Assembly (NCBI GenBank): GCA_025041175.1
Contig: JAKCFJ010000002.1
Location: 62,001-126,000 of the forward strand
Source: Halobacteriales archaeon YIM A00010
Lineage (GTDB): Archaea; Halobacteriota; Halobacteria; Halobacteriales; Haloarculaceae
Length of the DNA stretch: 64,000 nucleotides
Reading direction: 5' to 3'
Part shown: piece by piece, positions 1 through 64,000 of the stretch
Layout: each line of letters opens with the position of its first letter
Position numbering within the stretch: the first letter of the stretch is position 1
The notes under the pieces: generated by a model
Databases searched by the model: none
Seen by the model: the letters and a program-made list of their open reading frames with translations, nothing else
Told to the model about the DNA's origin: nothing
Translations under genes and position numbers: made by a program

Positions 1-176
1 CGGTCCAGTACCTCGCGCTCATCAATCCGCTGACCTACGGCGTCGACGGGCTCCGAGCCGCGCTGGTCGGCGCATCGACGTACCCGCTCATCGTTGACTT
101 CGGCGCGCTCGTGATCTCCTCGGTCGTGATGGTCTCACTCGGCGCGTATCTGTTCGAGCGGGTCGAGGCAGTATGA
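1..176 (+). CDS. ABC-2 type transporter permease, C-terminal end (partial)
   Basis: The open frame enters from the left edge and ends at TGA 174-176. It encodes about 57 residues: LINPLTYGVDGLRAALVG, a hydrophobic stretch, then LFERVEAV. A conserved proline/tyrosine loop followed by a last membrane helix and a short charged tail is typical of the C-terminus of ABC-2 permeases of the DrrB type. It would form the membrane channel of a drug or lipid exporter with an ATPase lying outside the window. A second, complete DrrB-like permease is at 34583-35419. Confidence 0.7.
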   Translation, partial: VQYLALINPLTYGVDGLRAALVGASTYPLIVDFGALVISSVVMVSLGAYLFERVEAV

Positions 177-210
177 ACACTGTCAACCTGAAATGTCCAC
201 CGATTAGGAT

Positions 211-232
211 TCCTCCGCGTTCACGCGGAGGA
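211..232. terminator. Hairpin between convergent genes
   Basis: TCCTCCGCG and CGCGGAGGA form a perfect 9-bp stem around the loop TTCA. It lies between the permease stop (176) and the convergent citrate synthase stop (235), where it could stop transcription from both sides. The short stem and small loop also resemble the mini-hairpins elsewhere in the window, so a transposon-end remnant is an alternative. Confidence 0.45.
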
Positions 233-234
233 TG

Positions 235-1389
235 TCAATCGTTCATCGTTCGAGTATAGCGCTCGTCTGGTGGGGTCCAGGATCGGTCACTGTCACCGAC
301 GTAGATGGACACTGGGCGAATTATCTTGTTATCCGCTAACTGCTCGAGGCAATGAGCCGTCCATCCACCGACTCGCGACACCGCGAAGGTGGTCGTGAAC
401 AACTCCTGTGGGATGCCGACGCCATACAGGAGCACGGCGGTGTAGAACTCGACGTTTGTTTCGAGTTTGCGGTCGGGCTTGTGTTCGGCCAATTGGCGTA
501 CTGCAATCTCTTCAAATTCTTCGACAGTCTCGAAGAACACCCTCTCGTCGGAATCTGAGTAGAACTGTTGAGCGGCGTAGGAGAGGACCTCTGCACGTGG
601 ATCGCGCGTACGATACACCCGGTGTCCGAAGCCCATCACCCGCTCACCGGAATCGAGTTTCTTCCACACATAACGCTCCGGATCGCCAGATTCGTGCACT
701 TTGAGGAGCATCTCCAGGACCGGTCCGGGGGCTCCGCCGTGAAGTGGTCCCTTCAGTGACCCCGCTGCACCCGTCACTGCCGAAACGAGGTCCGACTCGG
801 TCGACGCGATAGACCGAGCGACGAACGTCGATGCGTTTAGTCCGTGGTCAATAACCGTGTTGAGGTAGGTTTCGAGTCCTTTCACGGCCGCCGGGTCTGG
901 CTCTTCGCCGGTCAACATATAGAGATAGTTCGCGGCGTGGCCGAGGTCCTCGCGCGGACTCACCGGCTCTTGACCCGAGCGATACCGCCAGTACGTCGCG
1001 ACGATAGTTGGGAGCACACTCACCAGTCGTTTGGCGTGGTCCGTCGGGTCCGTCACCTTGTCGCCGAGATTGGCTGCGGCCACGCCCATTCGCAGGACAT
1101 CCATTGCGTCTGCGTCTTCTCGTGCCGCCTGTCGAAGCACCTGTTGGACCTCCTCGGAGATTTCCCGATGGCCAGCGAGTTCCCTGCGGAACGATTCGAG
1201 TTCGGATTCAGTCGGAAGACGGTCGTTGAACAGCAAGAAAACGCTTTCTTCGTAGACCGCATTCTTGGCGAGTTCCTCAACCGGGAATCCCCTGATGATC
1301 AGCTCACCAGCCTCGCCATCGATGGTACTGAGCTGTGTTTCCGTGACAGCGATGCCTTCTAGTCCTCGGTGTAGCTCTTGGTCAGCCAT
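235..1389 (-). CDS. Citrate synthase family protein with Asp-to-Glu change at the catalytic acid
   Basis: 384 residues from the ATG at 1389 (MADQELHRG); a longer frame from 1452 adds an implausible basic leader. Citrate synthases condense acetyl-CoA (or propionyl-CoA) with oxaloacetate in the cytoplasm. Family motifs are clear: the N-terminal IDGEAGELIIRGFPVEEL, HGLNASTF (about 182), GPLHGGA (catalytic His about 217), GFGHRVY (second His about 257) and the C-terminal GWTAHCLEQ. The third catalytic residue, normally Asp in NVDxY, is Glu here (NVEFY, residue 314, codon 448-450), one base from Asp. It lies downstream of a second paralogue on the same strand, 243 bp away. It may be a slow citrate or methylcitrate synthase, or a regulatory paralogue. 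Confidence 0.85.
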   Translation of the reverse strand: MADQELHRGLEGIAVTETQLSTIDGEAGELIIRGFPVEELAKNAVYEESVFLLFNDRLPTESELESFRRELAGHREISEEVQQVLRQAAREDADAMDVLRMGVAAANLGDKVTDPTDHAKRLVSVLPTIVATYWRYRSGQEPVSPREDLGHAANYLYMLTGEEPDPAAVKGLETYLNTVIDHGLNASTFVARSIASTESDLVSAVTGAAGSLKGPLHGGAPGPVLEMLLKVHESGDPERYVWKKLDSGERVMGFGHRVYRTRDPRAEVLSYAAQQFYSDSDERVFFETVEEFEEIAVRQLAEHKPDRKLETNVEFYTAVLLYGVGIPQELFTTTFAVSRVGGWTAHCLEQLADNKIIRPVSIYVGDSDRSWTPPDERYTRTMND

Positions 1390-1632
1390 ACCCATCCGTA
1401 TAGAGAAACAAAATGAATGGAGATAGGGCTTCGGAGAACGACATTTCCCCATCTGATGCGAATCCCTCGCCAGAAGAGGCTACCATCAAACCCGAGAGAC
1501 GCCATCCACTCTCGGCTGTTCCTTCGTCAGATGGCTCGGAGACAGTTCTATCGGACGTGTTCCAGCAAGCCTCAAACTACGAAGTAGTATCAATATGAAT
1601 GGGTAAATCTGCTTTTCCCGTCGATGACCCGT

Positions 1633-3078
1633 CTACTCGACTGGACGTGCGAGCAATTGCTCGTCGTCGAGAAGCATCTCAACGACCTTCTGACCCCCAT
1701 CAGTCAACGAGTAGCCGGCCTCCGTATTCGTGATGAAGATGCCACGAAGTTTGCGGAGATGATAGTTGAACCGTCCCTTATCTTCTATCGAACTCTGTGC
1801 TCGGATCGACGAGTACGAAAGTGGTTTTGCCGACTCATACAGAATCAATAAGAGCTCTAGCCGAGTTGGTTCTGAAAGAGTACCAAGGGTTGAGGAAATT
1901 CCCTCCAGTGCGCTGGGTGAGGGCGGACTCGAATCGCCAGCGACGTATCTATCAGAGCGCGAAACCCACGACCGTTCCTCCGGACCGACATATCGTGTCC
2001 GAGGACGAAGTAGTGTCTCGCTCTCGAGCTGTTCGAGATAATGTGCCATCCAGCCAGCGGAGCGTCCGAGAGCAAAGATCGCAGTGGACAACTCCAGCGG
2101 AATGTCGAGTCCGTGAAGGAGAGCCGCGGCGTAGTAATCGACATTCACGTGCATCTGCTGCTCGGGATAGTGTTCAGCGAGATATTCCTCTGCGGCGGCC
2201 TCGAGCTGCTGTGCGTTCCTCAGAAACGATGCCGAATCTCGGTTCTCGAAGACGCGTTCTGCTGCCCGCTTGAGAATGTTCGCCCGCGGGTCTCGTACGT
2301 TATAGACGCTGTGACCGAATCCAACCAACGACCCATCATTCTCGAGTCGCTGTTCGACGTATGTTGTTGGGTCTGTCCCCTCGTCAACGGTAGCGAACAT
2401 CTCGAAAATTCGTTTGAGTGCCCCACCGTGTCGCGGTCCCTTGAGTGCCCCGATGGCTCCAGTGGCCGCCGAGAATGGATCAGACCCGGTTGATCCGATA
2501 ATCCTGGCGGCGAACGACGAGGGATTGAGACCGTGTTCGATGATAGTTGTCAGATACGTCTCCAGGCCCTCAACGATCACTTCATCCGGCTCCACCCCGG
2601 AGAGCATATAGAGGAAATTCGCCGTGTGAGTGAGGTCTTGTCGTGGCTGTATGGGCTCTACCCCTCGACGATGCCGCCAGTAGGCCGCGATAATTGTCGG
2701 GCATATCGCGACGACGCGCCGAGTAGCCATCAGGGTGTCCTCGTCGTCAGCATGGAGGCTCCCAACCCCGAGCCCCATCTGAAGCACATCCATGGCTGGC
2801 ACACCCTCCTCTGCACCCGCCTGAATCAGCCTGTGGTCTGTGAGGCTTCGAGCGACTGAGAGTTCGTTCGTGAACCCGGCTAGCTCTTCGTCGGTTGGGA
2901 GTCGTCCGTTGAACAACAACCACGCTGCCTCTTCGTAGGAGGCGTTTTCGGCGAGATCTTCGATTGAAAACCCCTGAATGCGCAATTCACCGGTGTCGCT
3001 GTCGATTTCGGTGAGGCCAGTTTCAGCAACCGCAGTGGAGGAGAGGCCAGGATCAAAGACGGACGGAGTCACGGTCAC
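1633..3078 (-). CDS. Citrate synthase fused to a C-terminal winged-helix domain
   Basis: 481 residues from a GTG start (3078), about 100 longer than ordinary archaeal citrate synthases. Residues 1-380 are a full citrate synthase: HGLNPSSF, GPRHGGA (His 217), GFGHSVYNVRDPRA (His 256) and NVDYY (Asp 314), so the catalytic triad is present. Residues about 392-470 form a haloarchaeal ArsR-like winged helix (LSEPTRLELLLILYES, GRFNYHLRKLRG, YSLTDGGQKVV), the type usually found in stand-alone regulators. The joint is a short Ser/Pro linker (GDSSPPSPS). This suggests an enzyme that could bind DNA or be controlled through that domain; which of the two is inference. The next gene downstream is the Asp-to-Glu paralogue. 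Confidence 0.85.
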   Translation of the reverse strand: MTVTPSVFDPGLSSTAVAETGLTEIDSDTGELRIQGFSIEDLAENASYEEAAWLLFNGRLPTDEELAGFTNELSVARSLTDHRLIQAGAEEGVPAMDVLQMGLGVGSLHADDEDTLMATRRVVAICPTIIAAYWRHRRGVEPIQPRQDLTHTANFLYMLSGVEPDEVIVEGLETYLTTIIEHGLNPSSFAARIIGSTGSDPFSAATGAIGALKGPRHGGALKRIFEMFATVDEGTDPTTYVEQRLENDGSLVGFGHSVYNVRDPRANILKRAAERVFENRDSASFLRNAQQLEAAAEEYLAEHYPEQQMHVNVDYYAAALLHGLDIPLELSTAIFALGRSAGWMAHYLEQLESETLLRPRTRYVGPEERSWVSRSDRYVAGDSSPPSPSALEGISSTLGTLSEPTRLELLLILYESAKPLSYSSIRAQSSIEDKGRFNYHLRKLRGIFITNTEAGYSLTDGGQKVVEMLLDDEQLLARPVE

Positions 3079-3555
3079 TCGGATATTTCCATCACATCAC
3101 CAACAGTGTTACGGGGGAAGCCCCTCATTTGGGTGTTCATCGGATAGGTGGAATCGGCTCTGGTGAAATCCTCAGCTGATACAGATACTGTGGGTGATAG
3201 ATGTAACGAGCGGACCGAGCGCGAGCGAATGGGCTGAGGAATTCTTTGAGAAAGCCGACTCCCCTGTCTGAGACGCTACTCCGGTGAACGAAGCCGGAAA
3301 CAGGATCGTAAACCAGCCATCCTGGGTGCCAGATACTGCAAATAATCGATGTCCGCTAGGCGTCCTGGGAGGGCAATACTGTGAAAACCGAACGCGAGAA
3401 TGCGCACGGAACCTCGTCTATATCTTCACCTTATCGCCAGAACCACTTAAAGGAGCAGCGCACCCCTAGCCGTCACTCGGGCAGTCGCCACCATGACCTC
3501 CATCTCAACAGGCAGGGCTCCCTCACTCGGTGAGCACGCCTCCCGGCCCGAACAT
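3079..3555. other. Gene-free stretch upstream of the citrate synthases
   Basis: I see no convincing coding frame. Positions about 3411-3455 resemble 24561-24605 (shared core GTCTATATCT and CTTATCGC, a few mismatches), suggesting a duplicated fragment of a lost gene. Confidence 0.4.
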
Positions 3556-3715
3556 TCCATGAGTGACGAGGGCCCAAATCGGTGGCGAGCACGGCGCTGA
3601 TATCGTCCACGACCTCTCCGTAGCGATGACACTCGGTGGGACGGCCACGGTGCCAACGTGATTCACGTCTATCCGGCGCTCTCTGAGGTCGTCATGGCTG
3701 CAGCGAACAATGTCT
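3556..3715 (+). pseudogene. Pyridine nucleotide-disulfide oxidoreductase, C-terminal remnant
   Basis: One frame reads GEHGADIVHDLSVAMTLGG. After a frameshift near 3655 the next frame reads VIHVYPALSEVVMAAAN. Together these match the dimerisation-domain end of dihydrolipoamide dehydrogenase/mercuric reductase proteins (HGADLIHExSVAM...HxHPALSEV). The rest of the gene is missing, and repeat A1 begins 11 bp further on. Confidence 0.55.
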
Positions 3716-3725
3716 CTCGGTCCTC

Positions 3726-3826
3726 ATACTGTCGGACAGAGATGCTTGCATATCAGATGTTGGTGAACCGCCAGACAGCAACTGGATATTCCGTCTCATT
3801 CCTTATGTGGCTCTGTCCGACAGTAT
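3726..3826. repeat. Family A palindromic element, copy A1
   Basis: 101 bp bounded by ATACTGTCGGACAG and its inverse CTGTCCGACAGTAT. The inner part (GGTGAACCG, AGACAGCAACTGGATA) matches copies A4 and A5 closely. No coding capacity; it looks like a MITE. Confidence 0.85.
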
Positions 3827-3967
3827 CATAACGAACAACTCAACAACACAGTGTTGAATCTGAATATGATACTTATTCCACATCCGCAACCCCAACTAGC
3901 GATCTATATTGATCCGAACTAATAATATTATAGAATTGATAACACTACTAGTAAAAAACGAGTAGAT

Positions 3968-4465
3968 TCACTCCTGCATAACCAACGCATACGCAAGTGC
4001 GACCGGAACAGCATAGACGATGTGGCCGACGAGGCTCATAATGGTGTCGGGAATTGCGATGTTGGGAAGGGGCGGAGCACCAGGAAAGCCAACAGCCGAC
4101 AACCAGATCGGCATCACGAAGCCTGCAAGAAGGATTGTCGTCAGCACGCCGTAGCCGATCCCTAGACCGACAGCACCGCCAATCCGTCGTGCCGGATCAC
4201 GCAGCGGTTTGAGTTGGACGAGCGCGACATACGCTAGGCCGAGAACGACCCCATGAAACAGATGGAGCACCCATCCTGCTAGTAACGCTGGTCCTGCAAT
4301 ACCGTACATCGCAGGAATCGCCATTTCGAGTAATGGGGCGGGCATCACGAACTGCATGAGCAGACCGAACAGGATGCTCCCGATGAATCCGCCAACGGCG
4401 CCTGCGGCCCAACTACTGGCTGTGAGGCTTTCAGCGACTCTCGAAGTTTGTGTTTCGGTGGCCAT
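3968..4465 (-). CDS. Small integral membrane protein
   Basis: 165 residues with about four hydrophobic helices: GAVGGFIGSILFGLLMQFV, the PALLAGWVLHLFHGVVLGL region, GYGVLTTILLAGF and IVYAVPVALAYALVMQ. The N-terminus (MATETQTSRVAE) is polar and lies in the cytoplasm. I recognise it only as a type common in haloarchaea and cannot give a function. It is divergent from the DoxX pseudogene at 4697. A 14-bp perfect palindrome lies 74 bp upstream of its start. Confidence 0.75.
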   Translation of the reverse strand: MATETQTSRVAESLTASSWAAGAVGGFIGSILFGLLMQFVMPAPLLEMAIPAMYGIAGPALLAGWVLHLFHGVVLGLAYVALVQLKPLRDPARRIGGAVGLGIGYGVLTTILLAGFVMPIWLSAVGFPGAPPLPNIAIPDTIMSLVGHIVYAVPVALAYALVMQE

Positions 4466-4538
4466 ATGTATCTGATCCCTCAGTAGAGCAATACGTGACG
4501 ATAGCTAAAAAGTATAATCTATGGAAAAAGTAACTGAG

Positions 4539-4552
4539 TTACCACGTGGTAA
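4539..4552. promoter_or_regulatory. 14-bp palindrome between divergent genes (possible operator)
   Basis: TTACCACGTGGTAA is perfectly symmetrical and lies between the membrane protein start (4465) and the DoxX gene (4697) in an AT-rich region. Its TTAC/GTAA half-sites recur at 7091-7103 next to an HxlR gene. An operator is inferred from symmetry and position only. Confidence 0.4.
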
Positions 4553-4696
4553 TCTCCTAGTAGAATCAATAGTAATACTTCTATGATGTGATAGCCAATC
4601 AAAGAGCGTGAGTCATTAATTTTGGTATAGTTATATTTTTGGTATATTTGCTATCTATAGCTATAACTAGGGAAATAGATAGCAATATTATTTATT

Positions 4697-5157
4697 ATGG
4701 TCAACTCTCAAGCTATGATCGGGAGGAAATATGAACGCCAATCCAATGAACACACATACACTGATGTTGCATTACTCGTTGTCCGGATACTCCTCGGATT
4801 CGAATTACTATGGCATGGCCTGCCGAAACTTATCGATCCCGCAGCTGCAGGAGAGAAATTTGTCGGGATGGGATTTCCTGGGATGCTTGCACCTGTTATC
4901 GGTGTTCTCGAGGTGGGAGCGGCTGCACTGATACTCGTGGGATATTTAACTCCTATGGCCATCATCGTGGCGTTTGCTATCATTGCCGTGGCATTGGTAG
5001 CAGTCCAATGCCGAAGGGCGGTGCCCATGCTGCCCTTGAGAGGGATGCCCTTATCCTCACGGCAATGGTGGTCCTACTAGCCTTTGGACCCGGAAGACTC
5101 TCAACCGAAAATAAGCTTCCACAACTAACATTTCTCTCAAGAAAGACGGAAGGATGA
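4697..5157 (+). pseudogene. DoxX family membrane protein, frameshifted
   Basis: The first frame, from ATG 4697, gives VRILLGFELLWHGLPKL, FVGMGFPGM, a helix ending APVIGVLEVGAAALILVG and YLTPMAIIVAF, which is typical DoxX (small redox-linked membrane protein). Around 5000-5010 the frame is lost; the DoxX ending continues in the next frame as ALERDALILTAMVVLLAFG followed by PGRLSTENK. A single-base indel would explain this. DoxX proteins have four helices; here the fourth is read only after the shift. It is either a recent pseudogene or a sequencing error. Confidence 0.75.
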
Positions 5158-5414
5158 CTTCCCACCGACCGAAACGGGTATGCTAGCACTATAGTAAAGA
5201 GACCAGCATTGTCGGATAGATGTTATTTACTCTTATCTCAGAGTGAAGAAATCGAAATCCGGTCTTATCCATCCATAGCACTGCTTGGACCAAACATTTA
5301 CCACCCTGTCTGCTCATCAGTATATCACGTTTACAGAGCTCGTCCCCAAATGAGTGTACCCCACTTCGTGAAAGACCTGTTTCCCGCGGATCGCGTGAAC
5401 GCGCACACCGAGAG

Positions 5415-5717
5415 GTGGCCTCGTCGGTTAGCGCTGCTCGGTGGTCTCACCCTGATCAGCTCGAAACGGTTCTGGGCCGTCGGTATCGGAAACGACGAAC
5501 GGAGGAAACGAGACGAGCGTACATCCAAGACATTCAACAGACAACGCAACCGGACGAACGGTTAGATCGACTGCTACAGATTTACGAACAGACAGTCTAC
5601 AAAGGTGAAATATCACAGAAGCACGCAGACGAGGCACGAGAAATAGCCACCCACATCATTAGGGAGAACTCGCTCGTCACGAGATGGAGAACCGAGTACT
5701 CCCCTGATGTAGACTGA
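5415..5717 (+). CDS. Hypothetical protein, uncertain
   Basis: About 100 residues. The second half (QTTQPDERLDRLLQIYEQT, KGEISQKHADEAREIATHII) has the charge pattern and helical periodicity of a real soluble protein. The first 35 residues are less convincing, and a neighbouring frame starting at 5350 (MSVPHFVKDLF) may be the true N-terminus before a frameshift. No family recognised. Confidence 0.3.
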   Translation: MASSVSAARWSHPDQLETVLGRRYRKRRTEETRRAYIQDIQQTTQPDERLDRLLQIYEQTVYKGEISQKHADEAREIATHIIRENSLVTRWRTEYSPDVD

Positions 5718-5824
5718 TATAGTACAGACAGCACTCATCCCACACACTCCTAGACAGCATCGAGAGCAATAGATGACAGATACCTCGATCGAGAACGGCC
5801 GGGAGAAGGCCGTGTTTACCGCCG

Positions 5825-6427
5825 TCAGTTCGGGTTGTACTCGATCGTTCCCGTCCAGACGCCGTACACGTCGCCGTACTCACTGTCGCGGTCGACGAGG
5901 AGTACCTTCACTTCGAGCGTTCCGGGATCGAACTGTTCGAGCCCCTCCTCCTGCACGGTGATGTTGAACGTTTCGTACTCCTGGTCCTGTCGCGGATCGA
6001 GGATGGCCGATCGCTCGACCAGCGTGCCGTCGATTTCGATGAGGAAATACGGCTCCCCGATCACGTCACCGTAATCCGGGGGATCGATGTCTTCCATCGT
6101 CGTGTTGGCGGTGATTGCCAGATTGAAGTTGGATACACCGCTCCCGTTTTCGGAATCCGTTTGGTCCACGAACTCGACGCCATCGATCCGTTCGTCCTCG
6201 ATCTTATCCTCGGTCGGTTTGTTCGGCGTTTGTGGCGCATTCCACTCCGAGGATCCGGGGGCCGTTTTGACGACCGTCGTTGGAGTGGGTGATGGAGTCT
6301 CGGCTGTCGTGGACGGCGTATCCGTTGTCTCTGGTGTCGAGGAACTAGTCATAGAATCGATACTACTACACCCCGCTAATGCGACGACAATGACGAGGGC
6401 AAGCACCGCGAGACGATTCACGTTCAT
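5825..6427 (-). CDS. Secreted lipoprotein, function unknown
   Basis: 200 residues. The N-terminus MNVNRLAVLALVIVVALAGC ends in a lipobox (LAGC, Cys 20), so it should be exported and lipid-anchored outside the membrane. A Ser/Thr/Pro-rich linker (about 25-60) is typical of haloarchaeal surface lipoproteins. The rest is acidic and beta-rich (FNLAITANTTMEDIDPPDYG, VWTGTIEYNPN). It stands alone; the nearest gene, the wHTH regulator, is 300 bp upstream on the same strand. Confidence 0.75.
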   Translation of the reverse strand: MNVNRLAVLALVIVVALAGCSSIDSMTSSSTPETTDTPSTTAETPSPTPTTVVKTAPGSSEWNAPQTPNKPTEDKIEDERIDGVEFVDQTDSENGSGVSNFNLAITANTTMEDIDPPDYGDVIGEPYFLIEIDGTLVERSAILDPRQDQEYETFNITVQEEGLEQFDPGTLEVKVLLVDRDSEYGDVYGVWTGTIEYNPN

Positions 6428-6729
6428 ACGTACAGACTACCGCATGTTCAAATAACGGTTGGGAAATCGTTCGATGAGTAAGTTGCAAGCTCTGATCGAG
6501 CAGGGAGATTGCCGTGAGGACGTCACGCCGATGTCGATCGCGGGGAACTACCACAGCCCAGAATCGGGTGTTCGTGTTGCCGCCGACACTCGATCGTGCG
6601 GTGGGGTGAGCGATTGGTAACCTGATTACCATTACGTAAGTACGGATGTAAAGACGGTCGAGTGGGCACGCCCAAACCGCTCCGTAATCGTCAGGTGATG
6701 AGATTGAGAGACTGACGATGGTGATCTCC

Positions 6730-6999
6730 TTATCGTTTGCTTTTGGGGGCGTTATCGGAAGTGTGTTCCGTAGTGGGAAGAGAATAGAGCCGTTTTCGAG
6801 CGTCAGCGAAGTAGATGTCCTGTTCGATCGCATCGATCGATTGGAGACTATTCAGCGCGTATCGCACGGTCCGTGCCGAGAGTCTCGTTTCTTCGACGAG
6901 CCGACGTTGCGTCATCGTCCCCTCGTATTCTAACACTTTGTAGACGAGCTTGGCGCTGGGTGGAAGGTCCCAAAGCTGTTCGGTGTCGGCTTCGTTCAC
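6730..6999 (-). CDS. Winged helix-turn-helix DNA-binding protein
   Basis: About 89 residues from a GTG at 6999 (VNEADTEQLWDLPPSAKLVY); an ATG at 7038 would add 13 residues that do not look native. The pattern LPPSAKLVYKVLEYEGTMTQ, RRLVEETRLSARTVRYALNS then YFADARKRLYSL is a MarR/wHTH fold common in haloarchaea: recognition helix about 37-50, wing about 62-75. It is divergent from the HxlR gene with an inverted repeat between them, which suggests shared control. Confidence 0.75.
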   Translation of the reverse strand: MNEADTEQLWDLPPSAKLVYKVLEYEGTMTQRRLVEETRLSARTVRYALNSLQSIDAIEQDIYFADARKRLYSLPTTEHTSDNAPKSKR

Positions 7000-7090
7000 T
7001 GTGTTGTATACGTCTGCTGTAGCCACAAATAACCACATGGTCGGCGACCGAGGAGCGACGGGTTGCTACTCGACGCTACCATCTTTCGAG

Positions 7091-7103
7091 TTACCATTCG
7101 TAA
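7091..7103. promoter_or_regulatory. TTAC-N5-GTAA inverted repeat between divergent regulators
   Basis: TTACCATTCGTAA lies 51 bp before the HxlR start (7154) and about 90 bp before the wHTH start (6999). The half-sites match the palindrome at 4539-4552. A likely HxlR operator, from position and symmetry only. Confidence 0.4.
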
Positions 7104-7153
7104 TTCAATATCCATAAGTGACTCTTATGGTGATCGAGATTCAATGGTGTATC

Positions 7154-7543
7154 ATGGTAGATAGATCCGAGCCCGATGATCTCGACCAGCTCGAAGTCTG
7201 GTGTGCCGGTGAGGCGTGGTGTCCGGTGACGACCACAGCGACGCTGATAGGCAAGAAGTGGCACCCAGTGATCGTCCATCGACTGCTTGATGAGGGACCG
7301 AGCGGATTCAACGAGCTGAAAGCGGACGTGGACGGCATTTCGAGCAAGGTGCTCTCGGACAGCCTCGACGATTTAGAGGACAAACAGCTCATCGACCGCG
7401 AGATCATCAGCGAAAAGTCCGTTCGAGTTCAGTACTCGCTCACCGATCACGGCCAGTCGCTTGAGCCAGTGATCTACGCGATGCGCGACTGGGGACTCGA
7501 CTATCTGACCGTCCCCGAGGATCGAAGCGATTCGATCGCGTGA
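7154..7543 (+). CDS. HxlR family transcriptional regulator
   Basis: 129 residues from ATG 7154 (MVDRSEPDDLDQLEVWCAG); upstream in-frame starts only add an odd leader. Features of HxlR are EAWCPVTTTATLIGKKWHPV, the helix LDEGPSGFNELKADV, recognition segment ISSKVLSDSLDDLEDKQLI and the wing SVRVQYSLTDHGQSL. The two cysteines (WCAGEAWC) sit where redox- or electrophile-sensing HxlR members carry theirs. In haloarchaea such regulators often control DoxX or oxidoreductase genes; a DoxX gene with a similar palindrome lies 2.4 kb upstream. Confidence 0.85.
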   Translation: MVDRSEPDDLDQLEVWCAGEAWCPVTTTATLIGKKWHPVIVHRLLDEGPSGFNELKADVDGISSKVLSDSLDDLEDKQLIDREIISEKSVRVQYSLTDHGQSLEPVIYAMRDWGLDYLTVPEDRSDSIA

Positions 7544-7675
7544 AACCCTGAGCAGTATGGAGGTCGTTCTTCCCTCAACGAATGGTAAGGTAGTTTCGAG
7601 CGGGGTGGCACAGGATTACGTACCTCCAGCCCAAAGTAGTTACTGTAGGTTGGTAGATAACGAGAGGGAATCACA

Positions 7676-7800
7676 ATGTCCGTGGAAGCCAATCCGACGC
7701 CGACGGTCGCTCTCGATCTCACGCTCGATCAGCAGTGGGTGATCCACCACGCCTTGTTGGAGTACGTGGCGGTTGCGAGCAGGGAGGCCACCGATCTGCT
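7676..7800 (+). pseudogene. Small haloarchaeal protein, N-terminal part only
   Basis: Starts ATG 7676 with VALDLTLDQQWVIHHALLEY and VAVASREATDLLQP, typical of short (about 100 residue) haloarchaeal proteins of unknown role. After about residue 44 the frame runs antisense into the methyltransferase remnant on the other strand and loses sense. The two gene starts face each other across a junction near 7785-7800. Confidence 0.5.
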
Positions 7801-7934
7801 ACAGCCGATCGTCGTCGGATCTGTCGTTCGTGACCCAAAAACGCGAGGTCGTATAAGACATCGAGCGCCCGCGGATGGCGACCCCACCAGTCATACACCT
7901 GTTCCGTTCTCTCCGTGTCGTCGCCAGTGGTCAT
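7785..7934 (-). pseudogene. SAM-dependent methyltransferase, N-terminal remnant
   Basis: From ATG 7934: TERTEQVYDWWGRHPRALDV then LYDLAFLGHERQIRRRSAV. This is the start of a UbiE-like class I methyltransferase (VYDxWxRHPRxYD...FLGRExxxR); the SAM-binding GxGxG region is gone. It is cut at the junction with the opposing remnant. Repeat A2 begins 19 bp upstream of its start codon. Confidence 0.5.
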
Positions 7935-7952
7935 TATCGTGTCTTCATCGTC

Positions 7953-8053
7953 ATACTGTCGGACAGAGCCACGGATGGATTGAGACGGAATATCCAGCTG
8001 CTGTCCGGCGGTTCATCGGCATCTGATATTCAATCACCTCTGTCCGACAGTAT
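7953..8053. repeat. Family A palindromic element, copy A2
   Basis: 101 bp with the family ends; inner part in the opposite orientation to A1 (CGGAATATCCAGCTGCTGTC). Its right end runs into the dehalogenase: the last T of the element is the first base of the RC stop triplet TCA at 8053-8055. Confidence 0.85.
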
Positions 8054-8730
8054 CAGACGCCCAGCGCGTCGGCCACCTCGTCCAACGTCTCGACCGTCAG
8101 ATCGGGTTCGCCGTCGAACGGCTCCCACGGAGATCCGTTCCGATCGACCCAAACGGCCTGCATCCGAGCGTGTCGTGCGCCCATCACGTCGAACCAGCCG
8201 GCCGTGACGTGTGCGATCTCGTCGATCGGCGTCCCGGTCCGCCCAGCGGCGTGGCGATAGAGTTCAGCGTCCGGTTTGAACGTCCGGATCTCATCGGCGC
8301 TGATCGTGTCCTCGATCAGATCGCCAATGTCAGCGTGGTCGACCATCGACGCGAGCATTTCGGGATCCCCGTTGGAGACGACGTAACACTCGTATCCCGC
8401 ATCACGAAGCCGATCGATACCACCGCGAACGTCGTCGAACACGTCGAGTTCGTGGTAGACGGCGAGGATCTCATCACGCTCATTACGCGTGATGTCGACA
8501 TCGTAGGCATCGAGTGCGTACTGCAAGGCATCGCGGTTCATCTCGTAAAACGGCTGGTAGGCGTCGATATGGTTCGCAACGAACGTGTATTCCAGTGATC
8601 GTGCGCGCCAGAGCTTCGACACCGGTTCGGGATCGTCGACGCGGTCGGCCAGCGCCGCTTCGGCCGCGTCGACATCCACCAGGGTGCTGTACGAATCGAA
8701 CGTGATCGTCCGCACGCGATCGGGATCGAA
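8053..8730 (-). CDS. Haloacid dehalogenase, type II (HAD superfamily)
   Basis: 225 residues from ATG 8730 (MSFDPDRVRTITFDSYSTL). HAD hydrolases use an Asp nucleophile; the L-2-haloacid dehalogenase branch removes halide from 2-haloacids. Motif I is TFDSYSTLVD (Asp about 14), motif II YVVSNGDPEML, motif III FKPDAELYRHA (Lys) and motif IV HVTAGWFDVMGARHARM. The Tyr/Ser after Asp and the cap-domain sequence fit type II dehalogenases; a phosphatase cannot be excluded. The gene ends exactly at repeat A2, whose terminus supplies the TGA. Confidence 0.85.
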   Translation of the reverse strand, partial: FDPDRVRTITFDSYSTLVDVDAAEAALADRVDDPEPVSKLWRARSLEYTFVANHIDAYQPFYEMNRDALQYALDAYDVDITRNERDEILAVYHELDVFDDVRGGIDRLRDAGYECYVVSNGDPEMLASMVDHADIGDLIEDTISADEIRTFKPDAELYRHAAGRTGTPIDEIAHVTAGWFDVMGARHARMQAVWVDRNGSPWEPFDGEPDLTVETLDEVADALGV

Positions 8731-8804
8731 CGACATTACGATAGAAATGATGGGGACTGTCCTCATAATTCTCGGGTGTTTGTGCGGACCGAACCGCGTT
8801 TTTC

Positions 8805-8901
8805 ATACTGTCGGACAGGGGCGATCGCGTATCGGCTGCTGGTGAACCGACAGATAGCAGCTGGCTAGTCCGTCGCACTCCGTCCGCAGGTCCGACAGTA
8901 T
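8805..8901. repeat. Family A palindromic element, copy A3
   Basis: 97 bp. Left end ATACTGTCGGACAGGGG; right end GGTCCGACAGTAT. Its reverse complement is very close to copy A6 at the right edge (shared GTCGGACCTGCGGACGGA). Confidence 0.85.
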
Positions 8902-8978
8902 ACTGTAGCATGGCCCTGATGAGTACTAGCTCCACCTTGCTTGCTCATCACTCTTAAATACAGTTTATAATTCTGATA

Positions 8979-9427
8979 TATTTGGTGTCGAACGGGCTCA
9001 TTCGACCGTTCATAATTGGTTCACACGGCCGATCCCCAGCCTGAGGATAGACGAAGCCCGGATCACGTTGTCAATGAAACCGTGATCCAATGCAACGACG
9101 AGAAAGCAACGATTGGCTGCTTGAGCCGACAACAACCACGGTTCTCGTTCATTCGTTTCTCACTGAACTCGCCGAGAAACACGATGATGACGAGGCTGTA
9201 GTTCTCGTTGATGGCTCGCACTCGGTACAAAATGTGTGTCATCGACACGGTTTCGATTTCAGATACGAACAGCATGGAAATCGGAACAGCGTCGAACGTG
9301 TCTTTATCGAGGTAAAACGACACAAATATTTGTTTTTAAACTGTTTTAGCAATACCCACGAAGAAACTGCAAACGAGTGGCTCAGATCGTTTGCTTTCGC
9401 ATGGAATCAGCGTATCTGAACACCACC
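8979..9427 (+). pseudogene. IS6-family transposase, decayed copy
   Basis: Broken by stops and frameshifts but clearly related to the intact transposase at 27843-28535: FGVERAHSTVHNW, then in another frame EAVVLVDGSHSVQNVCHRHG, FDFRYEQHGNRNSVERVF, ETANEWLRSFAFAWNQRI. The N-terminal 60 or so residues are missing. The terminal repeat (ATCTGAACACC) is still seen at 9415-9425. This copy lacks the 57-bp hairpin insert of its relative and so shows the ancestral sequence at that point. Confidence 0.8.
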
Positions 9428-9945
9428 CATCATTCCACTAGCTATGCTATCTGGTTATTCCACCCGTACTTCTGTAACGGAGGGTTGTGTTTCATTGATA
9501 AAGGGTATTGGGTTGACTGGTCATCTAAGGTGATCGGACGAAATCACTACGCGTGCTGTCTCAATTTTCATAATTTATCGAAATGATCCGACGGACAGCG
9601 CGGTCCTCGCGGTGCGTCGTGCCGTCCCGAAACCGGCTACCAGATGATCGTTCAGGTGGGTCCGAGCAAACGATTCGGGGATGTTACAACAGTACTCCTG
9701 TAATGATCGAGATGGAATACGACGCATCCGGTCGAGGACGTGTTCGCAGCGGGAGACGCCTGGAAAGGGTCGTCTTCGCCGGCCGCTCCATCTTGCAGAC
9801 GCCGAGTAGCCATATCGATTTGATCGGGCTCAGCGTGGATTGACGCATATTTCGTTCGATGACTACGAACAGTTCTGAAAATATCGTCACTGATCACGCC
9901 TACGTATAACAACAAATTTATTGGAAACGGGACCAAGAAAGACGT
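9428..9945. other. Gene-free stretch
   Basis: No convincing gene. Frames on both strands between 9583 and 9936 are open, but their sequences fit no family I know. A TATA-like TTTATT at about 9918 precedes the IclR gene. Confidence 0.4.
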
Positions 9946-10725
9946 ATGGGTGATGATCGACCTTCCCGACGGACCATCAAGACTACCGAGACCGTTTTCG
10001 ATGTTGTCGAATCCCTGTGGACCACGAACGGGGCAACAGTCACTGAACTAGCTGATCGGCTAGACATTGCGAAGAGCACCGCACACGCCCACCTTTCCAC
10101 CCTCGAGCAACGGGAGTTCGTCGTAAGAAATGGTAATACGTACCAACTTAGTCTTCGGTTTCTCGAATTGGGCATCCACGTTCGGGACCAAATCGAACTC
10201 TCTCGCGTTGCCGAGCCACTGTTGACGAAACTCGCCGATGAAACCGGTGAGGCGATCTGGCTCATCGTCGAGGAGCATGGCTGGGCAGTCTACCTGAACA
10301 AAGCGATGGGTGAGGACGCCCTTCAAATAAAGAGCACCATTGGGGAGCGGTCACATCTTCACTACCTCGCGGCCGGGAAGGCGTTGCTCGCGTACGTACC
10401 ACGCGAGCACGTCGAATCGATCGTCGAACGGCGCGGTCTCCCCAGTCGAACGAGCCACACCATCACAGACTCCGATGAACTGTTCACGGAACTCGACGAG
10501 ATCCGTGAGCGTGGGTATGCGTTCAATGAGAACGAGGAAATTGATGGCGTCCGAGGGGTGGGGGTCCCAATCTGTGCTGACGATCACGCTATCGGAGCTG
10601 TCGGCATCGGAGCGCCGGAGAATCGCCTCCGCGGTAAACGGTTCCGCGAGCAGGTTCCAAACCAACTCCTCGGAGCAGCCAACGAGATCGAACTCCGGAT
10701 CACTTACTCGGGGCTACGGGGGTAG
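9946..10725 (+). CDS. IclR family transcriptional regulator
   Basis: 259 residues. Winged helix at about 12-75 (TVTELADRLDIAKSTAHAHL, TLEQREFVVRNGNTYQLSL) and the IclR effector domain after that (LADETGEAIWLIVEEHGW, HYLAAGKALLAYVP, IRERGYAFNENEEIDGVRGV, GVPICADDHAIGAVGIGAP). IclR proteins bind a small organic effector and act on nearby catabolic genes. The PLP enzyme and NhaC transporter follow on the same strand and are the likely targets. Confidence 0.9.
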   Translation: MGDDRPSRRTIKTTETVFDVVESLWTTNGATVTELADRLDIAKSTAHAHLSTLEQREFVVRNGNTYQLSLRFLELGIHVRDQIELSRVAEPLLTKLADETGEAIWLIVEEHGWAVYLNKAMGEDALQIKSTIGERSHLHYLAAGKALLAYVPREHVESIVERRGLPSRTSHTITDSDELFTELDEIRERGYAFNENEEIDGVRGVGVPICADDHAIGAVGIGAPENRLRGKRFREQVPNQLLGAANEIELRITYSGLRG

Positions 10726-10955
10726 CTGGCATTCCCGGCGCTCGGAGACCGAGATCATCGCTGTTCGAGGTCATCGAACCCATCAACGATACGTTACTAT
10801 CGCAGTCTGCGGAGACCACTGTCACTGTGTCGGGTTTCTACGACAGTTACTCGGCCACAGATCGGTCTGACAACACAAACATTTATCCCGTCATAGCGAT
10901 ATGTAGCGGTGTGAGTCCCAGCGACCACAGCACAGAGTATACCGAACCGAATAAT

Positions 10956-11921
10956 ATGACAGATGAAATAAATTACGAGAGTACGCTCACTGTGATCGGC
11001 GACACACCGATGGTTGAACTCCCATCACTGCGTCCGGAGGGGGGTGCCTCCATCTATGTGAAGTGGGAGGGAGCGAATCCTACCGGAAGCCTCAAAGATC
11101 GGATGGCATTGGCGATGATCGAGCAAGCAAAGAAGCGCGGAACGCTTCAGCCAGGGGAGCCGGTTGTGGAGTTCACTGGTGGGAGTACGGGCTCAAGTCT
11201 CGCGTTTGTCTGTGCGGTTCTGGATCATCCGCTTCATATCGTTACTGCTGATTGTGTTGCCGAGGAGAAGATTGCATCGATGCGGGCGCTTGGCGCACAG
11301 CTTGAAGTCATTGAAACGCCCAACGGGACGGCGTACGAGGGGTTATCCGACGATCTTCGAACCGAAGCCGAGAAACTCCAGACAGAGACCGGAGCGTACT
11401 TTACGGATCAGTTCGATAACCCCGATCAGCTCACTGGATACGAGACACTTGGTCAGGAGATCCTCGATCAACGGCCGGACATCGACGATTTCGTGATGAT
11501 CGTCGGAACGGGTGGCTGTGCGATGGGGACCTCCCGATCGCTGCGAAACCACGGTGTAGATGCCACCGTTACAGTCGTCGAACCGGCGGAATCCCCCGTT
11601 ATCTCTGACGGAACGACGGGATCCCACAGCGTGCAGGGGACAGCCATTGTCGGTTCTCCTCCCCTCGTCGAACAAGACCTGTACGATCAGGTGTGTACGC
11701 TTCCCACAGAGGAAGGGATAGAATGTGTTCAGCAACTTGCGAGAGACGACGGGTTCCTCGTGGGGACGAGCACCGGGATGAACGTCGCTGCCGCGAGGCG
11801 AATCGCAGCGGAACGACACCCGGATGAGGCTGTTGTCACAGTCGCCTGTGACACCGGCCTGAAATACCTCTCCGATGGGCTCTACGAAGGATTGAATGGA
11901 TCGGAATTCTGTCTCTCCTGA
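10956..11921 (+). CDS. PLP-dependent cysteine synthase family protein
   Basis: 321 residues from ATG 10956 (MTDEINYESTLTVIGDTPMV). Fold type II PLP enzyme: NPTGSLKDRMAL contains the Schiff-base lysine (about 44), GGSTGSSLAF binds the phosphate, GTGGCAMGTSRSL is the second glycine loop and VACDTGLKYLS is the family ending. Such enzymes make cysteine from O-acetylserine or degrade amino acids by beta-elimination. It lies between an IclR regulator and an NhaC transporter, which suggests amino-acid use rather than core cysteine synthesis. A TATA-like ATTTATCC lies about 75 bp upstream. Confidence 0.85.
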   Translation: MTDEINYESTLTVIGDTPMVELPSLRPEGGASIYVKWEGANPTGSLKDRMALAMIEQAKKRGTLQPGEPVVEFTGGSTGSSLAFVCAVLDHPLHIVTADCVAEEKIASMRALGAQLEVIETPNGTAYEGLSDDLRTEAEKLQTETGAYFTDQFDNPDQLTGYETLGQEILDQRPDIDDFVMIVGTGGCAMGTSRSLRNHGVDATVTVVEPAESPVISDGTTGSHSVQGTAIVGSPPLVEQDLYDQVCTLPTEEGIECVQQLARDDGFLVGTSTGMNVAAARRIAAERHPDEAVVTVACDTGLKYLSDGLYEGLNGSEFCLS

Positions 11922-12077
11922 TCCGACGGTTCACGAACGGTCGTTACCGCGCTGCTATATTCATCATTCAAATTGAATGATGATGTTCTTCATTAAGAGT
12001 GAATATATGATGACCGAGCGTTCGTTTCAGTGCTCACCGACACGTACGTCAGGTGGAATTGCACAGACGGAAAATCT

Positions 12078-12084
12078 TTTATAT
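12078..12084 (+). promoter_or_regulatory. TATA-like box of the nhaC gene
   Basis: TTTATAT lies about 26 bp before the ATG at 12107, the spacing expected of a leaderless haloarchaeal transcript. Confidence 0.45.
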
Positions 12085-12106
12085 TGTTAGATAATGTCTA
12101 CGTAGT

Positions 12107-13711
12107 ATGCCGACTGACTTTGGAGCACTGTCGCTGGTACCGCCGCTTCTGGCTATCGGGTTGGCTATTGTTACACGCCGAGCGATGATATCACTGTTTT
12201 TTGGTATATGGGTTGGTGGTATTATTTACTCCGGCAGTGTAGGAATCCCCCAGACGTTCGATTGGATTATTGCCTCTATCGGCGAGAGCACTTTTAACGC
12301 GAAGATCATCGTGTTTACGCTCCTGCTTGGAGCAGGGATTGCACTCATCTGGCGGTTAGGCGGTGCGATCGCACTCGCGCAGTTCGCTACCAGGTGGATC
12401 GATTCTCACCGGAGGATTGGAGTAACTGCGTGGTTGCTCGGTCTCATCTGGAGCTTCGATGATTACGCCAATAATGCGATCGTGGGCAGCGCAACGAAAG
12501 ATCTCGCTGACGAAATGCGGATGTCACGTGAGAAGTTAGCGTACATCCTTGACTCAACTGCTGCACCTGTGGCGACTATTGGCATTTCCAGTTGGGTTGC
12601 GTTCCAGATCGGGCTTATCAACCAACAGTATGAGCAACTAGGTATCGCTGCGGAAACGCCGTCGGCAACCTCGACATTTCTTCAAAGCATTCCATTCAAC
12701 GTTTATTCCATCCTCGCGATAGCGATGGTTGGTATCATCGTTCTTACCCAACGGGATTTTGGCGAAATGCTCAACGCTGAAACCCGCGCTCGACGGACTG
12801 GAAACGTTACTCGAGAGGAGGCACAACCGCTACAGAACATCAAAGAAGAGTTAGGGTCGCCCGTGATCGAGGATGCGCCGCTGCGGATGTTCGTTGCCCC
12901 TGTCCTTGCGCTCATCAGTGTTGTTGTTGGGGGAGCAGCCGTGATGGGATACGCTCCTGATCGAACAGCGCTAGAGATGATCGACAATACGAACATCGCT
13001 ACAGCCCTCGTCTGGGGATCGTTTGCCATGGTCACGACAGCTGTAACGCTGGCATTGACCCATGATGCTATGACTCTTGATGAAGCGATGGAAACGGTTA
13101 TCGATGGGTTCGGTACAATGCTCACCGCCATTAGTATTATTGTGTTGGCATGGTCGATCGGGACGGTTGCTGAGGTGCTGGGAACCGGTGCGTACGTCAC
13201 AGCGTATGCCGAGGGCATTGTCTCACCGCTAGTACTTCCGATCATCATCTTCTTCGTTACCAGTTTCATCTCCCTCGCGATCGGGACTTCTTGGGGGACA
13301 ATGTCGATCATGACTCCGATCGTGATACCGCTAGCGTGGAATATCAGTGGCGGTTCATCGCAATTCATCCCAGTGATGGTGGGAGCGATGTTCAGTGGCG
13401 CTATTTTTGGCGATAACTGTTCACCAATCTCCGATACCACTATTCTTTCAGCAACGTTCGCGGGGTCGGATCATATCGATCACGTCCGCACTCAGACGTA
13501 TTACGCCGGTACCGTGTTCCTCGTTGCTACCGTTGTGTTCCTACTCTACGGACTCACTAAGATCACTCCGCTCGTACTGCTCCCTGTTGGGTTTGCTATA
13601 CTGTTTGGTCTCGTTTATATCTTCTCAGAATGGGATGCTCAGCGCAAAGATCTATTTGTGAAACCCGGGGCGGCTCAGTCATCGAAACTAGATCCGGCTA
13701 GCGATGACTGA
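12107..13711 (+). CDS. NhaC family Na+/H+ antiporter-like transporter
   Basis: 534 residues with about 11-12 hydrophobic helices, the usual size for the family. NhaC-type features are FGALSLVPPLLAIGLAIVTR at the start, SFDDYANNAIVGSATKDLAD, FISLAIGTSWGTMSIMTPI and GDNCSPISDTTILSATFAGS. Members exchange Na+ for H+, or carry amino or organic acids with Na+. The TATA-like box at 12078 gives its own promoter. Together with the IclR and PLP genes it may form an uptake-and-use unit. A paralogue lies convergent at 14033-15784. Confidence 0.9.
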   Translation: MPTDFGALSLVPPLLAIGLAIVTRRAMISLFFGIWVGGIIYSGSVGIPQTFDWIIASIGESTFNAKIIVFTLLLGAGIALIWRLGGAIALAQFATRWIDSHRRIGVTAWLLGLIWSFDDYANNAIVGSATKDLADEMRMSREKLAYILDSTAAPVATIGISSWVAFQIGLINQQYEQLGIAAETPSATSTFLQSIPFNVYSILAIAMVGIIVLTQRDFGEMLNAETRARRTGNVTREEAQPLQNIKEELGSPVIEDAPLRMFVAPVLALISVVVGGAAVMGYAPDRTALEMIDNTNIATALVWGSFAMVTTAVTLALTHDAMTLDEAMETVIDGFGTMLTAISIIVLAWSIGTVAEVLGTGAYVTAYAEGIVSPLVLPIIIFFVTSFISLAIGTSWGTMSIMTPIVIPLAWNISGGSSQFIPVMVGAMFSGAIFGDNCSPISDTTILSATFAGSDHIDHVRTQTYYAGTVFLVATVVFLLYGLTKITPLVLLPVGFAILFGLVYIFSEWDAQRKDLFVKPGAAQSSKLDPASDD

Positions 13712-13858
13712 GTGACCGGACGACGCAGTGTATTCATCTTTCACTCCTGGCTTGTATCGTCTGCTGGCCCATACGTATAGACATTTCCTTGAACGAATGG
13801 GAATGGATTCGTAACTATAAACTGATGGTTGTGTGATCGTCGGTCACTTTTTACTACT

Positions 13859-13996
13859 ATGACGAGCCTCTCCGAATACGACGTGGCAGTTGTCGGTGGG
13901 GGATCCGCCGGGTTGACGACCGCGCTGTACACACCCTGGAGCGTTCGTTTCGTCCGGTCGATGAGCGGCTCGTCCCGATCGATCCCCTCATATTAA
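13859..13996 (+). pseudogene. FAD-dependent oxidoreductase, N-terminal remnant
   Basis: MTSLSEYDVAVVGGGSAGLT TALYT is the Rossmann start of a thioredoxin-reductase-like flavoprotein (GGGSAG). It loses family resemblance after about 25 residues and stops at 13996. Only the FAD-binding tip remains between the two convergent antiporter genes. Confidence 0.6.
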
Positions 13997-14032
13997 CAGC
14001 AATCGCCCGCTAGCTGGGTAGCGGAACGGCAG

Positions 14033-15784
14033 TCACCCCCCGAGTGCCGCGAACGCGAACACGAGTGCGACGTATGCGACGACGATGGTGACCGCTATGA
14101 CTGGAACCGGCGACAAGTAGTCGTAACTGCCATTGCTTCCCGCCACGTCGCCGCGCTCGATGCGCTCAACGTCGACCTCACCGGACTCGATGGCCTCGGT
14201 CGTCGGCATCACTTCGGGGAGTCCCTTTCGCCGCGCGTCGAGCTTGTTGAGCGCGAGGACCGCCACGGCCGTCAGCACGAATCCGAGCGGCAATGCGACG
14301 ATTGGGCTCTGCAGGCCGAGCCCGTACAGCACGAGGATGATCACGGTGACGCCGGCGGCCGTCGCGGCGAAGGGGATCTGCGTGTTGACGTGGTCGATGT
14401 GATCGGAGCCAGCAAAAATCGACGACATCACCGTAGTATCGCTGATCGGCGAACTGTGGTCGCCCCAGATGGCACCACCAAACAGCATTGCCACCACGAC
14501 CGGAAGCACCGACGGCCCGACGAGCTGGAGGCCCAGCGGGATCGCCAGCGGCGTCAGGATGGCCATCGTTCCCCAGGATGTCCCGGTCGTGAACGCGACG
14601 AACATCGCCGCAATGAAGATGATCAGCGGGAGGAAGCCACTAGGGACGCCGCTCCCGACCATCACGTCCACGATGTACTGGGCAGTTCCCACGTTCTCGG
14701 CGGCCAGACCGATCGCCCACGCGAGTACAATTATCGCAAGAGCGATCACCATCGTCTTGAAGCCGTCGAGTATTGTCTCGCTGGCCTCCTCCAGGTCCAT
14801 CGTCCGGTAGGCGAGTGAGCCGACGAACCCGGTGAGCATGAACGCGAACGCGCCATACAGCAGGCCGAGCGCGACATCAGTCTCTTGGAAGGCCGTCATG
14901 ACGTCGACGTTGGGCTGGGGTCCACCACCGAGGTACCACATCGAGACGAGGCCGACCACGAGTAAGACGAGGATTGGTGCGAAAAAGTTCACCAGTGAGG
15001 GGTTCTTCTCGCTTGGTTCACCGACATCGGTGGAGACGTCCGATAGTGGTGTCGCGTCCTCCCGGATCGTCCGTCCCGTCGAACGTGCGCGCCACTCGGC
15101 GTCCAGCATCGGACCGAAGAACCGCTGGGTGATCGTGATGAGCCCGACCATGAAGAAGGCCATGAAGCAGTAGATGTTCCATGGAATTGATTGGAGGAAC
15201 AGTCCGAACGCAGTGACGCCTAGTTGGTCGGCGGTGAACTGCGTCGCCTCGAATCCCACGATGATCATCGACACTTGGAACCCGATCCAATTCGACACCG
15301 GACCGAACGTCGTTACCGGTGACGTCGTCGAATCGAGCACGTACGCGTGCATTTCCCTCGACGAGTGGTTATCTTGGGAGAGTTCTCGCGTTGCGTTGCC
15401 TGTAACGACGGTGCTCGTGTAGGAATCGAAGAAGATGAACACACCAATCAGCCAGGTGAGTATCTGTGAGTCACGCGCTGTGTTCACGCGATCGCCGATC
15501 TCGCGCTCCAAGGCCAGGATTCCACCTGACCGGTAAATGAACGCGGCACCAGCACCCATGAACAGGATCAGAACGATGAACTTGGTGTTGAACGGCGAAC
15601 GGACCACCTCTACGAGCCAGTCCATCGTCAGCGCCGTGGCCGCAATCGGGTTCCAACCGGCGACGAGCAACGCCCCGCTCCAGATGCCGGCGAACAACGA
15701 TACCAGCACCTGGCGGGTCGCCATTGCCAGAACAATCGCCAGTAGTGGCGGTATCAGTGCAAGCACGCCGAAGTGTTCTGCCAT
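14033..15784 (-). CDS. NhaC family Na+/H+ antiporter-like transporter
   Basis: 583 residues from ATG 15784 (MAEHFGVLALIPPLLAIVLA); an upstream start at 15808 adds an unlikely leader. It shares with the 12107 gene FFDSYTSTVVTGNATRELSQ, FTTGTSWGTMAILTPLAIPL and GDHSSPISDTTVMSSIFAGS, but has a longer tail with an acidic segment and one extra helix (VIAVTIVVAYVALVFAFAA). A T-rich TATA-like stretch lies about 25 bp upstream. Two NhaC copies in opposite orientation suggest different substrates or conditions. Confidence 0.9.
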   Translation of the reverse strand: MAEHFGVLALIPPLLAIVLAMATRQVLVSLFAGIWSGALLVAGWNPIAATALTMDWLVEVVRSPFNTKFIVLILFMGAGAAFIYRSGGILALEREIGDRVNTARDSQILTWLIGVFIFFDSYTSTVVTGNATRELSQDNHSSREMHAYVLDSTTSPVTTFGPVSNWIGFQVSMIIVGFEATQFTADQLGVTAFGLFLQSIPWNIYCFMAFFMVGLITITQRFFGPMLDAEWRARSTGRTIREDATPLSDVSTDVGEPSEKNPSLVNFFAPILVLLVVGLVSMWYLGGGPQPNVDVMTAFQETDVALGLLYGAFAFMLTGFVGSLAYRTMDLEEASETILDGFKTMVIALAIIVLAWAIGLAAENVGTAQYIVDVMVGSGVPSGFLPLIIFIAAMFVAFTTGTSWGTMAILTPLAIPLGLQLVGPSVLPVVVAMLFGGAIWGDHSSPISDTTVMSSIFAGSDHIDHVNTQIPFAATAAGVTVIILVLYGLGLQSPIVALPLGFVLTAVAVLALNKLDARRKGLPEVMPTTEAIESGEVDVERIERGDVAGSNGSYDYLSPVPVIAVTIVVAYVALVFAFAALGG

Positions 15785-15906
15785 AGGTATGGTATCAACC
15801 CTGTACATTAAAAAAGATACTTATCAATAATGGGTGATTCATGGCTGTTGCGGTAATCGGTGCTCTGTTATCGTGTTCGGGCTGAAACGAGGTATGATAC
15901 CAGACG

Positions 15907-16365
15907 GATGTAGCTCGATTACAAGATGATACGAATAACACTGCCACAATCAACGGTAACACAGCCTCCGGAAAGGTCACCGGTAAGACGGATGTTTTCA
16001 ATTTTACCGGAGATCTCCTCGAAGTTATCTTCCTAACCTCGATCAAAGTAAAATTCGAGACTCCGTATCCACGGTTGTCAGGCGAAACCAATACACGGAC
16101 GCAACTGTCGAAGAACTCGCCATTGAATCGATCGTGGATCCGAATAAAGACCGCATCGTGTTCACCTCGACCGTCTGTCGAGGATCTTCTCAATCAACTC
16201 GCTGACGCGGTCCCTGATGGCTCTGCAATAGAGCTCATTCTCGAGGTAGCACGCTGGCTTGTACTTTTCATCGTTGTCGTGCCAGCTGCCGCTTTCCTCT
16301 CCGGTCCCGCTTTAACTGCCCTTGCTCTCACAGGCCTGCTGGGGGGTGGTGCGATCGTGTCGTAA
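15907..16365 (+). pseudogene. Membrane-anchored protein, probably frameshifted
   Basis: One frame reads TATINGNTASGKVTGKTDVF; another then reads YTDATVEELAIESIVDP; the first frame returns with SVEDLLNQLADAVPDGSA and a hydrophobic C-terminus (LVLFIVVVPAAAFL...LALTGLLGGGAIVS). The sense-like segments alternate between frames, so this looks like a decayed gene for a protein with a C-terminal membrane helix. Family unknown. Confidence 0.3.
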
Positions 16366-16439
16366 TTATCATTTTTATATTTTATATAGCTGTTATTTAG
16401 ATGAAATGCACAATGAATATATAACCATCGTGTTAAAGG

Positions 16440-16961
16440 ATGGTGAGGAAGTATATGTCATTAGTTCCAATTAGACGAGGTGAAATGAAGATAAATGAAG
16501 AAGGTGTGGAAATAGAGTCTACTTCGATTGGAGGGATAAAGAGACTTTACGGGCAGAGTAAACTTTTTGTCATTTTCCTGCTCTTCTGTTGGTTAGTGCT
16601 TATTGCAGACGCAATTGTCAATCCTACATCGTTGGCACGTGAGAGGTTAGCTTTCGCTACAGTGTTTGTCGTCCTGTTAGCTGGTTTCAACTTTGTGGCC
16701 AGAGAGTTTTGGGATAGCATTGCCACAGCCTCAACCATCTCCTATAATGATATCAATTGGGTTGAGTACACAACAGAATCATGGTTTCGACCAAAGCTTA
16801 GAATCATCGTTACCGATGGTGATTCGACGGGCGTACGAAAGGTTCGTCTATCACTACGACGGCACGGGGGCGACCAACAATTGGAGCGCGCAATTCAAGC
16901 CTTCGAAGATGCTGGCATCACGGTCACCTCGATCGAGGATCCGGGCGACGAAGACCGTTAA
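16440..16961 (+). CDS. Membrane protein with two helices, hypothetical
   Basis: 173 residues. Helices at about 40-58 (FVIFLLFCWLVLIADAIV) and 70-87 (LAFATVFVVLLAGFNFV) are followed by a soluble C-terminal part with PH-like alternation (STISYNDINWVEYTTES, RIIVTDGDSTGVRKVRLSLR) and a closing helix and strand (LERAIQAFEDAGITVTSI). The layout resembles bacterial-PH-domain membrane proteins, but I do not claim the family. AT-rich DNA upstream; no clear operon. Confidence 0.6.
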   Translation: MVRKYMSLVPIRRGEMKINEEGVEIESTSIGGIKRLYGQSKLFVIFLLFCWLVLIADAIVNPTSLARERLAFATVFVVLLAGFNFVAREFWDSIATASTISYNDINWVEYTTESWFRPKLRIIVTDGDSTGVRKVRLSLRRHGGDQQLERAIQAFEDAGITVTSIEDPGDEDR

Positions 16962-17046
16962 TCTTACTCCCTCCAGCGAATCGAGGTGGCCAACGCTCCA
17001 GTCGATCGTGAGTAACAGATACCACCGTTGGACTCTCCAGTCGCTG

Positions 17047-17188
17047 TTAGCTATTTCTCAGTCCGATTTGTGTGTATCGACGCACGAGATAGAGACCGGC
17101 TATCGGAGCCAGAAGTGTTATGAAAGTAAATACTTTTATTCCGAGTGCGACGAGTCCAAGCCCGCCCCACAGCAGAAGTTGGCTAGGT
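17047..17188 (-). pseudogene. C-terminal fragment of a small membrane protein
   Basis: LLLWGGLGLVALGIKVFTF then ITLLAPIAGLYLVRRY and a stop at 17047. The frame enters from the end of the truncated IS (17189-17721), so its N-terminus is lost or lies beyond the IS. The first bases (AGAAGTTGGCTAGGT on the + strand) also resemble a family B end. Confidence 0.35.
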
Positions 17189-17721
17189 CTGATGTCGGGC
17201 AGGTAGCTCAGTAATACACGATCCAGACGTTCATTCTAGTCATTTTCCCAACAGTGAAAACTGACACCGATCCATCTCAGCTCGACATTTCGAAATCGTT
17301 CGGAGATGATATGAAACAAAGTCTTCCAACACAGGGCCGCCGCTCCCGAACGGGGCGAACACAGTGGGGGTTCTGGCGTTAGTCAGGCGGATCGAGACCG
17401 TACCACTGCTTGGCGACGGTCAGGAACTGGTTGGCGTCCACTAGCGGTGCATACGTTCTGTACTCGTCGTCGATGGCGAACTTCACCAGCAGATCGACGA
17501 GCCGCCACACATTGTACAGCACGCACGCGAACGCGACGTTGAAGAACCGGTAGTCGAGGTCGTTCGGACCATGAAGTGTTTCTGTTTCTTGAAGCCGTTC
17601 TCGATACCCCATCTGTGACGATACCGATGGATCATCCGCTCGATCATGTGGATGAACGTCTTCGCATCCATCCGCCCGTCATCGGTATACTCGATGATGA
17701 GTGATTACTGACTGATTTCAG
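17189..17721. mobile_element. Internally deleted copy of the large IS
   Basis: Left end CTGATGTCGGGCAGGTAGCT and the following 200 bp match the left end of the complete IS at 32246. The right end CTGATTTCAG at 17712-17721 is an inverse-like terminus. Only the last quarter of the transposase lies between them, so this may be a short derivative that kept both ends. Confidence 0.6.
17379..17671 (-). pseudogene. Transposase C-terminal remnant (same family as 32435-34435)
   Basis: FFNVAFACVLYNVWRLVDLL, VDANQFLTVAKQWYGLDPPD and, in the next frame, YRHRWGIENGFKKQKHFMVR match the C-terminus of the complete transposase. A frameshift separates the two parts near 17560-17612. The first two acidic catalytic residues are missing. 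Confidence 0.8.
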
Positions 17722-17722
17722 A

Positions 17723-18430
17723 CTACAGCGGCTCCACCCATCCCAATCCCCCTGCAGCAGAGTACGCAATGAGAAAACCCACGACCGCTGGCACCCACAC
17801 GGTTGCTTCATCGACTTCCTTGGCAATCCACTTGCTGAGGCGCTCCAGCCACGGTTCCACTTTCTCATGTACAAGGATTCGGATGGCGAAAAGCACCAGC
17901 GCAGGAACAATCATTACGAGAGCATATGCTGCCAGCAGGAGGATTCGTACCGACCAGCCAATATCTGATGTCGTGAGTATCCCGATCGCCCCTAAGTACG
18001 GCACCATCATGGTGAGTTCCAGCACACCAGCGAGCAATGCGAGTCCCATGAGACTACGCGTTGACGACGACCGGTTAGCGACACGCGTCCGCCACCGGTC
18101 GGTCCTGTCGGCCGAATCTCTCATTTGCTTCTTCAGCCAGAAGTAGAGGGCCATCACAAGTAATCCAACCCCAATAGCCAGTTGGAGATAGAGTGTTGTG
18201 GTTCTGTCGAGGGTACCGACAAGAGAATCAACCAGTGAGGCAGCGCCCAACATCACTACGATGCCGATCACAAAGTAAAAAAACGCGATTGTCATCAAGT
18301 ATGTGAGGAGGCGACTGGTTGCGACTCGTTTCGGTTGTAAGAGCAACCAAATAGGAATGAACAGCGTGCCAACGCTCGTGCTATCAATCAGGGCGAGCAC
18401 AGTGAGCGTAATGATTAATGCCCCATCCAT
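17723..18430 (-). CDS. GAP family (Sap/sulfolipid-addressing-like) membrane protein
   Basis: 235 residues with six predicted helices, for example TLTVLALIDSTSVGTLFIPI, LMTIAFFYFVIGIVVMLGAA, LQLAIGVGLLVMALYFWLKK, LLAGVLELTMMVPYLGAIGI and VRILLLAAYALVMIVPALVL. The LALIDSTSVGTL opening and a central SMV/TMMVPYL region fit GAP/LysE-like exporters. Substrate unknown. The stop lies 2 bp from the end of the truncated IS, so the last residues may have been altered by the insertion. Confidence 0.7.
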   Translation of the reverse strand: MDGALIITLTVLALIDSTSVGTLFIPIWLLLQPKRVATSRLLTYLMTIAFFYFVIGIVVMLGAASLVDSLVGTLDRTTTLYLQLAIGVGLLVMALYFWLKKQMRDSADRTDRWRTRVANRSSSTRSLMGLALLAGVLELTMMVPYLGAIGILTTSDIGWSVRILLLAAYALVMIVPALVLFAIRILVHEKVEPWLERLSKWIAKEVDEATVWVPAVVGFLIAYSAAGGLGWVEPL

Positions 18431-18603
18431 AGTTAATTCTTAAAATAAATATTCACTACGGTGTCCGTAGCAGGCTCGAAACACTCGCGTGATGAACGAC
18501 ATCGGACTGGAAGATCCACAGTCATGATAATGATGGTGAATTTATCGGAGACGTTTATGGGCCATCTCTTGCCTTGTGTATACTGGATTACTATTTTAAG
18601 CTT

Positions 18604-18811
18604 CTGAAGTCAGGCAGGTAGTTTCCTCATTCACGGCCGAGATTGAAACAATCTCGAAACTAAATATCGCACAGTCCTGTGCATGACAAATCCATCTAGC
18701 CGACCTCTGGCTAGGTAAGATTCCTAATGCACGGTTTGCTGTGAAATTTGGACAGTTAGGCTAAATTTCGCGGGTGGCCATGCATGACGAATGCTACCTA
18801 GCCGACTTCAG
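18604..18811. repeat. Family B elements, tandem pair B1-B2
   Basis: B1 starts CTGAAGTCAGGCAGGTAG and ends CTAGCCGACCTCTG; B2 begins at once with GCTAGGTAAGATTCC and ends CTACCTAGCCGACTTCAG. Each unit is about 105 bp with a weak inner palindrome. The first bases of B2 (CTGAAGTCG) are missing at the joint. Confidence 0.8.
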
Positions 18812-18880
18812 GTCTAGAGGATAAACGGTTCGAGTGGACCGTCAAATCTGGCAACACCTTCGAGCTGCGAGTGATCAAGG

Positions 18881-19348
18881 ATGACGACTGACACCGCTGT
18901 CGGCTATATCCGTCTTTCACAGGACGTGAAATCCCTTGACCGCCAGCGCCAGGATGTTGAGGAATACATCAACAAGAATGGCTACCCGCTCGATGAGATC
19001 TACAACGAAGGCAAGCGAACGTCTGGCTTCGATGCCGACCGCCCGGAGTACACGGCTCTCCTCGATCACATAGAGGGTGAGAGCATCGACGTGGTGATCA
19101 TCCCGAATCTCTCACGGCTCTCTCGGGATCGGAAAGAACGGTTGCGGCTCCTCCTCAATCTCGACGCCATCGGGGTGCAGCTCCACTCCGTCGACCTCGA
19201 TGACGAACCGGATTGGGGGCACCCTCTCGAACCACAATACAATAGCCTCCCTGGGCGTGTACCACACAGTAGATCACTCATGTCCCAGAACGATACCGAC
19301 GCTACGCTTTCAGCCATATTCAAGGAGGGCCATCAAGCAGTCCGATAA
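18881..19348 (+). pseudogene. Serine recombinase (resolvase), catalytic domain only
   Basis: The N-terminal 115 residues are a resolvase catalytic domain: AVGYIRLSQDVKSLDRQRQD (Ser about 13), GKRTSGFDADRPEYTALLDH and VVIIPNLSRLSRDRKERLRL. After about residue 118 (19230) similarity ends and the frame runs on to 19348 without sense; the DNA-binding domain is lost. The ATG overlaps the TGA of a 20-residue fragment (FEWTVKSGNTFELRVIKDDD) left after repeat B2, which suggests an original two-gene operon. Confidence 0.75.
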
Positions 19349-19536
19349 GCACCTTCTGGGTGGTGCTCTTCCCGGCTCCGCTTGGGCCGAGAATGCCAAA
19401 GATTTCTCCCTCACGCATTGAAGGACACATCCCACACGGCTGGCTCAGCGGCTCCTGGGTATGTATAGGTGAGGCCAGAGACATTGATGGCGTCCCCTCG
19501 CTCAGCCTTGGGAGCGTGCTCGCTCTGCATCATCGC
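19330..19536 (-). pseudogene. ABC transporter ATP-binding protein, N-terminal remnant
   Basis: From ATG 19536: [20 protein letters not shown] then VSFN, followed after a 1-base shift (19420) by [20 protein letters not shown] with the Walker A motif. The signature and Walker B parts are missing; the gene is cut where it meets the recombinase remnant. It follows the TetR gene on the same strand, the usual order of TetR-regulated haloarchaeal ABC-2 exporters. Confidence 0.75.
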
Positions 19537-19612
19537 TACGTGAATCGACTTAGCTGGCTGCTGCTCGGTATAAAATATAACCGTTGTCCTCAAGACGGGG
19601 TGACAACCGGTA

Positions 19613-20218
19613 TCACTCGACATCCGTTCCGAGCCCCCGCGCGAACATCTTGATTACGAAATCCCGCACAGCGGGGTACTTTTCAGGGCCGATATCGTCT
19701 TCGTGGAGTGTCAGATACGGGATCGCAGCGATGGCATTCGCAACCAGTTCGGGGTCGTTACTGTAAACATCTCCTCGCTCGACAAACGGGTCCATGAACG
19801 CCCTGATAGCCTCGATCTCTTCTTTTCGCTTGGCCTCACGTTCTGCCTCTGTCCGATGATTTCGCAATCGGTCAAGTTCACCTGACACGATAAGCTGTCG
19901 GATGAGTGGATTCGTCTCGATCTCCTCAAAGAGAAAGTGAAGAAATTGTTCCACGACCGCCTGGGGGTCCTCGCCCTCTCGTAAGTCTTTATCGGCTAAT
20001 TCTCGGCTGATCGTCTCGCCCTCAGTTTCGAGAACCACCAGGTACAGCGCCTCTTTCGAGTCGAAAAACCGATAGAACGTACTGCGACCGATACCGACCT
20101 CCTCTGTGAGATCTGAAATTGTTGTCTTCTGAAGACCGAATTTCGAGAATAGTGTGCGTCCCACTTCGATCAGGTCCCCTCGGATCTGGTCGCGCTCTTC
20201 ATCAGAGAATTCCCGCAT
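19613..20218 (-). CDS. TetR/AcrR family transcriptional regulator
   Basis: 201 residues. N-terminal HTH: LIEVGRTLFSKFGLQKTTIS, DLTEEVGIGRSTFYRFFDSK. The C-terminal helices carry the ligand pocket (IRAFMDPFVERGDVYSNDPE, VIKMFARGLG). TetR proteins repress nearby exporter genes until a ligand binds. Its natural target, the ABC ATPase 76 bp downstream, is broken, so this repressor may now be orphaned. A C-terminal TetR fragment of similar type lies at 25464. Confidence 0.85.
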   Translation of the reverse strand: MREFSDEERDQIRGDLIEVGRTLFSKFGLQKTTISDLTEEVGIGRSTFYRFFDSKEALYLVVLETEGETISRELADKDLREGEDPQAVVEQFLHFLFEEIETNPLIRQLIVSGELDRLRNHRTEAEREAKRKEEIEAIRAFMDPFVERGDVYSNDPELVANAIAAIPYLTLHEDDIGPEKYPAVRDFVIKMFARGLGTDVE

Positions 20219-20398
20219 ATGTCACGGTATGAATCAAGACTGCATAAGTTTTGAGTTCGTAGTTCGTGAGCGGGCTACTATTGCCTGGTGGTAGATCCGA
20301 CCGCCAAGATGTCTGGCCGAGCTTTAAAACACTAAAACAGAAAATGTTTTATGTTCTCAGACCAAAGGATTGATACGGATTCAACCGAGCGATTATGA

Positions 20399-20901
20399 AT
20401 GAATATTGAAAAACGCTTGCACGACTGTTTGGACTGGAGGGTGACCAATGGTTGCGCCACGCGAATCCAAAGAGTGTATACTCACGATTCCCAATACTCC
20501 CGCTACTCATCATCTCGGTCTGGACTCGGGTCTGGATCGGGGTGTATTTCGTGATTCCACTGGGCCTGACACTCCTGTGGACGTTCGTCAATCCGCGACT
20601 GTTCGACGAACCCGACTCGCTGGAGAACTGGGCTTCGAAAGGCGTGCTCGGGGAACGAATCTGGAAAGACCGATCGGCATACGACATCCCGAGAGACTTC
20701 TCCGTGCTCACTCACATGCTGAACGCCACCCAGGTGATCGGACTGATCCCTTTCCTCTGGGGCCTATATACTCTCGATTTTTGGATGACGATGACGGGAT
20801 TCGCGGTCGCGTTCCTGTGCAAGGCCTGGTTCTTCGATAGGATGGTGTGGCTCTTTGAGGACATGAGAGAAATGGAAAAAATACATGAATGGATGGCATG
20901 A
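20399..20901 (+). CDS. DUF6653 family membrane protein (start disrupted)
   Basis: The core frame (20452 onward) reads RHANPKSVYSRFPILPLLII, WTRVWIGVYFVIPLGLTLLW, FVNPRLFDEP, then SVLTHMLNATQVIGLIPFLW and a last helix. The residues before it in the same frame (RLFGLEGDQW) also belong to the family but have no start codon. The only nearby ATG (20399, MNIEKRL) is in another frame. A one-base slip near 20415-20420 would join them. Function unknown; followed after one base by a SHOCT-domain peptide. Confidence 0.6.
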
Positions 20902-20902
20902 A

Positions 20903-21052
20903 ATGTTGACGCTTCTTCGGCAGCGGTACGCCCGAGATGAGATTGACCAGGCCGAATTCGAACGTCGTCTGGATGATCTCCTCGAAACAGAAACCATCGA
21001 ACAGGCTGCAAATCACCGCGATGAGACGACGATCGCCGAACGATCACAGTAG
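20903..21052 (+). CDS. Short SHOCT-domain protein
   Basis: 49 residues from ATG 20903: LTLLRQRYARDEIDQAEFER and RLDDLLETE form a complete SHOCT helical hairpin, usually found at the C-terminus of small membrane proteins and thought to mediate assembly. Here it has no membrane segment, so it is either a stand-alone domain or the end of a lost gene. It starts two bases after the DUF6653 stop. Confidence 0.55.
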   Translation: MLTLLRQRYARDEIDQAEFERRLDDLLETETIEQAANHRDETTIAERSQ

Positions 21053-21511
21053 CTAAGCTACGGGCCAATCGTTCCGACGAGTGTCTACATTCACACCGTT
21101 GCAAGACCGACGCACTCCAGTCTTCACTGTCGCACCTCCGCTGTAGGGTTGGCAGGAGACGTATACACTCTCGAACCATTCCCCGAGTGCAGGAGAAAAA
21201 GTGGTACGTTGCGTGAATGTGTAGTAACGTGCAACTCACCACTCGACCATCCCGTTGAGACCGTCCGAGAGTACGCTGACGGCGAACAGGAGCCTGGTGA
21301 GGGAGTTCGTCGGGCGATTGCCGACGCGCCGCCTCGAAGACTGCCCGCTCGTCAATCATTGAGATAGATTCGTCATCCATAGGATCATCTGAAATTTAAA
21401 ATTCAAGAACTGTTTCCATCACATATACTATATTATGATTTCACTTGCCAGACTTCAGGTCGAGTCAATCGTGCCGGGGGGATAGCGTTATCATGCGGTC
21501 TCATACCGATA
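21053..21511. other. Gene-free stretch
   Basis: Frames are open on both strands (for example MDDESISMIDERAVFEAARR on the minus strand from 21380), but I recognise no family and sense switches between frames. Probably remnants. Confidence 0.35.
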
Positions 21512-22768
21512 CTACTCGGATTCGATCATCGATACGGCCGGCGTTGCAGTGATGCCGTGAACGACGACTGAGATGAGCACGACCAGCCCGACTACTGCCC
21601 AGAGCAGGTCGGCGTCCGGAAACACACCCTCGTTCAGCCCGTGCGAGAGATAATAGAAGGAGCCGAGACCACGAATACCGAAGAAGGCGACCGCCGCCCG
21701 CTCAGCCCAATCGCGTTCGAAACCGAGCAGGCCGACGAGGCCGGCCGCCGGCCTGACGACGAAGACGATTGCGACGGCTGCGAGGATCGCTTCGAGTGTC
21801 AGGGGTGCGAGCAGGCCGCCGGCGAGCGCGCCGCCGAACAACACCATAACGAGCGCCATCACGATCTGTTCGGTGAGTTCGGTGATGCGGTGGAGCGGCT
21901 CGTTGTACTCGTGGGTGCGTTCGTAGTTCCGGATCATCGTTGCGGCGACGAACACCGCGATGAATCCGTACCCACCCGCGAGTTCCGTGAGACCGTAAAC
22001 GAGAAGCGTACCGGCGAGTGCCTCTACCCCTTGTACCGACCGGGAAATCTGTGTCTCAGGAACGGTGGTGAAAATAAGGCGAGCCAACAGCCAACCGGGC
22101 ACGATACCGGCGAGCGTGCCGACAGCGATCCTGTAGCCGACATCAACGAACAGCCACTCGCCCATCCAGGTCCCTGGAGCGAGACCCACCAGTGCAAGCG
22201 CAATCGCCAGATTGGTGAACGGAAAGGCAAGCCCGTCGTTGAGTCCGGCCTCCGAAGAGAGTGCGAAACGGACCTCATTTTCGTGTCTCCCTGCCCGGTC
22301 GGATTCATCGACTACCCCTTCGCCCGGGTCGCCGACCTGTACTTCCGAGGCCAGTACCGGATCGGACGGCGCGATGACCGCCCCCAGTAACACCGCCGTC
22401 GGGACAACTAACCCGACAGCCCACCAGCCCAACAGTGCGGCACCGACAATCGAGAGCGGCATCGTGACCGCGAGCAACCGCCACGTCACGGACCACTCGG
22501 CGAGACCGGGCGGGCGGTCGACCTTCAGGCCGACGGCCATCAACGCGACGATGACGCCGAGTTCGGCGAGCCGTTCAGCACTTTCGCCCTGTTCGAGCGG
22601 GTCGAGGACGAATGGCACGAACGGGAGCGAGAAGACGACAACGCCGAACCCGACGAAGAAGATTGGTAGTGAGACCGGTCGGTTCCCGATAAGTCGCGGA
22701 AGTACCCCGATGCCGAGCAGCACAACTCCAACAGCAACCAGTCCGGCAGTGTACGACTCAACAACCAT
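21512..22768 (-). CDS. CPA1-type Na+(K+)/H+ antiporter
   Basis: 418 residues with 12-13 helices. Transport signatures: IAPSDPVLASEVQVGDPGEG (Asp in the first half), FALSSEAGLNDGLAFPF (the EAGLND motif with the ion-binding Asp) and FFGIRGLGSFYYL (conserved Arg). These place it in the NhaP branch, which expels Na+ or K+ in exchange for protons. The C-terminal regulatory domain is absent. It is divergent from the Tat lipoprotein at 22858; the pair may be functionally linked. Confidence 0.9.
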   Translation of the reverse strand: MVVESYTAGLVAVGVVLLGIGVLPRLIGNRPVSLPIFFVGFGVVVFSLPFVPFVLDPLEQGESAERLAELGVIVALMAVGLKVDRPPGLAEWSVTWRLLAVTMPLSIVGAALLGWWAVGLVVPTAVLLGAVIAPSDPVLASEVQVGDPGEGVVDESDRAGRHENEVRFALSSEAGLNDGLAFPFTNLAIALALVGLAPGTWMGEWLFVDVGYRIAVGTLAGIVPGWLLARLIFTTVPETQISRSVQGVEALAGTLLVYGLTELAGGYGFIAVFVAATMIRNYERTHEYNEPLHRITELTEQIVMALVMVLFGGALAGGLLAPLTLEAILAAVAIVFVVRPAAGLVGLLGFERDWAERAAVAFFGIRGLGSFYYLSHGLNEGVFPDADLLWAVVGLVVLISVVVHGITATPAVSMIESE

Positions 22769-22857
22769 GTCTCTTTACGTATGCGGATTAACAGCAAAAG
22801 GGCAATCCCGGAACTTGCAGGTGAAACATCCATAACTATCGAATCCACAGCAGTGGT

Positions 22858-23457
22858 ATGGTACGCTCCCGGCCACCGGACTGCTTTCGCCCGTCCCGGC
22901 GGGCGATGCTTCGGTGGGGAGCCGTCCTCGGCTTGTCGGCCCTCGCTGGCTGTACCGAGGAGATCGGTCAGGAGTTCCCACCGAATGAGAAAGTTCCACT
23001 TTCAGAGATGATTCCCAACCTCCCAGTCGAGGAGCAGACCGAAGTACTCGAAGCGGGCATCACTGCTCTTGCGAACACAGACATCGCCAGCGAGGACGAG
23101 TTCGTGACGGAACTCGAAGCAGCGGACATTGCAGTCGAGTCGCTCGACACGGCTCACGACGTTCTGACGCTCGAATACACTATCCAGAGGTCCCGAAACG
23201 AGGGCGTTCTCCACGAACTCGGACCGATTGCTGGCGCGTACGCCGCACTCGTCGCGGCTGGACATGGCGCGACGGCACTCGACGTCACTATCGCCGACGA
23301 GCGGTCCTCAACATACGGCGTCGCCGAAATTACGGCGGAGGACGCGGAGCGATACAACGCCGGTGGATACTCGGCCACGGAGTACGGAGAACTCGTGGCG
23401 AGTTCGATCAGATCGAAGCGCGACCCGCCAGAAGTCGAGACCGTTTCGAGCACCTGA
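22858..23457 (+). CDS. Tat-exported lipoprotein, function unknown
   Basis: 199 residues from ATG 22858. The signal is PSRRAMLRWGAVLGLSALAG followed by Cys 32, with a twin arginine and a lipobox, so it is exported folded and lipid-anchored. The mature part is acidic and helical (LPVEEQTEVLEAGITALANT, GPIAGAYAALVAAGHGATAL). It lies divergent from the CPA1 antiporter with 89 bp between the starts. Confidence 0.75.
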   Translation: MVRSRPPDCFRPSRRAMLRWGAVLGLSALAGCTEEIGQEFPPNEKVPLSEMIPNLPVEEQTEVLEAGITALANTDIASEDEFVTELEAADIAVESLDTAHDVLTLEYTIQRSRNEGVLHELGPIAGAYAALVAAGHGATALDVTIADERSSTYGVAEITAEDAERYNAGGYSATEYGELVASSIRSKRDPPEVETVSST

Positions 23458-23646
23458 GCCGCTCGACTATCCTCGTTAGACGCTTCGTGGCAGCATCAAC
23501 AGACTCCGGGGCTCATTGTCTGCATCCCCTACTGCAGGATGAGAATGAACTGCTGGCTCACTCTCGGCTTGTACCGGGGTTGTAGGATAACCTCGACACC
23601 GACGCGCACCCCGATCACAGTTTAGCCCCCTCGCGTCGATTCTCTC

Positions 23647-23752
23647 CTGAACTCAGGCAGGTAGATTGCTCATGCACGTCGAACGGAGAAATTAAGTTGT
23701 GACCTATATTTCAAAGAAAATATACATGATAAATATATCTAATCGGCCTCTG
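23647..23752. repeat. Family B element, copy B3
   Basis: About 106 bp: left end CTGAACTCAGGCAGGTAGAT, right end TCTAATCGGCCTCTGG. More diverged than other copies. Confidence 0.65.
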
Positions 23753-23885
23753 GCAGATCGTCCCCAGCCGGAGGCGCAGTTCGACGACAGTCGCCGTCGA
23801 TGGGGGATTTATACTGTTTGCTAGCTGGTATTCTTCTACTCTGGGCTGGTGCTATGCAGCAGCTAGCATCCGCTGATGAAGCCAC

Positions 23886-24503
23886 TTGTCCCGTTCAGCC
23901 ATCACAGATCTAGCCGGTGGGACGATATTTTATGAGGAATGCGCGGTAATTACCGCACGAGGTACTGACGAAACAGCGTTTCTCTCGAGTTCGATTCCGC
24001 TACAGACCTCCGGTCATAACGCCATATCTACGCTTCGGGAAGGGGAATCACACTGGTTGGTCCTCGGCTACGATCACGAACTCTCGATAGAACCAGCGAA
24101 CCATCGACACGTTCGAGAGGAAGTCGTTTGCTTTTGGCGCGACTGGACACACGAGTGTTCTGACACCGATGAGTGTCCGATCGGTGGGCCGTGGCATCAG
24201 ATCGCTGTGCGATCAGCGTCGGCTCTGAAGTTGTTGATTCATCACGAAACTGGGGCGATCTGTGCAGCGCCGACGACATCGCTCCCTGAAGATATCGGCG
24301 GCGTGCGAAACTGGGACTACCGATACAACTGGATTAGAGATGCCGCCTTCACGGTACGAGTCGGTGACTATGGGTCCCCACTGGCCGTACTTACGGCGCT
24401 GTTTCTCCTTGGCGTCGTCTATGCGGGAGGATATTACCTCGTATACGAGAACGGATATCAACGGTTGAAAAGCCGGTATATAGGCAGTGATACCCGGGGC
24501 TGA
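23886..24503 (+). pseudogene. Glycoside hydrolase family 15 (glucoamylase) fragment
   Basis: Residues about 25-155 match the middle of archaeal GH15 proteins: ETAFLSSSIPLQTSG, WHQIAVRSASALKLLIHHET, AAPTTSLPEDIGGVRNWDYR and YNWIRDAAFTV, the start of the (alpha/alpha)6 barrel. The N-terminal start is only a TTG and the catalytic C-terminal half is missing. From about 24354 the frame runs into unrelated sequence with one membrane helix (AVLTALFLLGVVYAGGYYLV), perhaps the end of another protein. A chimeric leftover rather than a working glucoamylase. Confidence 0.7.
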
Positions 24504-24740
24504 ACGCACTGCTCGTCGATCACTGAGATAGCCCGCGCAAAATAATGGAAGCGAACAGGCCCTTGTCTATATCTCCAGCTTATCGCTAGAATCACGTACA
24601 GGACTACCAGCACACCCAACGTTTTTTACGCCTAAAACCCGACAGGTCCTGTCTTAGCCCCCGTTCTGGTCCTCACCCACGCGTCTATCGCTCCCGCCGC
24701 CATACGATTCCACATCCTCCACTAACGTATGAAGAAGTGG

Positions 24741-24794
24741 GCTTTTGCACGGTGTGTGCAAACGGAATTCCGTTTGCACACACCGTGCAAAAGC
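24741..24794. repeat. 54-bp perfect palindrome made of two nested hairpins
   Basis: The 27-bp arm starting GCTTTTGCACGGTGTGTGCA is followed directly by its exact inverse; the centre is CGGAATTCCG. Each arm is itself a hairpin (TTTGCAC-GGTGT-GTGCAAA). It lies 25 bp before a serine recombinase start, so a recombination or regulatory site is possible. Confidence 0.9.
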
Positions 24795-24818
24795 TCTATT
24801 CCTTATATGCTAGCCGAG

Positions 24819-24887
24819 ATGTGCAATAGTGTGGCTACGGGAACGATCTACGTGCGCGTGAGTACCAACGAAAACGACGGTTGTTGA
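24819..24887 (+). pseudogene. Serine recombinase, first 22 residues
   Basis: MCNSVATGTIYVRVSTNEND then GC and a stop. ATGTIYVRVSTNE is the start of a resolvase/invertase catalytic domain with its active-site serine. The rest is gone. Differs from the recombinase at 18881. Confidence 0.55.
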
Positions 24888-25463
24888 TCACGGATACGGC
24901 GAAATCACGTTACCCTCGGTGGAAGGCGTTCCGAGGCAAGAAGAGGCTGTGACTGGACACCCCGATAGATCACACTCTAGCATATACTATACGGGATCTG
25001 TCGGAGTGCGTAGTGACGATGACTCTTCAGTGCGCCACTGCCCTCCTGACACAGTGATTCTGCCCGCTCCCGAGGAAGTCGCGGCCAGGCCACCACCAGA
25101 CTGATACGGGCTGTAACCGACCTGTCGGCCCTCATCTATGAGGATCCCTTTTCGCTCGGCAGTCTGGTGTGAGTCTCCTCTCGTCGATAGGCCAGGTGTG
25201 GCTTCACTCGATGCTCCTCTCCTTAACTGATGTCGGCTAGGTAGATTTCTAATGCACGATCAGTTACGGAATTTAGATTGAAAGCCCAAATTCCCGGAAG
25301 GCTGTATATGGCTCTGGTGAATCACTAGGCTGCGTCGACTTCCGGGGTAAGATCCGGTGGAGCGCCTTCGTATGCTAATTGAAATTGTCTTAGCTGGTGA
25401 CCAATATACACCGAGTGAAGATTTCTATATTTCATTGTATGAAATCATGGCGCATGTCCCACA
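24888..25463. other. Gene-free stretch with repeat B4
   Basis: No gene recognised apart from repeat B4 at 25227-25358. Confidence 0.4.
25227..25358. repeat. Family B half-element fused to another sequence (B4), inverted copy at 39286
   Basis: The left half is family B (CTGATGTCGGCTAGGTAGAT). The right half (CTCTGGTGAATCACTAGG, GGTAAGATCCGGT) is not. The whole 132 bp recurs inverted at 39286-39416 with about two differences. Confidence 0.85.
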
Positions 25464-25718
25464 TAGTCCAAAATTGAAGGAACATTCATTCAAAACGGGC
25501 AGGATGCGATAAACCTCATGGCAGACATCCTCCAAGAAGGGATGGAAACTGGACAGATCAAGCAAATTGACCCAGTTGAAACCGCTGCGTTTCTCTCTGC
25601 AGCGATCGACGGCATACGCCTCCACCGTGTCCTCCTTCACGATACTGAAACCATAACGATTCCACAGAGAATGATCGAACACTGGTTTATCGACCCGTTG
25701 CTAGCCAAGGATAGTTGA
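25464..25718 (+). pseudogene. TetR regulator, C-terminal fragment
   Basis: FIQNGQDAINLMADILQEGM, IKQIDPVETAAFLSAAIDGI and RLHRVLLHD match the ligand-binding end of haloarchaeal TetR proteins (DPEETAxFLxAxIDGIRLHRVLL). No start and no HTH; sequence before 25464 is out of frame. Not from the TetR gene at 19613, which is complete. Confidence 0.65.
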
Positions 25719-26507
25719 GTGTCTATGGCGTGTGTATGGTGATCTGAGGGTTGTCAAACGCATTTATCATCCGCGACAGATGGTGAAGCTGTTCTCGACA
25801 GCCTGAATTGCGATACATACGATCAATAAAGAATTGGCCTATCTGACTTCAGCTCCTCCCTGATCTGTGAGTCTACTCCTTCTGTCTGCACAGGGATAGT
25901 CTCGGCCAGAGAGCCATTGGTATCGTCCTGAGCGGATCTCGGTCGCTTTGAGAAATAGTAGTGCAAAGACGACGCCGGGTTCTTCGCCGACGCGACTACG
26001 CGGCGGACGACCTGATCCGGAAGCTCTTGGGGTGCGGGCGCGAGTCGTCCCCTGTCGACCTGCCGTCGAGTCCACCGTTGATGGCGGTCTCCGGGTGCCT
26101 AGATCGCGGCGGTGGCCGGCTTCACCATGTGGTCGCCAAGCCACCGCCGGGCGTCAGAGTCGAGATCGAACGGACCGGCCCGTACACGCTCGGCCCTCGT
26201 AAACTCGTTTCCCGACTGACCGGGCTTCAGCGCGAGGTCCTCAACGCGGCGGCGGCCGTCTTGCGGTCAAACCACCGGCGGAGGGCAATCGTGGCGAAGA
26301 GTGTGCGCCAGCAATCCGTCTCGTCGATCCCCGTCGGCCCCGGGTATCGTCGGACCCGATCCGTCCATCTTGACTCCAGAAACCGTGGGGAACATGCTCC
26401 ATTGAAGACCTGATTGGCCTTCTCGTCCCTTGTATTGTCAGAATTTGTGTGAATGCCCAAGTCAAATTCTTGGGGGTTTATACACAGGCAACCAGAATAT
26501 ATCAAAT
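25719..26507. other. Long stretch with only decayed sequence
   Basis: Higher GC than its surroundings and open in several frames from 25961 to 26413, so it was probably coding once. RLTGLQREVLNAA near 26215 recalls the HTH_10 start, but I cannot confirm it. Confidence 0.35.
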
Positions 26508-27494
26508 ATGGATGAGATAGAATTGATCGGTGATCACTACGAGTTGGGACGGCAATACGGGCAGATCCTCGACGACGTCGGGTTTGCTCCACAACCTATT
26601 TCGGCGGAGAAACGTCAGTTCGTCCGCGACTGCGAGCCGGCGGTGGAAGAACATACACCGTCTCTCCGTAAGGAACTCCGCGGTCTCGCAGACGCCGGTG
26701 ACTGGGACCTCGAACGGATCGAAGCGATGCCGCTCGCGCTGGGCTACGAGACCGGGTGTTCGGTGGTCGCCGTCTCGGGTGAACACACCGTCGACGGAAA
26801 ACCCCGATTCGGTCGCAACTACGACTTCTACGAATCGTTCGGGGATTTCTCGGAATTGTACCGGACCCGGCCGACCGACCACCTCGCCAGTGTCGGGTGT
26901 TCGGACCACTGGGTCGGTCGGCACGACGGGATCAACGAGGCGGGGGTGGCGATCGGACACACGTTCGTTCCGAACGACGGCACCGAACCGGGCATCATGT
27001 TCGGACTCGCCGCTCGCGCGGTCCTCGATACCTGTCGGACGGTCGACGACGCGGTGTCTTTCCTCGAACGCATCCCCCACGCACGGAACACGAACTTCCT
27101 GGTCGTAGATGCCGCCGGCGACATCGCCTCGATCGAGGCGAGCCCGGAGGTAGTCGTGACGACACGACCCACCAACGGGTTCGGTGCCGTCACGAATCAC
27201 TTCCAGTCCGAGTCGATGCTCGAGTACGAACACATCGAGGAACGATCCGAGAGCAGCGAAACCCGACTCGAGAACCTCGACAACTGGTTCGACACGCAGC
27301 AGGATGGATTCGACACGGTCGACGTCCAGGGTGTCCTCACGGACCCCAAAGACGGGGTCTGCTCGTGTGCGAACGGGAACGAGGACGATCCGATCCTCAC
27401 CCTCTGGTCGTGGGCGGTGGCACTCGGCGATGAAACCGGCACACTCGCAAAAGGGGGCCCAGACGAAACGCCGTATACGTCCGTCGAGTTGTAA
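26508..27494 (+). CDS. C45 family peptidase / acyl-CoA:6-APA acyltransferase-like Ntn hydrolase
   Basis: 328 residues from ATG 26508 (MDEIELIGDHYELGRQYGQI). Family marks: GYETGCSVVAVSGEHTVDGK (candidate nucleophile Cys about 84), PRFGRNYDFYESFGDF, GINEAGVAIGHTFVPND and FLVVDAAGDIASIEASPE. The Cys lies within the chain; these proteins often mature by self-cleavage before the Cys. They hydrolyse or transfer acyl groups on amides such as N-acyl amino acids. The stop overlaps the ATG of the next gene (TAATG), a former operon whose second gene, perhaps a transporter, is cut short. Confidence 0.85.
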   Translation: MDEIELIGDHYELGRQYGQILDDVGFAPQPISAEKRQFVRDCEPAVEEHTPSLRKELRGLADAGDWDLERIEAMPLALGYETGCSVVAVSGEHTVDGKPRFGRNYDFYESFGDFSELYRTRPTDHLASVGCSDHWVGRHDGINEAGVAIGHTFVPNDGTEPGIMFGLAARAVLDTCRTVDDAVSFLERIPHARNTNFLVVDAAGDIASIEASPEVVVTTRPTNGFGAVTNHFQSESMLEYEHIEERSESSETRLENLDNWFDTQQDGFDTVDVQGVLTDPKDGVCSCANGNEDDPILTLWSWAVALGDETGTLAKGGPDETPYTSVEL

Positions 27495-27670
27495 TGAGTA
27501 CGAACACACATTTGGACGCGGAATCACCCGATACAGACACAGGGATCGACGCGAATTTACTGACCGAAGACCGGCCGAACGACGACACCGCGAGAACGAC
27601 AATACCGACTCTCGCCGGGAACAAAACCACTCACCATCTGAACTCGGCTAGGTCGATTCGTCACACATAG
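27494..27670 (+). pseudogene. Second gene of the C45 operon, N-terminal stub
   Basis: MSTNTHLDAESPDTDTGIDA NLLTEDRPNDD is an acidic cytoplasmic leader of the kind that precedes membrane transporters. Within 50 residues it runs into repeat B5 and ends. Probably a transporter interrupted by the repeat, but the diagnostic part is lost. Confidence 0.45.
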
Positions 27671-27742
27671 TTCTATATAAAATCTAGGCCGCAGATTGAT
27701 TCAAACGGTATCGTCCATGAGGAAACTACCTGCTTGACTTCA
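27638..27742. repeat. Family B element, copy B5
   Basis: About 105 bp: CTGAACTCGGCTAGGTCGAT to CTACCTGCTTGACTTCAC. It cuts the gene starting at 27494. Confidence 0.7.
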
Positions 27743-27842
27743 CGTAATGCGGTTTCATCTTATCCTGCTAATGCCAAAGATGTATGTCCATATCTCTATA
27801 CGGAAGTTGAGGCCCGTATTTTCAATGCACAGCTGGTAGTGT

Positions 27843-28535
27843 TCAGATTAGCTGATTCCATGCAAAGGCGAATGATCTGAGCCACTCGTTTGCAGTTTCT
27901 GCGTGGGCATTGCTGAAGCAGTGTGAGAACGAAGAAGTTCTCCGTTTTATCTCACGAAAGACACGTTCGACGCTGTTCCGATTTCCATGACGTTCGTATC
28001 TGAAATCGAAGCCGTGTCGACGACACGCATGTTGTACTGAATGTGAATCATCAACGAGAACTACAGCGTTCACAAGACGCATGCGTCTTGTGTGCCCACG
28101 AGAACTGCATGCAGTTCTCGGGTCATCGTCAACATCATGTTTCTCAGCAATCTTAGTGAGAAATGAATGGGCGAGAGCCTTATTCGTGGTCGGCTCAAGC
28201 GTTGTATGGAGCGATTCGTTCGTGTCAGGATCAACTGCAGCGTACAGCCAATACTGCTCATCGTTGAGTCGGATCACGGTTTCGTCAACCGCAATGTGAT
28301 CCGGACTTCGTCCACCTTCGGGCTGTAGATCGGCCTTGTGAACCCAATTGTGAACGGTCGAACGAGGCCGTTCAACACCGAATACCTCAAGAATAGCAAC
28401 GGTATTCGAAAGAGATAGACCAGCAAGATGGAGCTGAATACCGAGCTTCATCAACAGTCGCGGTGTTGCTTCTCGCTCCATAAAATTCACGTCGATGTCG
28501 TCCAAACAACCGTTGAGGCGGTCGTTTTTGGGCAT
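27843..28535 (-). CDS. IS6-family DDE transposase with a 19-residue insert
   Basis: 230 residues. HTH part LHLAGLSLSNTVAILEVFGV and RPRSTVHNWVHKADLQPEGG; catalytic core HIAVDETVIRLNDEQYWLYA (D1), AVVLVDDSHSVQHACRRHG (D2) and RHGNRNSVERVFREIKRRTS (E). All three acidic residues are present. Between KHDVDD and AVVLVDD there are 19 extra residues (DPRTACSSRGHTRRMRLVN) coded by two perfect palindromes. The decayed copy at 8979 lacks them. The frame is kept; whether the enzyme still works is unknown. Confidence 0.9.
   Translation of the reverse strand: MPKNDRLNGCLDDIDVNFMEREATPRLLMKLGIQLHLAGLSLSNTVAILEVFGVERPRSTVHNWVHKADLQPEGGRSPDHIAVDETVIRLNDEQYWLYAAVDPDTNESLHTTLEPTTNKALAHSFLTKIAEKHDVDDDPRTACSSRGHTRRMRLVNAVVLVDDSHSVQHACRRHGFDFRYERHGNRNSVERVFREIKRRTSSFSHCFSNAHAETANEWLRSFAFAWNQLI
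28068..28124. repeat. Twin-hairpin insert in the IS6 transposase (57 bp)
   Basis: Two perfect 22-bp palindromes, 28071-28092 (CACAAGACGCATGCGTCTTG plus TG) and 28099-28120 (CGAGAACTGCATGCAGTTCT plus CG), joined by 6 bp. On the transposase strand it starts GACCC and ends GAAC. Compare 39020-39079 and 56679-56732. Confidence 0.9.
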
Positions 28536-28584
28536 AGATCACTCAGAAAACGAACCGCCTCACACTTCATCCGTATCTGAACAC

Positions 28585-29079
28585 CGCCAGTTCCCCAGGG
28601 AATACATCAATATGATTGCTCCGCCTGCCTCTTTCCTATGTTTACTGGAAACGATGGGAGGAGAGTGTCATCCTAGACCTTCCTTCCCAGTACTCTATCG
28701 ATATTATGTACTATCAATATATTAGTGGAAATGGTGGGGTCTAACGCACGTGCTCTTGTGTAGTCTGGCGGAATAGAAGGGATGTTCCACTTTGTCCGTG
28801 TCTTCACCTGGAATATCGTGGGCTGGTCGTGAATCGGAACGACTACGCAAACAAGAGTCACGCCTTGCACCCTCAACACGGCCTCACGCGTACGGTGAAG
28901 AAGTTAAGCGTTGGGACGAGAATTCCGCGAACGTTGCGGCGACCACGGGTGTAGGGATCATGCCCATCCGGTTCAAGTACGAGGCTCATGTCGAGAATGT
29001 ATAATTCCGTTGTGTGCTCGTCGACAATCCATTCGAGGTGCAGTGACAATTCTCGGAATCGTAGGAGTGGCTTACCAAT
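28585..29079. other. Gene-free stretch
   Basis: Nothing recognised; open frames are short and carry no family motif. Confidence 0.4.
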
Positions 29080-29190
29080 CTGAAGTCGGCTAGGTAAGAT
29101 TCCTAATGCACGGTCCCTCTCGAAATCTAGGTCGTCAGTCCAAATTTCGCAGGTAGCTATGCATTAGGAATCGTACCTGCCCATCATCAG
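29080..29190. repeat. Family B element, copy B6
   Basis: 111 bp: CTGAAGTCGGCTAGGTAAGA ... TCGTACCTGCCCATCATCAG. The inner CGAAATCTA/AAATTTCG gives a partial hairpin. Confidence 0.8.
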
Positions 29191-29288
29191 TTCACCAGTG
29201 CCTCCCAGCCTACAATAGTGGCCGAGTGCTTGTTGTATAGTTCCACCCTCACTGATGTAAGCAGGATGGAGTTGAACCCGCAAGTGGA

Positions 29289-29624
29289 TTAAGCAGACCG
29301 AAGTCCGGTTTGCAGCGTGCCCACTGTTAGGATGGTTCCCAGAGCAAGACTCGAAACACCACCGAGCGGTATCCACAGCCAAGTCCACATATGGTTGCAA
29401 CCATTATACCAAGACAGTTGCATTTGCATCGGATCGATTGCGACTGACTGGACGATAGGAAGAGAGATTCCAAACAGGTTCCAGTGTGTTGTACTGTCGG
29501 GACAAGCAGCAAGCGTGCCTACTACCGGAAATGCGAATGTGTACACGAGAAGTCCGATTCCAATAGTAATTAATATACTGCCACTCAGAAGACGGATATT
29601 TTTGCCGCGATTACTCAGCTTCAT
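29289..29624 (-). CDS. Small membrane protein, hypothetical
   Basis: 111 residues with a positively charged start (MKLSNRGKNIRLL) and two helices (LITIGIGLLVYTFAFPVVGT and the WLWIPLGGVSSLALGTILTV region). A loop with three cysteines or tryptophan-rich patches (CPDSTTHWNLFG, WYNGCNHMWTW) would lie outside. Unknown family. It sits between repeats B6 and B7. Confidence 0.55.
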   Translation of the reverse strand: MKLSNRGKNIRLLSGSILITIGIGLLVYTFAFPVVGTLAACPDSTTHWNLFGISLPIVQSVAIDPMQMQLSWYNGCNHMWTWLWIPLGGVSSLALGTILTVGTLQTGLRSA

Positions 29625-29735
29625 TGTCTCGTCTCACATCAGTAGTCTTCCATACTATCTCTTAAATATCTTCTACAGTAACTTGACATGGCAACCTTTC
29701 GATTTGGCTAGTCAGTGAGCGAATTCTATACGGAT

Positions 29736-29842
29736 CAGAAGTCGACTAAGGATTTGTCATACATAACTACCTACGAGATTTAGATGTCCAGTATTGATTT
29801 CGAATCTAGCCATACATGAACAATCCACCTAGCTGATTTCAG
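29736..29842. repeat. Family B element, copy B7
   Basis: About 107 bp: CAGAAGTCGACTAAGGATTT to CCACCTAGCTGATTTCAG. Diverged left end. Confidence 0.7.
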
Positions 29843-29945
29843 ATTATATAATCTTCGCCGGAGCGGACGAGGAGGACGTTGATGACCGAATGGAATAAGG
29901 GATGTCCACACGCTCTTCCGATCGCCCTATTCATCCCTTCAGTAT

Positions 29946-30059
29946 CTGATGCCGGCTAGGTAGATTGCTCATGTACAATTGGGCGTGGAATCTATACCGG
30001 CAGTCTACATTTCGCAGATGGCTGTGCATGACGAATCTACTTAGCCGACTTATATTCAG
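29946..30059. repeat. Family B element, copy B8
   Basis: CTGATGCCGGCTAGGTAGAT to CTACTTAGCCGACTTATATT CAG; a few extra bases disturb the right end. Confidence 0.75.
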
Positions 30060-30191
30060 TATAAAACATAAGATAGTAGGACGACGAATACAGAGCGCGA
30101 TTCGGGCACTGACCATCGGCCAGCGAGGAAAAGGCTGTTCGTCTGACTTAGAAGACTGGGTGGATCACAGCGGACCAAGCTCTCCGTTTGG

Positions 30192-30425
30192 TCAATTCTC
30201 CGAACGGATATCGATGTGATGGACTGCTTCGGGGGAGATGAGCCGGCCAGTTGGAAGTTCGAGCCATCCGTCACCACGCATTCGGACAGGCCCCTCGTGG
30301 AGGACGACGTCGCTCTCACGGTCTCCATACACAACCACGTCGTCGTACTGGTGTTCGAAAATCTTCCGAAATGCGTCTCGAATGGCTTCCAATACGGATA
30401 AGTCAGTGATGATGGGATATACCAT
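30192..30425 (-). CDS. Small acidic protein, hypothetical
   Basis: 77 residues from the ATG at 30425 (MVYPIITDLSVLEAIRDAFR); upstream starts give an unlikely leader. It has two short helices, then a beta-rich end (VVVYGDRESDVVLHEGPVRM, WLELPTGRLISPEAVHHIDI). The composition is typical of haloarchaeal cytoplasmic proteins of unknown role. No operon partners. Confidence 0.5.
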   Translation of the reverse strand: MVYPIITDLSVLEAIRDAFRKIFEHQYDDVVVYGDRESDVVLHEGPVRMRGDGWLELPTGRLISPEAVHHIDIRSEN

Positions 30426-30595
30426 AAGCCCAATCATACGTGATAGGTGATAGGTGTGTTGCAACGAACCATCTCGACAGACTCGCACGCTCGGTCTATC
30501 AGTGTATTCAGCAACTCCACAGAGAAACAAAAGAGGATCGGTTGCTGAACACATCCTCTATATTTAGCACACGATTGTTATCAGACGCTAAGGGG

Positions 30596-30638
30596 TTCAA
30601 CAGAGCCTCATGAAGTTGAATCCATCGGCTCTGTTGAA
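30596..30638. repeat. 12-bp inverted repeat
   Basis: TTCAACAGAGCC and GGCTCTGTTGAA are exact inverses separated by 19 bp. GGxTCTGTTGAA-like ends occur on IS5-type elements, so this could be the scar of such an element; as RNA it would be a strong hairpin. Confidence 0.5.
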
Positions 30639-30972
30639 GTTCTATTATATCAACACCTTTCCTACTGAAACAGTCCTCCGAACATTCTCTCAGATTCGAT
30701 GAAATTCGTGGAGACGTGCTACACGTGGGCGTATATCGGCACCAGTCAACAGTTTGTAGAGGACTAGAACAACAGATACCCCCATTCCAATAGGTTTTAA
30801 TCATTCATGACGTAATTTCGCGTGCCATGTCACCCTCTAATACTACCCACCACAACCGTTCATTTGCTGTTCTGGAGCACTCACAATGCTGACCCCCGTC
30901 GAAAATCGCTTCTTTTCCTTATCGTGGGAATCGGTCTGCTAATCAACCCGTACGCGCCCGGCGTCCATTTTG

Positions 30973-31081
30973 CTGAAGTCGGCTAGGTATATTTCTAATG
31001 TACAATTGATCTTGAAATTCATCTCGGAAGTCTATGTTTCGCGAGTAGCCGTGCATGATGAATCCACCTAGCCGACCTCAG
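30973..31081. repeat. Family B element, copy B9
   Basis: 109 bp: CTGAAGTCGGCTAGGTATAT to CCACCTAGCCGACCTCAG. It ends 43 bp before the hydrolase start and so forms part of that gene's upstream region. Confidence 0.85.
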
Positions 31082-31124
31082 TCGGTAACGTAATTACAGT
31101 TCTGTTAGTATTATCTTTTGTTCG

Positions 31125-32033
31125 ATGGCACAAGATTCCTCCGCTGACGTGACGGAACGCACAGCAACGACACCCGACCAGACAGCCCCCGAGTCCACCG
31201 AGAAGTCGGCTCACTCACCGGCCCAGTCGGTGAGTCGGCGCGCGCTACTGAAGGGGACGGCATCAGCAGCCGTCGGTCTGACCGGACTGTCGGCGATTAG
31301 TGGGACGGCTGCCGCTGAGTCGTGTAACTATCGCCCACAGCGAGCGCCGAGTTGGTTTGGCTACGTCAATCCGATGACTGGGGCCACCCACAACGTGCCG
31401 TGGGGGACCGATCAGATAACCATCTTCATCCATGGCTTCGACACCCAGCGAGCGAGCGCTCGGGATTATGGCTGGGAAGTCTGGCGGAAACTGCATGATA
31501 TGGGCTATCCAGGCGATGGTATCTCCTGCATCTGGGCTGCTGGTGACTCGTGGAACGACTGGCCGTGGGCTCAGACCAACGCCATCGATGCAGGATACGC
31601 CCTTGGAAACTGGCTGGCTGACATCGGCAGTGTGCAAAATAATGGCATCGAAGTCAACCTCGTGTGTCATTCGCTCGGGGCAAAGGTGGCGCTGCATTGT
31701 CTCAGTACGCTGCAGAACAGAGGTCTGTATATCAATACGGTTCACTTTCTCGGTGGCGCAGTGGTTGATTATCTCGTCGGTCAGCAGTACCTCGACGCTG
31801 TTGTGTACGGGTGTAACTGGCTACATAACTGGCACAGTACGCATGACGACGTTCTCGGGACAACGTTTCGTAGAGCCGAGGGTTACAGTTGGCCTGTCGG
31901 CTGGCGTGGTATCGCATCAGGGACAGTCCCTGAGAACTGGACCGACCACGACCATGCATTCGAGATCACCCAGCATTGCCAGTACATGGACTACAACGCT
32001 GGCGTCGTCAACGACTTGTACTACACACTGTAA
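31125..32033 (+). CDS. Tat-exported alpha/beta hydrolase (lipase-like)
   Basis: 302 residues. An unusually long N-terminal tail precedes the Tat signal SVSRRALLKGTASAAVGLTG (about 35-55). The mature enzyme has an oxyanion-strand motif TIFIHGFDTQRASA, the nucleophile elbow VCHSLGAKVALHCL (Ser about 187), and a late FEITQHCQYMD that may carry the catalytic His. CHSLG departs from strict GxSxG in its first residue. Several cysteines are notable for an exported haloarchaeal protein. Likely a secreted esterase or lipase; substrate unknown. Confidence 0.8.
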   Translation: MAQDSSADVTERTATTPDQTAPESTEKSAHSPAQSVSRRALLKGTASAAVGLTGLSAISGTAAAESCNYRPQRAPSWFGYVNPMTGATHNVPWGTDQITIFIHGFDTQRASARDYGWEVWRKLHDMGYPGDGISCIWAAGDSWNDWPWAQTNAIDAGYALGNWLADIGSVQNNGIEVNLVCHSLGAKVALHCLSTLQNRGLYINTVHFLGGAVVDYLVGQQYLDAVVYGCNWLHNWHSTHDDVLGTTFRRAEGYSWPVGWRGIASGTVPENWTDHDHAFEITQHCQYMDYNAGVVNDLYYTL

Positions 32034-32245
32034 TCGAGTTCTAACTGGAGCACAGCAATGATGCTTTCGCCCGTCTTGACAGGTTCTGTTGGCAGCATCC
32101 ATTGGACCTGTTGGCGATCAACGATCGTGGGGTGGGCAAGGCGACGTACTCCTGAACCTCCTCGACGAACGCTCGATACGCCGGACTCGGGCGGCGATTA
32201 AAGCGGCTCATGCCAGTCCTGCTCTTCGAAGGCGTCATTAACAAC

Positions 32246-34560
32246 CTGAAGTCAGGCAGGTGGCTCAGCAATGCACAATCCAGAGGTTCTTTCCAGCCAC
32301 TTCCTCCAACGGTGAAAAATGACGCCGCACCAAATCAACGCGTTATGTCGGAATCATTCATATATGGTGCGAAACAAAGCAGTCAAACACAGCGCCGCCT
32401 CTCACGAACCGGGCGAACACGGGGGAGTCGAGCGTTAGTCAGGCGGATCGAGACCGTAGCACTGCTTGGCGACGGTCAGAAACTGGTTCGCGTCCACGCG
32501 CGGTGCGTACGACGTGGTCTCGCCGTCTATGGCGAGTTTCACCAACAAGTCCACCAGCCGCCAGACGTTATACAGTACGCACGCGAACGCGACGTTGAAG
32601 AATCGGTAGTCACGCTCAGTCAAGGTGGTCCGCACCATGAAGTGCTGTTGCTTCTTGAAGCCATTCTCGATACCCCAACGGTGGCGATACCACCGGATTA
32701 GTCGCTCGATCATGTGGATGAACGCCCTCCCGTCCATCCGCTGATCGCCAGCGTCACGCGCTGTCGCGTAGGGGTGGTTCGTCTCGAAGACGACGGTTTC
32801 GGCAGTGTCTACGTCTCCATCCTGTGCTTTCTGCTTGCGCTCTTCGATATCTTCCTCGCGCTGGATGTCCGCGAGCAACCGCGAGAACGACATGCGCTCG
32901 CTCGGTTCACCCTCCACGTCCTCGAACTCCCACTCGCCGCACAGCTCCGTCCACACTGCTGAGAGGCTGTCGTCTTCGTCATCGTCGTCATCGTCCGAAC
33001 TTGACCGCTGCGGGAGATAGATTTGCCTGCGTGCCGGCGTGCCGTCGTCGGATTCTTCCTCGGTAACGTGGAAGCGTTTGCCGTTGCGGTACATCCACGC
33101 GATGGTCTCGGCCTCGTCACTGCCTTCGAAAATGCGCGTCGGGTTCAGGAAGTGAACGCCGTACTCCTCACAGGTCTCCTTTACGCCCTCGCTATCGAAC
33201 TCGCGGTCCATCAGCACGAGGTCAATAGTGACCATCTCGGTCGCCTGCGACAGGAGTTCCTCAACGATCTCGTGCTTCGACTGGCCGCGCACGCGCGGGA
33301 TGACGTCGAGCACGAGCGGCACGTCCATCCCAACGATCTTGAGTACGGCCCACTGGTAATACTCGTTGCCGTCCTTGTAGCCGAGGATATCGTCCTCGTG
33401 GTCCTCCACGTCGCCGGTGAACGGGAATCCCTTGGTCACGTCGATGGCCGCCCAAAGCTTGCCGCCGAGTTCGCCGTGCTGGCGGGCACGGGCGATGAGC
33501 ATCCGTGTGGTGTTCCGGAGCATCGAATGAATATCCGGGACTGAGAGCGTGCCGATCTGGTAGCGGTGGGTCGATCCCGATGGGATCCGCTTGCGGGTCG
33601 TATCAAGGACAAACGAGGCCGGGCCACTCGCAGCGTACATATCTTCGCGCATCCCCATGTAGGCGTGCTGCTCCCAGAAGGCGTTCTCGTGGATCTGCCA
33701 GTTCTGGCCGCGATCGAGTCCGAACGCATCGGTCACGAACGGCTTGGCCTGCTGCCACACTTCATCGGTCTTCTCCGCAACGAGCTGGTGTTTGGGAGGG
33801 CTGTCGGCTTCCGATTCGTCCGCTTCGTCACCGCCAATCCGGTCCGGAAGCGAACCCTCGCAGGTACGTGTGGCCCTCACAATCGCGTCAGTGCATTCCT
33901 GTACGGCGTCACGGAGTGCCTCGCTGAACCGTTCGTTCCACGCTCGCCAGAACGTCGATTGATTTGGAAGAGACTCGAAGCCGAGATTCTGGCGGAGCGA
34001 GAGATGTGCTCGCAGGTGGTCGTGGAGCGCAGTTTCATTCCAGCTGTTGACCTCTTTGAGCAGAGACGCTCGGATGTGTATTGCTATCGGATACGGTCCC
34101 GAGTAGGGTGCGAACGAATCGTGTTCAGCGAACGTGAGATGATCAATCGAAAGACAACAGATCAGTGCCTTGATGTCGGCGTAGTCTGTGATATGTTCGC
34201 GCTGTGACTGTGCAATGGGGGTAACATCCGCGACGAACTCATCGAGATTGACGGTCGCCATGTCGGATTCGGAGTCGAAAATGCCCGACCGGTCGGGATG
34301 TGGATCGGTGGTGCCGACAGGAGCCGGCGTGACTGGATTCGCAAGATCGATCGGCCGATCGGCGGTTGCGTTTTGTGTGTCGATGCGTGCGTCCGTGTCG
34401 AGTAAATCCGCCTCCAACTGTGTGTTCGTTCCCATAATGTGTCACCACAATCACGAGTTACCCGACAGAGAGACGAGACGAGTATCACCTACGGCGGACT
34501 CTCTGGGAATTTGATCTTCAATTCATCCACCTTCTTGTTAGATCCGATTGATATTTTGGA
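32246..34560 (-). mobile_element. Complete large insertion sequence (about 2.3 kb)
   Basis: Left end CTGAAGTCAGGCAGGTGGCT resembles the family B ends and is shared with the truncated copy at 17189. One long transposase gene fills the element. The right boundary is not clear: CGCCTGACTCTTCAC near 34569 is a weak inverse match, so the end given is approximate. Confidence 0.6.
32435..34435 (-). CDS. DDE transposase, IS4-like
   Basis: 666 residues. The N-terminal 40-60 residues are an acidic, poorly conserved leader, followed by a helical region (DYADIKALICCLSIDHLTFA, NQSTFWRAWNERFSEALRDA). Catalytic residues: Asp in AAIDVTKGFPFTGD, Asp in LVLMDREFDSEGVKETCEEY and Glu in YRHRWGIENGFKKQQHF, an IS4-type YxxRWxIExxF motif. 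An Asp/Glu run (about 475-485) and a charged insert lie between the second Asp and the Glu. It appears intact; a C-terminal relic of the same family is at 17379. Confidence 0.85.
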   Translation of the reverse strand: MGTNTQLEADLLDTDARIDTQNATADRPIDLANPVTPAPVGTTDPHPDRSGIFDSESDMATVNLDEFVADVTPIAQSQREHITDYADIKALICCLSIDHLTFAEHDSFAPYSGPYPIAIHIRASLLKEVNSWNETALHDHLRAHLSLRQNLGFESLPNQSTFWRAWNERFSEALRDAVQECTDAIVRATRTCEGSLPDRIGGDEADESEADSPPKHQLVAEKTDEVWQQAKPFVTDAFGLDRGQNWQIHENAFWEQHAYMGMREDMYAASGPASFVLDTTRKRIPSGSTHRYQIGTLSVPDIHSMLRNTTRMLIARARQHGELGGKLWAAIDVTKGFPFTGDVEDHEDDILGYKDGNEYYQWAVLKIVGMDVPLVLDVIPRVRGQSKHEIVEELLSQATEMVTIDLVLMDREFDSEGVKETCEEYGVHFLNPTRIFEGSDEAETIAWMYRNGKRFHVTEEESDDGTPARRQIYLPQRSSSDDDDDDEDDSLSAVWTELCGEWEFEDVEGEPSERMSFSRLLADIQREEDIEERKQKAQDGDVDTAETVVFETNHPYATARDAGDQRMDGRAFIHMIERLIRWYRHRWGIENGFKKQQHFMVRTTLTERDYRFFNVAFACVLYNVWRLVDLLVKLAIDGETTSYAPRVDANQFLTVAKQCYGLDPPD

Positions 34561-34582
34561 GATGTGATCGCCTGACTCTTCA

Positions 34583-35419
34583 CTACTGCTCACGACGGAA
34601 GAGGTGCATCGTTACAGGACCGAAGACAATAATGAGAACTGCGGACATGAGCAAAACGACGCTGATTTCTTCCGTCGTAGCGGTTCCGTGCATCAGCCCA
34701 CGCATCGCCGTAACGAGGTGACTAAACGGGTTGACGTCAACGAATACTTGGAGCCACTCCGGCATGGTCTCCGGGTCGACGAAGACGTTACTGACGAACG
34801 TAAGGGGGAACATGACTATCATGCTCGCGTTCATGAGGGATTCGGACGACCGCATGACGAAGCCGAGAGCGGTCCAGATCCACGAGAGACTGAACGAGAA
34901 CACGAGCAAGAGCGCTACCGCCGAAAGGACGCCGAAGGCGCCACCGTTGGGGCTGAATCCGAGCACGAGGCCGAGGACGATGATAATCGTCGAGGCGAGC
35001 GTATAGCGCACTGCGTCGCCCAAGAGCGCACCGATTATTACCGAGGGCTGCCAGATTGGCAACGTCCGGAAGCGATCGAAGATCCCTTCGTCGATGTCGT
35101 CGTTGAGGGTGACCCCGGTGTAGATGGTGATGAAGACGACGCTCATCGCCAAGATTCCCGGCAGGAGTTCCTGTAAGTAGACGCTCGTCGAACCTGCGAG
35201 CGCACCGCCGAAGAGGTAGGTGAACATCAGTAGGAACATGATCGGGATAGCGGTGACGTCGAGTAGTTGTTCGGGGAGGTGCTTGATCTTCAGCAGGGCC
35301 CGCCACCCAAAGGTGAGCAACGCCGAAAACGCGTTCGGAGCGGACGGGCGGTCGCCGCTCGCCACTGCGCCCTGAATGTGCTCGATGTCGGGATCAGCTG
35401 GTGCATTCGTATCCGTCAT
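34583..35419 (-). CDS. ABC-2 permease, DrrB-like
   Basis: 278 residues, six helices. The N-terminus is acidic and cytoplasmic; then [40 protein letters not shown], the [20 protein letters not shown] loop that contacts the ATPase, and [27 protein letters not shown]. This is the drug-resistance exporter type (daunorubicin DrrB). Its ATG overlaps the ATPase stop by four bases, showing translational coupling. Confidence 0.85.
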
Positions 35420-36438
35420 TGCGTCACACCCCTATCGGATTCGGCATCCGTGGGACGATCGGTCAGCTCGAGGAAGACCTCGTCAAGGCTGGGTTGTCCA
35501 AGCGCAAAGTCAGCGATCTCGACGTCAGACTGTGATAGTTTCGTGAATGCGCGGACGGCGTGTTCGGCGTTTGAAACCCTCGCAGACCGTGACAGAGGGT
35601 CGGAACCACGTTCGACGGACGTGTCGAGCGTTGCACCCAACAGCCGCTCGGCTTCCGCGCGCTGTTCTGCGGTGCGGACGCGGATGTTCAATACGCCCGA
35701 TCCGACCGACGCTTTCAATTCGGCGGGTGTTCCCTCGGCGATGATTCGTCCCTCGTCGATGACAGCGATGCGGTCGGCCAGCTGATCCGCCTCCTCGAGA
35801 TACTGCGTGGTCAGGAGCACGGTCGTGCCGTTGTCCACGAGCGCGCGGATGATTTCCCAGACCTGGTTTCTGTTGCGCGGATCGAGCCCGGTAGTTGGCT
35901 CGTCGAGGAACAGGAGTTCCGGCGTGACGACGATACTCGCCGCGATGTCGAGCCGCCGTCGCATTCCTCCCGAGTACGTCTTCACCTGGCGGTCCCCCGC
36001 GTCGGTGAGTCCGAACGCCTCGAGGAGGTCGGTGCTTCGCTCTTTCGCCCCCGTCCTCGAGTATCCGAGCAACTTCGCCAGGAGAACGAGGTTTTCGTGG
36101 CCGGTGAGATCCTCGTCGACCGAGACGAACTGGCCGGTCAGGCTCACTCGGCTTCGAACGTCGTCTCCCGCCTCGGTGACGTCGTGACCGAAGACACGTG
36201 CCGTCCCCCCGTCGGGCTGTAACAGGGTTGCGAGCAAGTGGATGATGGTGGTCTTGCCGGCACCGTTTGGTCCGAGAAGTCCGTAGATCCCGCCAGCTGG
36301 AACGACCAGATCGACGCCGTCGACTGCCTTCGTCTCACCGAAATGCTTGACAAGTCCGTCGGTTTCAACCGCGTAGACTGGCTCGGTGTCACTATTCTCG
36401 TCGATAGACCCATGCCGTTGTTGCTGTATCTCGTTCAT
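35416..36438 (-). CDS. ABC transporter ATP-binding protein, DrrA-like
   Basis: 340 residues. Walker [22 protein letters not shown]-loop [19 protein letters not shown], signature [17 protein letters not shown], Walker [21 protein letters not shown] and the switch region [20 protein letters not shown]. The C-terminal domain with [13 protein letters not shown] is the DrrA mark. It powers export by the permease it overlaps (ATGA). A 12-bp palindrome 57 bp upstream may be an operator. Confidence 0.9.
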
Positions 36439-36494
36439 ACATCAGGGCTTGAGGAAGGAACCAGATAATGTTTACGATCAATCATGTTACGTGT

Positions 36495-36506
36495 GTACCA
36501 TGGTAC
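36495..36506. promoter_or_regulatory. 12-bp palindrome upstream of the ABC exporter
   Basis: GTACCATGGTAC lies 57 bp before the ATPase start, within a region with no other gene; candidate repressor site. Confidence 0.35.
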
Positions 36507-36629
36507 GAGTGTCCCACGTTAAGGACATTTAGAGCACGTGAACGGGGGATATGAGAATCACACAGAAATAGTAATCACGAAGATACATCCAGGTCTATAT
36601 TAATAATTCAGACACTCAATCTATGATAA

Positions 36630-36693
36630 ATATGTCTATTAAACTAAATTCCATATTCGGATGTGCATGAATAATCTACCTGCCTGGCTTCAG
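36630..36693. repeat. Family B right half, copy B10
   Basis: Ends GCATGAATAATCTACCTGCC TGGCTTCAGG; the left half is missing. It overlaps the 3' end of the small membrane gene at 36644. Confidence 0.65.
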
Positions 36694-36859
36694 GAATATG
36701 CGTGAGATAGGTGACTGCTCCGACAACGCCAAGCACTCCCCAGAAAATACCCTGGAGTTTCGGAGACGACCGATTTTCTTTGTTTGCTTCTCGATACACG
36801 TACTGCCCTATAAGCACCCAGAAAAACAGAACCATCACCCCTGCTGTGAACCAATCCAT
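36644..36859 (-). CDS. Small membrane protein whose tail is encoded by repeat B10
   Basis: 71 residues from ATG 36859 (MDWFTAGVMVLFFWVLIGQY). Two helices (the start and LQGIFWGVLGVVGAVTYLTH) are joined by a polar loop. The last 16 or so residues (PEARQVDYSCTSEYGI) are read from the family B half-element, so the natural C-terminus was replaced. It resembles the common two-helix small proteins of haloarchaea. Confidence 0.55.
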   Translation of the reverse strand: MDWFTAGVMVLFFWVLIGQYVYREANKENRSSPKLQGIFWGVLGVVGAVTYLTHIPEARQVDYSCTSEYGI

Positions 36860-37032
36860 ATCTAAGATTAGGGTTCGTATCTGATAAATATGCACTCGAA
36901 TATAACCCGAGATTCATCCTGAGTCGCATCGGAATTATCTCTTCGATCCACATAGCAGGCGACTAACTAGTGAATCTTGATATGATGATTGGAGCCTGCT
37001 GGACCACTGACGCGAGTACAGCATCGGGGATG

Positions 37033-37443
37033 TCAGGCCCGGTGCTGAGTATCGGTCTCTGTGTCAACGGGATCTTTGATCACCGCCTCGATGTTGTATC
37101 TGTCCGGATCAAAGAGATATGCTGCGTAGTATTCCGGACCATATTTGGGCCTCAACCCGGGTTTGCCGTTATCTCGGCCACCATTGGAGAGTCCAGCTCG
37201 ATAGAAATCTCTGACTGCCTCTCGGTCAGGCGCAGCAAATGCGAGGTGGAATTGCGCGGGAGGAAGGGGTATATCCGGCTCGGACACTTTGATGGCCAAT
37301 TTATCGCTTCCTCCTGGGAGACCGTATCCGACGGCCGATTCGAACGACCACGAGCGGGTGAAGCCGAGGGCTCCTAATGCAGCGTCATAGAACGATGCCG
37401 CTCGCTGGAGGTCTGTCACGGCAATGGATACGTGGTGAAGCAT
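37033..37443 (-). CDS. VOC family (glyoxalase-like) protein
   Basis: 136 residues from ATG 37443 (MLHHVSIAVTDLQRAASFYD). Two beta-alpha-beta-beta-beta units: the first with ALGALGFTRSW, the second starting FHLAFAAPDREAVRDFYRAG and ending YYAAYLFDPDRYNIEAVIKD. The metal ligand positions are His 4, His about 70 and Glu about 121. Members include glyoxalase, dioxygenases and antibiotic-binding proteins; the sequence does not tell which. Confidence 0.85.
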   Translation of the reverse strand: MLHHVSIAVTDLQRAASFYDAALGALGFTRSWSFESAVGYGLPGGSDKLAIKVSEPDIPLPPAQFHLAFAAPDREAVRDFYRAGLSNGGRDNGKPGLRPKYGPEYYAAYLFDPDRYNIEAVIKDPVDTETDTQHRA

Positions 37444-37738
37444 GGGAGTTTTCAATCGGCGAATCGGTCCTCCATACGGTGGAGACCTGATTCGCAACGG
37501 CGATGATCCCGATTTTAGTGGGAGTTCTATTATAGGCTTTGGTGAATCGCCATATAGCGTTAGGTTGAGGATTTTAGCTGTATTGTAGGCGGTAAGCCCC
37601 CTTTCTCACCGCCCGAACGGAGTGAGGGCGTAGGGAGGGGATACACCGCCGTCATCACCATTCATACACTCTTCAATTGCTGGCTCACAGGCCCACATAT
37701 CGACACATTTATGTTGAAACAATGTGTAAACACCGGTA
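37444..37738. other. Left flank of the TnpB element
   Basis: No gene. TAAGCCCCCTTTCTCACCGC at about 37592 could form the left-end hairpin of the TnpB transposon. TTTGGTGAATCGCCATATAG (37539) resembles the non-B half of repeat B4. Confidence 0.4.
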
Positions 37739-37879
37739 ATGGATAGACACGAAATCGAAGGCAGCGAAGTCATCGAAGGCGAGGTGAAAGCAACTGGCAA
37801 TGGGGCACATGTTCTCGTTCCAAAGCGGTGGCGTGGTGCAGAGGTGAAGGTCGTCCGAACGTCTGACCCCGACGAATAA
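37739..37879 (+). CDS. DUF2080 family transposase-associated protein
   Basis: 46 residues: HEIEGSEVIEGEVKATGNGA then HVLVPKRWRGAEVKVVRTSD. It is complete. The NGAHVLVPKRWRG core matches DUF2080, a small AbrB-like DNA-binding protein found just before tnpB in haloarchaeal IS1341-type elements. It ends 3 bp before the tnpB start and is surely co-transcribed. Confidence 0.85.
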   Translation: MDRHEIEGSEVIEGEVKATGNGAHVLVPKRWRGAEVKVVRTSDPDE

Positions 37880-37882
37880 TTC

Positions 37883-39022
37883 ATGTACTACAACTACAGG
37901 TATCGATTGAACCCGACAGCAGACCAGCGTAAGACGCTGAACTACCACCGTGATACCTGTAGACAGCTCTACAACCACGCTCTCTATCGTTTCAATCAGA
38001 TTCCTGAATCGGCGGGGACACTCAATCAGCGCGTGCGAACAATCCGTGACGAACTCCCCGACCTCAAAGGCTGGTGGGACGCCTTGACTGACGTGTATGC
38101 GAAAGTGCTCCAACCCACCGTCATGCGGATCGAGCACAACGTCACGGCGCTCGGCGAACTCAAGGATCGTGGCTACAACGTCGGTGAACTCAAGTGGAAA
38201 CCACCACGGGAGTTCCGCAGTTTCACCTACAACCAGTCTGGCTTCGAACTCGACAAGAAGGGTGGTCAGACTGTGTTGTCCCTCTCGAAACTGGCGAATA
38301 TTCCGATTCGAATGCACCGACCACTCCCCGAAGCAGCGACGATCAAAGAGGTGACACTCAAGAAAGAACCGACGGGTGAGTGGTTCGCCATCTTCGGGAT
38401 TGAATTCGACCGAGACCCACCGGAGAAACCTGACGAAATTACTGACGCAGTAGGGATCGACGTGGGCATTCTCAACTATGTTCACGACACCGACGGAACG
38501 GCTGTCGGGTCGCTTGACCTCACTGACGAACGCGAACGACTGGAACGCGAGCAACGGACGTTGTCGCGCAAACAGCACGGGTCTAACAACTGGAAAAAGC
38601 AACGTCAGCGCGTTGCAGAGTGTCACGCCACGATCAAACGCAAGCGGCGGGACTTCCTCCACAAACTCTCGACGTACTACGCTACTGAGTACGATCTCGT
38701 CGCCGTTGAAGCGCTCAACGCCACGGGGCTGATGGAACTCCCATCGAACAGTCGTAATCGCGCGTCAGCTGCATGGGGTACCTTCCGGCGGATGCTCGAA
38801 TACAAGTGTGAACATAACGGCACACATTTCGTCGCTGTTGAGCCAGCTGGAACGACCAAAGCGTGTGCAGCCTGCGGTGTCTCGACCGATAAACCATTGT
38901 GGGTCCGCGAACACTCCTGTCCAAGCTGTGGCTTCGAGGCCGATCGAGACTGGAACGCAGCCTACAACATTCTTTCTCGGGGAATCAAGCACGTAGGAGT
39001 GGGACACTCCGAATTGACGTGA
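37883..39022 (+). CDS. tnpB: RNA-guided endonuclease TnpB (IS1341 type), C-terminus cut by a hairpin insert
   Basis: 379 residues. N-terminal WED-like strand (YRYRLNPTADQRKTLNYHRD), helical recognition region, RuvC parts AVGIDVGILNYVHD (Asp 193) and YDLVAVEALNATGL (Glu 276), zinc ribbon C328/C331/C346/C349 and EADRDWNAAYNIL (third Asp). The catalytic set is intact. TnpB cuts DNA guided by an RNA from the element's right end. The TGA at 39020 is the first codon of a 60-bp hairpin insert; after it the same frame resumes as PVETALPTGTTNVPAQRVVE and ends at 39184. Without the insert the protein would have 413 residues. There is no tnpA nearby. Confidence 0.92.
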   Translation: MYYNYRYRLNPTADQRKTLNYHRDTCRQLYNHALYRFNQIPESAGTLNQRVRTIRDELPDLKGWWDALTDVYAKVLQPTVMRIEHNVTALGELKDRGYNVGELKWKPPREFRSFTYNQSGFELDKKGGQTVLSLSKLANIPIRMHRPLPEAATIKEVTLKKEPTGEWFAIFGIEFDRDPPEKPDEITDAVGIDVGILNYVHDTDGTAVGSLDLTDERERLEREQRTLSRKQHGSNNWKKQRQRVAECHATIKRKRRDFLHKLSTYYATEYDLVAVEALNATGLMELPSNSRNRASAAWGTFRRMLEYKCEHNGTHFVAVEPAGTTKACAACGVSTDKPLWVREHSCPSCGFEADRDWNAAYNILSRGIKHVGVGHSELT

Positions 39023-39079
39023 TCCGAGAGACCTTCGGTCTCTCGTCATCACGAAAGGCGCAAAGCACCTTTCGAACGA
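39020..39079. repeat. Twin-hairpin insert in tnpB (60 bp)
   Basis: CGAGAGACC-TTC-GGTCTCTCG (39025-39045) and CGAAAGG-N9-CCTTTCG (39052-39074), flanked by TGATC and GAACGA. The length is a multiple of three, and the tnpB frame is the same before and after it. It introduces an early TGA. Confidence 0.88.
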
Positions 39080-39199
39080 CCTGTGGAGACCGCGCTCCCT
39101 ACGGGAACTACGAACGTTCCTGCACAGCGCGTCGTGGAAGCAGGAAGCCCCACCCTCAACCGCGAGCCGTCAGGCGAGCGGTAGGGTGGGGTAGTTCAC
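39020..39199 (+). ncRNA. Probable reRNA (omega RNA) region of the TnpB element
   Basis: TnpB guide RNAs come from the 3' end of tnpB and the right transposon end. Here a terminal hairpin (CCCCACCCT 39148-39156, AGGGTGGGG 39183-39191) precedes the end GTAGTTCAC (39191-39199). The guide would be read from bases just after 39199. The exact 5' end is unknown. If the twin-hairpin insert is included, it enlarges the RNA. Confidence 0.5.
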
Positions 39200-39285
39200 A
39201 AGGGCTGTGGCAGTGTCCAACGGCTTCGCTATCATGGACTCCTTCGAGAGTGTGGCTAGATTGTCTCAGAGTAGCGTCGCAAGCT

Positions 39286-39516
39286 ACCGGATCTTACCCC
39301 GGAAGTCGACGCAGTCTAGTGATTCACCAGAGCCATATACAGCCTTCCGGGAATTTGGCTTTCAATCTAAATTCCGTAACTGATCGTGCATTAGAAATCT
39401 ACCTAGCCGACATCAGGCTAGGTGGAATCCCTAATGCACGGTTGGGTTGAAAAATAGCCTGGCGGCCCAAATTTCGAGGGAGTCTATGCATGAGAAATCC
39501 ATCTGCCTGACTTCAG
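39286..39516. repeat. Inverted copy of B4 fused in tandem to family B copy B11
   Basis: 39286-39416 is the inverse of 25227-25358. It ends CTAGCCGACATCAG and continues at once with GCTAGGTGGAATCCC, the start of B11, which ends CATCTGCCTGACTTCAG. The joint lacks the first bases of B11, as in the B1-B2 pair. Confidence 0.85.
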
Positions 39517-39850
39517 CTGTTGAGGAATTCTCGCCGCTGTGGGATAGATCGAGTAGCATACCGATAGACGCCGTCTCGTGGCAAGAATTTTCAAATTACA
39601 TCCAGACAGATGTGAGAAAAAGCCATTTACAGAAATCCATCCTCCGAAGTAGGGGGAAGCAGAAACAACGATTCCATATATCGACATACAATTTATTCTC
39701 GCAATGCATACTACAGCGGATTAAGCTATTTGTTTCGTTGTTAGCGTCACGTCCACGACCGCCTATCGAGGGGGATCTGCGCCGGTAGCCATCGGTCGTC
39801 AACGTACTCACTGCAATCGACCGACCTAGCTGCGTTCGTCTCGCCCGTTA

Positions 39851-39949
39851 TCATGGTAGCGCCTGGCAGCACTCAGATTTTGTCAATCTCCCGTTATCGT
39901 ACAGTGCGATGAGAGCACTCGTATCGACAAATATCTGGTTGTATTCGAC
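39851..39949 (-). pseudogene. PIN-domain toxin (VapC-like), N-terminal remnant
   Basis: VEYNQIFVDTSALIALYDNG is the first catalytic motif of PIN RNases (VDTSALIAL with the metal-binding Asp). After 32 residues it stops; no start codon is present. A short acidic frame just upstream (40095-39976, MEQGSQPLLEEATKHDEIGE) might be left from an antitoxin, but I do not recognise it. Confidence 0.5.
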
Positions 39950-40461
39950 ATAGAAAGCAACGTTCTGTTACTGTACTAGGTCGCTCGGCTCGATAGCGCA
40001 CACTCAGAGCCGTCCGGTCGCCGAGCAACGACATCCTCACCGATCTCGTCGTGCTTGGTGGCCTCCTCCAATAGCGGCTGGGAGCCCTGTTCCATGGATT
40101 GGCTGCGTGGTGTGCAGTTTGTCGGTGGTACGTGGCCATCTCGTGGACGCCACGGAAGTGTTCAGTTGTGATCGGTCTCGAACCCGATATCGAGTGATCG
40201 TCTTCTATTTTACGCCCAGGACTCGTAACTGATAAATCTAATATCGCTATACAAAAATATCCGCCAGCGCCCCTCAGCTTCGGAGTATGGATTTCTGTAA
40301 ATGACTTTTGTTCACGAAATGTGCCTTGGAACGTGCCGTGAGATGTCGATAGAAGGCTTCGTTCGGTGTGCTACTCAATCGGACTCCCGGCTCAGATTCT
40401 CTTAGAGTGCTCACTGGAGTCGGGTCTCGGTCGCCTCGATCGCCACCGAGGACGAGGAGAC
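39950..40461. other. Gene-free stretch
   Basis: Nothing recognised apart from the possible antitoxin remnant mentioned under the PIN entry. Confidence 0.35.
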
Positions 40462-40570
40462 CTGAAGTCGGCTAGGTCGATTCGTCATGCACGACAACTT
40501 CCGAAATCTATCTTGACAGTCTAAATTTCGTGAGATGATGAGCATAACTAATCCACCTGCCCAGCTTCAG
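40462..40570. repeat. Family B element, copy B12
   Basis: 109 bp: CTGAAGTCGGCTAGGTCGAT to TCCACCTGCCCAGCTTCAG. Confidence 0.85.
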
Positions 40571-40609
40571 GATTACAACCGCGAGTCAGACTGGATCACA
40601 GTGAACAAA

Positions 40610-40990
40610 GTGAACTACCTCACCTTACCACGCTCGGGGCTACTTGCCCCTTGCTTGTTGAGGGTGTCGCCAGACTACGTCTAGCTGTCACCGGCCTGTG
40701 GTCGGTTGCTTGAGGAGCTTTGCTCCTCACTGCTAACCAGATCGCGCTGCGTTCTGGTGATGGGATCTCGCAAATCACTACGTGATTTGCTGGATACGGG
40801 AAATCTTCGATTTCCGTGATCTCGCAAGAGCAACGCTCTTGCGGACCTCGTGGAGGTTCCCTCCGCTCAGTGACGAGACACTTCGTGTCTCGAACCACTT
40901 GACTCTGAGGCGGTTCACGAGCGACATGGCCACCGTTCTCACCGAATCGTCTCACTTCAAGCCGATGGGACGAGACAGGGCCGTCGATCG
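40610..40990 (-). mobile_element. TnpB-type transposon right end with a hairpin array (remnant)
   Basis: Read on the minus strand the segment ends GGTAAGGTGAGGTAGTTCAC at 40610, nearly the right end of the intact TnpB element (GGTAGGGTGGGGTAGTTCAC). Just before it the frame GDTLNKQGASSPERGKVR resembles the TnpB tail GSPTLNREPSGER. The remaining 250 bp is a chain of hairpins and no tnpB catalytic sequence is left. Possibly a PATE-like non-autonomous element. Confidence 0.5.
40636..40892. repeat. Array of ten mini-hairpins
   Basis: Stems of 4-10 bp with mostly 3-nt loops at 40636-40650, 40672-40682, 40690-40706, 40711-40729, 40736-40758, 40770-40790, 40799-40815, 40823-40843, 40843-40860 and 40874-40892. 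Examples: GCAAATCAC-TAC-GTGATTTGC, CGCAAGAGC-AAC-GCTCTTGCG, CGAGACAC-TTC-GTGTCTCG. Stem sequences all differ; linkers are mostly short (0-21 bp). Confidence 0.88.
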
Positions 40991-41026
40991 CCATACTGGC
41001 GCTCGTTCGAGCCGGTAAAGCGGCTG

Positions 41027-43660
41027 TTAGCGGCCGATATCGAGCAATATGTAGTCGTGGTCGGGAGTGTAGCGCCGGAACAGGAGACTGTTCGTGAGCA
41101 CCGACACCGACGAGAACGCCATTGCTGCTGCGGCCAATACCGGCTGGAGCAGTCCGAGCGAGGCCAGCGGAATCATCGCCGTATTGTACCCAAGCGCCCA
41201 GAAGAGGTTCTGTGTGATCTTCTGGAGCGTACCATCGGAGATGCGAATCGCTTTCACGACATCGAATGGATCGTCACGCATCAACGTCACGTCTGCGGCC
41301 TCGATCGCCACGTCAGTACCCGAGCCGATCGCTGTTCCAACGTAGGCAGTCGCGAGTGCTGGTGCATCGTTGACCCCATCACCGACCATCATCGCTCGCT
41401 TCTCTTCTGACTGGATGTCGTCGACGACAGCAGCTTTGTCCTCGGGAAGGACCTCTGCACGAACATTCGCGGGATCGATCCCGACCTGTTCGGCAACCGC
41501 ACGCGCCGTACGCTCGTTGTCGCCGGTCATCAGATGGATCTCGACGCCCCGATCGTGCAGCGCCGAGACGGCTTCGGTGGCGCTCTCTTTCACCGTGTCT
41601 GCATCGGCCACGAGACCGATCAGTTCGCCCTCATATGCGACGAGCATCGCGGTCTTGCCCTCGGTCTCCAGACGTTCGAGATCATCCTCGGCGGGCGCGG
41701 GATCGATGTCATTGTCACGCATGAGCTTGCGGTTGCCGACGAGTACCTCACCATCGTCGACAGTCGCGCGGACCCCGTGGCCCGGCACGTTCTCGAAGTC
41801 GATGGGATCGGGCACGTCGATCCCCCGCTCGGTGGCCCCCTCGACAATCGCCTGCGCAAGGGGGTGCTCACTCCCGGATTCGGCACTCGCCGCGATCCGG
41901 AGGACGGCCTCCTCGTCAGGTCCCGATACTCTATCAAGTCCGGACCGTTCTTGGAGTGCCTGCGCACCGCCGTCGGTCGCCGTCTTGGAATCATCACCAT
42001 TGGTGGCAGTGTGAGTTCCATCAAGGGAAACGACGTCGGTCAGTTCCATCTCACCCGCAGTGAGCGTCCCGGTCTTGTCGAACACCACCGTATCAACATC
42101 CTTCGCGCGTTCGAGGATATCGCCTCCCTTGAATAGGACGCCGTTTTTCGCCCCGATGGAGGTGCCGACCATTGTTGCGGCAGGCGTTGCGAGTCCCAAT
42201 GCACACGGACAGGCAATCAGTACTGCCGAGGCGAAGACAACCACTGCGAACTCGAAGATTGATACCGTGCCGCCAGCGACCGCCGGACCACCTTCGACAA
42301 GCCCCCACAACGGGAGCGCGCCGACGAATCCAGCGAGTGCTTCGGGGAACAGATACCAGACGATGCCCCAGAGTAGCGCATTCGCAATCACGATCGGGAC
42401 GAAGTACGCCGAGATGCGATCGGCGAGGTTCTGAATGTCAGGCTGTCGGCTCTGTGCCTCTTTCACCGTCTGAACGATCTGCTGGAGCGCCGTATCAGAC
42501 CCGACCTTGGTGGCTTCAACAGTGAGGACGCCGTTTTCGTTGATGGTCGAACCCACCACCTCGTCGCCTACCTTCTTCTCGACGGGCACCGACTCGCCGG
42601 TGACCATCGATTCGTCGACCGCTGACTGCCCGTCGACAACGGTACCGTCGGTCGGGATCTGCTCGCCCGGCCGGACCTTTATCCGGTCGCCGACGCCAAC
42701 GTCTTCAAGCGGAACCTCCTCTTCGTTACCCTCCTCGTCAACAACAGTTGCGGTGTCGGCCTCCATTTCGAGCAGTTGCTGGAGTGCCTCGCCGGCTTGG
42801 CCTTTCGAGCGGGCTTCGAGGTAGTTGCCGAGCGTGATGAACACGAGGATGAGCGCGGCCGTGTCGAAGTACAGACTCCCCGCGAGCACACCCAGTAGCA
42901 CGACCACCGAGTAGAGATAGGCCGTCGAGGAACCGAGCGCTATCAGCACGTCCATGTTCGCGGTGTGGTTCTTGACGAGCGCCGTGTAGGCGTTCTCGTA
43001 GAACGGCCGCCCGAGTACGATTTGGACGGGGGTCGCAAGCAGGAACTCCACCCAGCCGAACTCCACGCCGAAAATCGTCTCGGGGAGTGCGCCGCCGCCC
43101 AACAACAGCTTCTCGACCATGAACGCGATCAGCGGCAGCGATAGCGCCGCGCCGAACAGCGTGAGTCGAAGTTGGCGGCGGATTTCGCCCTCGCGTGCGG
43201 CATCACGGCGGTCCTGCTCGGATTCCTCACTCCCGTCGCCGCGCACGGGCGAGTAGCCGGCGTCCTCGATCGCGTCGTACAACTGCTCGCGGGTAACCTC
43301 TGCTGGGTTATACTCGACAGTCGCCTCGTCAGTCGCGTAGTTAACCTCTGCCGAGAGAACGCCCGGTACGTCCGTGAGTGCTGTCTCATTCGTTTCGGCG
43401 CAGTTCGCACACGTCATATCTGTGATCCCGATCGACGCCGAGGTACTCACTGCGCTGTACCCGGCGTCCTCGATCGCTGTATAGACCTCCGCCAGCGTCG
43501 TATCCGTGGGATCGTATGCAACGCGCCCCTCGTCAGTGGCGAAATTGATCGTCGTCTCGTTCACCCCATCGAGCGCTTCGACAGCCTGCGTTATCGTCTG
43601 GGAACAGTTCGCACAGCTCATCCCCTGAATATCGAGCTGTGCTGTTCGTGATGTCATCAA
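41027..43660 (-). CDS. copA: Copper-translocating P-type ATPase
   Basis: 877 residues. Two N-terminal heavy-metal domains (GMSCANC 13-19, DMTCANC 81-87), eight membrane helices, the ion-path motif [20 protein letters not shown] (about 484), phosphorylation site [18 protein letters not shown] (Asp about 527), HP motif [15 protein letters not shown] and hinge [20 protein letters not shown]. The CPC plus C-terminal YN and MxxS motifs ([27 protein letters not shown]) define Cu+ exporters (PIB-1). It removes cytoplasmic copper. The sensor gene lies 101 bp upstream on the same strand. Confidence 0.95.
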
Positions 43661-43761
43661 TAGTAGTTACGGGATCCTCCTTCAATGGCCTTGTCCTTAT
43701 GATTTCTCGGTTTGAAGATCCTCTGAATTTGTGATCCAAACATCGGGGTGACTGGTTTGCG

Positions 43762-44358
43762 TTAGGGTGTTGCCTCCTCATTTAGCCGCTCGTATTGGGC
43801 TTCAAAGCGAGCCTCACACGAGGGACAACAGAACTGGTAGAGGTCGTCGCCGATGCGAGCGGCAACGCCCTCGCTTGTCACCGTGTTCCCACACTCGGCA
43901 CACGTCAGCGCGAATTCTGTTCCATCAATGCTGGGTGTCCACTCGGCTCCCGTCAGAAGTGTCACATCGTAGTCAGCCACGCGTGTCATATCGAGGGTTT
44001 CTGCCAGCCACGCCGGGACATCGCCGTCGACGACACGCGCATAACAGAGGAGCTTGTTCTCTGCGGTCGTAAAGATATACTCGACTGCGTCGGCGTCGAG
44101 GAGTGCCTTGTGGACAGTGTCGCGCCCGCCAGTCTCCATTGTGAGTGTCAGGAGGACGGGAACGCCTTCGCGGAGCTGCGACCGATCGACATCGACTGTA
44201 AATCGCTGGATGATTCCCATTCCCTGAAGTCGGGCAACACGATCCGAGACCGCTGGTGCGGAGAGATCGACTACCTCAGCGATCTCACGCCATGGACGGC
44301 GCGCATCGCTCATCAACAGCTCAAGGATTTCGAGGTCGGTTTCGTCAAGATCACGCAT
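43762..44358 (-). CDS. Lrp/AsnC family regulator with C-terminal TRASH metal-sensing domain
   Basis: 198 residues from ATG 44358 (MRDLDETDLEILELLMSDAR); the longer frame upstream to 44682 is not native. HTH WREIAEVVDLSAPAVSDRVA, Lrp ligand domain in the middle, and a TRASH end CAECGNTVTSEGVAARIGDD, YQFCCPSCEARFEAQY with the metal-binding cysteines. In Halobacterium a regulator of this build controls the copper P-type ATPase. It lies between copA (same strand) and copZ (divergent, 132 bp), so it probably senses copper and controls both. Confidence 0.9.
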   Translation of the reverse strand: MRDLDETDLEILELLMSDARRPWREIAEVVDLSAPAVSDRVARLQGMGIIQRFTVDVDRSQLREGVPVLLTLTMETGGRDTVHKALLDADAVEYIFTTAENKLLCYARVVDGDVPAWLAETLDMTRVADYDVTLLTGAEWTPSIDGTEFALTCAECGNTVTSEGVAARIGDDLYQFCCPSCEARFEAQYERLNEEATP

Positions 44359-44490
44359 ACAGTAGCAAATGTGCGTGACGAACAAATGTGCTTCCCGATG
44401 TCCAGTTCGGAACCAAAGGGATAGGAGACCTCTCACCCGCAACATTATAGTGAAAATGAAGATAAAGCAGGCGACCGTAGCATCTCTTGT

Positions 44491-44688
44491 ATGACGACGA
44501 CCATACGCGTCGAAGGAATGAGTTGTGGCCACTGCGAGCAGACCATCGAGGAAGCCCTCCGTGAGGTTGCGAACGTCTCGGAGGCTCACGCGGATCGTGA
44601 GACGGAAACCGCCACAGTTGAGGGGGACCCAGAGACCGCTACCCTCGTTCAAGCGGTCGAAGACGCGGGCTATACCGTTCACGCATAG
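44491..44688 (+). CDS. copZ: Copper chaperone, heavy-metal-associated domain protein
   Basis: 65 residues: one ferredoxin-like HMA domain, TTIRVEGMSCGHCEQTIEEA (metal site CGHC), ending VEDAGYTVHA. Such chaperones bind Cu(I) in the cytoplasm and hand it to the ATPase. It is divergent from the TRASH regulator and likely shares its control region. Confidence 0.9.
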   Translation: MTTTIRVEGMSCGHCEQTIEEALREVANVSEAHADRETETATVEGDPETATLVQAVEDAGYTVHA

Positions 44689-44886
44689 AGCCTGATCAGT
44701 TACTAGGGACAGCGATCCCGGAGACCGACCGGGAAGATGCTGTTCTGTCGTTCAATTCGCTGCTGGATCGAACGCCACGCGCCTGAACAGCCACAAATAC
44801 CGCGTGATAGGCGACGTATAGCCATCGAAGAGGTCGAGATCCTCATCCGCGGCGTTCGACTCCCCAGCCGTAGTCGTCAGTAGCAA

Positions 44887-46023
44887 TCAGTCCCCCTTCG
44901 GAATGGCCTCGGCGAGACGTCCACCACGCTCTTCGAAGTACGTGACGTATACCTGTGCGAGGAAGATGAGGGCAAACACACCATCTAACACCATCGTATA
45001 TCCACCGGGTTTCGTTCCCCCGACTGCGCCGCGGTTCGGGATCGCTCCGAGTCCGGCCCAGAGACCGTGCACGACGAGCCCCGAGAGTGCCGCCGCTCCA
45101 AAGATGAGCACAAACATCGTTGCGGCCATCCGCCAGCCGTAGAACTTGCGATACATCTGGACAATGTGGGGGACGATTAAGTCGGCGAAAATGTAGGACA
45201 TCACGCCGCCGAACGGAATCCCGCCTTGCCAGAGCACGAGTGCAAGTGGGACGTTCGCGACCGAGCAGACGAACGTAGCGACACCGATCACCACACCGAT
45301 GACGACGCCGAAGACGACCCACGCGAGCGTTCCTTCCGGGAAAATCGAGAACAACTGGTCCCAGGCCGACTTCGGCACAAATCCCTTGATGAGACCAGCG
45401 ATGACGAACCCGACGACAAGTTCCTTCCAGAGCATCCGCCACTCTCCCATGGCGTTACTCGAGGCCTTTCGCCATCCGGAGAGGGTGAGCAGTTTCTCCC
45501 GCCAGCTGTGGTTTTGGACCCAGTCTTCGTCCGTCCCGTGTTCGTGAATGTCTTCCCTGAGATTCCGGGCGTGCTCTCGGGCGTCCTCGATCCAGCCGTC
45601 TGGGACGACGTATTTAAACCCGCTCGCGAGCAGGATGATGAGCACGAATCCACCGATGAAGTCCGCAACCATGAACGTCGGGCTGAGCACGATCCAGATG
45701 ACGATCCCGATCTCGATAACAAGGTTGGTAGCTGCGAACTCGTAGGCTGCCAGTGAGGTTGCAGCTGAGGCACCCTTCTGATAGAGCGATCGCGCCGTGG
45801 CGACCGCCGCGAATGAACAGCTCGATGAAATGAAGCCGAAAAACGAAGCGATCCCGATTTCACGCCAGCTCTCTCCGCCGATGAGCTCACCGAGACGGTC
45901 CTGGCTAACGAACGCCTGGACTGCCCCCGAGATCGTGAACCCGGCGACGAGCGGCCACCAGGTGACGATGACCATCTCGACGATGAACGTCCCCGATTCG
46001 AATAGGTTCTGTTGGATCGTCAT
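44887..46023 (-). CDS. Permease of the ArsP/DUF318 type (metal or metalloid efflux)
   Basis: 378 residues with eight to ten helices in two halves. Marks: WWPLVAGFTISGAVQAFVSQ, GFISSSCSFAAVATARSLYQ KGAS, FAATNLVIEIGIVIWIVLSP and GVATFVCSVANVPLALVLWQ GGIPFGG. The paired cysteines (SSSCSF, FVCSV) lie in facing helices, as in the DUF318 permease group, which includes trivalent methylarsenical exporters. Next to the copper genes it may export a thiophilic metal. Its ATG overlaps the stop of the small membrane gene upstream by four bases. Confidence 0.8.
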   Translation of the reverse strand: MTIQQNLFESGTFIVEMVIVTWWPLVAGFTISGAVQAFVSQDRLGELIGGESWREIGIASFFGFISSSCSFAAVATARSLYQKGASAATSLAAYEFAATNLVIEIGIVIWIVLSPTFMVADFIGGFVLIILLASGFKYVVPDGWIEDAREHARNLREDIHEHGTDEDWVQNHSWREKLLTLSGWRKASSNAMGEWRMLWKELVVGFVIAGLIKGFVPKSAWDQLFSIFPEGTLAWVVFGVVIGVVIGVATFVCSVANVPLALVLWQGGIPFGGVMSYIFADLIVPHIVQMYRKFYGWRMAATMFVLIFGAAALSGLVVHGLWAGLGAIPNRGAVGGTKPGGYTMVLDGVFALIFLAQVYVTYFEERGGRLAEAIPKGD

Positions 46024-46349
46024 GAGATCCCTCCGGTCAACACGGTTTCTGATACCATGGACCTGCTTCCGTCAGCAACGGCTGGTGGCTTGGGTATTGG
46101 TAACATGCGTTGAACATCTCCTACAGACGTAACGGACACGCATGGTGTCTCGGCTTCGACGCTACCGGCGGTGGCAACCCCGACGACAAGTGCCAACCAC
46201 GTGATCCACGCCATTGTAATCATCGTCTGGCTGGCTGAAACGGTACTATTGACGAAGAATTTCCCGAAAGGCTCCGATGTCGTCACCACACCGATGGCGA
46301 TCGTCGCGAGGGCAACCAACGCTAGGAATGCGTATTCGTTCCGATCCAT
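46020..46349 (-). CDS. Small membrane protein in the permease operon
   Basis: 109 residues with two helices (YAFLALVALATIAIGVVTTS and the MITMAWITWLALVVGVATAG region) followed by a polar tail. Translationally coupled to the permease (ATGA overlap, 46020-46023), so probably a partner subunit. Unknown family. Confidence 0.65.
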   Translation of the reverse strand: MDRNEYAFLALVALATIAIGVVTTSEPFGKFFVNSTVSASQTMITMAWITWLALVVGVATAGSVEAETPCVSVTSVGDVQRMLPIPKPPAVADGSRSMVSETVLTGGIS

Positions 46350-46604
46350 GGTTCACCCGTGATGGGGAGTATGCCTGCAATCCTTATCGGGATTGGGGCT
46401 AGTCGATCAGACGTTTGATCGCCGTGTTAGTTAGTAATCGAAAGCGCTCTTGACGTATTACACATTCCAGCGAATCCTCCCAAAGGATAAGACCGCTTGC
46501 GTCCAGAAACAATGGTCCTAGAACGTGGCTCCGATAGAATATCCCTGTTCCTACTTTGGTTTCCAAAGGAATACTGCAATAGATGATACCGCTGTAGTAA
46601 CGAT

Positions 46605-47284
46605 ATGCCCAAGAGCAGTGTCTCCTCGCTCATGCGACGCTCGTCTGCTCAGTGGGGTTCTAGTAGTGGGCCGCTCCCACAGCCGATCGCTTGTGTCTCC
46701 GAATACGGCCTCTATACACTGCTCACGGGATGTGTGTTCATTGGAATCGCGTTCCTGACCAACCCGGTGCCGGACCCATCGTTTCCGTGGGCAACGCTGC
46801 CGGAGCCCTTTCGAGTGCCGTACACACAACCGCGGATCGAACACTGGCCAGTGACATACACAGCCGGACTGTGGCTAATCGTCTTCACGCTGCCACTCGT
46901 GGTGTTGCAGACGTACCAGCGATACGGGACTACCTCCCGGTTCTCGGCAAACAGTTGGCTTGCAGCTGTGCCAGTGGCAGCCATGTTGGCAGTGACGACG
47001 TACTGCCGTTGTTCTGGCCGAAGCTCCACCCCGCAACCTGGAACGCGCCCTCGTACACGCTCGTATGCTGGGCGTACTGCTCGTCATATGTCCCGCTCTG
47101 GAGTAATTTAGCATACGTTGTTGCTCTGTTCGGTGTTGGAGCGGTCGTTCTAGCCTACCGGAACTCACCGTGGGCGACATATGGACTGGCCGCATGGGGC
47201 ATACTGGCGTTTCCGCTTGGGATTCCTGCGCTCTACGAAGGCTATCGACGGCACACGGCAACAAGACAAACGAAATCAACCTGA
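46605..47284 (+). pseudogene. Multi-helix membrane protein, frameshifted
   Basis: From ATG 46605: YGLYTLLTGCVFIGIAFLTN PVPDPSFP, then VTYTAGLWLIVFTLPLVVLQ and SWLAAVPVAAMLAVTTY. Near 47000 the sense passes to the next frame: LPLFWPKLHPATWN, LAYVVALFGVGAVVLAYRNS and GLAAWGILAFPLGIPALYEG. Together about 220 residues with five helices. One indel would restore it. Family not recognised. Confidence 0.6.
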
Positions 47285-48046
47285 ATATCATCGATCGCCT
47301 GCTTCATCGAATCATCTCCATCCATAGCTACTGCGCTCTGTTGTAGGCGACTACCGGCATCCATTACCTCGACGAGGTTGCGCATGATAGTCGAACTGAT
47401 GAACCGTCATGAGCAGTTACCAGCTCGCCATCTACTACGAATCGTTCGGTCGTTTCACCGAGATCTTCTCGAATCGTGTTCGTCCATATATACATCCTGC
47501 TGTTACAAGCATACGTTTGTAATCCCCATTCATCTCGGGTCACGGTGTTACTGTTCTGGAGGTGAGTCTGCCCAGAAGTATTTATAAAAATATTGGAATA
47601 AGGATGAAAAGACTGGGGATATTGCTGTATCGCTATTACAACTGCGGTTGTCGGATACTGAGCTTCGGACCAGTATCTCACCTAATTCCTATTTAATCAC
47701 CTCGGCTTCGTTCAACCGTTCGGCAGGAACGGGCGCTTCTTTTTGCTTGATTCGGTTAGAGGACCCACCGATTTATTTTCCTACTGACTCTGGTATATCT
47801 AGTACGATGGCTGGGTGCGAGTGAATCAATGCGGCTGGAACTAGAGCTGGGATTACTTGATGGCGGCCAGCATTGTGCGCCACACGTCGGTAGCAGATGT
47901 TTGCTCCTCGAGCAGCAGTTCGGTCTCGGGTGTGTTTCGGTGGTCGCACCGGATATGGTCGGGATCGTCTCAGAGACCGTCGGTCCCTTTGCTCGGAGAA
48001 TGAGCGATCTCAGTCTCATCGCTCGACGATCTCACAGACTGTATAA
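47285..48046. other. Long gene-free stretch
   Basis: I see no convincing gene. A minus-strand frame at 47364-47681 is open but without family motifs. Confidence 0.4.
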
Positions 48047-49339
48047 CTAATTGTCTGCGGTCTCAATCTCGACGAAATGTACTTCCACGATAATATCTCT
48101 GTTAGTCTCTGTCTCTATCCGGCGTTCGAGCGTTGCTGCGAGTGATGGGGTGGGATGTCCGGGAGGATGGCCGACTTCAATAATGACACGCTGTGGGTTT
48201 TGAATTAGCCCTCGTTCTTGTTCCACAGATATATCTAGTAGAACGAACTTCTGATACGTCCCCGACGAGAAGAGTGAGCGCGTCTCGTGGCGGGCACTCT
48301 CCTCCACAGCCGATGTGTGAATAGAAGCGAGCGTCACGCTGCCGAGATACGCCGATAAGACGAGAATCACCAACAGCAGTATGCCGATACGCTTGAGCGT
48401 AAGCGTTCGGGCTTTGTCAAGCTCAAACCACTGTTCGGGACGGTATCCCTTGTACCAAAACGTGATGAGTGCAGTAACGTTGATCGAGATCGTGTTTACT
48501 ATCACAAGAACACCAGAGGCGAGGATGACAGACGGCAACCCCCACGCGATCCCAATCCCCATGTCCCCAATCGGTGGAACGAGTGCCGCGGCGATCATCA
48601 CGCCAACGATGGCGGCAGAGACGCCTGTCGAGAGGCTGACTGCCCCAGCGACGCCTGCACCCAGGGCAATGGCGAGTGAGAGAATATCCGGTGTTAGTCG
48701 GGTATTGATCTGGGTGATCGATAGGAGGTTGGAGACGCCCGGGACGATGTTGATCGCCCGCACAACAGAGGCGAACGCTGCTGCACTGACCACAGCCACC
48801 ACGAGACCGAGGAGTTGGAGTTTGACGCCACGCCTGAAAAGAGCTGTATCGTTGATGACTGATCCAACGCTCGTGGCCATCGCGGGACCAATCAACGGAG
48901 CAATTACCATTGAGCCAACAACAACCGCGGGGGAATCCAGAATAAGGCCAGCGGTAGCGATGATGGCGCTGATCGCAGTCAGTGTGAGAAACGTCGAAAC
49001 GGTCGGGGCAAGCTCCTGGGCGTTCGTTCGTATCTCATCACGAGCAACTCGATTCTTGTTTATATCATCTGTTTGTTCTTCTTGGAGCTGTTCGAAATCC
49101 TTAGAGACGACCGCTTCGACGTCCAACACGACTGTAAACGCTTGTTCTCCGATACGGGCCTCGCGGAGTTGATCGAGAACATCCTCGACCGTTCCCGTCG
49201 GAAGTGGAACGTAAATGATGCTCGTATATTCGGGGCCGCCCGTTTCCTCCGTCGCAATGTACTTGATATCGTTATCATCAAGCAGTCGCTGGACGTGCTC
49301 GCGTTCGCCAGCAGGAACGATGATTTGAGCGAGACGCAT
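48047..49339 (-). CDS. DUF389 / TIGR00341 family membrane protein
   Basis: 430 residues. A small N-terminal soluble domain (MRLAQIIVPAGEREHVQRLL, ending about 110) precedes seven helices with the family core SPAVVVGSMVIAPLIGPAMA TSVG, ATGVSAA-like SLSTGVSAAIVGVMIAAALV PPIGDMGIGIAWG and NTISINVTALITFWYKGYRP. The C-terminal soluble part follows the last helix. Widespread in haloarchaea; function unknown, possibly transport. Confidence 0.9.
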   Translation of the reverse strand: MRLAQIIVPAGEREHVQRLLDDNDIKYIATEETGGPEYTSIIYVPLPTGTVEDVLDQLREARIGEQAFTVVLDVEAVVSKDFEQLQEEQTDDINKNRVARDEIRTNAQELAPTVSTFLTLTAISAIIATAGLILDSPAVVVGSMVIAPLIGPAMATSVGSVINDTALFRRGVKLQLLGLVVAVVSAAAFASVVRAINIVPGVSNLLSITQINTRLTPDILSLAIALGAGVAGAVSLSTGVSAAIVGVMIAAALVPPIGDMGIGIAWGLPSVILASGVLVIVNTISINVTALITFWYKGYRPEQWFELDKARTLTLKRIGILLLVILVLSAYLGSVTLASIHTSAVEESARHETRSLFSSGTYQKFVLLDISVEQERGLIQNPQRVIIEVGHPPGHPTPSLAATLERRIETETNRDIIVEVHFVEIETADN

Positions 49340-49461
49340 ACGCTGGCATTGGGATGGAGAATAAAGGATGTTGGCTCTGAAGAGTTACTGTCTACTGAAG
49401 TAGAGATGGTGTGCGGTCTGCCCGAGTGGTACGAACACCGGGTGTTTGTAGGGGGACTGGA

Positions 49462-49581
49462 TTATCCAGGGGTGGCTTGTCCTCGAAGCTTGCGTACCAG
49501 CTTCTTGAGAAGCCGAAGCGTTGTGATCACGCTCGATATCTTGTACGCCAATTTGAACAGACGCTTTATTCGTGATGCCAT
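49462..49581 (-). CDS. Very short basic amphipathic peptide, uncertain
   Basis: 39 residues from ATG 49581: MASRIKRLFKLAYKISSVIT then TLRLLKKLVRKLRGQATPG. The regular mixture of Lys/Arg and hydrophobic residues forms an amphipathic helix, unusual in this acidic proteome. It may be a real small protein or chance. Confidence 0.3.
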   Translation of the reverse strand: MASRIKRLFKLAYKISSVITTLRLLKKLVRKLRGQATPG

Positions 49582-50160
49582 ACCTGATAGACGTGCTCTC
49601 GTCGTATGAATATGTGGCTTTCACAATCACGCTTTTCTGGCCGTCCCGCCGAAACAGTTCTGGAAGGCCAACGTTCGGAACGTTGCGCTCCTCGAAGAAC
49701 AGATCGAGAAAAGCGAGTGAATGCATTGCTCTCGAATGGCTGTACAGCAGAGCCAACTCACAGTCCCATAGGGCTCTCTGTGCGTCGGTTCCCTGCGAAC
49801 AAACCATCTGACGGTCGATGCAGCCGATAGCTAAACTCAGACAACAAGGCGTGCCTGTGAGCGCCACATTTGACCGCCGACCTCAACAAGAATAACGCCG
49901 AGAGAAAACGACACTGTAGCGGTGACGGCTGTTCGGCCTTCGAGCGTCGTAATCCCACAGGGTGATGAAACCGGGAGCGAGTTCTGACAGTGTGGCTGCC
50001 GACATCGAGGGAGAACTCGACTCTTGCTGGTTCTTCTCTCCGTTTACCACCGTCATGTTTCGCGTCTCTCCCCAACGTTATTTTCGCCGACGGGGTGTGG
50101 AGTAGCAGGCTGTCATCGGTGTCTAGAACACAGGCGTGATCGAGTACGCTGGTTGGGCAG
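49582..50160. other. Gene-free stretch
   Basis: No gene recognised. LTADLNKNNAE on the + strand near 49875 recalls the zinc-ribbon end of TnpB-type transposases, but the cysteines are missing. Confidence 0.35.
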
Positions 50161-50454
50161 CTAGTGGTCTGTCGGTTCGTCGGTGATGTCGACGTCAGTG
50201 CCAGCATCCGGGTCCCAGGTCTCATTCGCTTCGCTTCCGAGACCGGGAAGATAGTCCTGGAGTCCACTCTCTTGGGCCGCTGTGGTAATCTCGGACGTCA
50301 TTCGTTCGAGTTCGTCGCCATCTGTGAGTGTGCGCACCTGATCGACGACTGCGTCGGGATCGCCATACTCGATGAATGCCTCCACTGCTGCCTCCCCGAG
50401 TCTCTCACCGACGACGTTTCTAACCGTTGTCTCAATGACTTGACCCAGTGGCAT
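50161..50454 (-). CDS. Small acidic protein, hypothetical
   Basis: 97 residues: GQVIETTVRNVVGERLGEAA, VEAFIEYGDPDAVVDQVRTL, LERMTSEITTAAQES, then a disordered acidic tail (DPDAGTDVDITDEPTDH). All helical, cytoplasmic. It follows the next gene by 8 bp on the same strand. No family known to me. Confidence 0.6.
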   Translation of the reverse strand: MPLGQVIETTVRNVVGERLGEAAVEAFIEYGDPDAVVDQVRTLTDGDELERMTSEITTAAQESGLQDYLPGLGSEANETWDPDAGTDVDITDEPTDH

Positions 50455-50462
50455 GTAGCTCG

Positions 50463-50687
50463 TCAGTTCTTTCGCAACGCGACGCCGATAAGCCGACCGA
50501 GCACTTTTCCGACATCCTCAGAATCGACGGCCTCGCTTTCTACGTCCTCGATCTCTCCGTCGAGTATCTCCTCGATATCGATGGCTTCGAGCAGGCTATG
50601 GACTGCATCAGCCATGAAGTAAGTCTCGAGTCCCGCTGCGATAGCGTCACGGGCGCTCTCTGGGATGGCCTCAGAATCTGTATCCAT
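50463..50687 (-). CDS. Small acidic protein, first gene of a pair
   Basis: 74 residues: ESARDAIAAGLETYFMADAV HSLLEAIDIEEILDG, DSEDVGKVLGRLIGVALRKN. Helical and acidic with a basic end. Forms an operon with the gene at 50161 (8-bp gap). The two share the style of paired helical proteins, but I cannot assign a role. Confidence 0.6.
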   Translation of the reverse strand: MDTDSEAIPESARDAIAAGLETYFMADAVHSLLEAIDIEEILDGEIEDVESEAVDSEDVGKVLGRLIGVALRKN

Positions 50688-50845
50688 CGATCTATCGGGC
50701 GGGAATCGGATAAGGATACCCCCTATAGACCACGTGATGGCTTGCTTCTAGCGGACGACAACCGTGGCTTCTGGAATGGTAGAGCTGTTGTGATTTTGCA
50801 GGTCCGCCCGCGAGTATTTAAAAATGCTCGCCTTCCCGTCGCTCA

Positions 50846-51511
50846 TCAGCGCTGGTCGTGGTCGTCTTCGTCAACCAGTAAGGCGTTCTCGATGAGGCTT
50901 CCCGTCGCTCGACGGAACCGCTCGGAGAGCGCTTGATGAGAGATATCGAGGACATCAGCAAGGTCATCCAAGTGGATTTCTCGCGGGATGTCGTAATAGC
51001 CACGCTGGAACCCCTCGACGAGCGCCTCGTGCTGGTCGCTGGTGAGGTTGTATCGGACACGACGAATGGCGTCGACATCATAGAGTCGTTTGAGATCGAG
51101 TGAAAACTCGTGTTGCTGGGCATAGTCGCTGGCTGCTGAGACATCGCTTCGCTCCGGAAACAACACGCGCAGATGCCACTCCCTATTGCGTGCGATGGCT
51201 CGCTGGACGGTCGCATCGTGCTCGACGATCATGTGACCAATGAGCTGGGCATCGTCGGCCCACTCCATGCGATAGAACTGTTCATTCTCGTACTCAGCGA
51301 GTCATTCACACTCCCCGACGCTGGGATCATCGTCGAGAATCCCGGGCAGGTCCTCACTCCCCTCGCCTGACGCCCAGACGAATGGCAGTACGTGGGTCGC
51401 ATCGTGGACGACAACCCGATCGATCTCGATTGCAATCTCTGGCAGGCGCTCGAGCGTCTCCCGCAGCGCGAATTCATCGGCCGGAATCGAAAATTCCGCA
51501 ATCGATGACAT
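50846..51511 (-). pseudogene. HTH_10 (bat-type) regulator interrupted by one stop codon
   Basis: The frame from ATG 51511 (MSSIAEFSIPADEFALRETL) runs through DDPSVGECE, meets TGA at 51302-51304, and continues in the same frame with LAEYENEQFYRMEWADDAQL, LRVLFPERSD and the HTH_10 end LTSDQHEALVEGFQRGYYDI, DVLDISHQALSERFRRA. Nothing else is wrong. It is paralogous to the genes at 51778 and 52768. A translation restart at ATG 51268 would give only the second half. Confidence 0.85.
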
Positions 51512-51777
51512 AGATAAAGAATGTCGATGAGAGGGAAAGCTGTTGCTATACGACTGCAAGCTGTCTGCCTAGAGCAACCCCGCAGCTACTGCTCTTGCTC
51601 ATGGACGATGCCCGCTTATCCCTGCCAGCATCCCCTGCTCGTTATATGAGCCGATCCCGGTCAGTACGACGCATCGAAATAGTTTGCTGTGCTATCTACA
51701 CCTACGCTTCGTCCGTCCTCAAGAGACTGTACTCACCAGTACACCGTGGTCGCGTTCCTGTAGGGTCGATCCCTTCG

Positions 51778-52515
51778 CTAGTCATCCACCGGTGGCGCAT
51801 TCTCATCGTCGCTGTAGTCAGCGTCGGTCGCAGGCTGTTGGTCGGCCATCAAGGGGTCGTTGCCACTCAGCAGCGTCTCCCGGATAAGCGTCTCGTGGCC
51901 GCGACGGAGGCGTTCGGAGAGTGCTTGATGGGAGATCCCGATGTCGGTGGCAAGATCCTCAAGCCCAACCACACGGGGCACTTCGAAATATCCCTGCTCG
52001 TAGGCGAAGAGTAACCCTTCGTGTTGGTCGGCTGTGAGTCCGAAGCGAGCGGATTCGGAGGATGCAGTCTCACTGTCGAAATCCCGAATGGAGTGAATGC
52101 TAAGGGAGATGTTATGTGTCTCACATCTCTCAACCGTCTCTGTCAGATCGTCGCGAGATGAAAAGAGCACCCGAAAACGCCAGCCATCGGCACTCCCCAT
52201 CGCATCGAGAATCACCGCACCCTCAATCGTGAAAAACTTGAGCACGAGTTGAATGGTATCACTCCACTCCAGCTTGTAAAGCCACTCGTTCTCGGTGCCG
52301 GCCAATTGGGTGTATGTCACAACGGTTGAGTCCTCTGCAAGCGCTGTCTCGAAGACGTCGGGGCTGATCTCACGGACCCGGATCAGCGGCATGCCGGTGT
52401 CAGGTGGTGGCTCGATAAGTTGTTCGCACTCAACGATCGCATCCGGACACGTCTGGAACGTCCTCGCAAGCGCAAATTCTCGGACAGGGACGGACAGTTT
52501 ACAGATGGTTGCCAT
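51778..52515 (-). CDS. HTH_10 (bat-type) transcriptional regulator
   Basis: 245 residues. The N-terminal domain starts LSVPVREFALARTFQTCPDA and includes WLYKLEWSDTIQLVLKFFTI and RFRVLFSSRDDLTETVERCE. The C-terminal HTH is LTADQHEGLLFAYEQGYFEV PRVVGLEDLATDIGISHQAL SERLRRG, the haloarchaeal bacterio-opsin-activator type. An acidic tail follows. Effector and targets unknown. It lies between two paralogues. Confidence 0.9.
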   Translation of the reverse strand: MATICKLSVPVREFALARTFQTCPDAIVECEQLIEPPPDTGMPLIRVREISPDVFETALAEDSTVVTYTQLAGTENEWLYKLEWSDTIQLVLKFFTIEGAVILDAMGSADGWRFRVLFSSRDDLTETVERCETHNISLSIHSIRDFDSETASSESARFGLTADQHEGLLFAYEQGYFEVPRVVGLEDLATDIGISHQALSERLRRGHETLIRETLLSGNDPLMADQQPATDADYSDDENAPPVDD

Positions 52516-52767
52516 TGCTCTCCTAGGTGGGACTGATGAATGCCTTCCCAGATGTCCGGTAACTGCTATTGTCTACGTGTGTAATTGGAATAGTAATTCT
52601 TTGACATATGGCGACCCAGCAGGCCGTAGTGGATTTGATACTGTGCCGGAAATAATTACTACATAACATATGGTGGTGTATATTCGTCTTGGAATACATC
52701 TAGCCGCTAGCTAAATATGATGCTTGCAGGTTAAGACTTAAGTCAGATCAATGAAATTGGTCCATGT

Positions 52768-53439
52768 ATGTCCACCATTGTTCGGGGACGTGTACCAGCG
52801 TCTGAGTTCGCACTCGCGGAGACGCTCTCGTCGGTGCCGGATATGGAGTTAGAAGTTGATCGGATCGTCGAAACCGCCGACGATCGTGTCATGCCACTGT
52901 TGTGGGTGCGCGGGGCTGATCCTACCACAGTGTCCGCCGTGATCGAGGACGATCCCAGTGTTCAAAACGTGGAACAGTTGTCGATCTTCGAGGACGGAGA
53001 GCACCAAGAACAACTGTATCGGATGGAATGGGTCTCCGAGATCGAGCTCGTGCTCCAGGTCCTGACGACACCTGAGGCGACAATCAGGGAGGCCTACGGC
53101 GAAGGCGAGAGCTGGTTTTTACGAGTGTTCTATCCAACGCGTGATACCCTGACAGAGACGATCGAGTATTGTAAGGACAATGACCTCACATTCGACATCG
53201 AGTCGATTCACGAGATGGAGGGGAATCCATCCGGACGCTATGGACTGAGTGAGGTCCAACACAGAGCACTCACAGCGGCAGCCGAGGCAGGTTACTATCA
53301 CGTTCCGCGTGACACCACGCTGCAGGAGTTGGCTGCAGACCTCGACGTGTCCCATCAGGCCCTCTCCGAGCGTCTCCGGCGTGCAATCGATACGTTGCTT
53401 GCAGAGACCGTCCTCGTGGGACCGCCCTCGGACGAGTAA
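52768..53439 (+). CDS. HTH_10 (bat-type) transcriptional regulator
   Basis: 223 residues: VPASEFALAETLSSVPDMEL, QLYRMEWVSEIELVLQVLTT, LRVFYPTRDTLTETIEYCKD, then LSEVQHRALTAAAEAGYYHV PRDTT and DLDVSHQALSERLRRAIDTL. Same build as the two minus-strand paralogues, from which it diverges (252 bp between the starts). The intergenic region probably holds promoters for both. Confidence 0.9.
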   Translation: MSTIVRGRVPASEFALAETLSSVPDMELEVDRIVETADDRVMPLLWVRGADPTTVSAVIEDDPSVQNVEQLSIFEDGEHQEQLYRMEWVSEIELVLQVLTTPEATIREAYGEGESWFLRVFYPTRDTLTETIEYCKDNDLTFDIESIHEMEGNPSGRYGLSEVQHRALTAAAEAGYYHVPRDTTLQELAADLDVSHQALSERLRRAIDTLLAETVLVGPPSDE

Positions 53440-53790
53440 CCACGGAACTATGCTGATCGACGGCTTGCAGGGCTCGATGAATATGCACGGCACCGTAGCC
53501 TATCGGGACGAGAACGGACTCCATGCCGACGCGATGCCCGTCAACCGTATGCTGGCAGGGAAAATGATGGTGAAGCAGCGAACAACGAGAATAGTAAAGA
53601 CGAATCGTCGCAAGGGTGCTGAGTTCGACAAGATGGCGCACTTCTGAGCCTCCGCATGATAGCAGTTTCGAACTATGCGAGCGCTGTATCCCCTCTCTTC
53701 AGTCGCTCTGGGGAGGAAGGTGGCTTAACATCCTCACCGCGAAAGCTAGCAAATAGATAGAGACAACGAAAGCAGACGACCGAGCTGTGG
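53440..53790. other. Mostly gene-free stretch
   Basis: A frame from ATG 53450 to 53647 (MLIDGLQGSMNMHGTVAYRD) is open but unlike anything I know. Confidence 0.35.
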
Positions 53791-54030
53791 TTAGTGGTGC
53801 TCTTCGAGTCGAAGTTCGTCGTCTGTGATGGTATCGACCACGGTACTATCTACTCGATACGTATCTTCGTCGGCATCGCCCCAGCCGAGTTCTGCGGCCA
53901 GTTTGTCGGTCAGTCCGGGATCTGGCTCGACGTGAGCGGTAGTATTGTCTACGTCGACGATTCTGCCGATGGTCTCGCCAGTAGCGGTGACGACGGTTTT
54001 TCCCTCGTCGCTCTCATCAATTGTTGCCAT
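53791..54030 (-). CDS. PRC-barrel-like small protein
   Basis: 79 residues from ATG 54030 (MATIDESDEGKTVVTATGET); ATG 54045 is possible. The pattern GKTVVTATGETIGRIVDVDN TTAHVEPDPG followed by YRVDSTVVDTITDDELRLEE is a PRC-barrel fold, which in haloarchaea occurs as short single-domain proteins thought to bind RNA or partner proteins. No operon. Confidence 0.75.
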   Translation of the reverse strand: MATIDESDEGKTVVTATGETIGRIVDVDNTTAHVEPDPGLTDKLAAELGWGDADEDTYRVDSTVVDTITDDELRLEEHH

Positions 54031-54156
54031 CGCATACAATACCACATCATCGAGTGGGCTATAACTGGTGCATGCGTCTGCAACCTCAACAGGGTATTAC
54101 AAGCCTTGTATAGGTCACCATCGGTATTAAGCACTTTACTACCATCTGTAGGCATC

Positions 54157-54552
54157 GTGATCCAACGATATCGGCTTCACTTACTTGTCGCGGCCATGAT
54201 CGTCGTTTCCGCAAGCAGTGGCTGTGTCACTCTCAATCCGAGAGTGAGTCTCAACACCACTGGTTCGACTGTCTTCGAGACAGCTTCTCACTCCGGTTCG
54301 TGGGCGACAGGACAGGCTGCAACGAACGTCACACTCACGTCCAACGCGACGACCGACGAAGGAGTAACGCAACTGAACGTCATTACCGCAACCGGAACCA
54401 CGTTCGACAAAACATCGCTCGACAGCGGCGAATCGACTGCCACGGTGATGCTTCCGACGAACGGCACCGTGATGATCGTTGCTGTTAATACAGTTAACGG
54501 AACAACAGTTGAATCACGTAATGCCACCGTTACTGGTGAGCCACTCGTTTAG
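54157..54552 (+). CDS. Small secreted lipoprotein, hypothetical
   Basis: 131 residues from a GTG at 54157 (VIQRYRLHLLVAAMIVVSAS then SGC). The hydrophobic signal ends in a lipobox-like SSGC. The mature part is Thr/Ser/Asn-rich with many N-x-S/T sites, TNVTLTSNATTDEG, VNGTTVESRNATVTG, suggesting a glycosylated beta-rich surface protein. Followed 33 bp later by a membrane protein gene on the same strand. Confidence 0.55.
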   Translation: MIQRYRLHLLVAAMIVVSASSGCVTLNPRVSLNTTGSTVFETASHSGSWATGQAATNVTLTSNATTDEGVTQLNVITATGTTFDKTSLDSGESTATVMLPTNGTVMIVAVNTVNGTTVESRNATVTGEPLV

Positions 54553-54585
54553 CGATGAACACTCACCAACGACTTATCATACACT

Positions 54586-55038
54586 ATGAATAACGCAAAG
54601 AAGTGGTTTTTGATCGACGGAAATAGGTTAGTCATCGCCAGTATCTTCGTGATTGGAACGTTCCTCGTCACGTACGGTCTCACGACACTCGGGTTCATCA
54701 CCTTTCGACCGGAGAGTGCTGTCTCGACGATGTTCGGGAGTGGTATCATCTCGGGGATCTTCTCGCTCATTACGATCAAACATCTCGCACAATTATCACG
54801 TATGCTGGCGTATATCGGCGGTCCCGTCCTGTTGGGGACCTTCGTTGTAACGACGATGTATACGACGCTTCCGAGTACAACAGTTGCTCAACCAGTGCTG
54901 GCCGAAATCATTAGTCTCGGGATCGCTGTCGTGTTTATTCCACTGTCCATCCTCCTCAGCTACATACTCAGGGCCGCCTCGATCGCTCGATATACGGTCT
55001 CCGTTGGCCCATTCATTCCCCCAGAGGAGCAGACGTGA
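54586..55038 (+). CDS. Four-helix membrane protein, hypothetical
   Basis: 150 residues: LVIASIFVIGTFLVTYGLTT, VSTMFGSGIISGIFSLITIK, LAYIGGPVLLGTFVVTTMYT and EIISLGIAVVFIPLSILLSY. Both ends are cytoplasmic. The layout is common in haloarchaea; no known function. Possibly co-transcribed with the lipoprotein upstream. Confidence 0.65.
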   Translation: MNNAKKWFLIDGNRLVIASIFVIGTFLVTYGLTTLGFITFRPESAVSTMFGSGIISGIFSLITIKHLAQLSRMLAYIGGPVLLGTFVVTTMYTTLPSTTVAQPVLAEIISLGIAVVFIPLSILLSYILRAASIARYTVSVGPFIPPEEQT

Positions 55039-55361
55039 TGCAGTGCGTTATCTACCATCGCTGAATCGTCGTTATTTGATGGAATGAGTCCGAGAAGGTT
55101 GTGATAATCTTGGTGAACACAAACAATCGGGGCACAGCGGCGTGATGTGGCTCGAGAACGGATCGCAGCCCCTGGTCACCCACTGGCTGAGGAAGCAGTC
55201 GGCTAGTAGAGCAGCGACGCGTTGTTCCATCTCATACAGACACAGAAGACTAGCTGCTCCTCTCGCCATGGTGTGCTGGGTACAGTAGACCGTGTACAGT
55301 CGTCTTATTCGTCCGATTTACAACCGGTCCCGGCAACATTTCCTTACTCAGTTTCGTCGAC

Positions 55362-55570
55362 TCACCACGCGACGATGGTTTCGAGCACCGTCACCAGACT
55401 GTTGTGGGGACCGCGCCCCCAGACGGCCGTCCCAGTCGATAGCTCGCCAGTGTTGAGCGCGCTCATCAGCACGGTGTCGCGATCGACGAGCAGGAAGCGG
55501 CCAGTTCCTCTTCGAGTTGCGTGAAGGTTGCGTCATACTCACGTCGGAAGTGATCGAGGATCCGCTACTG
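55362..55570 (-). pseudogene. TrmB-type regulator, C-terminal remnant
   Basis: One frame reads DHFRREYDATFTQLEEELAA; the next carries on as FLLVDRDTVLMSALNTGELS TGTAVWGRGPHNSLVTVLET IVAW and a stop at 55362. The VLMSAL...AVWGRG pattern is the phospholipase-D-like effector end of TrmB-related haloarchaeal regulators. The HTH is gone. Confidence 0.5.
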
Positions 55571-55630
55571 CTCGGGCCATAATCTGATGGGGAAGAGGAA
55601 CCAGTAGCCCCTGTCCTGGGCGGATACCGA

Positions 55631-56020
55631 TTATCCATCCGCATCAGCGTCGGCGTCCGTGCCGTCAGCGTCCGCATCGGCGTCGAGGCCATCGGAATCA
55701 GTGTCCGTATTGGTCCCATCTACATCGGTATCGGTATCACCATTATCTGTATCCATGTCTGGATCAGTCTCGTCAGCTGATTGGTGCGTCTGTGTGTGTT
55801 CGGGCATATCGCCGGTGAGATAGAGGTAGACTGGCGGAAGCAAATATACAGCGATGGCTGGGATCACGAACCATCGATTGAAGTACATCAACAAGCCGAA
55901 TGCTGTCAAGCCAGCTGTCGCTGCCCCATGCACTCCGACTCGTGTTCGCGCATAGATCCAATAGTAGTCCCAGAACCCACGGACCTGTGCGCGAGCGGCT
56001 GAGAGTGTTGGAGTGACCAT
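55631..56020 (-). CDS. Two-helix membrane protein with Asp-rich repeat tail
   Basis: 129 residues. Helices at about 33-50 (AATAGLTAFGLLMYFNR) and 52-70 (FVIPAIAVYLLPPVYLYLTG) are followed by a 55-residue tail of DTD/DAD repeats (DTDTDVDGTNTDTDSDG, LDADADADGTDADADADG). The repeated GAC/GAT-rich DNA probably changes length by slippage. Acidic tails of this sort may bind cations. Unknown family. Confidence 0.7.
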   Translation of the reverse strand: MVTPTLSAARAQVRGFWDYYWIYARTRVGVHGAATAGLTAFGLLMYFNRWFVIPAIAVYLLPPVYLYLTGDMPEHTQTHQSADETDPDMDTDNGDTDTDVDGTNTDTDSDGLDADADADGTDADADADG

Positions 56021-56345
56021 AAGTGTTCAGAAGGACTAGGGGGTCTACTCACTCAACTCCGTCGGTGCTCGCTGTCGTTTCGGTTGACGTGATCGATCAC
56101 GCTCCAATCACTGATCGTCACTTGCTGTTCGACGCTGTCCGACTCCGAAGTCGCCCCCGCTCTTATCGGCTGCCTAGATCGTTACATTCGTTCGGTTTGT
56201 CGTTTGTGGTGACTACTGATTTGAGCTCCTGATACCGATCGCTGTGCCGATCATCTTGGTCTGTTACACGCACCTGTCTCCTCTCGGCAACTACCCCCGA
56301 GGACCGGCAAAACAGAACGGTTCGTGAAACTCCAGAGCAGTCGTC

Positions 56346-56445
56346 ATACTGTCGGACAGAGATAGTTGAATATCGGCTGCTGGTGACCGCTAGACAGCAA
56401 CTGGATATTCCGTCTCAGTCCGTACGTGACTCTGTCCGACAGTAT
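56346..56445. repeat. Family A palindromic element, copy A4
   Basis: 100 bp, ends ATACTGTCGGACAG/CTGTCCGACAGTAT; the inner part is very like A1. It lies just before the decayed IS6 copy. Confidence 0.85.
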
Positions 56446-56489
56446 CACTCAACGACCGTGCCGCTACTCACAACAGTCACTATCAGCTC

Positions 56490-57064
56490 ATGGAACTCGA
56501 CATTCGACGCCACCTTGCTGATCTTTCTCGTTCGGATACTGTTCGAGAAGTAGAAACGTACGGTGTCGAACGATCACGAACGGTCGTGCGACTGGGTAGA
56601 CAAGTGCGATCTACAGCCGATCACTGGCGCTTCGTCGAACTACGTTGGATTGATGAGCAGCAGTATTGGCTGTCCGCAGTCACCAGAACTCTGTGAGTTC
56701 TGGCTGGCTCATCAGACTACCGTCTGATGAACGCTATCGATCCTCAAACGAACAGACTGCTGCACAAACGGCTGTTTTCGACGGCTACAATCACCCTTAC
56801 TGAAATATCTCTGCGAGAAGTGACCGGAAACACGACGTCAAGAACGCCATGTCTCTCGTTGATGGAGCAAAACAGCTTCAGTCGGCACTCCGTCGCTGAA
56901 GACTCCAATTCCAGATACAAACGCCGCGGACATCCGAATGTCGAACGTGTCTTTCATGAGGTAAAACACCACACTTCTTCGTTTTTAAATTGTTTCAGTC
57001 ACGCGAAGCCAGAAACCACAGAATCGTGGCTCTAATCTTTTGCTGTTTGGCATAATGCTACAAA
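56490..57064 (+). pseudogene. IS6-family transposase, decayed copy with hairpin insert
   Basis: Related to 27843-28535: LDIRRHLADLSRSDTVREVE, TYGVERSRTVVRL, WIDEQQYWLSAV, then after the insert NAIDPQTNRLLHKR, and RGHPNVERVFHEVKHHTSSF LNCFSHAKPETTESWL. Several stops and shifts. A 54-bp twin-hairpin insert splits the first catalytic region. Confidence 0.8.
56679..56732. repeat. Twin-hairpin insert in a decayed IS6 transposase (54 bp)
   Basis: CCAGAACT-CTGTG-AGTTCTGG (56683-56703) and TCATCAGAC-TACC-GTCTGATGA (56709-56730) joined by 5 bp; begins GTCA and ends AC, so that the whole reads GTCAC...GAAC. The intact transposase has nothing at this point. 54 is a multiple of three, but the insert contains an in-frame TGA. 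Confidence 0.88.
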
Positions 57065-57353
57065 CTAAACACTGCCTTCGCCGGTCGCGAATATTTATGT
57101 TTCTTTGACTCCTCAATAAGGTCGATACCCCAATGAGTGTGAGGCCCGCACGAGTCCGCGTCGTCACCGCTTCCGACGGCTGCGATCTCACGGCTCGGAG
57201 GATGGCCTACAAGTATAGCGCGCGAGGAAAACGTGCCTGATGATAGCCAAGAAGCTCTCCGCCCATCACGAAAAAGGAGGAGTGGCGCTGATCCGGCGGC
57301 GACGAGGCGCTCTTCCCAGAACCAACGTGCACGCGAGAGCGGTCGAATGAACG
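57065..57353. other. Intergenic stretch
   Basis: No gene seen. GC content rises from here to the right. Confidence 0.4.
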
Positions 57354-58685
57354 ATGAAAGGGAGCGATTTCCGTGCTGGTAGCGCGAGCCGAGACATCAC
57401 GCCGGGCACCCCACAGCAACTGAGCGGCTACGGTCCTGGGAGCATCGAACGCGTTTCGACGGGCGTCCACACCCCGCTCGCCGCGTCGGTGCTCGTCGTT
57501 AGTGACGGTGAGACGGCTGTCGCTCTCGTTTCGCTGGACCTGTTGAACGTCACCCGGAAGTTCACGACCGAGATCTGCCAGCGGGTTGCGGATCTCGGTC
57601 TCGCTGCGGTGACGCTCGCGGCGACCCACACCCACTCCGCGCCCTACGTCCCGGGCGAACTCCTCGAAGTCAATCCGCTCCTCTCCTACGATGCTGACAC
57701 CTCCGCGTACGTCGAAGACGCCATCGAAGCGACGGTCGCCGCCGTCCGTGAGGCCCACGACGCCCTCGAACCCGCGACGCTCCGAGTGGGCCGCGCGGAG
57801 AACGTCGACGCGGTGTGGAACCGCCGTGGCGACGGTCCCGTCGATCCCGAGCTGCTCGTTCTGCTCGTCTCCGGCGAATCGGGCACCGAGACGGTCCTCT
57901 TCAACTACGCCTGTCATCCGACGTGTACGAAGCCGTTCTCCACGCTCGTCAGCTCCGACTGGCCGGGAACGGTGTACGACGTGGTCCGTTCCGAGACGGG
58001 TGCTGACGTACTCTTCGTCAACGGTGCGACCGGCGACGTGAACCCGCGGGACAGCCGGAAATCACGGTCGATCGAGGAGGCCAACGAGTACATGGAAGCG
58101 GTCGGGCGCGACATCGGCGAGACGGTTCTGGCGGCGGTCGACGATGCCCGTGAGACGGCCCCGCTCGCGGGCTCTCTTTCCGTCTTCCACCGCGACCTCC
58201 CGCTATCGAAGCGCGATCTGGCGCCGCGCACGAAACTCGAAGCCGAGTATGCCGACCTCACCGCCGAGATCGACGCATACGGCGGTGACGACGTGGCACC
58301 GGAGTTCCAGGCGCTTCCCGGCGACGATCCGCGCAAAGGCCTGTTGCTCGATCGGTGGTACGTCGAAGAGGATCGACAACTCTACGACATCGGCTGGGAT
58401 GAGTACGACACCTCGCTCACGCTCATCGAGATCGGCGGTCTTGCGATTCTCACCGTTCCGGCCGAGATCCACGCGCAACACGGTCTGGATTTCAAGGCCA
58501 CAGCCGACTCCGAGCGGCTTCTCGTCGCGGGCTACGCCGACGATTACGTGGGCTACCTCCCCACCGAGACCGCCTTCCCGAACGGCGGCTACGAGGTTCG
58601 GACCTGTAAGTTCAGTCCCGCGGCTGTCGAGCGCTTCCGTTCGGTGGCGTTCGACCTCCTCGACTGCGCCCTCGGAACGGATTGA
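57354..58685 (+). CDS. Neutral/alkaline ceramidase-like hydrolase
   Basis: 443 residues. The start FRAGSASRDITPGTPQQLSG YGPG and the metal sites ATHTHSAPYVPGELL and LFNYACHPTCTKPFS, plus VNGATGDVNPRD, are the marks of the neutral ceramidase N-terminal domain, a zinc amidase. The second (C-terminal) ceramidase domain is absent, as in many archaeal members. There is no signal peptide, so it acts in the cytoplasm. Archaea lack sphingolipids, so the substrate is probably another amide. The gene stands alone on the + strand beside a minus-strand sugar/phosphoesterase group. Confidence 0.85.
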   Translation: MKGSDFRAGSASRDITPGTPQQLSGYGPGSIERVSTGVHTPLAASVLVVSDGETAVALVSLDLLNVTRKFTTEICQRVADLGLAAVTLAATHTHSAPYVPGELLEVNPLLSYDADTSAYVEDAIEATVAAVREAHDALEPATLRVGRAENVDAVWNRRGDGPVDPELLVLLVSGESGTETVLFNYACHPTCTKPFSTLVSSDWPGTVYDVVRSETGADVLFVNGATGDVNPRDSRKSRSIEEANEYMEAVGRDIGETVLAAVDDARETAPLAGSLSVFHRDLPLSKRDLAPRTKLEAEYADLTAEIDAYGGDDVAPEFQALPGDDPRKGLLLDRWYVEEDRQLYDIGWDEYDTSLTLIEIGGLAILTVPAEIHAQHGLDFKATADSERLLVAGYADDYVGYLPTETAFPNGGYEVRTCKFSPAAVERFRSVAFDLLDCALGTD

Positions 58686-58774
58686 TTCACGCGTACGCGT
58701 CGCCTCACCCTCGGTGTCCGTCGTGACGGGAGCGAGCATGGCACGGCTGACGGCGGCGAGCTAGCGTCTCGGAA

Positions 58775-59629
58775 TCACCAGGTGGTTTCGGTCAGGAGCC
58801 CCTCGCTGTCCGTGCCGACATCGTAGTACCGGATCGCCGCACGTCGGTCGTCCGCATCCACGGTCATCCAGCGCACGTCGCCCCCGTAGTCCGCTTGCTC
58901 GGACATGTGACTGAGGTGGCGGGCGAGAACGTACTCGACGCCGTTGACGACTTTGCTCCCCCGTCCGTGATCGTAGTAGTAGTGACCGCTGTTGACGAAC
59001 ACGGTGTTCCCGCGTTCGAGGATGCGTTGGATGGTCGGATAGTTAAGGACGAAAAAGTAGGGTTTCGATCCGGTTTCCCAATCCTCATCGAGCTCGGTGT
59101 GCTTACAGAGCGGCGCGTGACAGAAGACAAACGTCGGGGTTACCGGGTCGTCGTCCATCAACCGCTGTAGCATCGAGACCTGTGGTGACGTGAGGAAGTT
59201 CTGGATCTCCGCGAGCGGGTGGTATCCTTCGTGTGGGTTCGAGTCGAGGAAGACGTACCGCGCCCCCTCGTCTTCGAGGACGAACCAGGGTGGAAACTCC
59301 TCTGCAGGGAAATGTTTCCGGTAGGCGGCCAGCGGTCGCTCGTTGTTCCCGCGGATGACGTAGTAGTCGCTCTCCAGGCGACCGTCGAGGAGCTCTTTCG
59401 CCCGCCCGAACTCGCTGTGGTAGTACGCGTCGTCGGGCCGTCCGTGCCACGCCCCCCACTGCGTTTGTTCTTCCCACGGCGAGAGCAGCCGGAGGTCACC
59501 GCCGACCACCGTCCAATCGACGCCGACCTCGTTGAGTTTGTCGATGGCCCGGCGTTGGACGCGTTCGTCCTCGTGTTCGTAGCGGCCACTGCCAACGTGC
59601 AGGTCGTAGAGGAGGCCAATGGTCCGCAT
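58775..59629 (-). CDS. Calcineurin-like metallophosphoesterase
   Basis: 284 residues from ATG 59629 (MRTIGLLYDLHVGSGRYEHE); the longer frame starts in the upstream gene. Metal motifs: YDLHVGS (the usual DxH has become DLH), VGGDLRLLSP, VIRGNNERPLAAY, FCHAPLCKH and VNSGHYYYDHG. It probably acts on a phosphodiester or sugar phosphate. Its ATG lies one base after the stop of the upstream gene (59631), so the two form an operon. Confidence 0.85.
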   Translation of the reverse strand: MRTIGLLYDLHVGSGRYEHEDERVQRRAIDKLNEVGVDWTVVGGDLRLLSPWEEQTQWGAWHGRPDDAYYHSEFGRAKELLDGRLESDYYVIRGNNERPLAAYRKHFPAEEFPPWFVLEDEGARYVFLDSNPHEGYHPLAEIQNFLTSPQVSMLQRLMDDDPVTPTFVFCHAPLCKHTELDEDWETGSKPYFFVLNYPTIQRILERGNTVFVNSGHYYYDHGRGSKVVNGVEYVLARHLSHMSEQADYGGDVRWMTVDADDRRAAIRYYDVGTDSEGLLTETTW

Positions 59630-59630
59630 C

Positions 59631-60248
59631 TCACTCGCTCCAGAGGTGAACGCTCGTTCCCTGATCGAGGTAGCCAGTTCCGCCGGAGACGGCCGCCGAG
59701 AGGACGTATCCGCCGTACATCTCCGACCCGATGAACGAGTGCTCGCCGTACGCACGCCGGTCGGGAGTGAATTCGACCATCGGCGTGACGAACGGTTCGT
59801 CGGTCGTGTTCGTCAGCTGGATCGTCGTCTCGAACTCGTCTCCTTCGAGGTGCGTCGGTTCGAGCGCAAGAAAGAGCGTCTCGCCCGGCGTGTCGATCCG
59901 ACCGGTCCCACGGACACCCACGTAGAGGGCCGTGTAGTCGATCGGGCCAAGAAGGTGAGTGAGAGTGAGGTTGCGCTGGAGTTGGACGAACTCCTCGCTC
60001 GTCACCTCCCAGTCGACGTTGCCCGGTTCCGTCTGTGCCGGTGTCGGGCCCAGCGGCCACGACGCGACGAGTTCCGGTCCCCCGTGTCTCGGCTGGTAGT
60101 CGCGCGACACCAGCCCAGACTCGCTTCGCTCCATCGACGACCGGCGGGAAGACACGCGGTTGTCGGCGGTGTTCGGGATGTACATTCGGGGGGTTGCCCG
60201 CTCCGACGTGCATCCGGTATCGGCTTCGGAATCATCTCTATCCACCAT
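59631..60248 (-). CDS. Beta-rich protein, hypothetical
   Basis: 205 residues from ATG 60248 (MVDRDDSEADTGCTSERATP). A polar N-terminal 50 residues precede a beta-sandwich-like part: LLGPIDYTALYVGVRGTGRI, ETLFLALEPTHLEGDEFETT, IQLTNTTDEPFVTPMVEFTP, YVLSAAVSGGTGYLDQGTSV. No signal seen. Operon with the metallophosphoesterase (1-bp gap). No family recognised. Confidence 0.6.
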   Translation of the reverse strand: MVDRDDSEADTGCTSERATPRMYIPNTADNRVSSRRSSMERSESGLVSRDYQPRHGGPELVASWPLGPTPAQTEPGNVDWEVTSEEFVQLQRNLTLTHLLGPIDYTALYVGVRGTGRIDTPGETLFLALEPTHLEGDEFETTIQLTNTTDEPFVTPMVEFTPDRRAYGEHSFIGSEMYGGYVLSAAVSGGTGYLDQGTSVHLWSE

Positions 60249-60845
60249 GCCGGGCGGTTCTCGGCGCGACGAATAAAGGTTTCTGTGCGGACGGCGTCTG
60301 TGATTCGCTTCATACGCGTGGTGGTTTCGCAGCCCGCGACCAACTGTCCGTTCAGCTGTGGTGAACTCCTGCCAGCAGCCGCCCCGCCACCGGCAGCGGC
60401 CATCGATCGACCCCGAGTCCATCGCGCCGTCTCGATCTCCTGAGCGAGCCAATCAGCTCCTTTCGTGGAATGGGCGTGACAGTGGTACGTCTGTCATGGA
60501 AGCAAGTCGCTACACACGGGCGTGCCGTTGTCACGCTCCTCGGAACAGCGTCGAGGAACCGACGGCCGCGTTCCAGAGCACCTTGCGGAGTGTTCACTTT
60601 GACCGAACAAAGCTTACCGAGAGCGTCGTTCGATCGTCGACCGTTAGAACCGCGCTCGGAACGCTGTGCGTGCCGGGGTTCAGTTCACTCCTCTGTTAGT
60701 TCGTTCAGCCGAAGTGAACACGGAAACGAGCGGCGCGAGCCATGGGGCTGGGAGCAACGGTACTACGGTGCATCGGACGGATCGATGGAACCGCGGCAGT
60801 GTCGTCGCCGACGAGGCGACACGCGACGGCGTGATCGAGGCCGGA
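60249..60845. other. Gene-free stretch
   Basis: GC-rich and open in several frames by composition, but without sense. Probably holds the promoter of the operon read to the left. Confidence 0.4.
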
Positions 60846-61613
60846 TCAGCGGTCCAGAAGCGACCGGACGTACGCCAGATCGGCTGCGATCGCCTCCCGG
60901 TAGGTCCGGTCGTCGGTCACGAACTCGATGTTCGTGTGCCCGTCGAACCCGCGCTCGACGAACGGATCGAGAATCGTCGCAAGCTCGAAGTAGGCCGCCG
61001 AAAGCGGCGCTCGCGTGCGTACGTCCCGGTCGGCGGTCGCCTGCAGATGGAGCTGGTTCGACAGCGGTGCCAGCACCTCGGCCTCGGCTGCCAGTTCCGG
61101 AGCCGGGATGTCGAATCCCGGCTGGTAGTTGAGTCGACAGCGATCGTCATCGACGGCTTCGATCAACCGCCGGGCCCCTTCGCGGTCGTTGGTGAGGGTG
61201 TTGGCGTGTTTTTCGACGGTAACCTCGACACCGTACTCGGCGTCCCGTTCGGTGAGTCGTTCGAGGTCGGCAACGACACGGCTCCAGTCGTCGGGGTCGT
61301 GATCGCCGTACTCCACTCGACCGGCCCAGACGCGGATCAGATCTGCACCGAGCCGGTCCGCGATCGCGAGTTCTGTGGGCAGTTCGTCTTCGAACGCCCC
61401 AGTGCCACACCGTAGATACGACCCGTAGGTAGCAACCTCCACGCCGTGTTCGGCCGCCGACTCGGCGATCCGGCGGCAGGCTTCGACGGATCCGTCCGAG
61501 ATGTGCTCTTTTCCCCAGATCTCGACGCTGTCGTAGCCCACAGCACCAGCCAGACGAAGGATATTCTCGACGTCCCGATTTTTGGCCGAGATCGTGCAGA
61601 GTCCTACCTTCAT
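60846..61613 (-). CDS. Sugar phosphate isomerase/epimerase family protein (TIM barrel)
   Basis: 255 residues from ATG 61613 (MKVGLCTISAKNRDVENILR). An AP-endonuclease-2-like barrel: AGAVGYDSVEIWGKEHIS, DLIRVWAGRVEYGDHDPDDW, EVTVEKHANTLTNDREGARR (metal-binding Glu), RLNYQPGFDIP, HTNIEFVTDD (Glu). It resembles xylose-isomerase-like epimerases acting on inositol, hydroxypyruvate or keto-sugars. The ATG overlaps the TGA of a truncated upstream gene. Confidence 0.85.
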   Translation of the reverse strand: MKVGLCTISAKNRDVENILRLAGAVGYDSVEIWGKEHISDGSVEACRRIAESAAEHGVEVATYGSYLRCGTGAFEDELPTELAIADRLGADLIRVWAGRVEYGDHDPDDWSRVVADLERLTERDAEYGVEVTVEKHANTLTNDREGARRLIEAVDDDRCRLNYQPGFDIPAPELAAEAEVLAPLSNQLHLQATADRDVRTRAPLSAAYFELATILDPFVERGFDGHTNIEFVTDDRTYREAIAADLAYVRSLLDR

Positions 61614-61706
61614 TCGGCGGACACCGAGGTGAGCCACTCGGGGGGGTCGACGTTCGCCTCGAGGAGTTCGATCGAACGCTCCTCGACGGTGCGTGTACGC
61701 TGCTCA
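61610..61706 (-). pseudogene. C-terminal end of a gene cut by repeat A5
   Basis: EQRTRTVEERSIELLEANVD then PPEWLTSVSAE and TGA 61610-61612, which overlaps the isomerase ATG. The coding frame runs back directly into repeat A5, so the rest of this operon gene was removed. Family cannot be told. Confidence 0.55.
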
Positions 61707-61805
61707 TACTGTCGGACAGGGGTGATCGAATATCGGCTGCTGGTGAACGACAGACAGCAGATGGATAGTCCGTCTCGATCCGTACGTGGCTCTGTCCGAC
61801 AGTAT
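61707..61805. repeat. Family A palindromic element, copy A5
   Basis: 99 bp with the standard ends. It separates a truncated gene from the gamma-glutamyltransferase; the last T of the element belongs to that gene's stop triplet. Confidence 0.88.
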
Positions 61806-63769
61806 CACAGCCGCGGCTCCCGCTTGATCGCGTCGTCGCCAGCGCCAACGACGCCACCGCCGCGACGGGGATCGAACACGCCGACGAGTTCGTCTCGCTC
61901 CTGATCGACGGCGACCATCTGGGTGTCGCCGACAGCCCTGGTCGTCGGCTCCGTGGACGTCTCGTACCCGAGATCGCGTAGCCCTTGGAGGGTCTCTTCT
62001 GGGAGACCAGCCTCTAGTTCATCAGTGTAGATGTACATTCGCGGGTGCTCGACAGCCGCTTCCAGCGTCATGCCGTACTCGATCATGTTGAGGATCACGT
62101 CGATGACCGTCTGAGAGATGGAGCTACCGCCCGGGGAGCCACAAGCGAAAAGCGGCTTTCCGCCCCGCAACACCAGACTCGGCGCGGTCGTGGTTCGGTA
62201 GCGACGGAGCGGGCCGATCTTGTTCGGCCCGCTGTAACCGAGTCCCGAACCGATCGAGTTGTTGAGGAAAAATCCGTAGCCAGGGACCACGTTCCCGGTC
62301 CCGAAGCCCGACGAGAGGGTGCCAGTGAACGAGACCACGTTCCCGTCCCCGTCGGCCACCGAGAAGTGCGTGGTGTGCTCGGTCTCGGGCAGTTCCGCCT
62401 CGGCAACGACGTCGTCCTCGGAAACGTCGACCGGCGGATCCGTCGTCCAGGGTTCGCCGGCTTGGTACGCCCACGGGTCGCTCGGCTCGTTGAGAATGTT
62501 CGGATTCCGCGTCGTCCGGTCGATGAGCTCGCGTCGTCCGGTCAGGAACTCGCTGTCGAGGATCCCGCGGGGCACGTCGACGAACTCCGGATCGCCCATC
62601 GTTCCGACGACGGGATCGTTCATCGCCGCGCGGGCTTCCCACGTGAGGTGATACCGCTCGGCCGACAGCGGATCCGTCTCCGAGAGGTCGATCCTGTCGA
62701 GGATCTTCATCGCCGCCGGAACGATCGTCCCACCTTCGCCTGGCGCCGGTATGGAGAGGATGTCGACCGGTCGGTTGTTCGCCACCGACGGGTGGGGGTC
62801 CTCGTACCGCGTTTGGGTGGGTCGATCGATCGTCGGGCGATACGCCTTCAGATCCTCGACTCGCATCACGCCACCCCACTCCTGTACCGCGTCGGCGATG
62901 GCCTCCGCGATCTCCCCCCGATAGAACGGTCGGAGCCCGTCCGTCTCGATCAATCGGAACGTCTTTGCAAGATCTTCTTGGACGATGACGTCGCCCGCCT
63001 CGACCGGCTCACTGTCCGGAGCCCAGATCTCCCGAGCGGCCTCGTTCATCCGCCAGGCCGTGGCGCTCGCAACGCTTGCGACGTACTCGTCGACCTCGAA
63101 CCCCTCTTCGGCGAGCGCTGCCGGCGCGCTAGCGAGGTCACGGAGCGACTTCGTTCCCCAGTGTTTCAGCATGAGGTCGAGCCCGCGGAGCGTGCCCGGC
63201 GTTCCGACAGTGATTCCGCCGTAGAACAGTTCGAACCGCGGTTTGAGGTCCCCGTTCTCGTCGTATCGGATGCCGACCGAGGCGTCGATGGGCGCACGGG
63301 CCTGGGCGTTCAGCGCGTACGCCCGCTCATCGTCGGTCGAGTAAGCGGTCGCCATTGCGCTCCCACCGATTCCGGAGCCGTACGGATCGACGACCGTGAG
63401 CATCAACTGGACCATCGCCGCCGCGTCGAAGGCGTTTCCGCCGTTCCGGAGCACGTCCGCGCCTTCCTCCGCCGCGATCGGATTCGAAGCGGCGACGATC
63501 CCGTCCCCATCTCGGATGGATTCCGCCTCCCAGCCGGTCTCGCCGGCGGCACTCGCAGGTACGCCGAGCGCGCTCGGAACGGCAAGTGCCGCCAGTGTCC
63601 CTTTCAAGAAATCCCGTCGAACCGCCGACGGCCACAGCCGATCGTCGTTGCTCGCTGTGAGCGCTCTTTCTGCCCGGTCTCTCCCCTCTCGCGTCGAAAC
63701 GTGGTAGTCACTCGACTCGTCCTCCTCCCGGTTGCCGTCTGCCACCATGTTTCTCTCCATCGTCTTCAT
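61805..63769 (-). CDS. ggt: Gamma-glutamyltransferase, Tat-exported
   Basis: 654 residues. A polar 50-residue leader, then the Tat signal VRRDFLKGTLAALAVPSALG; ATG choices downstream of 63769 are possible. The mature enzyme starts near GIVAASNPIAAEEGADVLRN GGNAFDAAAMVQL. The self-cleavage and catalytic Thr 466 lies in ETEHTTHFSVADGDGNVVSF; the substrate pocket GYGFFLNNSI and GSPGGSSI are present. It transfers or hydrolyses gamma-glutamyl groups (glutathione-like thiols, poly-glutamate) outside the cell. The gene ends exactly at repeat A5. Confidence 0.92.
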   Translation of the reverse strand: MKTMERNMVADGNREEDESSDYHVSTREGRDRAERALTASNDDRLWPSAVRRDFLKGTLAALAVPSALGVPASAAGETGWEAESIRDGDGIVAASNPIAAEEGADVLRNGGNAFDAAAMVQLMLTVVDPYGSGIGGSAMATAYSTDDERAYALNAQARAPIDASVGIRYDENGDLKPRFELFYGGITVGTPGTLRGLDLMLKHWGTKSLRDLASAPAALAEEGFEVDEYVASVASATAWRMNEAAREIWAPDSEPVEAGDVIVQEDLAKTFRLIETDGLRPFYRGEIAEAIADAVQEWGGVMRVEDLKAYRPTIDRPTQTRYEDPHPSVANNRPVDILSIPAPGEGGTIVPAAMKILDRIDLSETDPLSAERYHLTWEARAAMNDPVVGTMGDPEFVDVPRGILDSEFLTGRRELIDRTTRNPNILNEPSDPWAYQAGEPWTTDPPVDVSEDDVVAEAELPETEHTTHFSVADGDGNVVSFTGTLSSGFGTGNVVPGYGFFLNNSIGSGLGYSGPNKIGPLRRYRTTTAPSLVLRGGKPLFACGSPGGSSISQTVIDVILNMIEYGMTLEAAVEHPRMYIYTDELEAGLPEETLQGLRDLGYETSTEPTTRAVGDTQMVAVDQERDELVGVFDPRRGGGVVGAGDDAIKREPRL

Positions 63770-63911
63770 TCATAAAATATTTTCCCACTACTATCGTATA
63801 AATTGAGATAATCCCACGTTATCGTTTCGTTAGTGCGCTCGGGATGTCAGTACTTTCCTCGGCATACGTACCGAACCGGCGTTCCGGTCGATTGTGGCGT
63901 CACGAGGGTTG

Positions 63912-64000
63912 ATACTGTCGGACCTGCGGACGGAATGCGACGGACTATCCAGCTGCTGTCTGGCGATTCACCAGCAGACGATGTTCGATCACCCCTGTCC
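63912..64000. repeat. Family A palindromic element, copy A6 (cut by the window edge)
   Basis: Starts ATACTGTCGGACCTGCGG and matches the inverse of copy A3 to the window edge; the last bases (CCCCTGTCC) are the beginning of the other terminus. Confidence 0.85.

Follow-up and report, generated by a model that had tools for sequence, protein, structure and literature searches.

In Bacillus subtilis, the accessory citrate synthase (CS) CitA has a dedicated neighbouring regulator, CitR, which is of the LysR type. GfcR was considered as a haloarchaeal precedent. A likeness in principle is offered by the bacterial MocR/GabR proteins, where an N-terminal winged helix is joined to a PLP aminotransferase domain of the aspartate aminotransferase fold, so that an enzyme fold is likewise reused as the sensor of a winged-helix regulator; GabR is described as activating genes of GABA metabolism (PMC6917764, PMC4944035). 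In Caulobacter, the citrate synthase CitA has been assigned a regulatory role that is independent of its catalysis and acts on cell-cycle control via CtrA (PMC7083601). The paralogues citB and citC have consecutive locus numbers, and CitC failed to support CS function in E. coli (PMC7083601). The excerpted text of that paper describes no DNA-binding domain for Caulobacter CitA, unlike the protein reported here. A survey of archaeal fusion proteins mentions citrate synthase, in its excerpted text, only with ATP-citrate lyase (PMC11237513). Our literature search found no citrate synthase with a helix-turn-helix (HTH), and a search on the winged-helix family DUF7347 found no paper.

The window, by which we mean the whole 64,000-nucleotide stretch of DNA analysed, is part of a 1.02-Mb contig in a 5.97-Mb haloarchaeal genome (genome G183 belongs to the same genus). 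It encodes a protein in which a DNA-binding domain and a ligand-binding enzyme fold are joined in a single chain, followed by a stand-alone, accessory-type CS gene (Table 1). We conclude that this fusion is very probably a one-component transcription regulator that would use its CS domain as the sensor and control the adjacent sister CS. This reading is favoured because it explains together the pairing of the two genes, a candidate operator between them, the conservation of the recognition helix and the residue changes in the CS domain. CitR is not a CS, whereas the haloarchaeal regulator itself contains a CS domain; for MocR/GabR, which are bacterial and carry the winged helix at the other end of the chain, no homology to the fusion is claimed.

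Table 1. Features of the fusion module (positions in the window)
Feature	Position	Strand	Sequence	Remarks
CS-winged-helix fusion gene	1633..3078	-		Single open frame; longest version 481 aa
Citrate synthase domain, about residues 11-377	1948..3048	-		His217, His256, Asp314 and Arg265/339/358 present; Arg216 replaces Leu
Ser/Pro-rich linker, about residues 378-397	1888..1947	-		Low model confidence
DUF7347 winged helix (Pfam 398-468), with recognition helix region	1675..1887	-	IEDKGRFNYHLRKL	Core pLDDT at least 90 when modelled alone
O1, second, weaker operator copy	1601..1618	-	GGAAAAGCAGATTTACCC	15 nt past the fusion stop; 168 bp from O2
O2, candidate operator, GGAGAA-N6-TTCTCC	1433..1450	-	GGGGAAATGTCGTTCTCC	Only exact GGRGAAN6TTCTCC in the 5.97-Mb genome
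Putative BRE-like and TATA-like element of the partner CS	1423..1432	-	GAAGCCCTAT	
Partner citrate synthase, accessory type, predicted target	235..1389	-		Glu at the catalytic Asp position (TNVEFY)

The domain composition of the fusion was clear from Pfam. Citrate_synt (PF00285) matched residues 11-360 over the whole profile (positions 1-357 of 357; E 8.5e-104, 347.8 bits against a cut-off of 27), and DUF7347 (PF24038) matched residues 398-468 (E 9e-20, 71.1 bits against a gathering cut-off of 27.6). These were the only two domains. Pfam placed no HTH_17/MerR domain at the N terminus and no PLP aminotransferase domain with an N-terminal GntR-type winged helix of the MocR/GabR kind. On narrower models the fusion scored below the cut-offs, with 336.4 bits on the haloarchaeal CitZ equivalog NF041301, which requires 550, and 12.5 on HTH_metalloreg (NF033788, ArsR/SmtB), for which the cut-off is 55. 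The initial annotation had described a complete CS, a Ser/Pro linker and a winged helix in one protein, and this description holds for the single 481-residue frame; the residues His217, His256 and Asp314 align where it had placed them, and the segments SEPTRLELL and GRFNYHLRKL that it had quoted are both present in the translation. The start of the gene is probably the GTG at 3072, since the alignment with relatives begins at residue 3, as does the annotated Halomontanus gene.

Several other genes in the window were noted in passing. Positions 41027-46023 hold, in a row, an apparent heavy-metal P-type ATPase, an AsnC-type regulator with a TRASH domain (43762-44682) and a permease-like protein. 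This looks like a metal-handling cluster, in which the domain scan covered the regulator. A TnpB-like protein of the IS605 family (with a Cas12f1-like TNB domain) is encoded at 37883-39022, a short protein with a resolvase N-terminal domain, perhaps a mobile-element remnant, at 18881-19348, and a protein with an acyl-CoA:6-aminopenicillanic acid acyltransferase domain at 26430-27494.

Relatives of the fusion were found in haloarchaea. A search of 391 genomes of the class with the fusion as query gave full-length matches in 10, counting the window's own genome, and four family searches recovered full-length fusions in 8 of 146, 8 of 125, 2 of 170 and 1 of 28 genomes; a second match in the 28-genome set (G518) was without the winged helix. 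The genome sets overlap, and together they amount to 19 genomes (handles up to G528), which with a plasmid of Halomontanus rarus give the 20 fusions considered below. Carriers include Natrialba sp. SSL1, Halogranum rubrum and Actinarchaeum halophilum. Both domains of the fusion are under purifying selection, with dN/dS below 1 throughout. The ratio was lowest in the winged helix in seven of nine pairs, and in the other two the winged helix was not the most constrained part. The CS domain of the fusion was as constrained as the partner enzyme in some pairs and more loosely constrained in others.

The residues of the CS domain were examined for what they imply about its function. We take their roles to be those in the pig and archaeal enzymes, with Arg265, Arg339 and Arg358 binding oxaloacetate and His217, His256 and Asp314 being catalytic. 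The two His and the three Arg are kept in all 20 fusions. Directly before the first catalytic His stands an Arg (Arg216) in 20/20 fusions, where 40 of the 42 other rows of the alignment have Leu. Arg257, which follows the second catalytic His, has been lost by 17/20 fusions, and 14/20 have Thr in place of Asn312. The position of the catalytic acid holds Asp in 11 fusions and Glu in 9. This pattern can be read as a dicarboxylate site that is kept beside an acetyl-CoA side that has been remodelled. A Foldseek search with the model of the full fusion returned CS matches, but with high rmsd.

In the window protein, most of the CS active site is preserved, and this fusion may keep catalysis. It could then be a bifunctional protein with citrate (or methylcitrate) synthase activity that, in the manner of a trigger enzyme, also acts on its neighbour as repressor or activator. 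The presence in the window protein of both catalytic His, Asp314 and the three oxaloacetate Arg would fit such a role, as would purifying selection on the CS domain. Against it stand the four residue changes listed above, some of which recur in bacterial HTH-CS proteins (see below), and the greater divergence of the fusion than of the partner between clades (51% versus 67% identity, G000-G092). We therefore regard a bifunctional protein as somewhat unlikely, and the dedicated regulator remains our preferred reading.

A stand-alone accessory CS follows the fusion downstream on the same strand in 20/20 cases; in G032 the two genes are 3.6 kb apart, and in G430 the partner frame is broken in a fragmented assembly. 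Other flanking genes are common only to close relatives among the 10 modules compared, so the fusion and its partner stay together while the neighbourhood changes. In the window, the longest frame of the partner extends from 235 to 1452 (-) and would overlap operator O2, while homology puts its start at the ATG at 1389. The Glu at the catalytic Asp position of the window partner, on which the initial annotation was silent, is found in all 32 partner and stand-alone accessory sequences, and is a feature shared with B. subtilis CitA (2c6x, citrate synthase 1). The third CS of the window genome, which we label the housekeeping type, lies on another contig. The megaplasmid of Haloferax mediterranei encodes a stand-alone CS similar to the partner type, probably gltA (HFX_6170), the knock-down of which is described as raising PHBV by about 40% (PMC8387396).

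A tree of 67 CS domains, from which the broken partner of G430 (P_G430) was left out, places the 20 fusions in one clade (100/99). This clade nests within the haloarchaeal accessory-CS clade (100/100) and apart from the housekeeping enzymes. In the explanation that we favour, the fusion would have arisen by duplication of an accessory CS and capture of a winged helix. Two related genomes show the module decaying. In G368, a single CS (L086, minus strand, 8574-9707) resembles the G394 fusion over its first 100 residues and the partner over the rest, as expected of a natural recombinant of the two; the flanks of this locus are colinear, and winged helix and operators are both missing. In G022, DNA similarity to a module begins 14 bp after the fusion stop codon and O2 is present, so that of the module only the fusion gene is missing.

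The strict pairing (20/20) and the common descent of the two proteins could also reflect mixed dimers of fusion and partner, in which the partner enzyme would titrate or gate the regulator. Such dimers are plausible because both subunits contribute to the active sites of a CS. The fusion and partner in the window are only 47% identical, which speaks against this arrangement, and we consider it unlikely.

The sequence between the two genes was searched for a binding site. The initial annotation had seen a possible target in the neighbouring CS and had proposed the 1390-1632 gap for a DNA-binding assay, and the palindromic candidate operator O2 lies in this gap, at what would be the promoter of the partner. 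Within 230 bp around the partner start, at least 10 of the 12 O2 positions are matched in all 20 module promoters but in only one of 12 stand-alone relatives (Fisher p 9e-8, a significance that relatedness inflates), the other 11 lacking the site. The single exception is G022, otherwise similar to a module but without the fusion gene. In an exhaustive search of 53,248 palindromes (4096 half-sites by 13 spacings), GGAGAA-N6-TTCTCC ranked first (20/20) and the runners-up were its variants or shifted versions, while the best palindrome in 15 resampled sets reached 4 to 6 and never more than 6. The O2 half-sites hold 1.69 bits per column, compared with 0.38 in the preceding 140 bp (nine representatives). 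In all 20 modules, O2 is followed after exactly seven bases by a TA at the TATA-like position, and the operator therefore adjoins the putative BRE. O2 would thus be a cognate operator placed at the promoter of the predicted target.

The second copy, O1, is less regular. It is weak in the window (9.8 bits), and a copy near the fusion stop was scored in 16 of the 20 modules and not in the other 4. As to a possible DNA loop between O1 and O2, 7 of the 16 modules in which both score have the sites 166-168 bp apart (about 16 turns), but in several others the spacing (150, 140, 173 and 163 bp) departs from a whole number of turns. Upstream of the fusion gene, a scan to 1.5 kb found nothing of the O2 type above 9.5 bits. 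The region upstream of 3078, which the initial annotation had also put forward for the assay, is therefore the less promising half of that experiment.

O2 might be bound by another factor, either a stand-alone DUF7347 protein or a global regulator, with the winged helix of the fusion acting elsewhere. Stand-alone DUF7347 genes are common in the window genome and could supply such a factor, O2 occurs without a fusion in G022, and the motif is not private to the module, since it has many further one-mismatch matches across the genome (27 on the forward and 20 on the reverse strand, 47 in all, compared with 5 and 4, or 9, for the control). The co-occurrence of site and protein points the other way: O2 tracks the fusion (20/20 versus 0/11 with G022 set aside), and in the recombinant G368 both are lost. 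We regard binding by another factor as improbable. Exact matches to the motif in 20 genomes fall in modules in 20 of 33 places, the G022 remnant included. Of the 13 outside modules, 9 lie inside predicted genes and 4 are intergenic, including 2 duplicate copies ahead of a DUF7347 regulator gene; none of the 13 established a further metabolic target.

The modelled fold of the winged helix resembles ArsR and MarR proteins (for example SqrR, TM 0.68), with no match reaching E 0.001, and a sequence search of this domain alone against solved structures gave weak matches only. The recognition helix, DKGRFNYHLR, is nearly invariant across the fusions. Stand-alone haloarchaeal DUF7347 (ArsR-like) regulators belong to the same winged-helix family, with 36-45% identity to the fusion domain. 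No CS domain was seen in them, and their recognition helices start mostly with DSG or DTG, as opposed to the DKG of the fusions. One genome allows helix and site to be compared outside the module. Contig 4 of G411 (L185, L186) carries a duplicated DUF7347 regulator of 326 aa with the same DKG start and a perfect GGAGAA-N6-TTCTCC in its own promoter, and a match between helix and site is therefore supported. Some winged helices serve dimerisation or protein contacts instead of DNA binding, and in the model the long last helix of the fusion domain resembles a dimerisation helix; with so invariant a recognition helix and an operator next door, such a role is very improbable. An accidental fusion or assembly error can be ruled out on the strength of 20 full-length relatives, counting that of the window, in a single clade at 100/99 and of purifying selection on both domains; split homologues and a lost stop codon, which the initial annotation had named as signs of accident, were looked for and not found, all 20 relatives being fused.

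For the one-component regulator that we favour, the following mechanism can be proposed. The CS dimer would present two C-terminal winged helices, which would bind O2 right beside the BRE/TATA element of the accessory CS gene, perhaps assisted by O1 about 170 bp upstream. A CS ligand, most likely oxaloacetate or citrate, would be held by the three conserved arginines, and its binding would alter the closure of the dimer and hence the binding of DNA. Expression of the sister enzyme would in this way follow how much of its substrate or product is present. The domains, the conserved pair, the operator with its fixed distance to the TATA-like element, the kept ligand-binding residues and the altered CoA-side residues can be read off the DNA; from these we infer binding of O2 by the fusion protein itself, its sensing of a ligand and the direction in which it would act. 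On this last point we lean slightly to activation rather than repression, because O2 lies just upstream of the BRE at a fixed phase and not over the TATA element or the start site.

The initial annotation knew of no described CS with a domain of this kind. This needs correcting, as bacterial databases contain CS proteins with an N-terminal MerR-like HTH. These HTH-CS proteins, such as WP_236762366.1 from an Agrobacterium pAt plasmid, are called "citrate synthase family protein" and share with the haloarchaeal fusion the joining of a CS to a DNA-binding domain; the bacterial HTH is N-terminal and of the MerR/HTH_17 family, whereas the haloarchaeal domain is a C-terminal DUF7347. Relatives of the Agrobacterium protein occur in 77 plasmid records (40 among the matches listed). 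HTH_17 was matched in 6/6 bacterial proteins tested, in some below the curated cut-off. In nine bacterial regions (L195-L203), the HTH-CS gene lies beside a divergent stand-alone CS in three (Agrobacterium, Pararhizobium and Ensifer) and beside other divergent genes in four (a CoA transferase twice, a glucarate transporter and an HMGL-like enzyme), while in two regions, which carry no annotation, an adjacent CS was not seen. Examples of MerR/HTH_17-CS genes that are divergent from a stand-alone CS or other metabolic genes can be found in L195 (2725-5101), L203 (1327-3619) and L201, where they are annotated merely as citrate synthase family protein or the like. Our literature search found no functional study of these bacterial proteins.

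The bacterial proteins show part of the same residue pattern. The Arg after the second catalytic His is lost in 6/6, the oxaloacetate Arg are kept in 6/6, and an Arg precedes the first His in 3/6. The structure alignment was made without bacterial rows L052, L063, L064 and L068 (for brevity) and L058 and L070 (which contain stop codons). By phylogeny, the bacterial HTH-CS domains form a separate deep clade (100/100). A joint clade with the haloarchaeal fusions was not rejected by the AU test (p-AU 0.17), which used a tree that left out F_G430 and thinned the partner, stand-alone and housekeeping rows. Separate origins of the haloarchaeal and bacterial fusions are favoured because domain order and HTH family differ. 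We put forward tentatively, as an idea with a little less than an even chance, that CS has become a dedicated ligand-sensing transcription factor at least two times, in haloarchaea and in bacteria. In each, the oxaloacetate site would have been kept and the acetyl-CoA side similarly remodelled (Arg before the first His, Arg after the second lost), and at least in some lineages the protein would have come to lie beside an accessory CitA-type CS as its target. This parallel makes a general rule testable, namely that the sensor site is kept while the CoA side changes.

An annotated example of the fusion is labelled citrate/2-methylcitrate synthase, so that a probable regulator would enter metabolic models as an enzyme. 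With operator, target and ligand site all predicted, the regulator reading is testable in one experimental round. If it is true, the haloarchaeal protein would let oxaloacetate or citrate be sensed directly in the control of archaeal genes, archaea would gain a direct readout of one of these metabolites, and citrate synthase, which catalyses the entry step of the Krebs cycle, would join the short list of enzyme folds that have been reused as sensors of transcription factors.

Follow-up and report, generated by a model that had tools for sequence, protein, structure and literature searches.

A 54-bp perfect palindrome in a haloarchaeal genome as the probable head-to-head seam of two serine recombinase 5′ regions

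The palindrome lies between two dead recombinase starts

How does a genome come to hold a perfect, spacerless palindrome whose arms are themselves hairpins, and is such a structure an element in its own right? In the window, by which we mean the whole 64,000-nucleotide stretch of DNA analysed here, the structure consists of GCTTTTGCACGGTGTGTGCAAACGGAA followed directly by TTCCGTTTGCACACACCGTGCAAAAGC, that is, two 27-bp arms with a spacer of 0, a hairpin TTTGCAC-GGTGT-GTGCAAA inside each arm and CGGAATTCCG at the centre (Table 1), just as the initial annotation had described it. Ranked by length it is first among the perfect palindromes of the window, the runner-up being 22 bp long, and the maxima in 20 first-order Markov shuffles were 14–22 bp; its length is far beyond what chance explains. 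A strand of the palindrome folds into one 26-bp stem (–34.6 kcal/mol, z = –12), and the exact 54-mer is present in 1 copy in the 5.97-Mb genome.

The palindrome is the core of a longer, imperfect inverted repeat formed by two recombinase 5′ regions that point away from each other, with an identity of 27/27 over the inner 27 nt and 52/74 (70%) over the outer 74 nt. On the right the reading frame ends after 22 codons and on the left the start is decayed; judged from these reading frames, the recombinase genes on both sides are dead. A recombinase N-terminus had been placed at 24819 in the initial annotation, and a recombinase start is indeed present there, but it belongs to a fragment whose homologous start is the downstream GTG and which soon runs into a stop. 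The minus-strand start in the left flank and the extension of the repeat to ∼101 nt on each side were absent from that annotation.

Table 1. Features of the palindrome and its surroundings, in window coordinates
Feature	Position	Strand	Basis or remark
Perfect palindrome, 54 bp, H3-H2:H2-H3	24741..24794	.	Sequence and inverted-repeat comparison
Central 24-bp dyad H2:H2, GTGCAAACGGAATTCCGTTTGCAC	24756..24779	.	Symmetrical form of the family site GTGCANAAGGA-NN-TCCTTNTGCAC
Central AT dinucleotide, self-complementary	24767..24768	.	Candidate 2-bp crossover position, a role suggested by the serine-recombinase mechanism
Left third half-site H3, part of the left recombinase remnant	24743..24755	-	Site alignment
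Right third half-site H3, ACACCGTGCAAAA	24780..24792	+	∼11 bp upstream of the TATA-like box; site alignment
Putative TATA-like box TTATAT	24803..24808	+	26 bp before GTG 24831
Segment copied from the single-site locus G000:C2 ∼610.2–610.6 kb (L004/L013)	24360..24779	.	98.3% identical
Imperfect inverted repeat of two recombinase 5′ regions, whole	24667..24867	.	∼101 nt each side
Serine recombinase fragment MCNSVATGTIYVRVSTNENDGC*, dead	24819..24887	+	ATG 24819; homologous start GTG 24831; stop 24885–24887
Decayed second recombinase start, MAAGAIDAWVRTRT	24667..24703	-	ATG 24703–24701, reads leftwards

The normal site of the recombinase family is single

The initial annotation had read the palindrome as a recombination or recombinase-binding site and had suggested looking for the dyad upstream of full-length homologues of the recombinase. 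Upstream of three such homologues from two genera, Halocatena (L008 and L018) and Halorubrum sp. CBA1125 (L019), we found a 24-bp dyad and a third half-site but no 54-bp dyad. The site occupies the same upstream position in all three, with the ATG 76 bp downstream of its first base. The proposal therefore stands insofar as dyad and third half-site are conserved before full-length homologues, but the 54-bp palindrome is not the site of the family, as the homologues are single-site.

Aligned on the recombinase, all copies show GTGCANAAGGA-NN-TCCTTNTGCAC (half-sites H1 and H2) with few departures, and next to it, in all copies but one, A-N-A-C-Y-GTGCAAAA (H3), followed by a TATA-like box. H1 and H2 together (H1:H2, the colon marking the centre) make up a dyad of 24 bp, variable at its two central positions, just upstream of the TATA box, and the same single H1:H2 site with H3 also precedes decayed copies of the recombinase. 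As for accessory elements, H3 is the sole extra half-site identified, in most copies. Over 10 other copies, a small sample with some decayed members, mean pairwise identity is 0.91 for H1, 0.81 for H2 and 0.82 for H3, compared with 0.56 for the central dinucleotide and 0.33–0.49 for the outer flank. Serine recombinases act as dimers on partially palindromic sites and cleave at the 2-bp centre (PMC11607074), and conserved arms around a variable dinucleotide are the pattern expected for a serine-recombinase crossover site. The H1:H2 dyad is probably both crossover site and operator, with conservation and position pointing to binding of the half-sites by the recombinase. H3 precedes the TATA-like box by ∼11 bp, which makes it plausible that the normal recombinase gene is autorepressed.

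Read with these half-sites, the nested hairpins of the palindrome resolve into H2 and H3 elements back to back, and its central dyad into H2 facing H2. Outward from the centre, either side runs through H2, H3, promoter and recombinase start, and H1 with its outer flank is absent on the left and on the right. The central dinucleotide elsewhere in the family copies is GT, TT, AC, AG or AT.

With 1–2 mismatches the arm sequence TTTTGCACGGTGTGTGCAAA recurs at five further places in the genome, four of which precede the starts of serine recombinase genes, whether intact or decayed, that point away from the hairpin; at the fifth (L007) a recombinase start is not recognisable. Within the window the half-site hairpin occurs nowhere else, contrary to an earlier suggestion that the palindrome might be a relative of twin-hairpin units. 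Scanning 391 Halobacteria genomes for the core (≤2 mismatches) returned Halocatena only, in a scan that either did not cover or missed the more diverged Halorubrum site.

The same genome encodes an intact recombinase of 270 aa (L008) on replicon C4, with a resolvase catalytic domain (Pfam PF00239, E 9e-28) and a catalytic-type RVS serine that is invariant in the family alignment. Its predicted model, of moderate confidence (mean pLDDT 68), has a long helix at 117–150 and helices at 174–212 in an HTH-like C-terminal part, and its Foldseek and phmmer neighbours are resolvases, invertases and serine integrases; none of the NCBIfam models scored above cut-off. With a catalytic domain and active-site serine, a long predicted E helix and a predicted C-terminal HTH, the L008-type protein has the make-up of a small serine recombinase. 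The Halocatena pleomorpha recombinase (L018) shares 86% protein identity with it and that of Halorubrum sp. CBA1125 (L019) 71% DNA identity. In the literature searched we found no study of this haloarchaeal serine recombinase family. A viral origin was considered and rejected: viral contigs are without a recombinase homologue and without the exact site, and phages offer only distant serine integrases.

The two halves come from different copies and the arms were probably made perfect later

The left 420 bp differ at 7 positions from L004, a single-site copy on the same replicon, and the L004-like similarity stops 12 bp to the right of the palindrome centre. The right flank is most similar to L006 (82%) and to an H. 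salina copy, L075 (80%); a right-hand parent copy was searched for and none was found. With L004 on the left and L006/L075 nearest on the right, two different copies were involved. At ∼24360 the L004-derived segment is fused to a glycoside hydrolase 15 fragment-like ORF (23886–24360, NWIRDAAFTVR), which marks another breakpoint of the block that was duplicated.

Three of the 7 differences from L004 fall inside the 27-bp left arm (P = 0.007 for clustering), at 24754, 24763 and 24764, and each of them gives base pairing with the right arm. At 24764 the window departs from the family consensus and the polarity of change is clear; at 24754 the polarity is plausible, and at 24763 it runs the other way, L004 being the deviant copy there. 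Among other copies, identical 27-nt arms were seen in 0/45 pairs. As the arm differences restore pairing and no other pair of copies has identical arms, we read the perfection as secondary. It looks like arm-to-arm homogenisation through hairpin-templated (quasipalindrome) correction, and template switching is known to turn quasipalindromes perfect (PMC7202029).

Origin of the junction

We consider it quite probable that the palindrome is a rearrangement seam at which two diverged recombinase 5′ regions were fused head to head within the dyad; this reading builds on the observed anatomy, recombinase flanks, parent-like single-site copy and uniqueness of the palindrome. A normal gene would carry one three-half-site unit, with an H1 + H2 dyad around a 2-bp centre and H3 beside the promoter. 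If two such 5′ regions are joined inside the dyad, H1 and all beyond it will be lost and the H2-H3 halves will face each other. The joining would be recombinase excision between two divergently placed sites, and the arms would be made identical afterwards by hairpin-templated correction. For excision as the joining step we put the chances at about even.

Excision between divergent sites would be possible because serine recombinases take polarity only from the central dinucleotides, which must match and set polarity (PMC4111918, citing Ghosh et al. 2003). In H. pleomorpha (L018) two divergent recombinase 5′ regions are still 1.29 kb apart, and on one and the same strand both 24-mers have the sequence AAGGA-GT-TCCTT despite the inverted outer architecture. 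This GT/GT match on one strand, a single pair with a naive chance of ∼1 in 16, predicts that the cassette could be excised, leaving H3-H2:H2-H3 plus an H1:H1 circle. The self-complementary AT of the window would allow both orientations. Around the window no matching site pair survives, and the reciprocal H1:H1 product is not in the genome, which has 6 core sites only; this counts against excision, although it would be expected if the circle was lost. On C2 and C4 there are also divergent sites that lie far apart; these were considered as excision pairs and rejected, as their dinucleotides are unmatched (AT/GT, AA/GT).

The same fusion could also have arisen without the recombinase, through a template switch or short-homology join at the TTTGCAC shared by nearby inverted copies, again followed by arm correction. 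The dyad supplies 7–12 bp of inverted homology for such a join, quasipalindromes are well-documented places of template switching (PMC7202029), and the L004 similarity continues past the centre. Moreover, a rare C at position 8 of the L004 H1 corresponds to G in both window arms, which suggests that the breakpoint may lie 5–12 bp off centre; a cut at AT would account for this less well than joining by short homology or a template switch. This marker is not decisive, however, because arm conversion could also shift it, and a recombinase-free join gives no reason for the axis of symmetry to coincide exactly with the variable dinucleotide at the centre. We regard this route as a serious contender, if somewhat short of an even chance.

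Other explanations take the palindrome for something other than a seam. A selected functional element, a symmetrical high-affinity operator or attB-like site kept perfect for an active recombinase, would fit a perfect dyad built of family half-sites and the intact L008 recombinase on replicon C4, and Hin has a higher affinity for hixC, a composite site that is symmetrical (PMC2427008). But the scan of 391 Halobacteria genomes for H3-H2:H2-H3 found it in the window only and 0 times in the 390 others, the adjoining genes are both dead and the normal site of the family is imperfectly symmetrical, so that we think selection improbable. The palindrome could still be bound in trans by the intact L008 enzyme. 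An assembly fold-back, raised in the initial annotation and classically betrayed by a perfect spacerless palindrome, should give matching flanks, but here the two flanks disagree at 30% of positions and each is closest to another family copy; the involvement of two copies makes such an artefact very unlikely indeed. Hardly any weight falls on a MITE, an insertion-sequence end or a transcription terminator: short palindromic repeats are common in the genome, but the exact copy number is 1, a flanking target duplication was not seen, a T-run is absent and the palindrome sits between two promoters rather than behind genes. As a repeat family, too, the 54-bp palindrome was rejected, being single-copy in the genome and found in none of the 390 other Halobacteria genomes. 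On plasmids of other Halocatena and of Actinarchaeum, what resembles the junction amounts to no more than a single site or a piece of flank.

Read as a seam, an odd perfect palindrome becomes a readable history, diagnostic of the meeting of two recombinase sites, and this haloarchaeal serine recombinase family gains a defined, testable site, the GTGCANAAGGA-NN-TCCTTNTGCAC dyad plus a third half-site. If the excision reading is true, one archaeal cassette system would be seen occupied in H. pleomorpha and empty in the window strain. The wider form of this idea supposes that an archaeal cassette system driven by a serine recombinase operates on Halocatena replicons and that the window carries its empty (excised) site; H1-bounded toxin-like cassettes would enter or leave symmetrical H2:H2 sites between divergent recombinase genes, with the central dinucleotide alone setting polarity. 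This wider form is speculative and in our estimate rather unlikely.

Comparison with known systems

The palindrome adds a new instance rather than a new kind of element: site families of small serine recombinases and palindromic seams left by rearrangement are both already known, and nested hairpins need not mean a new element class. Like the window site, the hix sites of the Hin invertase have inverted half-sites around a 2-bp core and serve a small serine recombinase, and the composite hixC is symmetrical, as is the window core (PMC2427008, PMC4817059). hixC is man-made, with tighter Hin binding and slower inversion (PMC2427008). The sequences are, however, unrelated, and hix is 26 bp long compared with 24 bp here; in place of the Fis enhancer of hix the window family has its third half-site, and no invertible promoter has been shown. 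The res site I of Tn3/γδ and Sin resolvases also places its crossover dyad next to the recombinase gene and accessory half-sites in the promoter or close to it, but the window family has one extra half-site instead of a site II/III array, and no replicative transposon was identified (PMC9943657).

On the comparison of sequences, L018 follows the attL...attR logic of serine integrases, with H2:H1-cargo-H1:H2 and the same central GT on one strand, and the H2:H2 of the window resembles an empty attB. Unlike in serine-integrase att systems, the family recombinase, at 270 aa, is small and is encoded outside the cassette, and H1 and H2 are almost identical in sequence. As in quasipalindrome correction, the differences from the sister copy are located in the arm, where they make pairing perfect again, although here they amount to two or three bases read against one sister copy (PMC7202029).

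Related and neighbouring loci

The L018 cassette (4633–5948 of that locus, H. pleomorpha NZ_RRCH01000041.1) holds a winged-helix-like ORF (5108–5503) and a MazF-like ORF (5496–5840), both named from inspection. In H. salina (L065) a module 95% identical to this winged-helix/MazF-like pair stands beside one site.

The sequences outside H1 are of two recurring types, X (L004, L005, L007) and Y (L006, L008, L021, L014:4020–4112, L067:12971–13052, L082, L090). Both also follow the 3′ ends of genes from a second serine recombinase family (rec2), in some cases accompanied by one TTTTGCAC half-site, and in L097 an H3-H2-H1 region with a degenerate H1 lies between a rec2 3′ end and an X-like flank. 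These arrangements suggest that the dyad acts generally as a point of junction. The window itself contains a rec2-type serine recombinase fragment (28942–29055, minus strand; 50% over 38 aa) and a truncated serine recombinase ORF of 155 aa (18881–19348, plus strand).

Several other repeats are present in the window. A CTGAAGTCGGCTAGGTA...TAATGCA-related repeat with inverted ends, found at 25230–25265, 29080–29190 and 30973–31081, in the L004 flank and in further genome copies, looks like a MITE or insertion-sequence end. An inverted repeat of 16–19 bp, ATACTGTCGGACAGAG ... CTCTGTCCGACAGTAT, with 68–69 bp between the arms, recurs at 3726–3826, 7953–8053 and 56343–56448. Two 22-bp perfect palindromes, 28 bp apart (28071–28092 and 28099–28120), lie within a transposase-like ORF (27843–28535, minus strand).

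Follow-up and report, generated by a model that had tools for sequence, protein, structure and literature searches.

Short palindromic repeats that lie inside genes are a bacterial feature in the literature that we found (Rickettsia and other CGTC/GTAG carriers). The Rickettsia palindromic elements are about 150 bp long, and many of their copies lie in frame in unrelated conserved genes (PMC10969869, consulted in part). CGTC-tagged REPs are described from bacteria, with five phyla named (Di Nocera 2013, PMC3733652, consulted in part), and archaeal REPs are reported in general terms by RepRanger, in a text that contains no word starting with 'halo' (PMC12306157). SMR-A, SMR-B and the PATEs of Haloquadratum walsbyi are transposase-free and are reported to target IS605-type elements near palindromes; the SMRs show no target duplication, and their families are without sequence similarity to each other (PMC3119063, in the portion used here).

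Here we describe a 57-bp twin-hairpin insert in an IS6-type transposase gene, which is probably a copy of a non-autonomous two-hairpin element dispersed among haloarchaea, the hairpin arms of which would be rewritten jointly at the DNA level. This form, distinct in its two hairpins, is common across haloarchaea, and core metabolic enzymes have gained segments of whole codons from it. Its varied yet error-free stems and inverted loops open an old question to testing, namely whether the two arms of a palindrome are rewritten jointly at the DNA level, and by which enzyme. No description of the family was found in the literature searched, subscription papers lying outside its scope.

An in-frame twin-hairpin insert in an IS6-type transposase gene

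The window, a stretch of 64,000 nucleotides, is part of contig C2 of the 5.97-Mb host genome (G000). The gene and its decayed relative are laid out as follows.

27843-28535, minus strand: IS6-type transposase gene, an ORF of 230 aa that holds the insert in frame
28068-28124, minus strand: 57-bp twin-hairpin unit of type A, GAC-C-HP1-TGGGCA-HP2-AAC on the coding strand
28099-28120, minus strand: HP1, a perfect 22-bp palindrome, CGAGAACTGCATGCAGTTCTCG
28071-28092, minus strand: HP2, a perfect 22-bp palindrome, CACAAGACGCATGCGTCTTGTG
9119-9360, plus strand: decayed IS6 relative with an empty site, without the insert

A sequence-only reading of this DNA had described a twin-hairpin insert that leaves the frame of the transposase intact and is missing from a decayed relative, and each of these points was confirmed. 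The insert comprises 57 nt with two perfect 22-bp palindromes 6 bp apart, and adds 19 codons to the 230-aa minus-strand ORF between KHDVDD and AVVLVDD; the relative near 9119-9360 lacks it. Three stems of 11 bp were found in the whole window, as compared to 0.2 on average in dinucleotide shuffles (n = 5). The transposase was named IS6 on the basis of annotated plasmid relatives and a narrow Pfam score, 27.1 bits to DDE_Tnp_IS240, which is barely above the cut-off of 27.

Further hairpin units were present elsewhere in the window.

56679-56731, plus strand: second twin-hairpin unit, adjoining an IS6 remnant (69% identical stretch, 56854-56998)
40705-40761, plus strand: type-B twin-hairpin unit with spacer CTGCTA and tail GAT, in a short array
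40770-40892, plus strand: more hairpins of the same array (40770-40790, 40799-40815, 40823-40843 and 40874-40892)
39025-39074, plus strand: hairpin pair 3' of tnpB, outside the gene, with the plan HP-TCATCA-HP-AAC

Inserts of the same plan had been claimed at 56679 and 39020. The first was upheld. The second does share the plan but is not an in-gene insert, since the pair at 39025-39074 follows the tnpB stop (ORF 37883-39022); its second hairpin is imperfect, with a 7-bp stem and a 9-nt loop. The array at 40662-40892 consists of one type-B unit and further pairs, some with the spacer TGGATACG, and adjoins a large minus-strand ORF (41027-43660) that by eye is an apparent metal-transporting ATPase. 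The window also contains a perfect 54-bp palindrome at 24741-24794, with 27-bp arms and no loop, far longer than the stems of the twin hairpins.

Plan, abundance and spread of the units

The canonical unit can be written as GTC-hairpin-TGCTA/TGGCA-hairpin-GAT/AAC and spans 57 bp, the length reached if both hairpins have 23 nt. Two main types were seen, A (GTC-HP1-TGGCA-HP2-AAC) and B (GTC-HP1-TGCTA-HP2-GAT). Unit lengths ranged from 45 to 59 bp and the encoded peptides were variable. Units occur throughout the host genome in either orientation, singly or in arrays of up to nine hairpins, within which neighbouring units share one orientation. In a scan of 864 kb (464 kb of contig C2, window included, and 200 kb each of C4 and C1), we counted 52 pairs of adjacent hairpins lying 2-8 bp apart, where dinucleotide shuffles yielded 2.3 on average, and the spacer TGCTA, on either strand, made up 37 of the 206 short inter-hairpin spacers counted. 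A foot and spacer pattern (GTCRCC, 9-19 free bases, GGYTGCTARCC) gave 41 matches in the host genome and none when reversed as a control, while a covariance model gave 155, both strands counted.

We then surveyed the order with the covariance model, scoring at most 19 candidates per genome. Matches with an E value of 1e-6 or better were obtained in 186 of 293 genomes and 67 of 87 genera, and in a sample of the phylum the model matched 12 of 120 genomes, 11 of the 12 within the order. A weak match outside the haloarchaeal order lies at 4314-4369 of contig C71 in genome G338 (E 2.4e-7). Units were present in eight haloarchaeal loci, and the named carriers include Halorubrum, Halolamina, Halalkalicoccus, Halorientalis and Halocatena. 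When an overly loose pattern was run across genome contigs, most of the matches listed looked like chance, in bacteria. Viral carriage of the units found no support in a search of viral contigs with one 25-base pattern, which had no match there; a looser pattern might differ.

Comparison with described elements

Like the Rickettsia palindromic elements, the haloarchaeal units lie in frame in unrelated conserved genes (ppc, purL, GH3, AMP-binding and IS6). Compared by description, those elements measure about 150 bp and have a conserved encoded peptide, whereas the units have 45-59 bp and variable peptides. The units also differ in being archaeal and in having two separate hairpins, with stems that vary between copies yet pair perfectly (PMC10969869, in the part consulted).

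The CGTC-tagged REPs, as described in the portion of PMC3733652 used here, have an unpaired tag at one end, and the units likewise begin GTC, often after T or C. A tag of the CGTC/TGTC type is seen in 63 of 68 type-B units, which end GAC and hence begin GTC on the other strand, the preceding base being uncounted. Also common to both are stems of 8-9 bp, dimers, in-gene copies and the lack of a linked transposase. However, the loops of the REPs have 4-5 nt, as against 3 nt, mostly in the form C(GNA)G, in the units, where 250 of 304 hairpins have loops of this size. REP tails are of 3 bp, mostly CCA, as opposed to TGCTA, TGGCA, GAT or AAC in the units. Clusters of REPs are rare and head-to-head dimers predominate, in contrast to the common one-orientation arrays of units, with up to nine hairpins. 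Finally, G-T pairs are said to be frequent in REP stems, and are almost absent from the units (PMC3733652, same portion).

The units resemble the SMRs and PATEs in being haloarchaeal, with many of them inside tnpB end hairpins. SMR-A, of about 110 bp with terminal inverted repeats and conserved within its type, differs by description from the units, which are shorter and have variable stems; PATEs are described as having palindromes close to their ends that resemble those of IS605-type elements, and as being moved in trans by TnpA; the part of PMC3119063 used here describes neither a twin-hairpin plan nor variable stems for SMRs or PATEs. The covariance model had no match in the H. walsbyi plasmid PL47. 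Double-hairpin elements of fungal mitochondria (Paquin 2000, as cited in PMC5910586, consulted in part) can be likened to the units by description, with two adjacent hairpins and a proposed mobility, but they belong to organelle DNA.

Filled and empty sites among IS6 copies

A 201-bp IS6 probe had 43 matches in the host genome. The insert was found at exactly the same place in five copies (that of the window and L039-L042), while the site was empty in nine other non-duplicate copies of the host genome and in all 14 scored copies from relatives. One filled copy (L040) and one empty copy (L053) are 97.2% identical over 636 sites, indicating that the insert is no constant component of the IS. Between IS6 lineages the insert is identical over 55 aligned bases, with flanks there 86-88% identical. 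In more distant copies (L043, L044, L045 and L046), the flanks of which are about 59-79% identical in those measured, this site is occupied by a related twin hairpin whose loops have changed. The first stem also recurs, with a different loop, in locus L392 of G062, a member of another genus in which the IS6 copy shows 50-62% protein identity.

The possibility that the insert is an ordinary part of this IS, raised by the sequence-only reading itself, therefore holds in one respect, as IS6 copies with 59-88% identity and the G062 copy have a twin hairpin at the same codon, and fails in another, as a copy 97.2% identical to a filled one is empty. Since most copies lack the insert and the 97%-identical pair differs by it, we rejected a fixed part of the IS. 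The aligned copies suggest either repeated gain or loss of the insert at a single site, or hairpins that have been kept uniform.

A decayed IS6 copy (L043, 1080-1740) holds two separate hairpin arrays with nine and seven perfect hairpins. Near position 1501 of L387 and L388, from two genomes of one genus, there is a type-A-like unit whose first stem is that of the window insert, adjoined by an apparent tRNA 3' end. The same first hairpin lies in G065 and G300 outside an IS6 gene, adjoining what by eye is a tRNA 3' end.

Inserts in conserved genes

Four other interrupted genes were named by Pfam, encoding ppc (L092), a GH3 glycosidase (L301), purL (L273) and an AMP-binding enzyme (L074). Against the nearest relatives the inserts measure 153 nt in ppc, 216 nt in GH3, 51 nt in purL and 57 nt in the AMP-binding gene, all whole codons; against other relatives, which differ by at least one codon nearby, the ppc insert measures 150 nt and the GH3 insert 198 nt. 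The site was empty in 12 of 12 relatives with a match for ppc, in 12 of 12 aligned relatives for purL (a 13th matching relative, whose coordinates coincide with those of another, was omitted), in 3 of 3 relatives compared for GH3 and in 2 of 2 for the AMP-binding gene. Units were also found inside tnpB ORFs (L271 and L261), adjoining tnpB genes and in many other places. The ORF in L261 (1452-2675, 407 aa) has four hairpin pairs inside its open frame.

Tolerance of the units within genes, which had been proposed for transposase genes, thus holds, but it is not special to transposases, and tolerance in transposases only was rejected, given the inserts in ppc, purL, GH3 and AMP-binding genes. Mobility of the units is well supported, and with it the earlier suggestion of a tiny mobile palindromic unit, as the units recur in numerous unrelated positions and relatives show the sites empty.

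The PurL insert reads KGLRPSGSQKPEASGDS (or the same shifted by DS); it follows the N-terminal part and precedes the AIRS domain. AlphaFold models of the transposase and of PurL, which are middling (mean pLDDT 58.3 and 68.6, respectively), gave a pLDDT below 50 for residues 135-158 of the transposase, where the insert stands just before the VLVD strand, and for residues 51-67 of PurL. This suggests that the inserts in both proteins may form flexible loops. In-gene copies are putatively translated.

It had also been asked whether insert lengths are always multiples of three. They are not, since this is true of only 46 of 68 type-B units; inside genes, however, all five inserts compared (57, 51, 153, 216 and 57 nt) consist of whole codons and are open in frame. 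The latter result bears on whether the insert is skipped rather than translated, through ribosome bypassing or splicing, such that any length would be tolerated. In-gene hairpins as small as these are reminiscent of the byp elements of yeast mitochondria, but skipping would not require whole codons or an open frame, and we find it scarcely credible.

Arm pairing and loops

The 41 pattern matches in the host genome were picked without reference to their inner arms, which the pattern leaves unconstrained. These arms, of which 24 are distinct, nevertheless formed 225 Watson-Crick pairs, one G-T pair and no mismatch. When arms were swapped, so that the 5' arm of one unit faced a 3' arm of equal length from another, we counted 553 Watson-Crick pairs, 78 G-T pairs and 157 mismatches. 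In other genomes, 26 of 42 matches had 148 Watson-Crick pairs, six G-T pairs and nine mismatches in 163 arm pairs, a count that left out 16 matches from G002 (coordinates identical to those of G006), G004, G016, G034, G038 and G061; the imperfect units among them indicate that decay happens. The suggestion that the insert represents a way of writing new hairpins fits these data, in that stems differ and pairing stays perfect.

Covariation of this kind would also be expected if the hairpins acted as RNA, in a regulatory or guide role, with the arms held together by selection on RNA structure. It is strong in A2, where 15 of 20 pairs changed on both sides, although the rows of A2 were chosen for perfect pairing, so that pairing is overstated and the 41-match count is the fairer one. 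Selection at the RNA level would, however, tolerate and leave G-T pairs, and only 1 of 226 pairs was of this type, which makes a DNA-level cause likelier. Moreover, the units lie in either orientation and inside unrelated genes, and a search of six loci gave no match to an Rfam family, so that a known RNA family was set aside for these loci. We consider a function as RNA improbable.

Among the 304 hairpins, the 250 loops of 3 nt were closed by C-G in 244 cases, and 192 of the 250 read GNA or TNC, where one in eight would be expected if bases were uniform; this count took in perfect hairpins only, excluded 8 of 103 clusters that were judged by eye to be background, and did not fix unit orientation. 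C(GNA)G loops form unusually stable DNA mini-hairpins. With unit orientation fixed, and using only the 90 of 154 matches that have a 3-nt loop, 10 of 17 stems with several loops included two loops that are reverse complements of each other, against an expectation of 4.2 (p = 0.0015). GNA and TNC were about equally common (33 and 39 of 90), and a strand preference therefore lends no support to a single-stranded intermediate.

Perfect arms, a variety of stems and loop inversion are also what one would predict if there were no mobile unit and polymerase template switching wrote the hairpins locally, at slightly palindromic sites. Local writing would not, however, create a fixed plan with TGCTA/TGGCA spacers and GTC/GAC ends across genera, and units that resemble each other at unrelated loci, with a clean empty counterpart, have largely been seen already (GH3 and AMP-binding). 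We regard this explanation as very improbable.

Entry sites, nesting and possible modes of movement

Comparison of filled and empty sites gave the junctions GAC^ACC for the AMP-binding gene, GAC^AGT for GH3, GAT^AGC for purL, GAC^GGT for ppc, AGC^ATC for IS6 (other strand) and TC^ATCA for the tnpB end pair. In type-B units, 63 of 68 end GAC and 58 of 68 begin ATC. We read from these few sites a refinable rule in which units would enter after GAC or before ATC. The repeated end bases (GAC, ATC) are short and missing at some sites, and the insertion chemistry is therefore uncertain.

The same flanks surround the tnpB 3' ends at 8793-8887 of L083 and 10420-10463 of L088, but L083 has one hairpin pair more, and its first loop is inverted (GAA for TTC). 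This indicates nesting and flipping in place. Units nested within the tnpB end pair were also found in L132, L180 and L365-L377.

Taken together, we favor a unit of about 45-57 bp, with the plan [ATC, AGC or GTT]-hairpin-spacer-hairpin-GAC on one strand, that would enter next to GAC or ATC. Entry beside or inside earlier units would let arrays grow, and units inside genes would be kept when they add whole codons to a loop. The units would be moved in trans by an enzyme that acts on DNA hairpins. During replication or transposition one arm would be copied from the other, possibly through fold-back priming on a stable loop, with the hairpin occasionally flipped; we infer arm copying because this single process would account for arms that match perfectly, for new stems and for inverted loops. 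Perfect pairing could instead come from strong selection on DNA hairpins. Tentatively, and with some doubt, the units may represent a class of mobile twin-hairpin DNA in which copying rewrites both arms, so that a novel hairpin with perfect arms can arise at each jump, through selection or priming by ultra-stable C(GNA)G loops, and which has seeded in-frame loops in core enzymes.

As for the enzyme, the units may be fragments from the ends of IS200/IS605-type (tnpB) elements, comparable to the short Haloquadratum PATEs, and be moved in trans by the Y1 transposase through recognition of the hairpins at those ends. The plan does recur in a hairpin pair 3' of tnpB (39025-39074), with similar pairs in L063, L083 and L088, and units often nest inside the tnpB end pair. 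Y1 (PF01797) occurs in 183 of the 293 genomes surveyed, and it accompanies units above chance if phylogeny is ignored, with 131 genomes having both, 55 units only, 52 Y1 only and 55 neither (Fisher p = 0.0003). However, Y1 was absent from 15 of 37 unit-rich genomes, although the gene may have been lost from these, and with so weak an association we rejected Y1 as a required partner. In addition, the stems vary far beyond what is expected of a recognised end, and there are two hairpins per unit, as opposed to the single one that the 52-bp terminal-only elements keep after deletion between palindromic repeats (PMC3119063, in the part consulted). We therefore judge an origin as IS605-type ends to be possible but unlikely, and retain a dispersed two-hairpin element with jointly rewritten arms as the preferred explanation. 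Near 1504-1554 of L363, L368, L369 and L375, units lie in a conserved context, TGAGGGTGTC...GATGGGGCTT, which is found in more than one genus and is an apparent end of a tnpB element.

What the first reader, a model, noticed from the sequence alone, without database searches (positions are those of the whole stretch)
39020..39079. 60-bp twin-hairpin insert stops TnpB early and enlarges its guide-RNA region
Seen: the tnpB frame ends at TGA 39020-39022, the first codon of a 60-bp unit with two hairpins. Directly after it the same frame continues with PVETALPTGTTNVPAQRVVE and ends at 39184, a normal haloarchaeal TnpB tail. The RuvC and zinc motifs are intact. Known: the 3' part of tnpB overlaps the reRNA. 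Inference: the insert shortens the protein by 34 residues while adding hairpins to the RNA scaffold, so the nuclease may still work, perhaps with altered RNA.
Basis: partly seen in the sequence, partly recalled or inferred. Interest (0 to 1): 0.85.

Follow-up and report, generated by a model that had tools for sequence, protein, structure and literature searches.

The report
Haloarchaeal twin-hairpin repeat inside tnpB
The 60-bp insert that cuts this archaeal RNA-guided nuclease gene short is one copy of a tiny two-hairpin repeat scattered through almost all salt-loving archaea, and it sits where the essential protein part ends and the essential guide-RNA part begins, so the nuclease can probably still work.

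Summary
tnpB (37883-39022) ends at TGA 39020-39022, the first codon of a 60-bp twin-hairpin insert, and the normal tail resumes in frame at 39080. More than 30 homologues and paralogues read straight through the empty junction ACG|CCT.

A covariance model trained without this genome finds it at E = 2.7e-16. F1 occurs in 217 of 243 genomes of the order; in a phylum sample all positives lie in that order. Joints are fixed; stems vary wholesale but stay 97.5% Watson-Crick, and no copy among 133 has two identical stem arms (13.8 expected).

The same tnpB site has been hit recurrently, once by another twin-hairpin family (F4). One origin for the F1-filled copies is rejected (p-AU 6e-5).

The site is the seam between protein and RNA function. 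ISDra2 TnpB cut at residue 376 still cleaves (PMC10097598); here residue 373 aligns to 378. The insert-bearing IS has transposed as a unit. Activity is inferred, not shown; an altered guide RNA is possible but unsupported.

The parts
37574..39199 (+). whole insertion sequence (IS200/IS605-type, tnpB-only) that carries the insert
   Evidence: 99.1% identical copy with exactly these limits and different flanks on contig C3
37739..37882 (+). small ORF, DUF2080 family transposase-associated protein
   Evidence: NCBIfam NF033496 E 1.2e-17; Pfam PF09853 just under cut-off
37883..39022 (+). tnpB, 379 aa, stop TGA 39020-39022
   Evidence: NF040570 guided_TnpB E 4.4e-81; PF07282, PF01385, PF12323
38996..39010 (+). 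hairpin H1 (GGAGTGGGACACTCC) just 5' of the insertion site
   Evidence: 6 pairs, 3 with compensatory changes, 98.6% of cells paired over 24 sequences
39019..39080 (+). F1 twin-hairpin repeat; inserted bases are 39020-39079
   Evidence: covariance model R1, built without this genome, 65.8 bits, E 2.7e-16; empty sites in paralogues
39080..39144 (+). guide-RNA scaffold helices P2 (39080-39084 with 39140-39144), P3 and P4
   Evidence: consensus fold with compensatory changes in P3 and P4; third codon positions 99% identical in its first 7 codons
39148..39191 (+). right-end hairpin of the guide RNA
   Evidence: 9-bp perfect inverted repeat; pair probability about 0.95 with or without the insert
39192..39199 (+). 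right end of the IS (TAGTTCAC); a guide would start at about 39200
   Evidence: homology between copies ends at 39199

Best explanation
The 60-bp unit is a copy of F1, a haloarchaeal REPIN-like dispersed element: two short hairpins in inverted arrangement with fixed joints and freely changing, always self-complementary stems. It inserted between ACG and CCT of tnpB without a visible target-site duplication. A G-to-A difference in its first in-frame codon (TGG in the consensus) gave the TGA. The site is the seam where the indispensable part of the TnpB protein ends and the indispensable part of the guide RNA begins, so the insertion costs little, and that is why several insertions (F1, and F4 once) are found at this one nucleotide. 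The truncated TnpB is probably still a working nuclease with a normal 3' scaffold, and the IS has since moved with the insert inside. Shown: repeat identity, site, recurrence, duplication of the carrier IS with the insert, RNA-type conservation of the tail after it left the frame. Inferred: mobility of F1 by a single-strand transposase, near-neutrality, remaining nuclease activity.
For: Model R1 from 32 copies of other genomes hits the insert at E 2.7e-16. F1 is in 217 of 243 genomes of the order; in the phylum sample all 26 positives are in the window's order. Covariation: 97.9% of cells paired, 88 both-sided changes vs 34 shuffled, score 0.377 vs at most 0.10 when slid. Empty vs filled tnpB paralogues fix the junction ACG|CCT. 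F4 sits at the identical nucleotide in L284; a single origin of filled-F1 copies is rejected, p-AU 6e-5 and 3e-5. 33 of 35 plasmid records show no annotated gene under the match. Seam: ISDra2 without its C-terminal domain cleaves and RNA -231..-117 is dispensable (PMC10097598); residue 373 = ISDra2 378. The first 7 codons after the insert are as conserved at third as at first positions in empty copies (0.99) and stay conserved in filled copies where they are untranslated or out of frame. The carrier IS is duplicated with the insert. dN/dS 0.14 against a second filled copy.
Against: The only close pair carrying exactly this TGA (window and C3) differ by 10 changes, about 3 synonymous and 7 nonsynonymous (2/8 by a cruder count), which shows no selection. 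Two other insert-bearing copies in the genome are broken elsewhere. The dN/dS of 0.14 may partly predate the insertions, since one origin is rejected. Hairpin H1 lies 5' of the insert and covaries, so the haloarchaeal guide RNA may begin further upstream than in ISDra2 and include the insert. There are no activity or RNA data. Recurrence could partly reflect recombination between IS tails in one genome.
Confidence: 0.8

Rival explanations
1. The insert has become a working part of the guide RNA: it adds two stems between H1 and P2 that change folding, processing or TnpB binding.
For: H1, 5' of the insert, is a covarying hairpin, so structured RNA exists on both sides. The insert folds on its own, and in the minimum-energy fold with the insert H1, P2, P3 and P4 all form, whereas without it another fold is favoured. 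Two different twin-hairpin families lie at the same place.
Against: Most relatives lack any insert. The inserts differ in length and stem sequence. In ISDra2 the RNA upstream of -117 is dispensable and processed away (PMC10097598). The folding difference is a prediction only, with modest pair probabilities.
Confidence: 0.12
2. The insertion is a plain inactivating lesion: tnpB has lost its tail and is decaying, and its conservation is left over from before.
For: Window and C3 copies differ mostly by nonsynonymous changes. Copies at C2:220k and C4:190k with the insert are broken.
Against: Window, C3 and C4:283k copies are open through RuvC and zinc motifs. The truncation point lies beyond what ISDra2 needs. 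The IS was duplicated with the insert (a transposase could act in trans). dN/dS is low between filled copies.
Confidence: 0.2
3. The twin hairpins are not mobile; they arise in place by palindrome-forming replication errors, and their joints are similar by constraint.
For: Stems are replaced wholesale while staying perfect, as fold-back copying would give; copies with homologous flanks differ in one stem (L043 vs L045).
Against: The fixed joints (9 + 12 + 9 bases) recur in unrelated flanks across the order, and tnpB copies show clean presence or absence. Fold-back copying may explain the stems but not the dispersal.
Confidence: 0.08

Closest known systems
REPs and REPINs / BIMEs (repetitive extragenic palindromes, GTAG super-family; PMC3733652, PMC3116915, PMC6006769)
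   Same: Short hairpins paired in inverted orientation with a conserved short joint, mostly extragenic, several families per genome, hetero-dimers; the 5' foot GTGG fits GT[AG]G; REP insertions inside genes are known.
   Different: In archaea (PMC3733652 describes bacteria only); one outer foot reads GTCG; the stems are not conserved but turn over wholesale with near-perfect pairing; no dedicated RAYT transposase shown.
CGTC-tagged REPs (PMC3733652)
   Same: Hetero-dimers are common, no dedicated transposase known.
   Different: F1 has CGTC only in its central joint, not as an end tag.
IS200/IS605 TnpB with guide RNA (ISDra2, PMC10097598; haloarchaeal omegaRNAs, PMC12558985)
   Same: Protein family, overlap of the 3' end of tnpB with the guide RNA, right-end hairpin.
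   Different: Carries an F1 copy at the protein/RNA seam that truncates the C-terminal tail.
Double-hairpin elements of fungal mitochondria (from memory) and repetitive hairpin-forming elements of sponge mitochondria (PMC2800124, abstract seen only)
   Same: Tiny hairpin-forming dispersed elements.
   Different: Organelles; no sequence relation tested.

Membership tests
TnpB (RNA-guided nuclease of IS200/IS605) | RuvC and zinc-ribbon domains over the family profile | tested here: met
   NF040570 E 4.4e-81, PF07282 and PF01385; residues 7-373 aligned to ISDra2 9-378
TnpB (RNA-guided nuclease of IS200/IS605) | 3' overlapping structured guide RNA ending at the right end | tested here: met
   Covarying helices H1, P3 and P4 (P2 conserved) and a right-end hairpin; IS end 39199
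TnpB (RNA-guided nuclease of IS200/IS605) | RNA-guided DNA cleavage | not testable with these tools
   needs an assay
F1 haloarchaeal twin-hairpin repeat (defined here) | conserved joints with two covarying hairpins | tested here: met
   E 2.7e-16 with a model built without this genome
REP/REPIN | two short palindromes in inverted orientation with a conserved joint, dispersed, mainly extragenic | tested here: met
REP/REPIN | GT[AG]G foot at both outer ends | tested here: inconclusive
   GTGG at one end, GTCG at the other
REP/REPIN | associated RAYT / Y1 transposase | tested here: inconclusive
   Weak correlation with Y1_Tnp (Spearman 0.23, p 0.005, no phylogenetic correction); 19 of 72 F1-bearing genomes have no Y1_Tnp hit
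MITE of a DDE transposase | target-site duplication | tested here: not met
   No duplication at the junction in F1-filled vs empty tnpB copies

The most novel reading that the evidence does not exclude
Haloarchaea carry a clan of REPIN-like twin-hairpin mobile elements (F1-F4) whose joints are fixed while the stems turn over by paired changes and are forced to differ within each copy. They are mobilised by an as yet unnamed enzyme and use the protein/RNA seam of tnpB as a recurrent safe harbour, which separates the overlapping nuclease gene and guide RNA into two parts.
Probability: 0.45. Interest if true: 0.78.

Novelty: new variant of a known kind. Interest (0 to 1): 0.57.

Why it matters
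It gives natural evidence, in archaea, for a claim made from ISDra2 structure and mutants: tnpB and its guide RNA overlap in sequence but hardly in function. Repeated insertions mark the seam to the nucleotide. It also points to a repeat found in nearly every haloarchaeal genome searched, for which I found no description in the papers held here, with a rule (stems must pair, and the two must differ) that makes its spread and upkeep testable in model haloarchaea.

Tried and rejected
Rfam scan of the tnpB region and of ten related loci: no guide-RNA family matched. Viral contigs and phage records: no F1. Literature search by sequence strings, by haloarchaeal repeats and by REP/RAYT in archaea: nothing on F1 in the held library; most subscription papers are not held, so an earlier description cannot be excluded. 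Y1 transposase as mobiliser: only a weak, uncorrected correlation, with many F1 genomes lacking it. The idea that F1 belongs to tnpB elements specifically: rejected, only 10 of 133 copies lie within 400 bp of a TnpB match. A first pair count on A2 used a structure with its second helix shifted by one column through my typing error; one search is the correct one. One search read minus-strand loci in the wrong orientation for part of the paralogues; one search replaces it for those.

Full report
Observation. tnpB starts at 37883 and stops at TGA 39020-39022; a 60-nt unit with two strong hairpins begins with that stop, and the frame resumes at 39080 with a tail that ends at TAG 39182-39184. The fold of the unit is far better than chance (z = -5.3). 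The stop and insert are shared by a second copy of the whole element on contig C3 (99.1% over 1626 bp, limits 37574-39199, different flanks).

Insert or ancestral? Paralogues in the same genome and homologues in other genomes read ...CTCCGAANNNACG|CCTGTGGAGACTGCGCTCC... without interruption, with open frames mostly of 410-450 residues. Filled copies carry 56-60 nt between ACG and CCT. The F1 copies at C4:283k and C2:220k and in Natronoglomus (L195) have 56, 56 and 59 nt and so shift the frame; the window copy keeps the frame but meets TGA, where these other copies have TCG or TGG. The normal protein tail is therefore lost in each of these F1-filled copies, by stop or by frameshift.

What the insert is. 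Searching the genome with the insert alone gave about 20 places outside this gene, on both strands. Their common plan is GTGGTYCGA-[hairpin]-TCGTCATCACGA-[hairpin]-TCGAACGAC. The central joint occurs 34 times in the genome against 1 for the reversed control pattern, though about half of those sites lack the hairpins. The full pattern is found in 72 of 146 genomes of the family with zero control hits and in many named haloarchaeal genera. From 133 distinct copies the variable stem pairs are 97.5% Watson-Crick with 52 different arms, and no copy has the same arm in both hairpins (13.8 expected if independent). A covariance model from 32 copies of other genomes (pair test) hits the window insert at E 2.7e-16, hits 217 of 243 genomes of the order, and in a phylum-wide sample all 26 positive genomes belong to the order. 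I call this family F1. Plasmid records show no annotated gene under 33 of 35 matches (the PLSDB table is incomplete), and the neighbourhoods looked at hold unrelated genes.

Other twin-hairpin families. Paralogous tnpB tails contain F2 (GTCGCCAGAACC...) and F3 (GTCAAGGGAAATC...GCGCGAC, about 20 copies) at other places. In L284, another species, a fourth family (F4, dispersed in several species) sits at exactly the same nucleotide as F1, 57 nt and in frame. A tree of 43 tnpB sequences needs three changes for F1 filling plus one for F4. Holding the F1-filled copies together is rejected (p-AU 6.4e-5; 3.1e-5 without long branches). Recurrent insertion, precise loss and tail recombination are all possible for F1; F4 shows at least two independent insertions.

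Why this place. In ISDra2, TnpB lacking residues 376-408 cleaves efficiently and guide-RNA positions -231 to -117 are dispensable and processed off, so the needed protein and RNA parts hardly overlap (PMC10097598). Window residue 373 aligns with ISDra2 378, and the insertion lies 120 nt from the right end (39199). In empty copies third codon positions upstream of the junction are 61-68% identical, but in the first seven codons after it they are 99% identical, like first positions. This is RNA-type constraint, and it persists in filled copies where the stretch is no longer translated in frame (1.00, 1.00, 0.93; four copies only). The RNA scaffold helices P3 and P4 and a hairpin H1 upstream of the junction show compensatory changes. 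H1 means that a longer RNA containing the insert is possible.

Activity. Catalytic motifs are intact and dN/dS against another filled copy is 0.14, but the closest pair shows no selection and two filled copies are broken. I infer, and have not shown, that the 379-residue form is active.

Mechanism of F1 spread. The paired inverted hairpins, GTGG foot, extragenic location and lack of target duplication resemble REPINs, which are thought to be moved by Y1 transposases (RAYTs). The link to Y1_Tnp genes is weak here, so the mobiliser remains open. No archaeal description of such elements was found in the papers held here.

Verdict. The finding is real and partly well read. Its better explanation is a haloarchaeal REPIN-like repeat lodged at the seam between the nuclease gene and its guide RNA.

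Noticed in passing
window 40600-40920: Cluster of nested hairpins: F1-model matches at 40793-40849 (E 1.3e-7) and 40853-40898 (E 5e-4), an F3 copy at 40762-40815, an F2-like piece at 40666-40685, beside GTGAACTACC (about 40610), which looks like the right end of an opposite-strand IS.
   Followed up: partly
L043, L045 (C1:2025769, C1:1218496): F1 copies with homologous flanks in which one stem has been replaced wholesale by a different, equally perfect stem.
   Followed up: partly
133 F1 copies, many loci: The two hairpins of a copy never have the same arm, although 13.8 such cases are expected; identical arms would make one long palindrome.
   Followed up: partly
L101, L104, L116, L120, L130: F1 copies that appear to sit in the loop of the right-end hairpin of tnpB elements, a second recurrent place.
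   Followed up: partly
L106:7000-7143: Two F1 copies in direct tandem within a Halorubrum context (gactgaagcgc|F1|agcgagcgtgcg) that recurs across Halorubrum.
   Followed up: no
G000 C1:2671320-2671375 and C2:59129-59190: F1 copies overlapping the 5' parts of other tnpB genes or remnants.
   Followed up: no
window 37739-37882: DUF2080 family transposase-associated ORF directly before tnpB.
   Followed up: yes

Follow-up and report, generated by a model that had tools for sequence, protein, structure and literature searches.

A chain of mini-hairpins on a decayed TnpB end of a haloarchaeal genome as a probable record of nested twin-hairpin insertions

The hairpin array considered here lies in the genome of Halobacteriales archaeon YIM A00010 (G000; 5.97 Mb, seven contigs), within a stretch of 64,000 nucleotides (the window, G000:C2:62001-126000) to which coordinates refer unless a contig is named. 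A preliminary description of this DNA reported a chain of ten mini-hairpins beside a TnpB-type transposon end. The chain is real: on the minus strand of 40636-40892, eight perfect and two imperfect hairpins occur, nearly all with 3-nt loops, as follows.

40874-40892, minus strand: perfect hairpin (stem search)
40852-40864, minus strand: perfect hairpin (stem search)
40823-40843, minus strand: perfect hairpin (stem search)
40799-40815, minus strand: perfect hairpin (stem search)
40770-40790, minus strand: perfect hairpin (stem search)
40711-40729, minus strand: perfect hairpin (stem search)
40672-40682, minus strand: perfect hairpin (stem search)
40636-40650, minus strand: perfect hairpin with a 5-nt loop (stem search)
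~40736-40758 and ~40690-40706, minus strand: near-perfect hairpins with a mismatch or bulge (reading of the array)

In the array, five perfect stems with a 3-nt loop reach 7 bp or more, against a mean of 0.014 and a maximum of 1 in 1000 dinucleotide shuffles, and a scan of stem density found no comparable 257-nt stretch anywhere else in the window, the array being the densest. Folding of the minus strand as RNA and as single-stranded DNA, which the preliminary description had recommended, gave -115.7 kcal/mol (z -8.6) and -66.2 kcal/mol (z -9.1), respectively, with no shuffle equally good in either case. The C-GAA-G and C-GTA-G loops noted at that time are present on this strand. A survey of 1.26 Mb of G000 plus targeted stretches counted, in the 1.26 Mb, 82 clusters of at least two hairpins against 20 in a Markov control and 18 clusters of at least three against none. 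A chance or compositional origin of the stems, in favour of which the high G+C content speaks and nothing else, is refuted by these shuffle and genome controls; it was rejected, and its probability is negligible.

A search of G000 with the array found 45 places, the array locus itself counted, that match different pieces of it. The ten hairpins are not independent of one another and group into about five two-hairpin units, the general plan of which is a hairpin, a linker with CA at its end, a second hairpin and often GACA. The linkers GAGATCAC and CGTATCCA, to which attention had been drawn earlier, were found again at other copies. The parts of the locus and the element used for comparison are given below, with hairpins in square brackets.

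40610-40664, minus strand: TnpB-type right end, CCCTCAACAAGC ... GGTAAGGTGAGGTAGTTCAC, the 3' end of a decayed element (similarity to TnpB ends)
40665-40760, minus strand: U2, TC[ACCAGAACGC..GATCTGGT]TAGCA ... [GCTAGACGTAGTCTGGC]GACA, split by U1 after TAGCA (comparison with unsplit copies)
40686-40730, minus strand: U1 (45 nt), nested in U2, [TGAGGAGC AAA GCTCCTCA]AGCA[ACCGACC ACA GGCCGGT]GACA (covariance model)
40761-40815, minus strand: U3, [GGAAATC GAA GATTTCC]CGTATCCA[GCAAATCAC GTA GTGATTTGC]GAGATCCCA (solo and unfused copies elsewhere)
40819-40870, minus strand: U4, CTGA[GCGGAGG GAA CCTCC]ACGAGGTC[CGCAAGAGC GTT GCTCTTGCG]AGAT (copies elsewhere)
40871-40892, minus strand: first hairpin and linker start of U5, [CGAGACAC GAA GTGTCTCG]TCA (comparison with other TnpB elements)
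40893-40912, minus strand: probable remnant of the last tnpB codons, CTCAGAGTCAAGTGGTT, compared with CTCCGAATCAACGTCGTC in L002 (by eye, weak)
37883-39199, plus strand: intact neighbouring TnpB element, with tnpB at 37883-39022, the U5 pair at 39025-39072 and the right end to 39199

Judged by sequence, the array is what remains of the right end of an IS1341-type TnpB element, now decayed and without tnpB. The right end at 40610-40664 matches the TnpB end at C4:228481 with 89% over 66 nt and, as the preliminary description had stated, the array runs into a near-copy of a TnpB right end, GGTAAGGTGAGGTAGTTCAC agreeing at 18/20 positions with GGTAGGGTGGGGTAGTTCAC, the end of the intact element at 39199. 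That element, whose TnpB domain (PF07282) lies at G000:C2:100774-100971, carries none of U1-U4. At the array locus, tnpB is absent save for the probable remnant, and inspection by eye upstream of the array saw no left element end, the right end alone being recognised. In a search for a syntenic relative within the genus, the ATPase gene beside the array was conserved and nothing more, and no empty site for the array was found. A separate repeat of ~290 bp at 40278-40570, MITE-like or like a PATE (palindrome-associated transposable element; PMC3119063), has many partial copies in the genome and genus, and a seemingly related stretch lies at 39380-39450.

The units take the following general forms: U1, [GAGGxxC nnn GxxCCTC]RRGCA[RCCGGxC nnn GxCCGGY]GACA (45 nt); U2, TC[ACCAGA..TCTGGT]TAGCA[RCCAGA..TCTGGY]GACA (mostly 57 nt); U3, [GGGAAATC..]GTATCCA[GCAAATC..]GCGA; U4, CTGA[GCGGAGG..]GAGGTC[CGCAAGAGC..]AGAT; and U5, [CGAGAG..]TCATCA[CGAAA..]AACGAC. 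The U1 of the array scores 63.1 bits (E 3.5e-14) against covariance model R1. U2 occupies the CCCA|CCCT site of the TnpB right end and is found unsplit at the identical site in L007/L014 as well as in right ends of Halorubrum, Halogranum, Halorientalis and Halocatena. U4, of which eleven copies with 83-90% identity exist elsewhere, is nested in the TCA|TCA linker of U5, and this TCATCA linker is empty in the intact TnpB element (39025-39072). U5 takes the corresponding place after tnpB at 39025-39045, in L002 and in L092. U3 is unfused in L002/L009 and solo in L039, L041 and L075; in the array its first hairpin appears, by eye, to be fused with the second hairpin of U5. In L002, ~80 bp separate U5 from U3, and both contain a hairpin around ATCTTCGAT or ATCGAAGAT. 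Because one hairpin joins U5 and U3 here and two separate ones stand in L002, a deletion between the two units is suggested, again by eye. An outer stem, GGGGTC..GACCCC, surrounds the solo U3 copies, which thereby form a three-way junction, and U3 stands directly beside a tnpA gene in L041/L107. Two further twin-hairpin units, of other families, [CACAAGACGC..]TGCCCA[CGAGAACTGC..] and [CCAGAACTC..]CTGGC[TCATCAGAC..], occur at 28071-28120 and 56683-56730.

The number of hairpins varies among such TnpB ends. L024 and L036 have no units, the intact element of the window has U5, L007 has U2, L002 has U5, U4 and U3, and the array locus has all five, units often standing at the same sites across ends. 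The repeated acquisition of hairpin units proposed in the preliminary description is thereby upheld: the units recur elsewhere, filled and empty versions of sites exist, and two units are nested. Of the two outcomes that the preliminary description named as refuting, a lack of variable hairpin numbers at such ends and shuffles as rich in stems, neither occurred. That the array consists of mobile units nested on a defunct TnpB end is given a probability of about 0.8. A TnpB right end would have lost tnpB, leaving a PATE-like remnant, in which about five short mobile twin-hairpin units would have accumulated one after another, some of them inside earlier ones. In an order taken solely from the nesting, U5 would have been followed by U4 in the U5 linker, U3, U2 in the terminal stem of the right end and U1 in the U2 linker, and an internal deletion between similar hairpins would have fused U5 and U3; this fusion, like the tnpB remnant, is read by eye. 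The locus is probably a dead end on which twin-hairpin elements have landed and nested, and the array itself is probably functionless.

The preliminary description had also considered a structured RNA. An example of such an RNA would be an omega-RNA (reRNA) in extended form, or a sotRNA, produced from the TnpB right end. In its favour, haloarchaeal omega-RNAs map to the 3' ends of TnpB elements (PMC12558985), which is where the array is found, and U2, which in many genera occupies the interior of the terminal CCCCACCCT/AGGGTGGGG stem, is on that account probably transcribed and tolerated. However, the local tnpB is gone, sister TnpB ends exist without hairpins, and the hairpins are dispersed units that are also present in and between genes. 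Nor was there a relevant Rfam match even at E 10, RF02656 and RF02657 (omega-RNA/sotRNA) giving none in 37300-41100; these models may be too narrow, because the intact neighbouring element is also unmatched at E 10. Covariation in U1 bears on the same question. Among 24 copies (A1), 97.9% of cells are paired and 63 double changes occur versus 20 in shuffles; this alignment was not fitted to the model; pairing did, however, play a part in the choice of its copies, so that the paired percentage is biased and the variety of pair sequences is the informative part. Among 117 distinct copies (A3), in an alignment fitted to the model and hence leaning towards it, 98.3% of cells are paired, with 317 double changes versus 88 in shuffles. 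Wobble pairs are very rare in U1 (1 GU versus 328 Watson-Crick pairs in A1), and this near-absence points to a constraint on DNA hairpins, not RNA. Loop 2 of U1 reads GNA in 75 of the 105 distinct copies, and GNA loops in general belong to the class of stable DNA mini-hairpins of GCGAAGC type. The GCGAAGC mini-hairpin itself has been described (PMC4686876). A dedicated structured RNA is therefore unsupported by the Rfam search and the pairing pattern, and quite improbable as an explanation of the array.

Acquisition of these units is not special to TnpB ends; most U1 copies lie elsewhere, many of them within genes. Model R1 recovers at least 81 U1 copies in G000, at least 1-25 in genus members, and U1 in at least 77 of the 117 sampled genomes and at least 32 of the 49 genera of the order, all these counts being lower bounds from a limited number of scored candidates. 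Outside the order, no U1 was found in the phylum sample at E 1e-8, again among a limited number of scored candidates. The second half of U2, taken as an exact pattern, matched 32 stretches across several genera (Halorubrum, Halomarina, Halolamina, Halocatena, Halogranum, Halogeometricum, Halalkalicoccus, Halorientalis, Haloarchaeobius and Halarchaeum, a Haloquadratum MAG and Actinarchaeum halophilum). Many of these share one spot in the TnpB right end, CCCCA|TC..GACA|CCCT, in the arm pairing with AGGGTGGGG, and in Halorubrum alkaliphilum (L143) and Haloarchaeobius (L160) U2 is found within the U5 TCA|TCA linker, the place of U4 in the array. The U2-like units of Actinarchaeum halophilum (L165, L169), which we take to stand outside the usual Halobacteriales genera, suggest transfer between halophile lineages. 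Viral contigs gave 6 matches to a loose U1 pattern and none to the U2 pattern, and a plasmid search with purL returned unrelated bacterial purL and nothing else. Some of the spread of U1 is passive, because identical copies in G005, G010 and G050 sit within larger repeats. In G010 and G050, larger intergenic repeats (L231-L234, L241-L244) containing U1 and a conserved CCTCGCGCGTGC..GGCACGCGCCACCGC tail have apparently been amplified as a whole. Among the genus members, G002 and G003 have identical match coordinates on C1, as though one assembly contains the other, and G005 has match coordinates on its contig C2 (174907-174968) in common with the Halocatena salina record NZ_CP096020.1, so that the genus is probably Halocatena.

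U1 and U2 occur in frame within conserved genes identified by Pfam, namely those for purL, PEP carboxylase, AMP ligases, cofC, a TANGO2-like protein and GH3. Empty sites were located by searching the joined flanks in genus members, followed by alignment, which revealed that stretches of 51 bp (purL), 159 bp (PEP carboxylase), 57 bp (AMP ligase), 135 bp (cofC), 45 bp (TANGO2-like) and 216 bp (GH3) are absent from congeners. All six length differences are multiples of 3, and the length of one 45-nt unit suffices to keep the frame. In the gene-borne cases that were checked, the translated unit reads forward as D|S..SS.SR..SGD, and this non-exhaustive survey gave no confirmed case of reversed orientation. 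In other genera, in-frame copies are found in genes for purD, aldehyde dehydrogenase, a HerA-like protein, molybdopterin oxidoreductase, histidine kinase, a class I tRNA synthetase and CBS-domain proteins. On sequence evidence, the composition and nesting of the array, the sister ends with fewer units and, from filled versus empty sites, the wider mobility of U1 and U2 can be regarded as established.

The junctions carry information on how insertion might proceed. CA precedes 93 of the 105 distinct U1 copies, versus a CA background of 5% in the genome; the four bases before U1 are GACA in 49, AACA in 13, GGCA in 10 and AGCA in 9 copies, the genomic background of GACA being 0.4%. The U1 end is mostly GAC[ACG] whatever the left flank, and this constancy speaks against a four-base target duplication. 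Such junctions would fit a cut on the 3' side of NNCA and an insertion that leaves the target unduplicated; in entering 3' of a short motif in this way, U1 resembles IS200/IS605-type elements. The single-stranded transposition suggested in the preliminary description is compatible with this target rule, short of proof. Each unit would be a minimal non-autonomous element moving as a single strand; a putative enzyme, acting in the manner of HUH/Y1 transposases, would recognise the two mini-hairpins, cut after NNCA and attach the unit to the 3' side of a CA at a new site without duplicating the target. The CA closing the linker of each hairpin would be the next insertion site, so that units pile up and nest. 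We place this single-strand, cut-after-NNCA mechanism at just under an even chance.

Alternatively, the hairpins might have arisen in place, through slippage during replication, template switching or inverted copying. The stem sequences vary greatly yet stay paired, loops occur in both orientations (GNA and TNC), tandem 45-nt units exist (L230, L068), and the left arm of units in histidine kinase genes agrees with the N-box codons of the host (L230, L235, L240). The common unit length, the linkers (RGCA, TAGCA, GACA) and the presence of families at unrelated sites in 32 of 49 genera need a common source, however, and local formation is unlikely as the origin of the hairpins; tandem growth of units may occur by slippage. 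At the histidine kinase N-box in G010 and G050 (L230, L235, L240), U1 stands at AACA|GCGTGGAACACGG, with its left stem arm identical to host codons (SVEHG), a hint that stems may be templated by, or matched to, the target.

Where mobile units are concerned, ordinary IS200/IS605 TnpA (Y1) might mobilise them in trans, as PATE- or MITE-type derivatives of such elements. The mode of insertion (3' of a short motif, target not duplicated), the subterminal hairpins, the twin-hairpin units adjoining tnpA genes (L107; Halarchaeum L167) and the four Y1 genes of G000 are consistent with this. On the other hand, none of these four tnpA genes is flanked by U1, and Y1 TnpA gave no match at E<=1e-12 in the nearly complete, U1-rich genomes G010 (33 copies), G039 (26), G050 (40) and G074 (35), while the Y1-rich genomes G066 (7 Y1 genes) and G100 (5) are not among the U1-positive ones. 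Across the order sample, no relation between Y1 number and U1 number is visible, and TnpB, present in 10 of 10 genomes checked, has no clear numerical relation to U1. Since these U1-rich genomes gave no Y1 match and the Y1-rich ones do not figure among those with U1, a genome need not encode an IS200/IS605 TnpA for U1 to be there, except in the case that the enzyme spread the units first and was lost later. As sole mobiliser, the resident Y1 TnpA was rejected for failure of co-occurrence, and mobilisation in trans by such enzymes is considered doubtful. In the single-strand mechanism set out above, the putative enzyme need not be the resident TnpA.

The nearest known relatives of the units are the PATEs and short mobile repeats (SMR-A) of Haloquadratum. 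The PATEs of Haloquadratum walsbyi are tnpB-less leftovers of IS605-type elements, free of transposase and target duplication, and SMR-A, with ~110 bp and inverted terminal repeats (the shortest SMR-B has 80 bp), insert preferentially into near-terminal palindromes of IS605-type elements, their mobilisation being called enigmatic (PMC3119063). The locus as a whole, rather than U1 or U2 alone, resembles a PATE in being haloarchaeal and transposase-free with a right end common to TnpB elements, and U2 and U4 resemble SMR-A in their insertion into TnpB right ends, U2 in several genera. In contrast to SMR-A, U1 has 45 nt and U2 mostly 57 nt, two tandem hairpins replace inverted terminal repeats, junctions are at CA, and many copies are in frame within genes, the HqIRS families having been compared by description. 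REP/BIME sequences are high-copy short bacterial hairpins in pairs or arrays, for which a Y1-type enzyme, RAYT (TnpA_REP), is thought to be the mover (PMC2817692, PMC3733652, PMC8266576). Short paired or arrayed hairpins, some within genes, are common to both, but the present units have no GTAG or CGTC at the hairpin foot, their linkers are AAGCA, GGGCA and TAGCA with the end GAC[ACG], their hairpins form direct instead of inverted pairs, and Y1 genes neither track copy number nor were matched in G010, G039, G050 and G074. Rickettsia palindromic elements (RPEs) measure about 100-150 bp and come from obligate intracellular bacteria. They are small palindromes in frame in conserved protein genes (PMC3733652). 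The units here are likened to them by description, as in-frame insertions into conserved genes, six of which have empty sites in congeners, and differ in being archaeal, in having two mini-hairpins in 45 nt and in their tandem and nested arrangement. With IS200/IS605 elements and TnpB omega-RNA right ends (PMC12558985), the array has in common its location on such an end and a similar target rule, whereas the units are gene-free, measure mostly 45-57 nt and occur far from any tnpA or tnpB. U1/U2-type units would seem to work like an IS200/IS605-type or REP-like single-strand element; by the tests made, they belong to neither SMR-A nor REP/RAYT. A literature search, with few subscription journals covered, found the PATE/SMR, REP and RPE papers and no earlier description of in-gene twin hairpins in haloarchaea.

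Tentatively, and with the odds somewhat against it, a haloarchaeal class of minimal mobile elements may be proposed, consisting of twin mini-hairpins of 45-57 nt under DNA constraint, which would insert 3' of NNCA by a putative non-Y1-TnpA enzyme, nest in linkers and routinely add Ser/Arg/Asp-rich peptides of 15-19 residues in frame to essential proteins. The array, puzzling at first, can now be read as a succession of nested insertions, and the underlying family is of greater interest than the array. The covariance model, the target rule and the empty sites provide a sequence handle on the kind of repeats whose movement has been called enigmatic in Haloquadratum, and the in-frame copies in purL, purD, PEP carboxylase and tRNA synthetase represent archaeal genes lengthened by hairpin DNA. 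Finally, because some U1-rich genomes have no detectable Y1, which enzyme mobilises the units can be tested directly, and in a tractable lineage.
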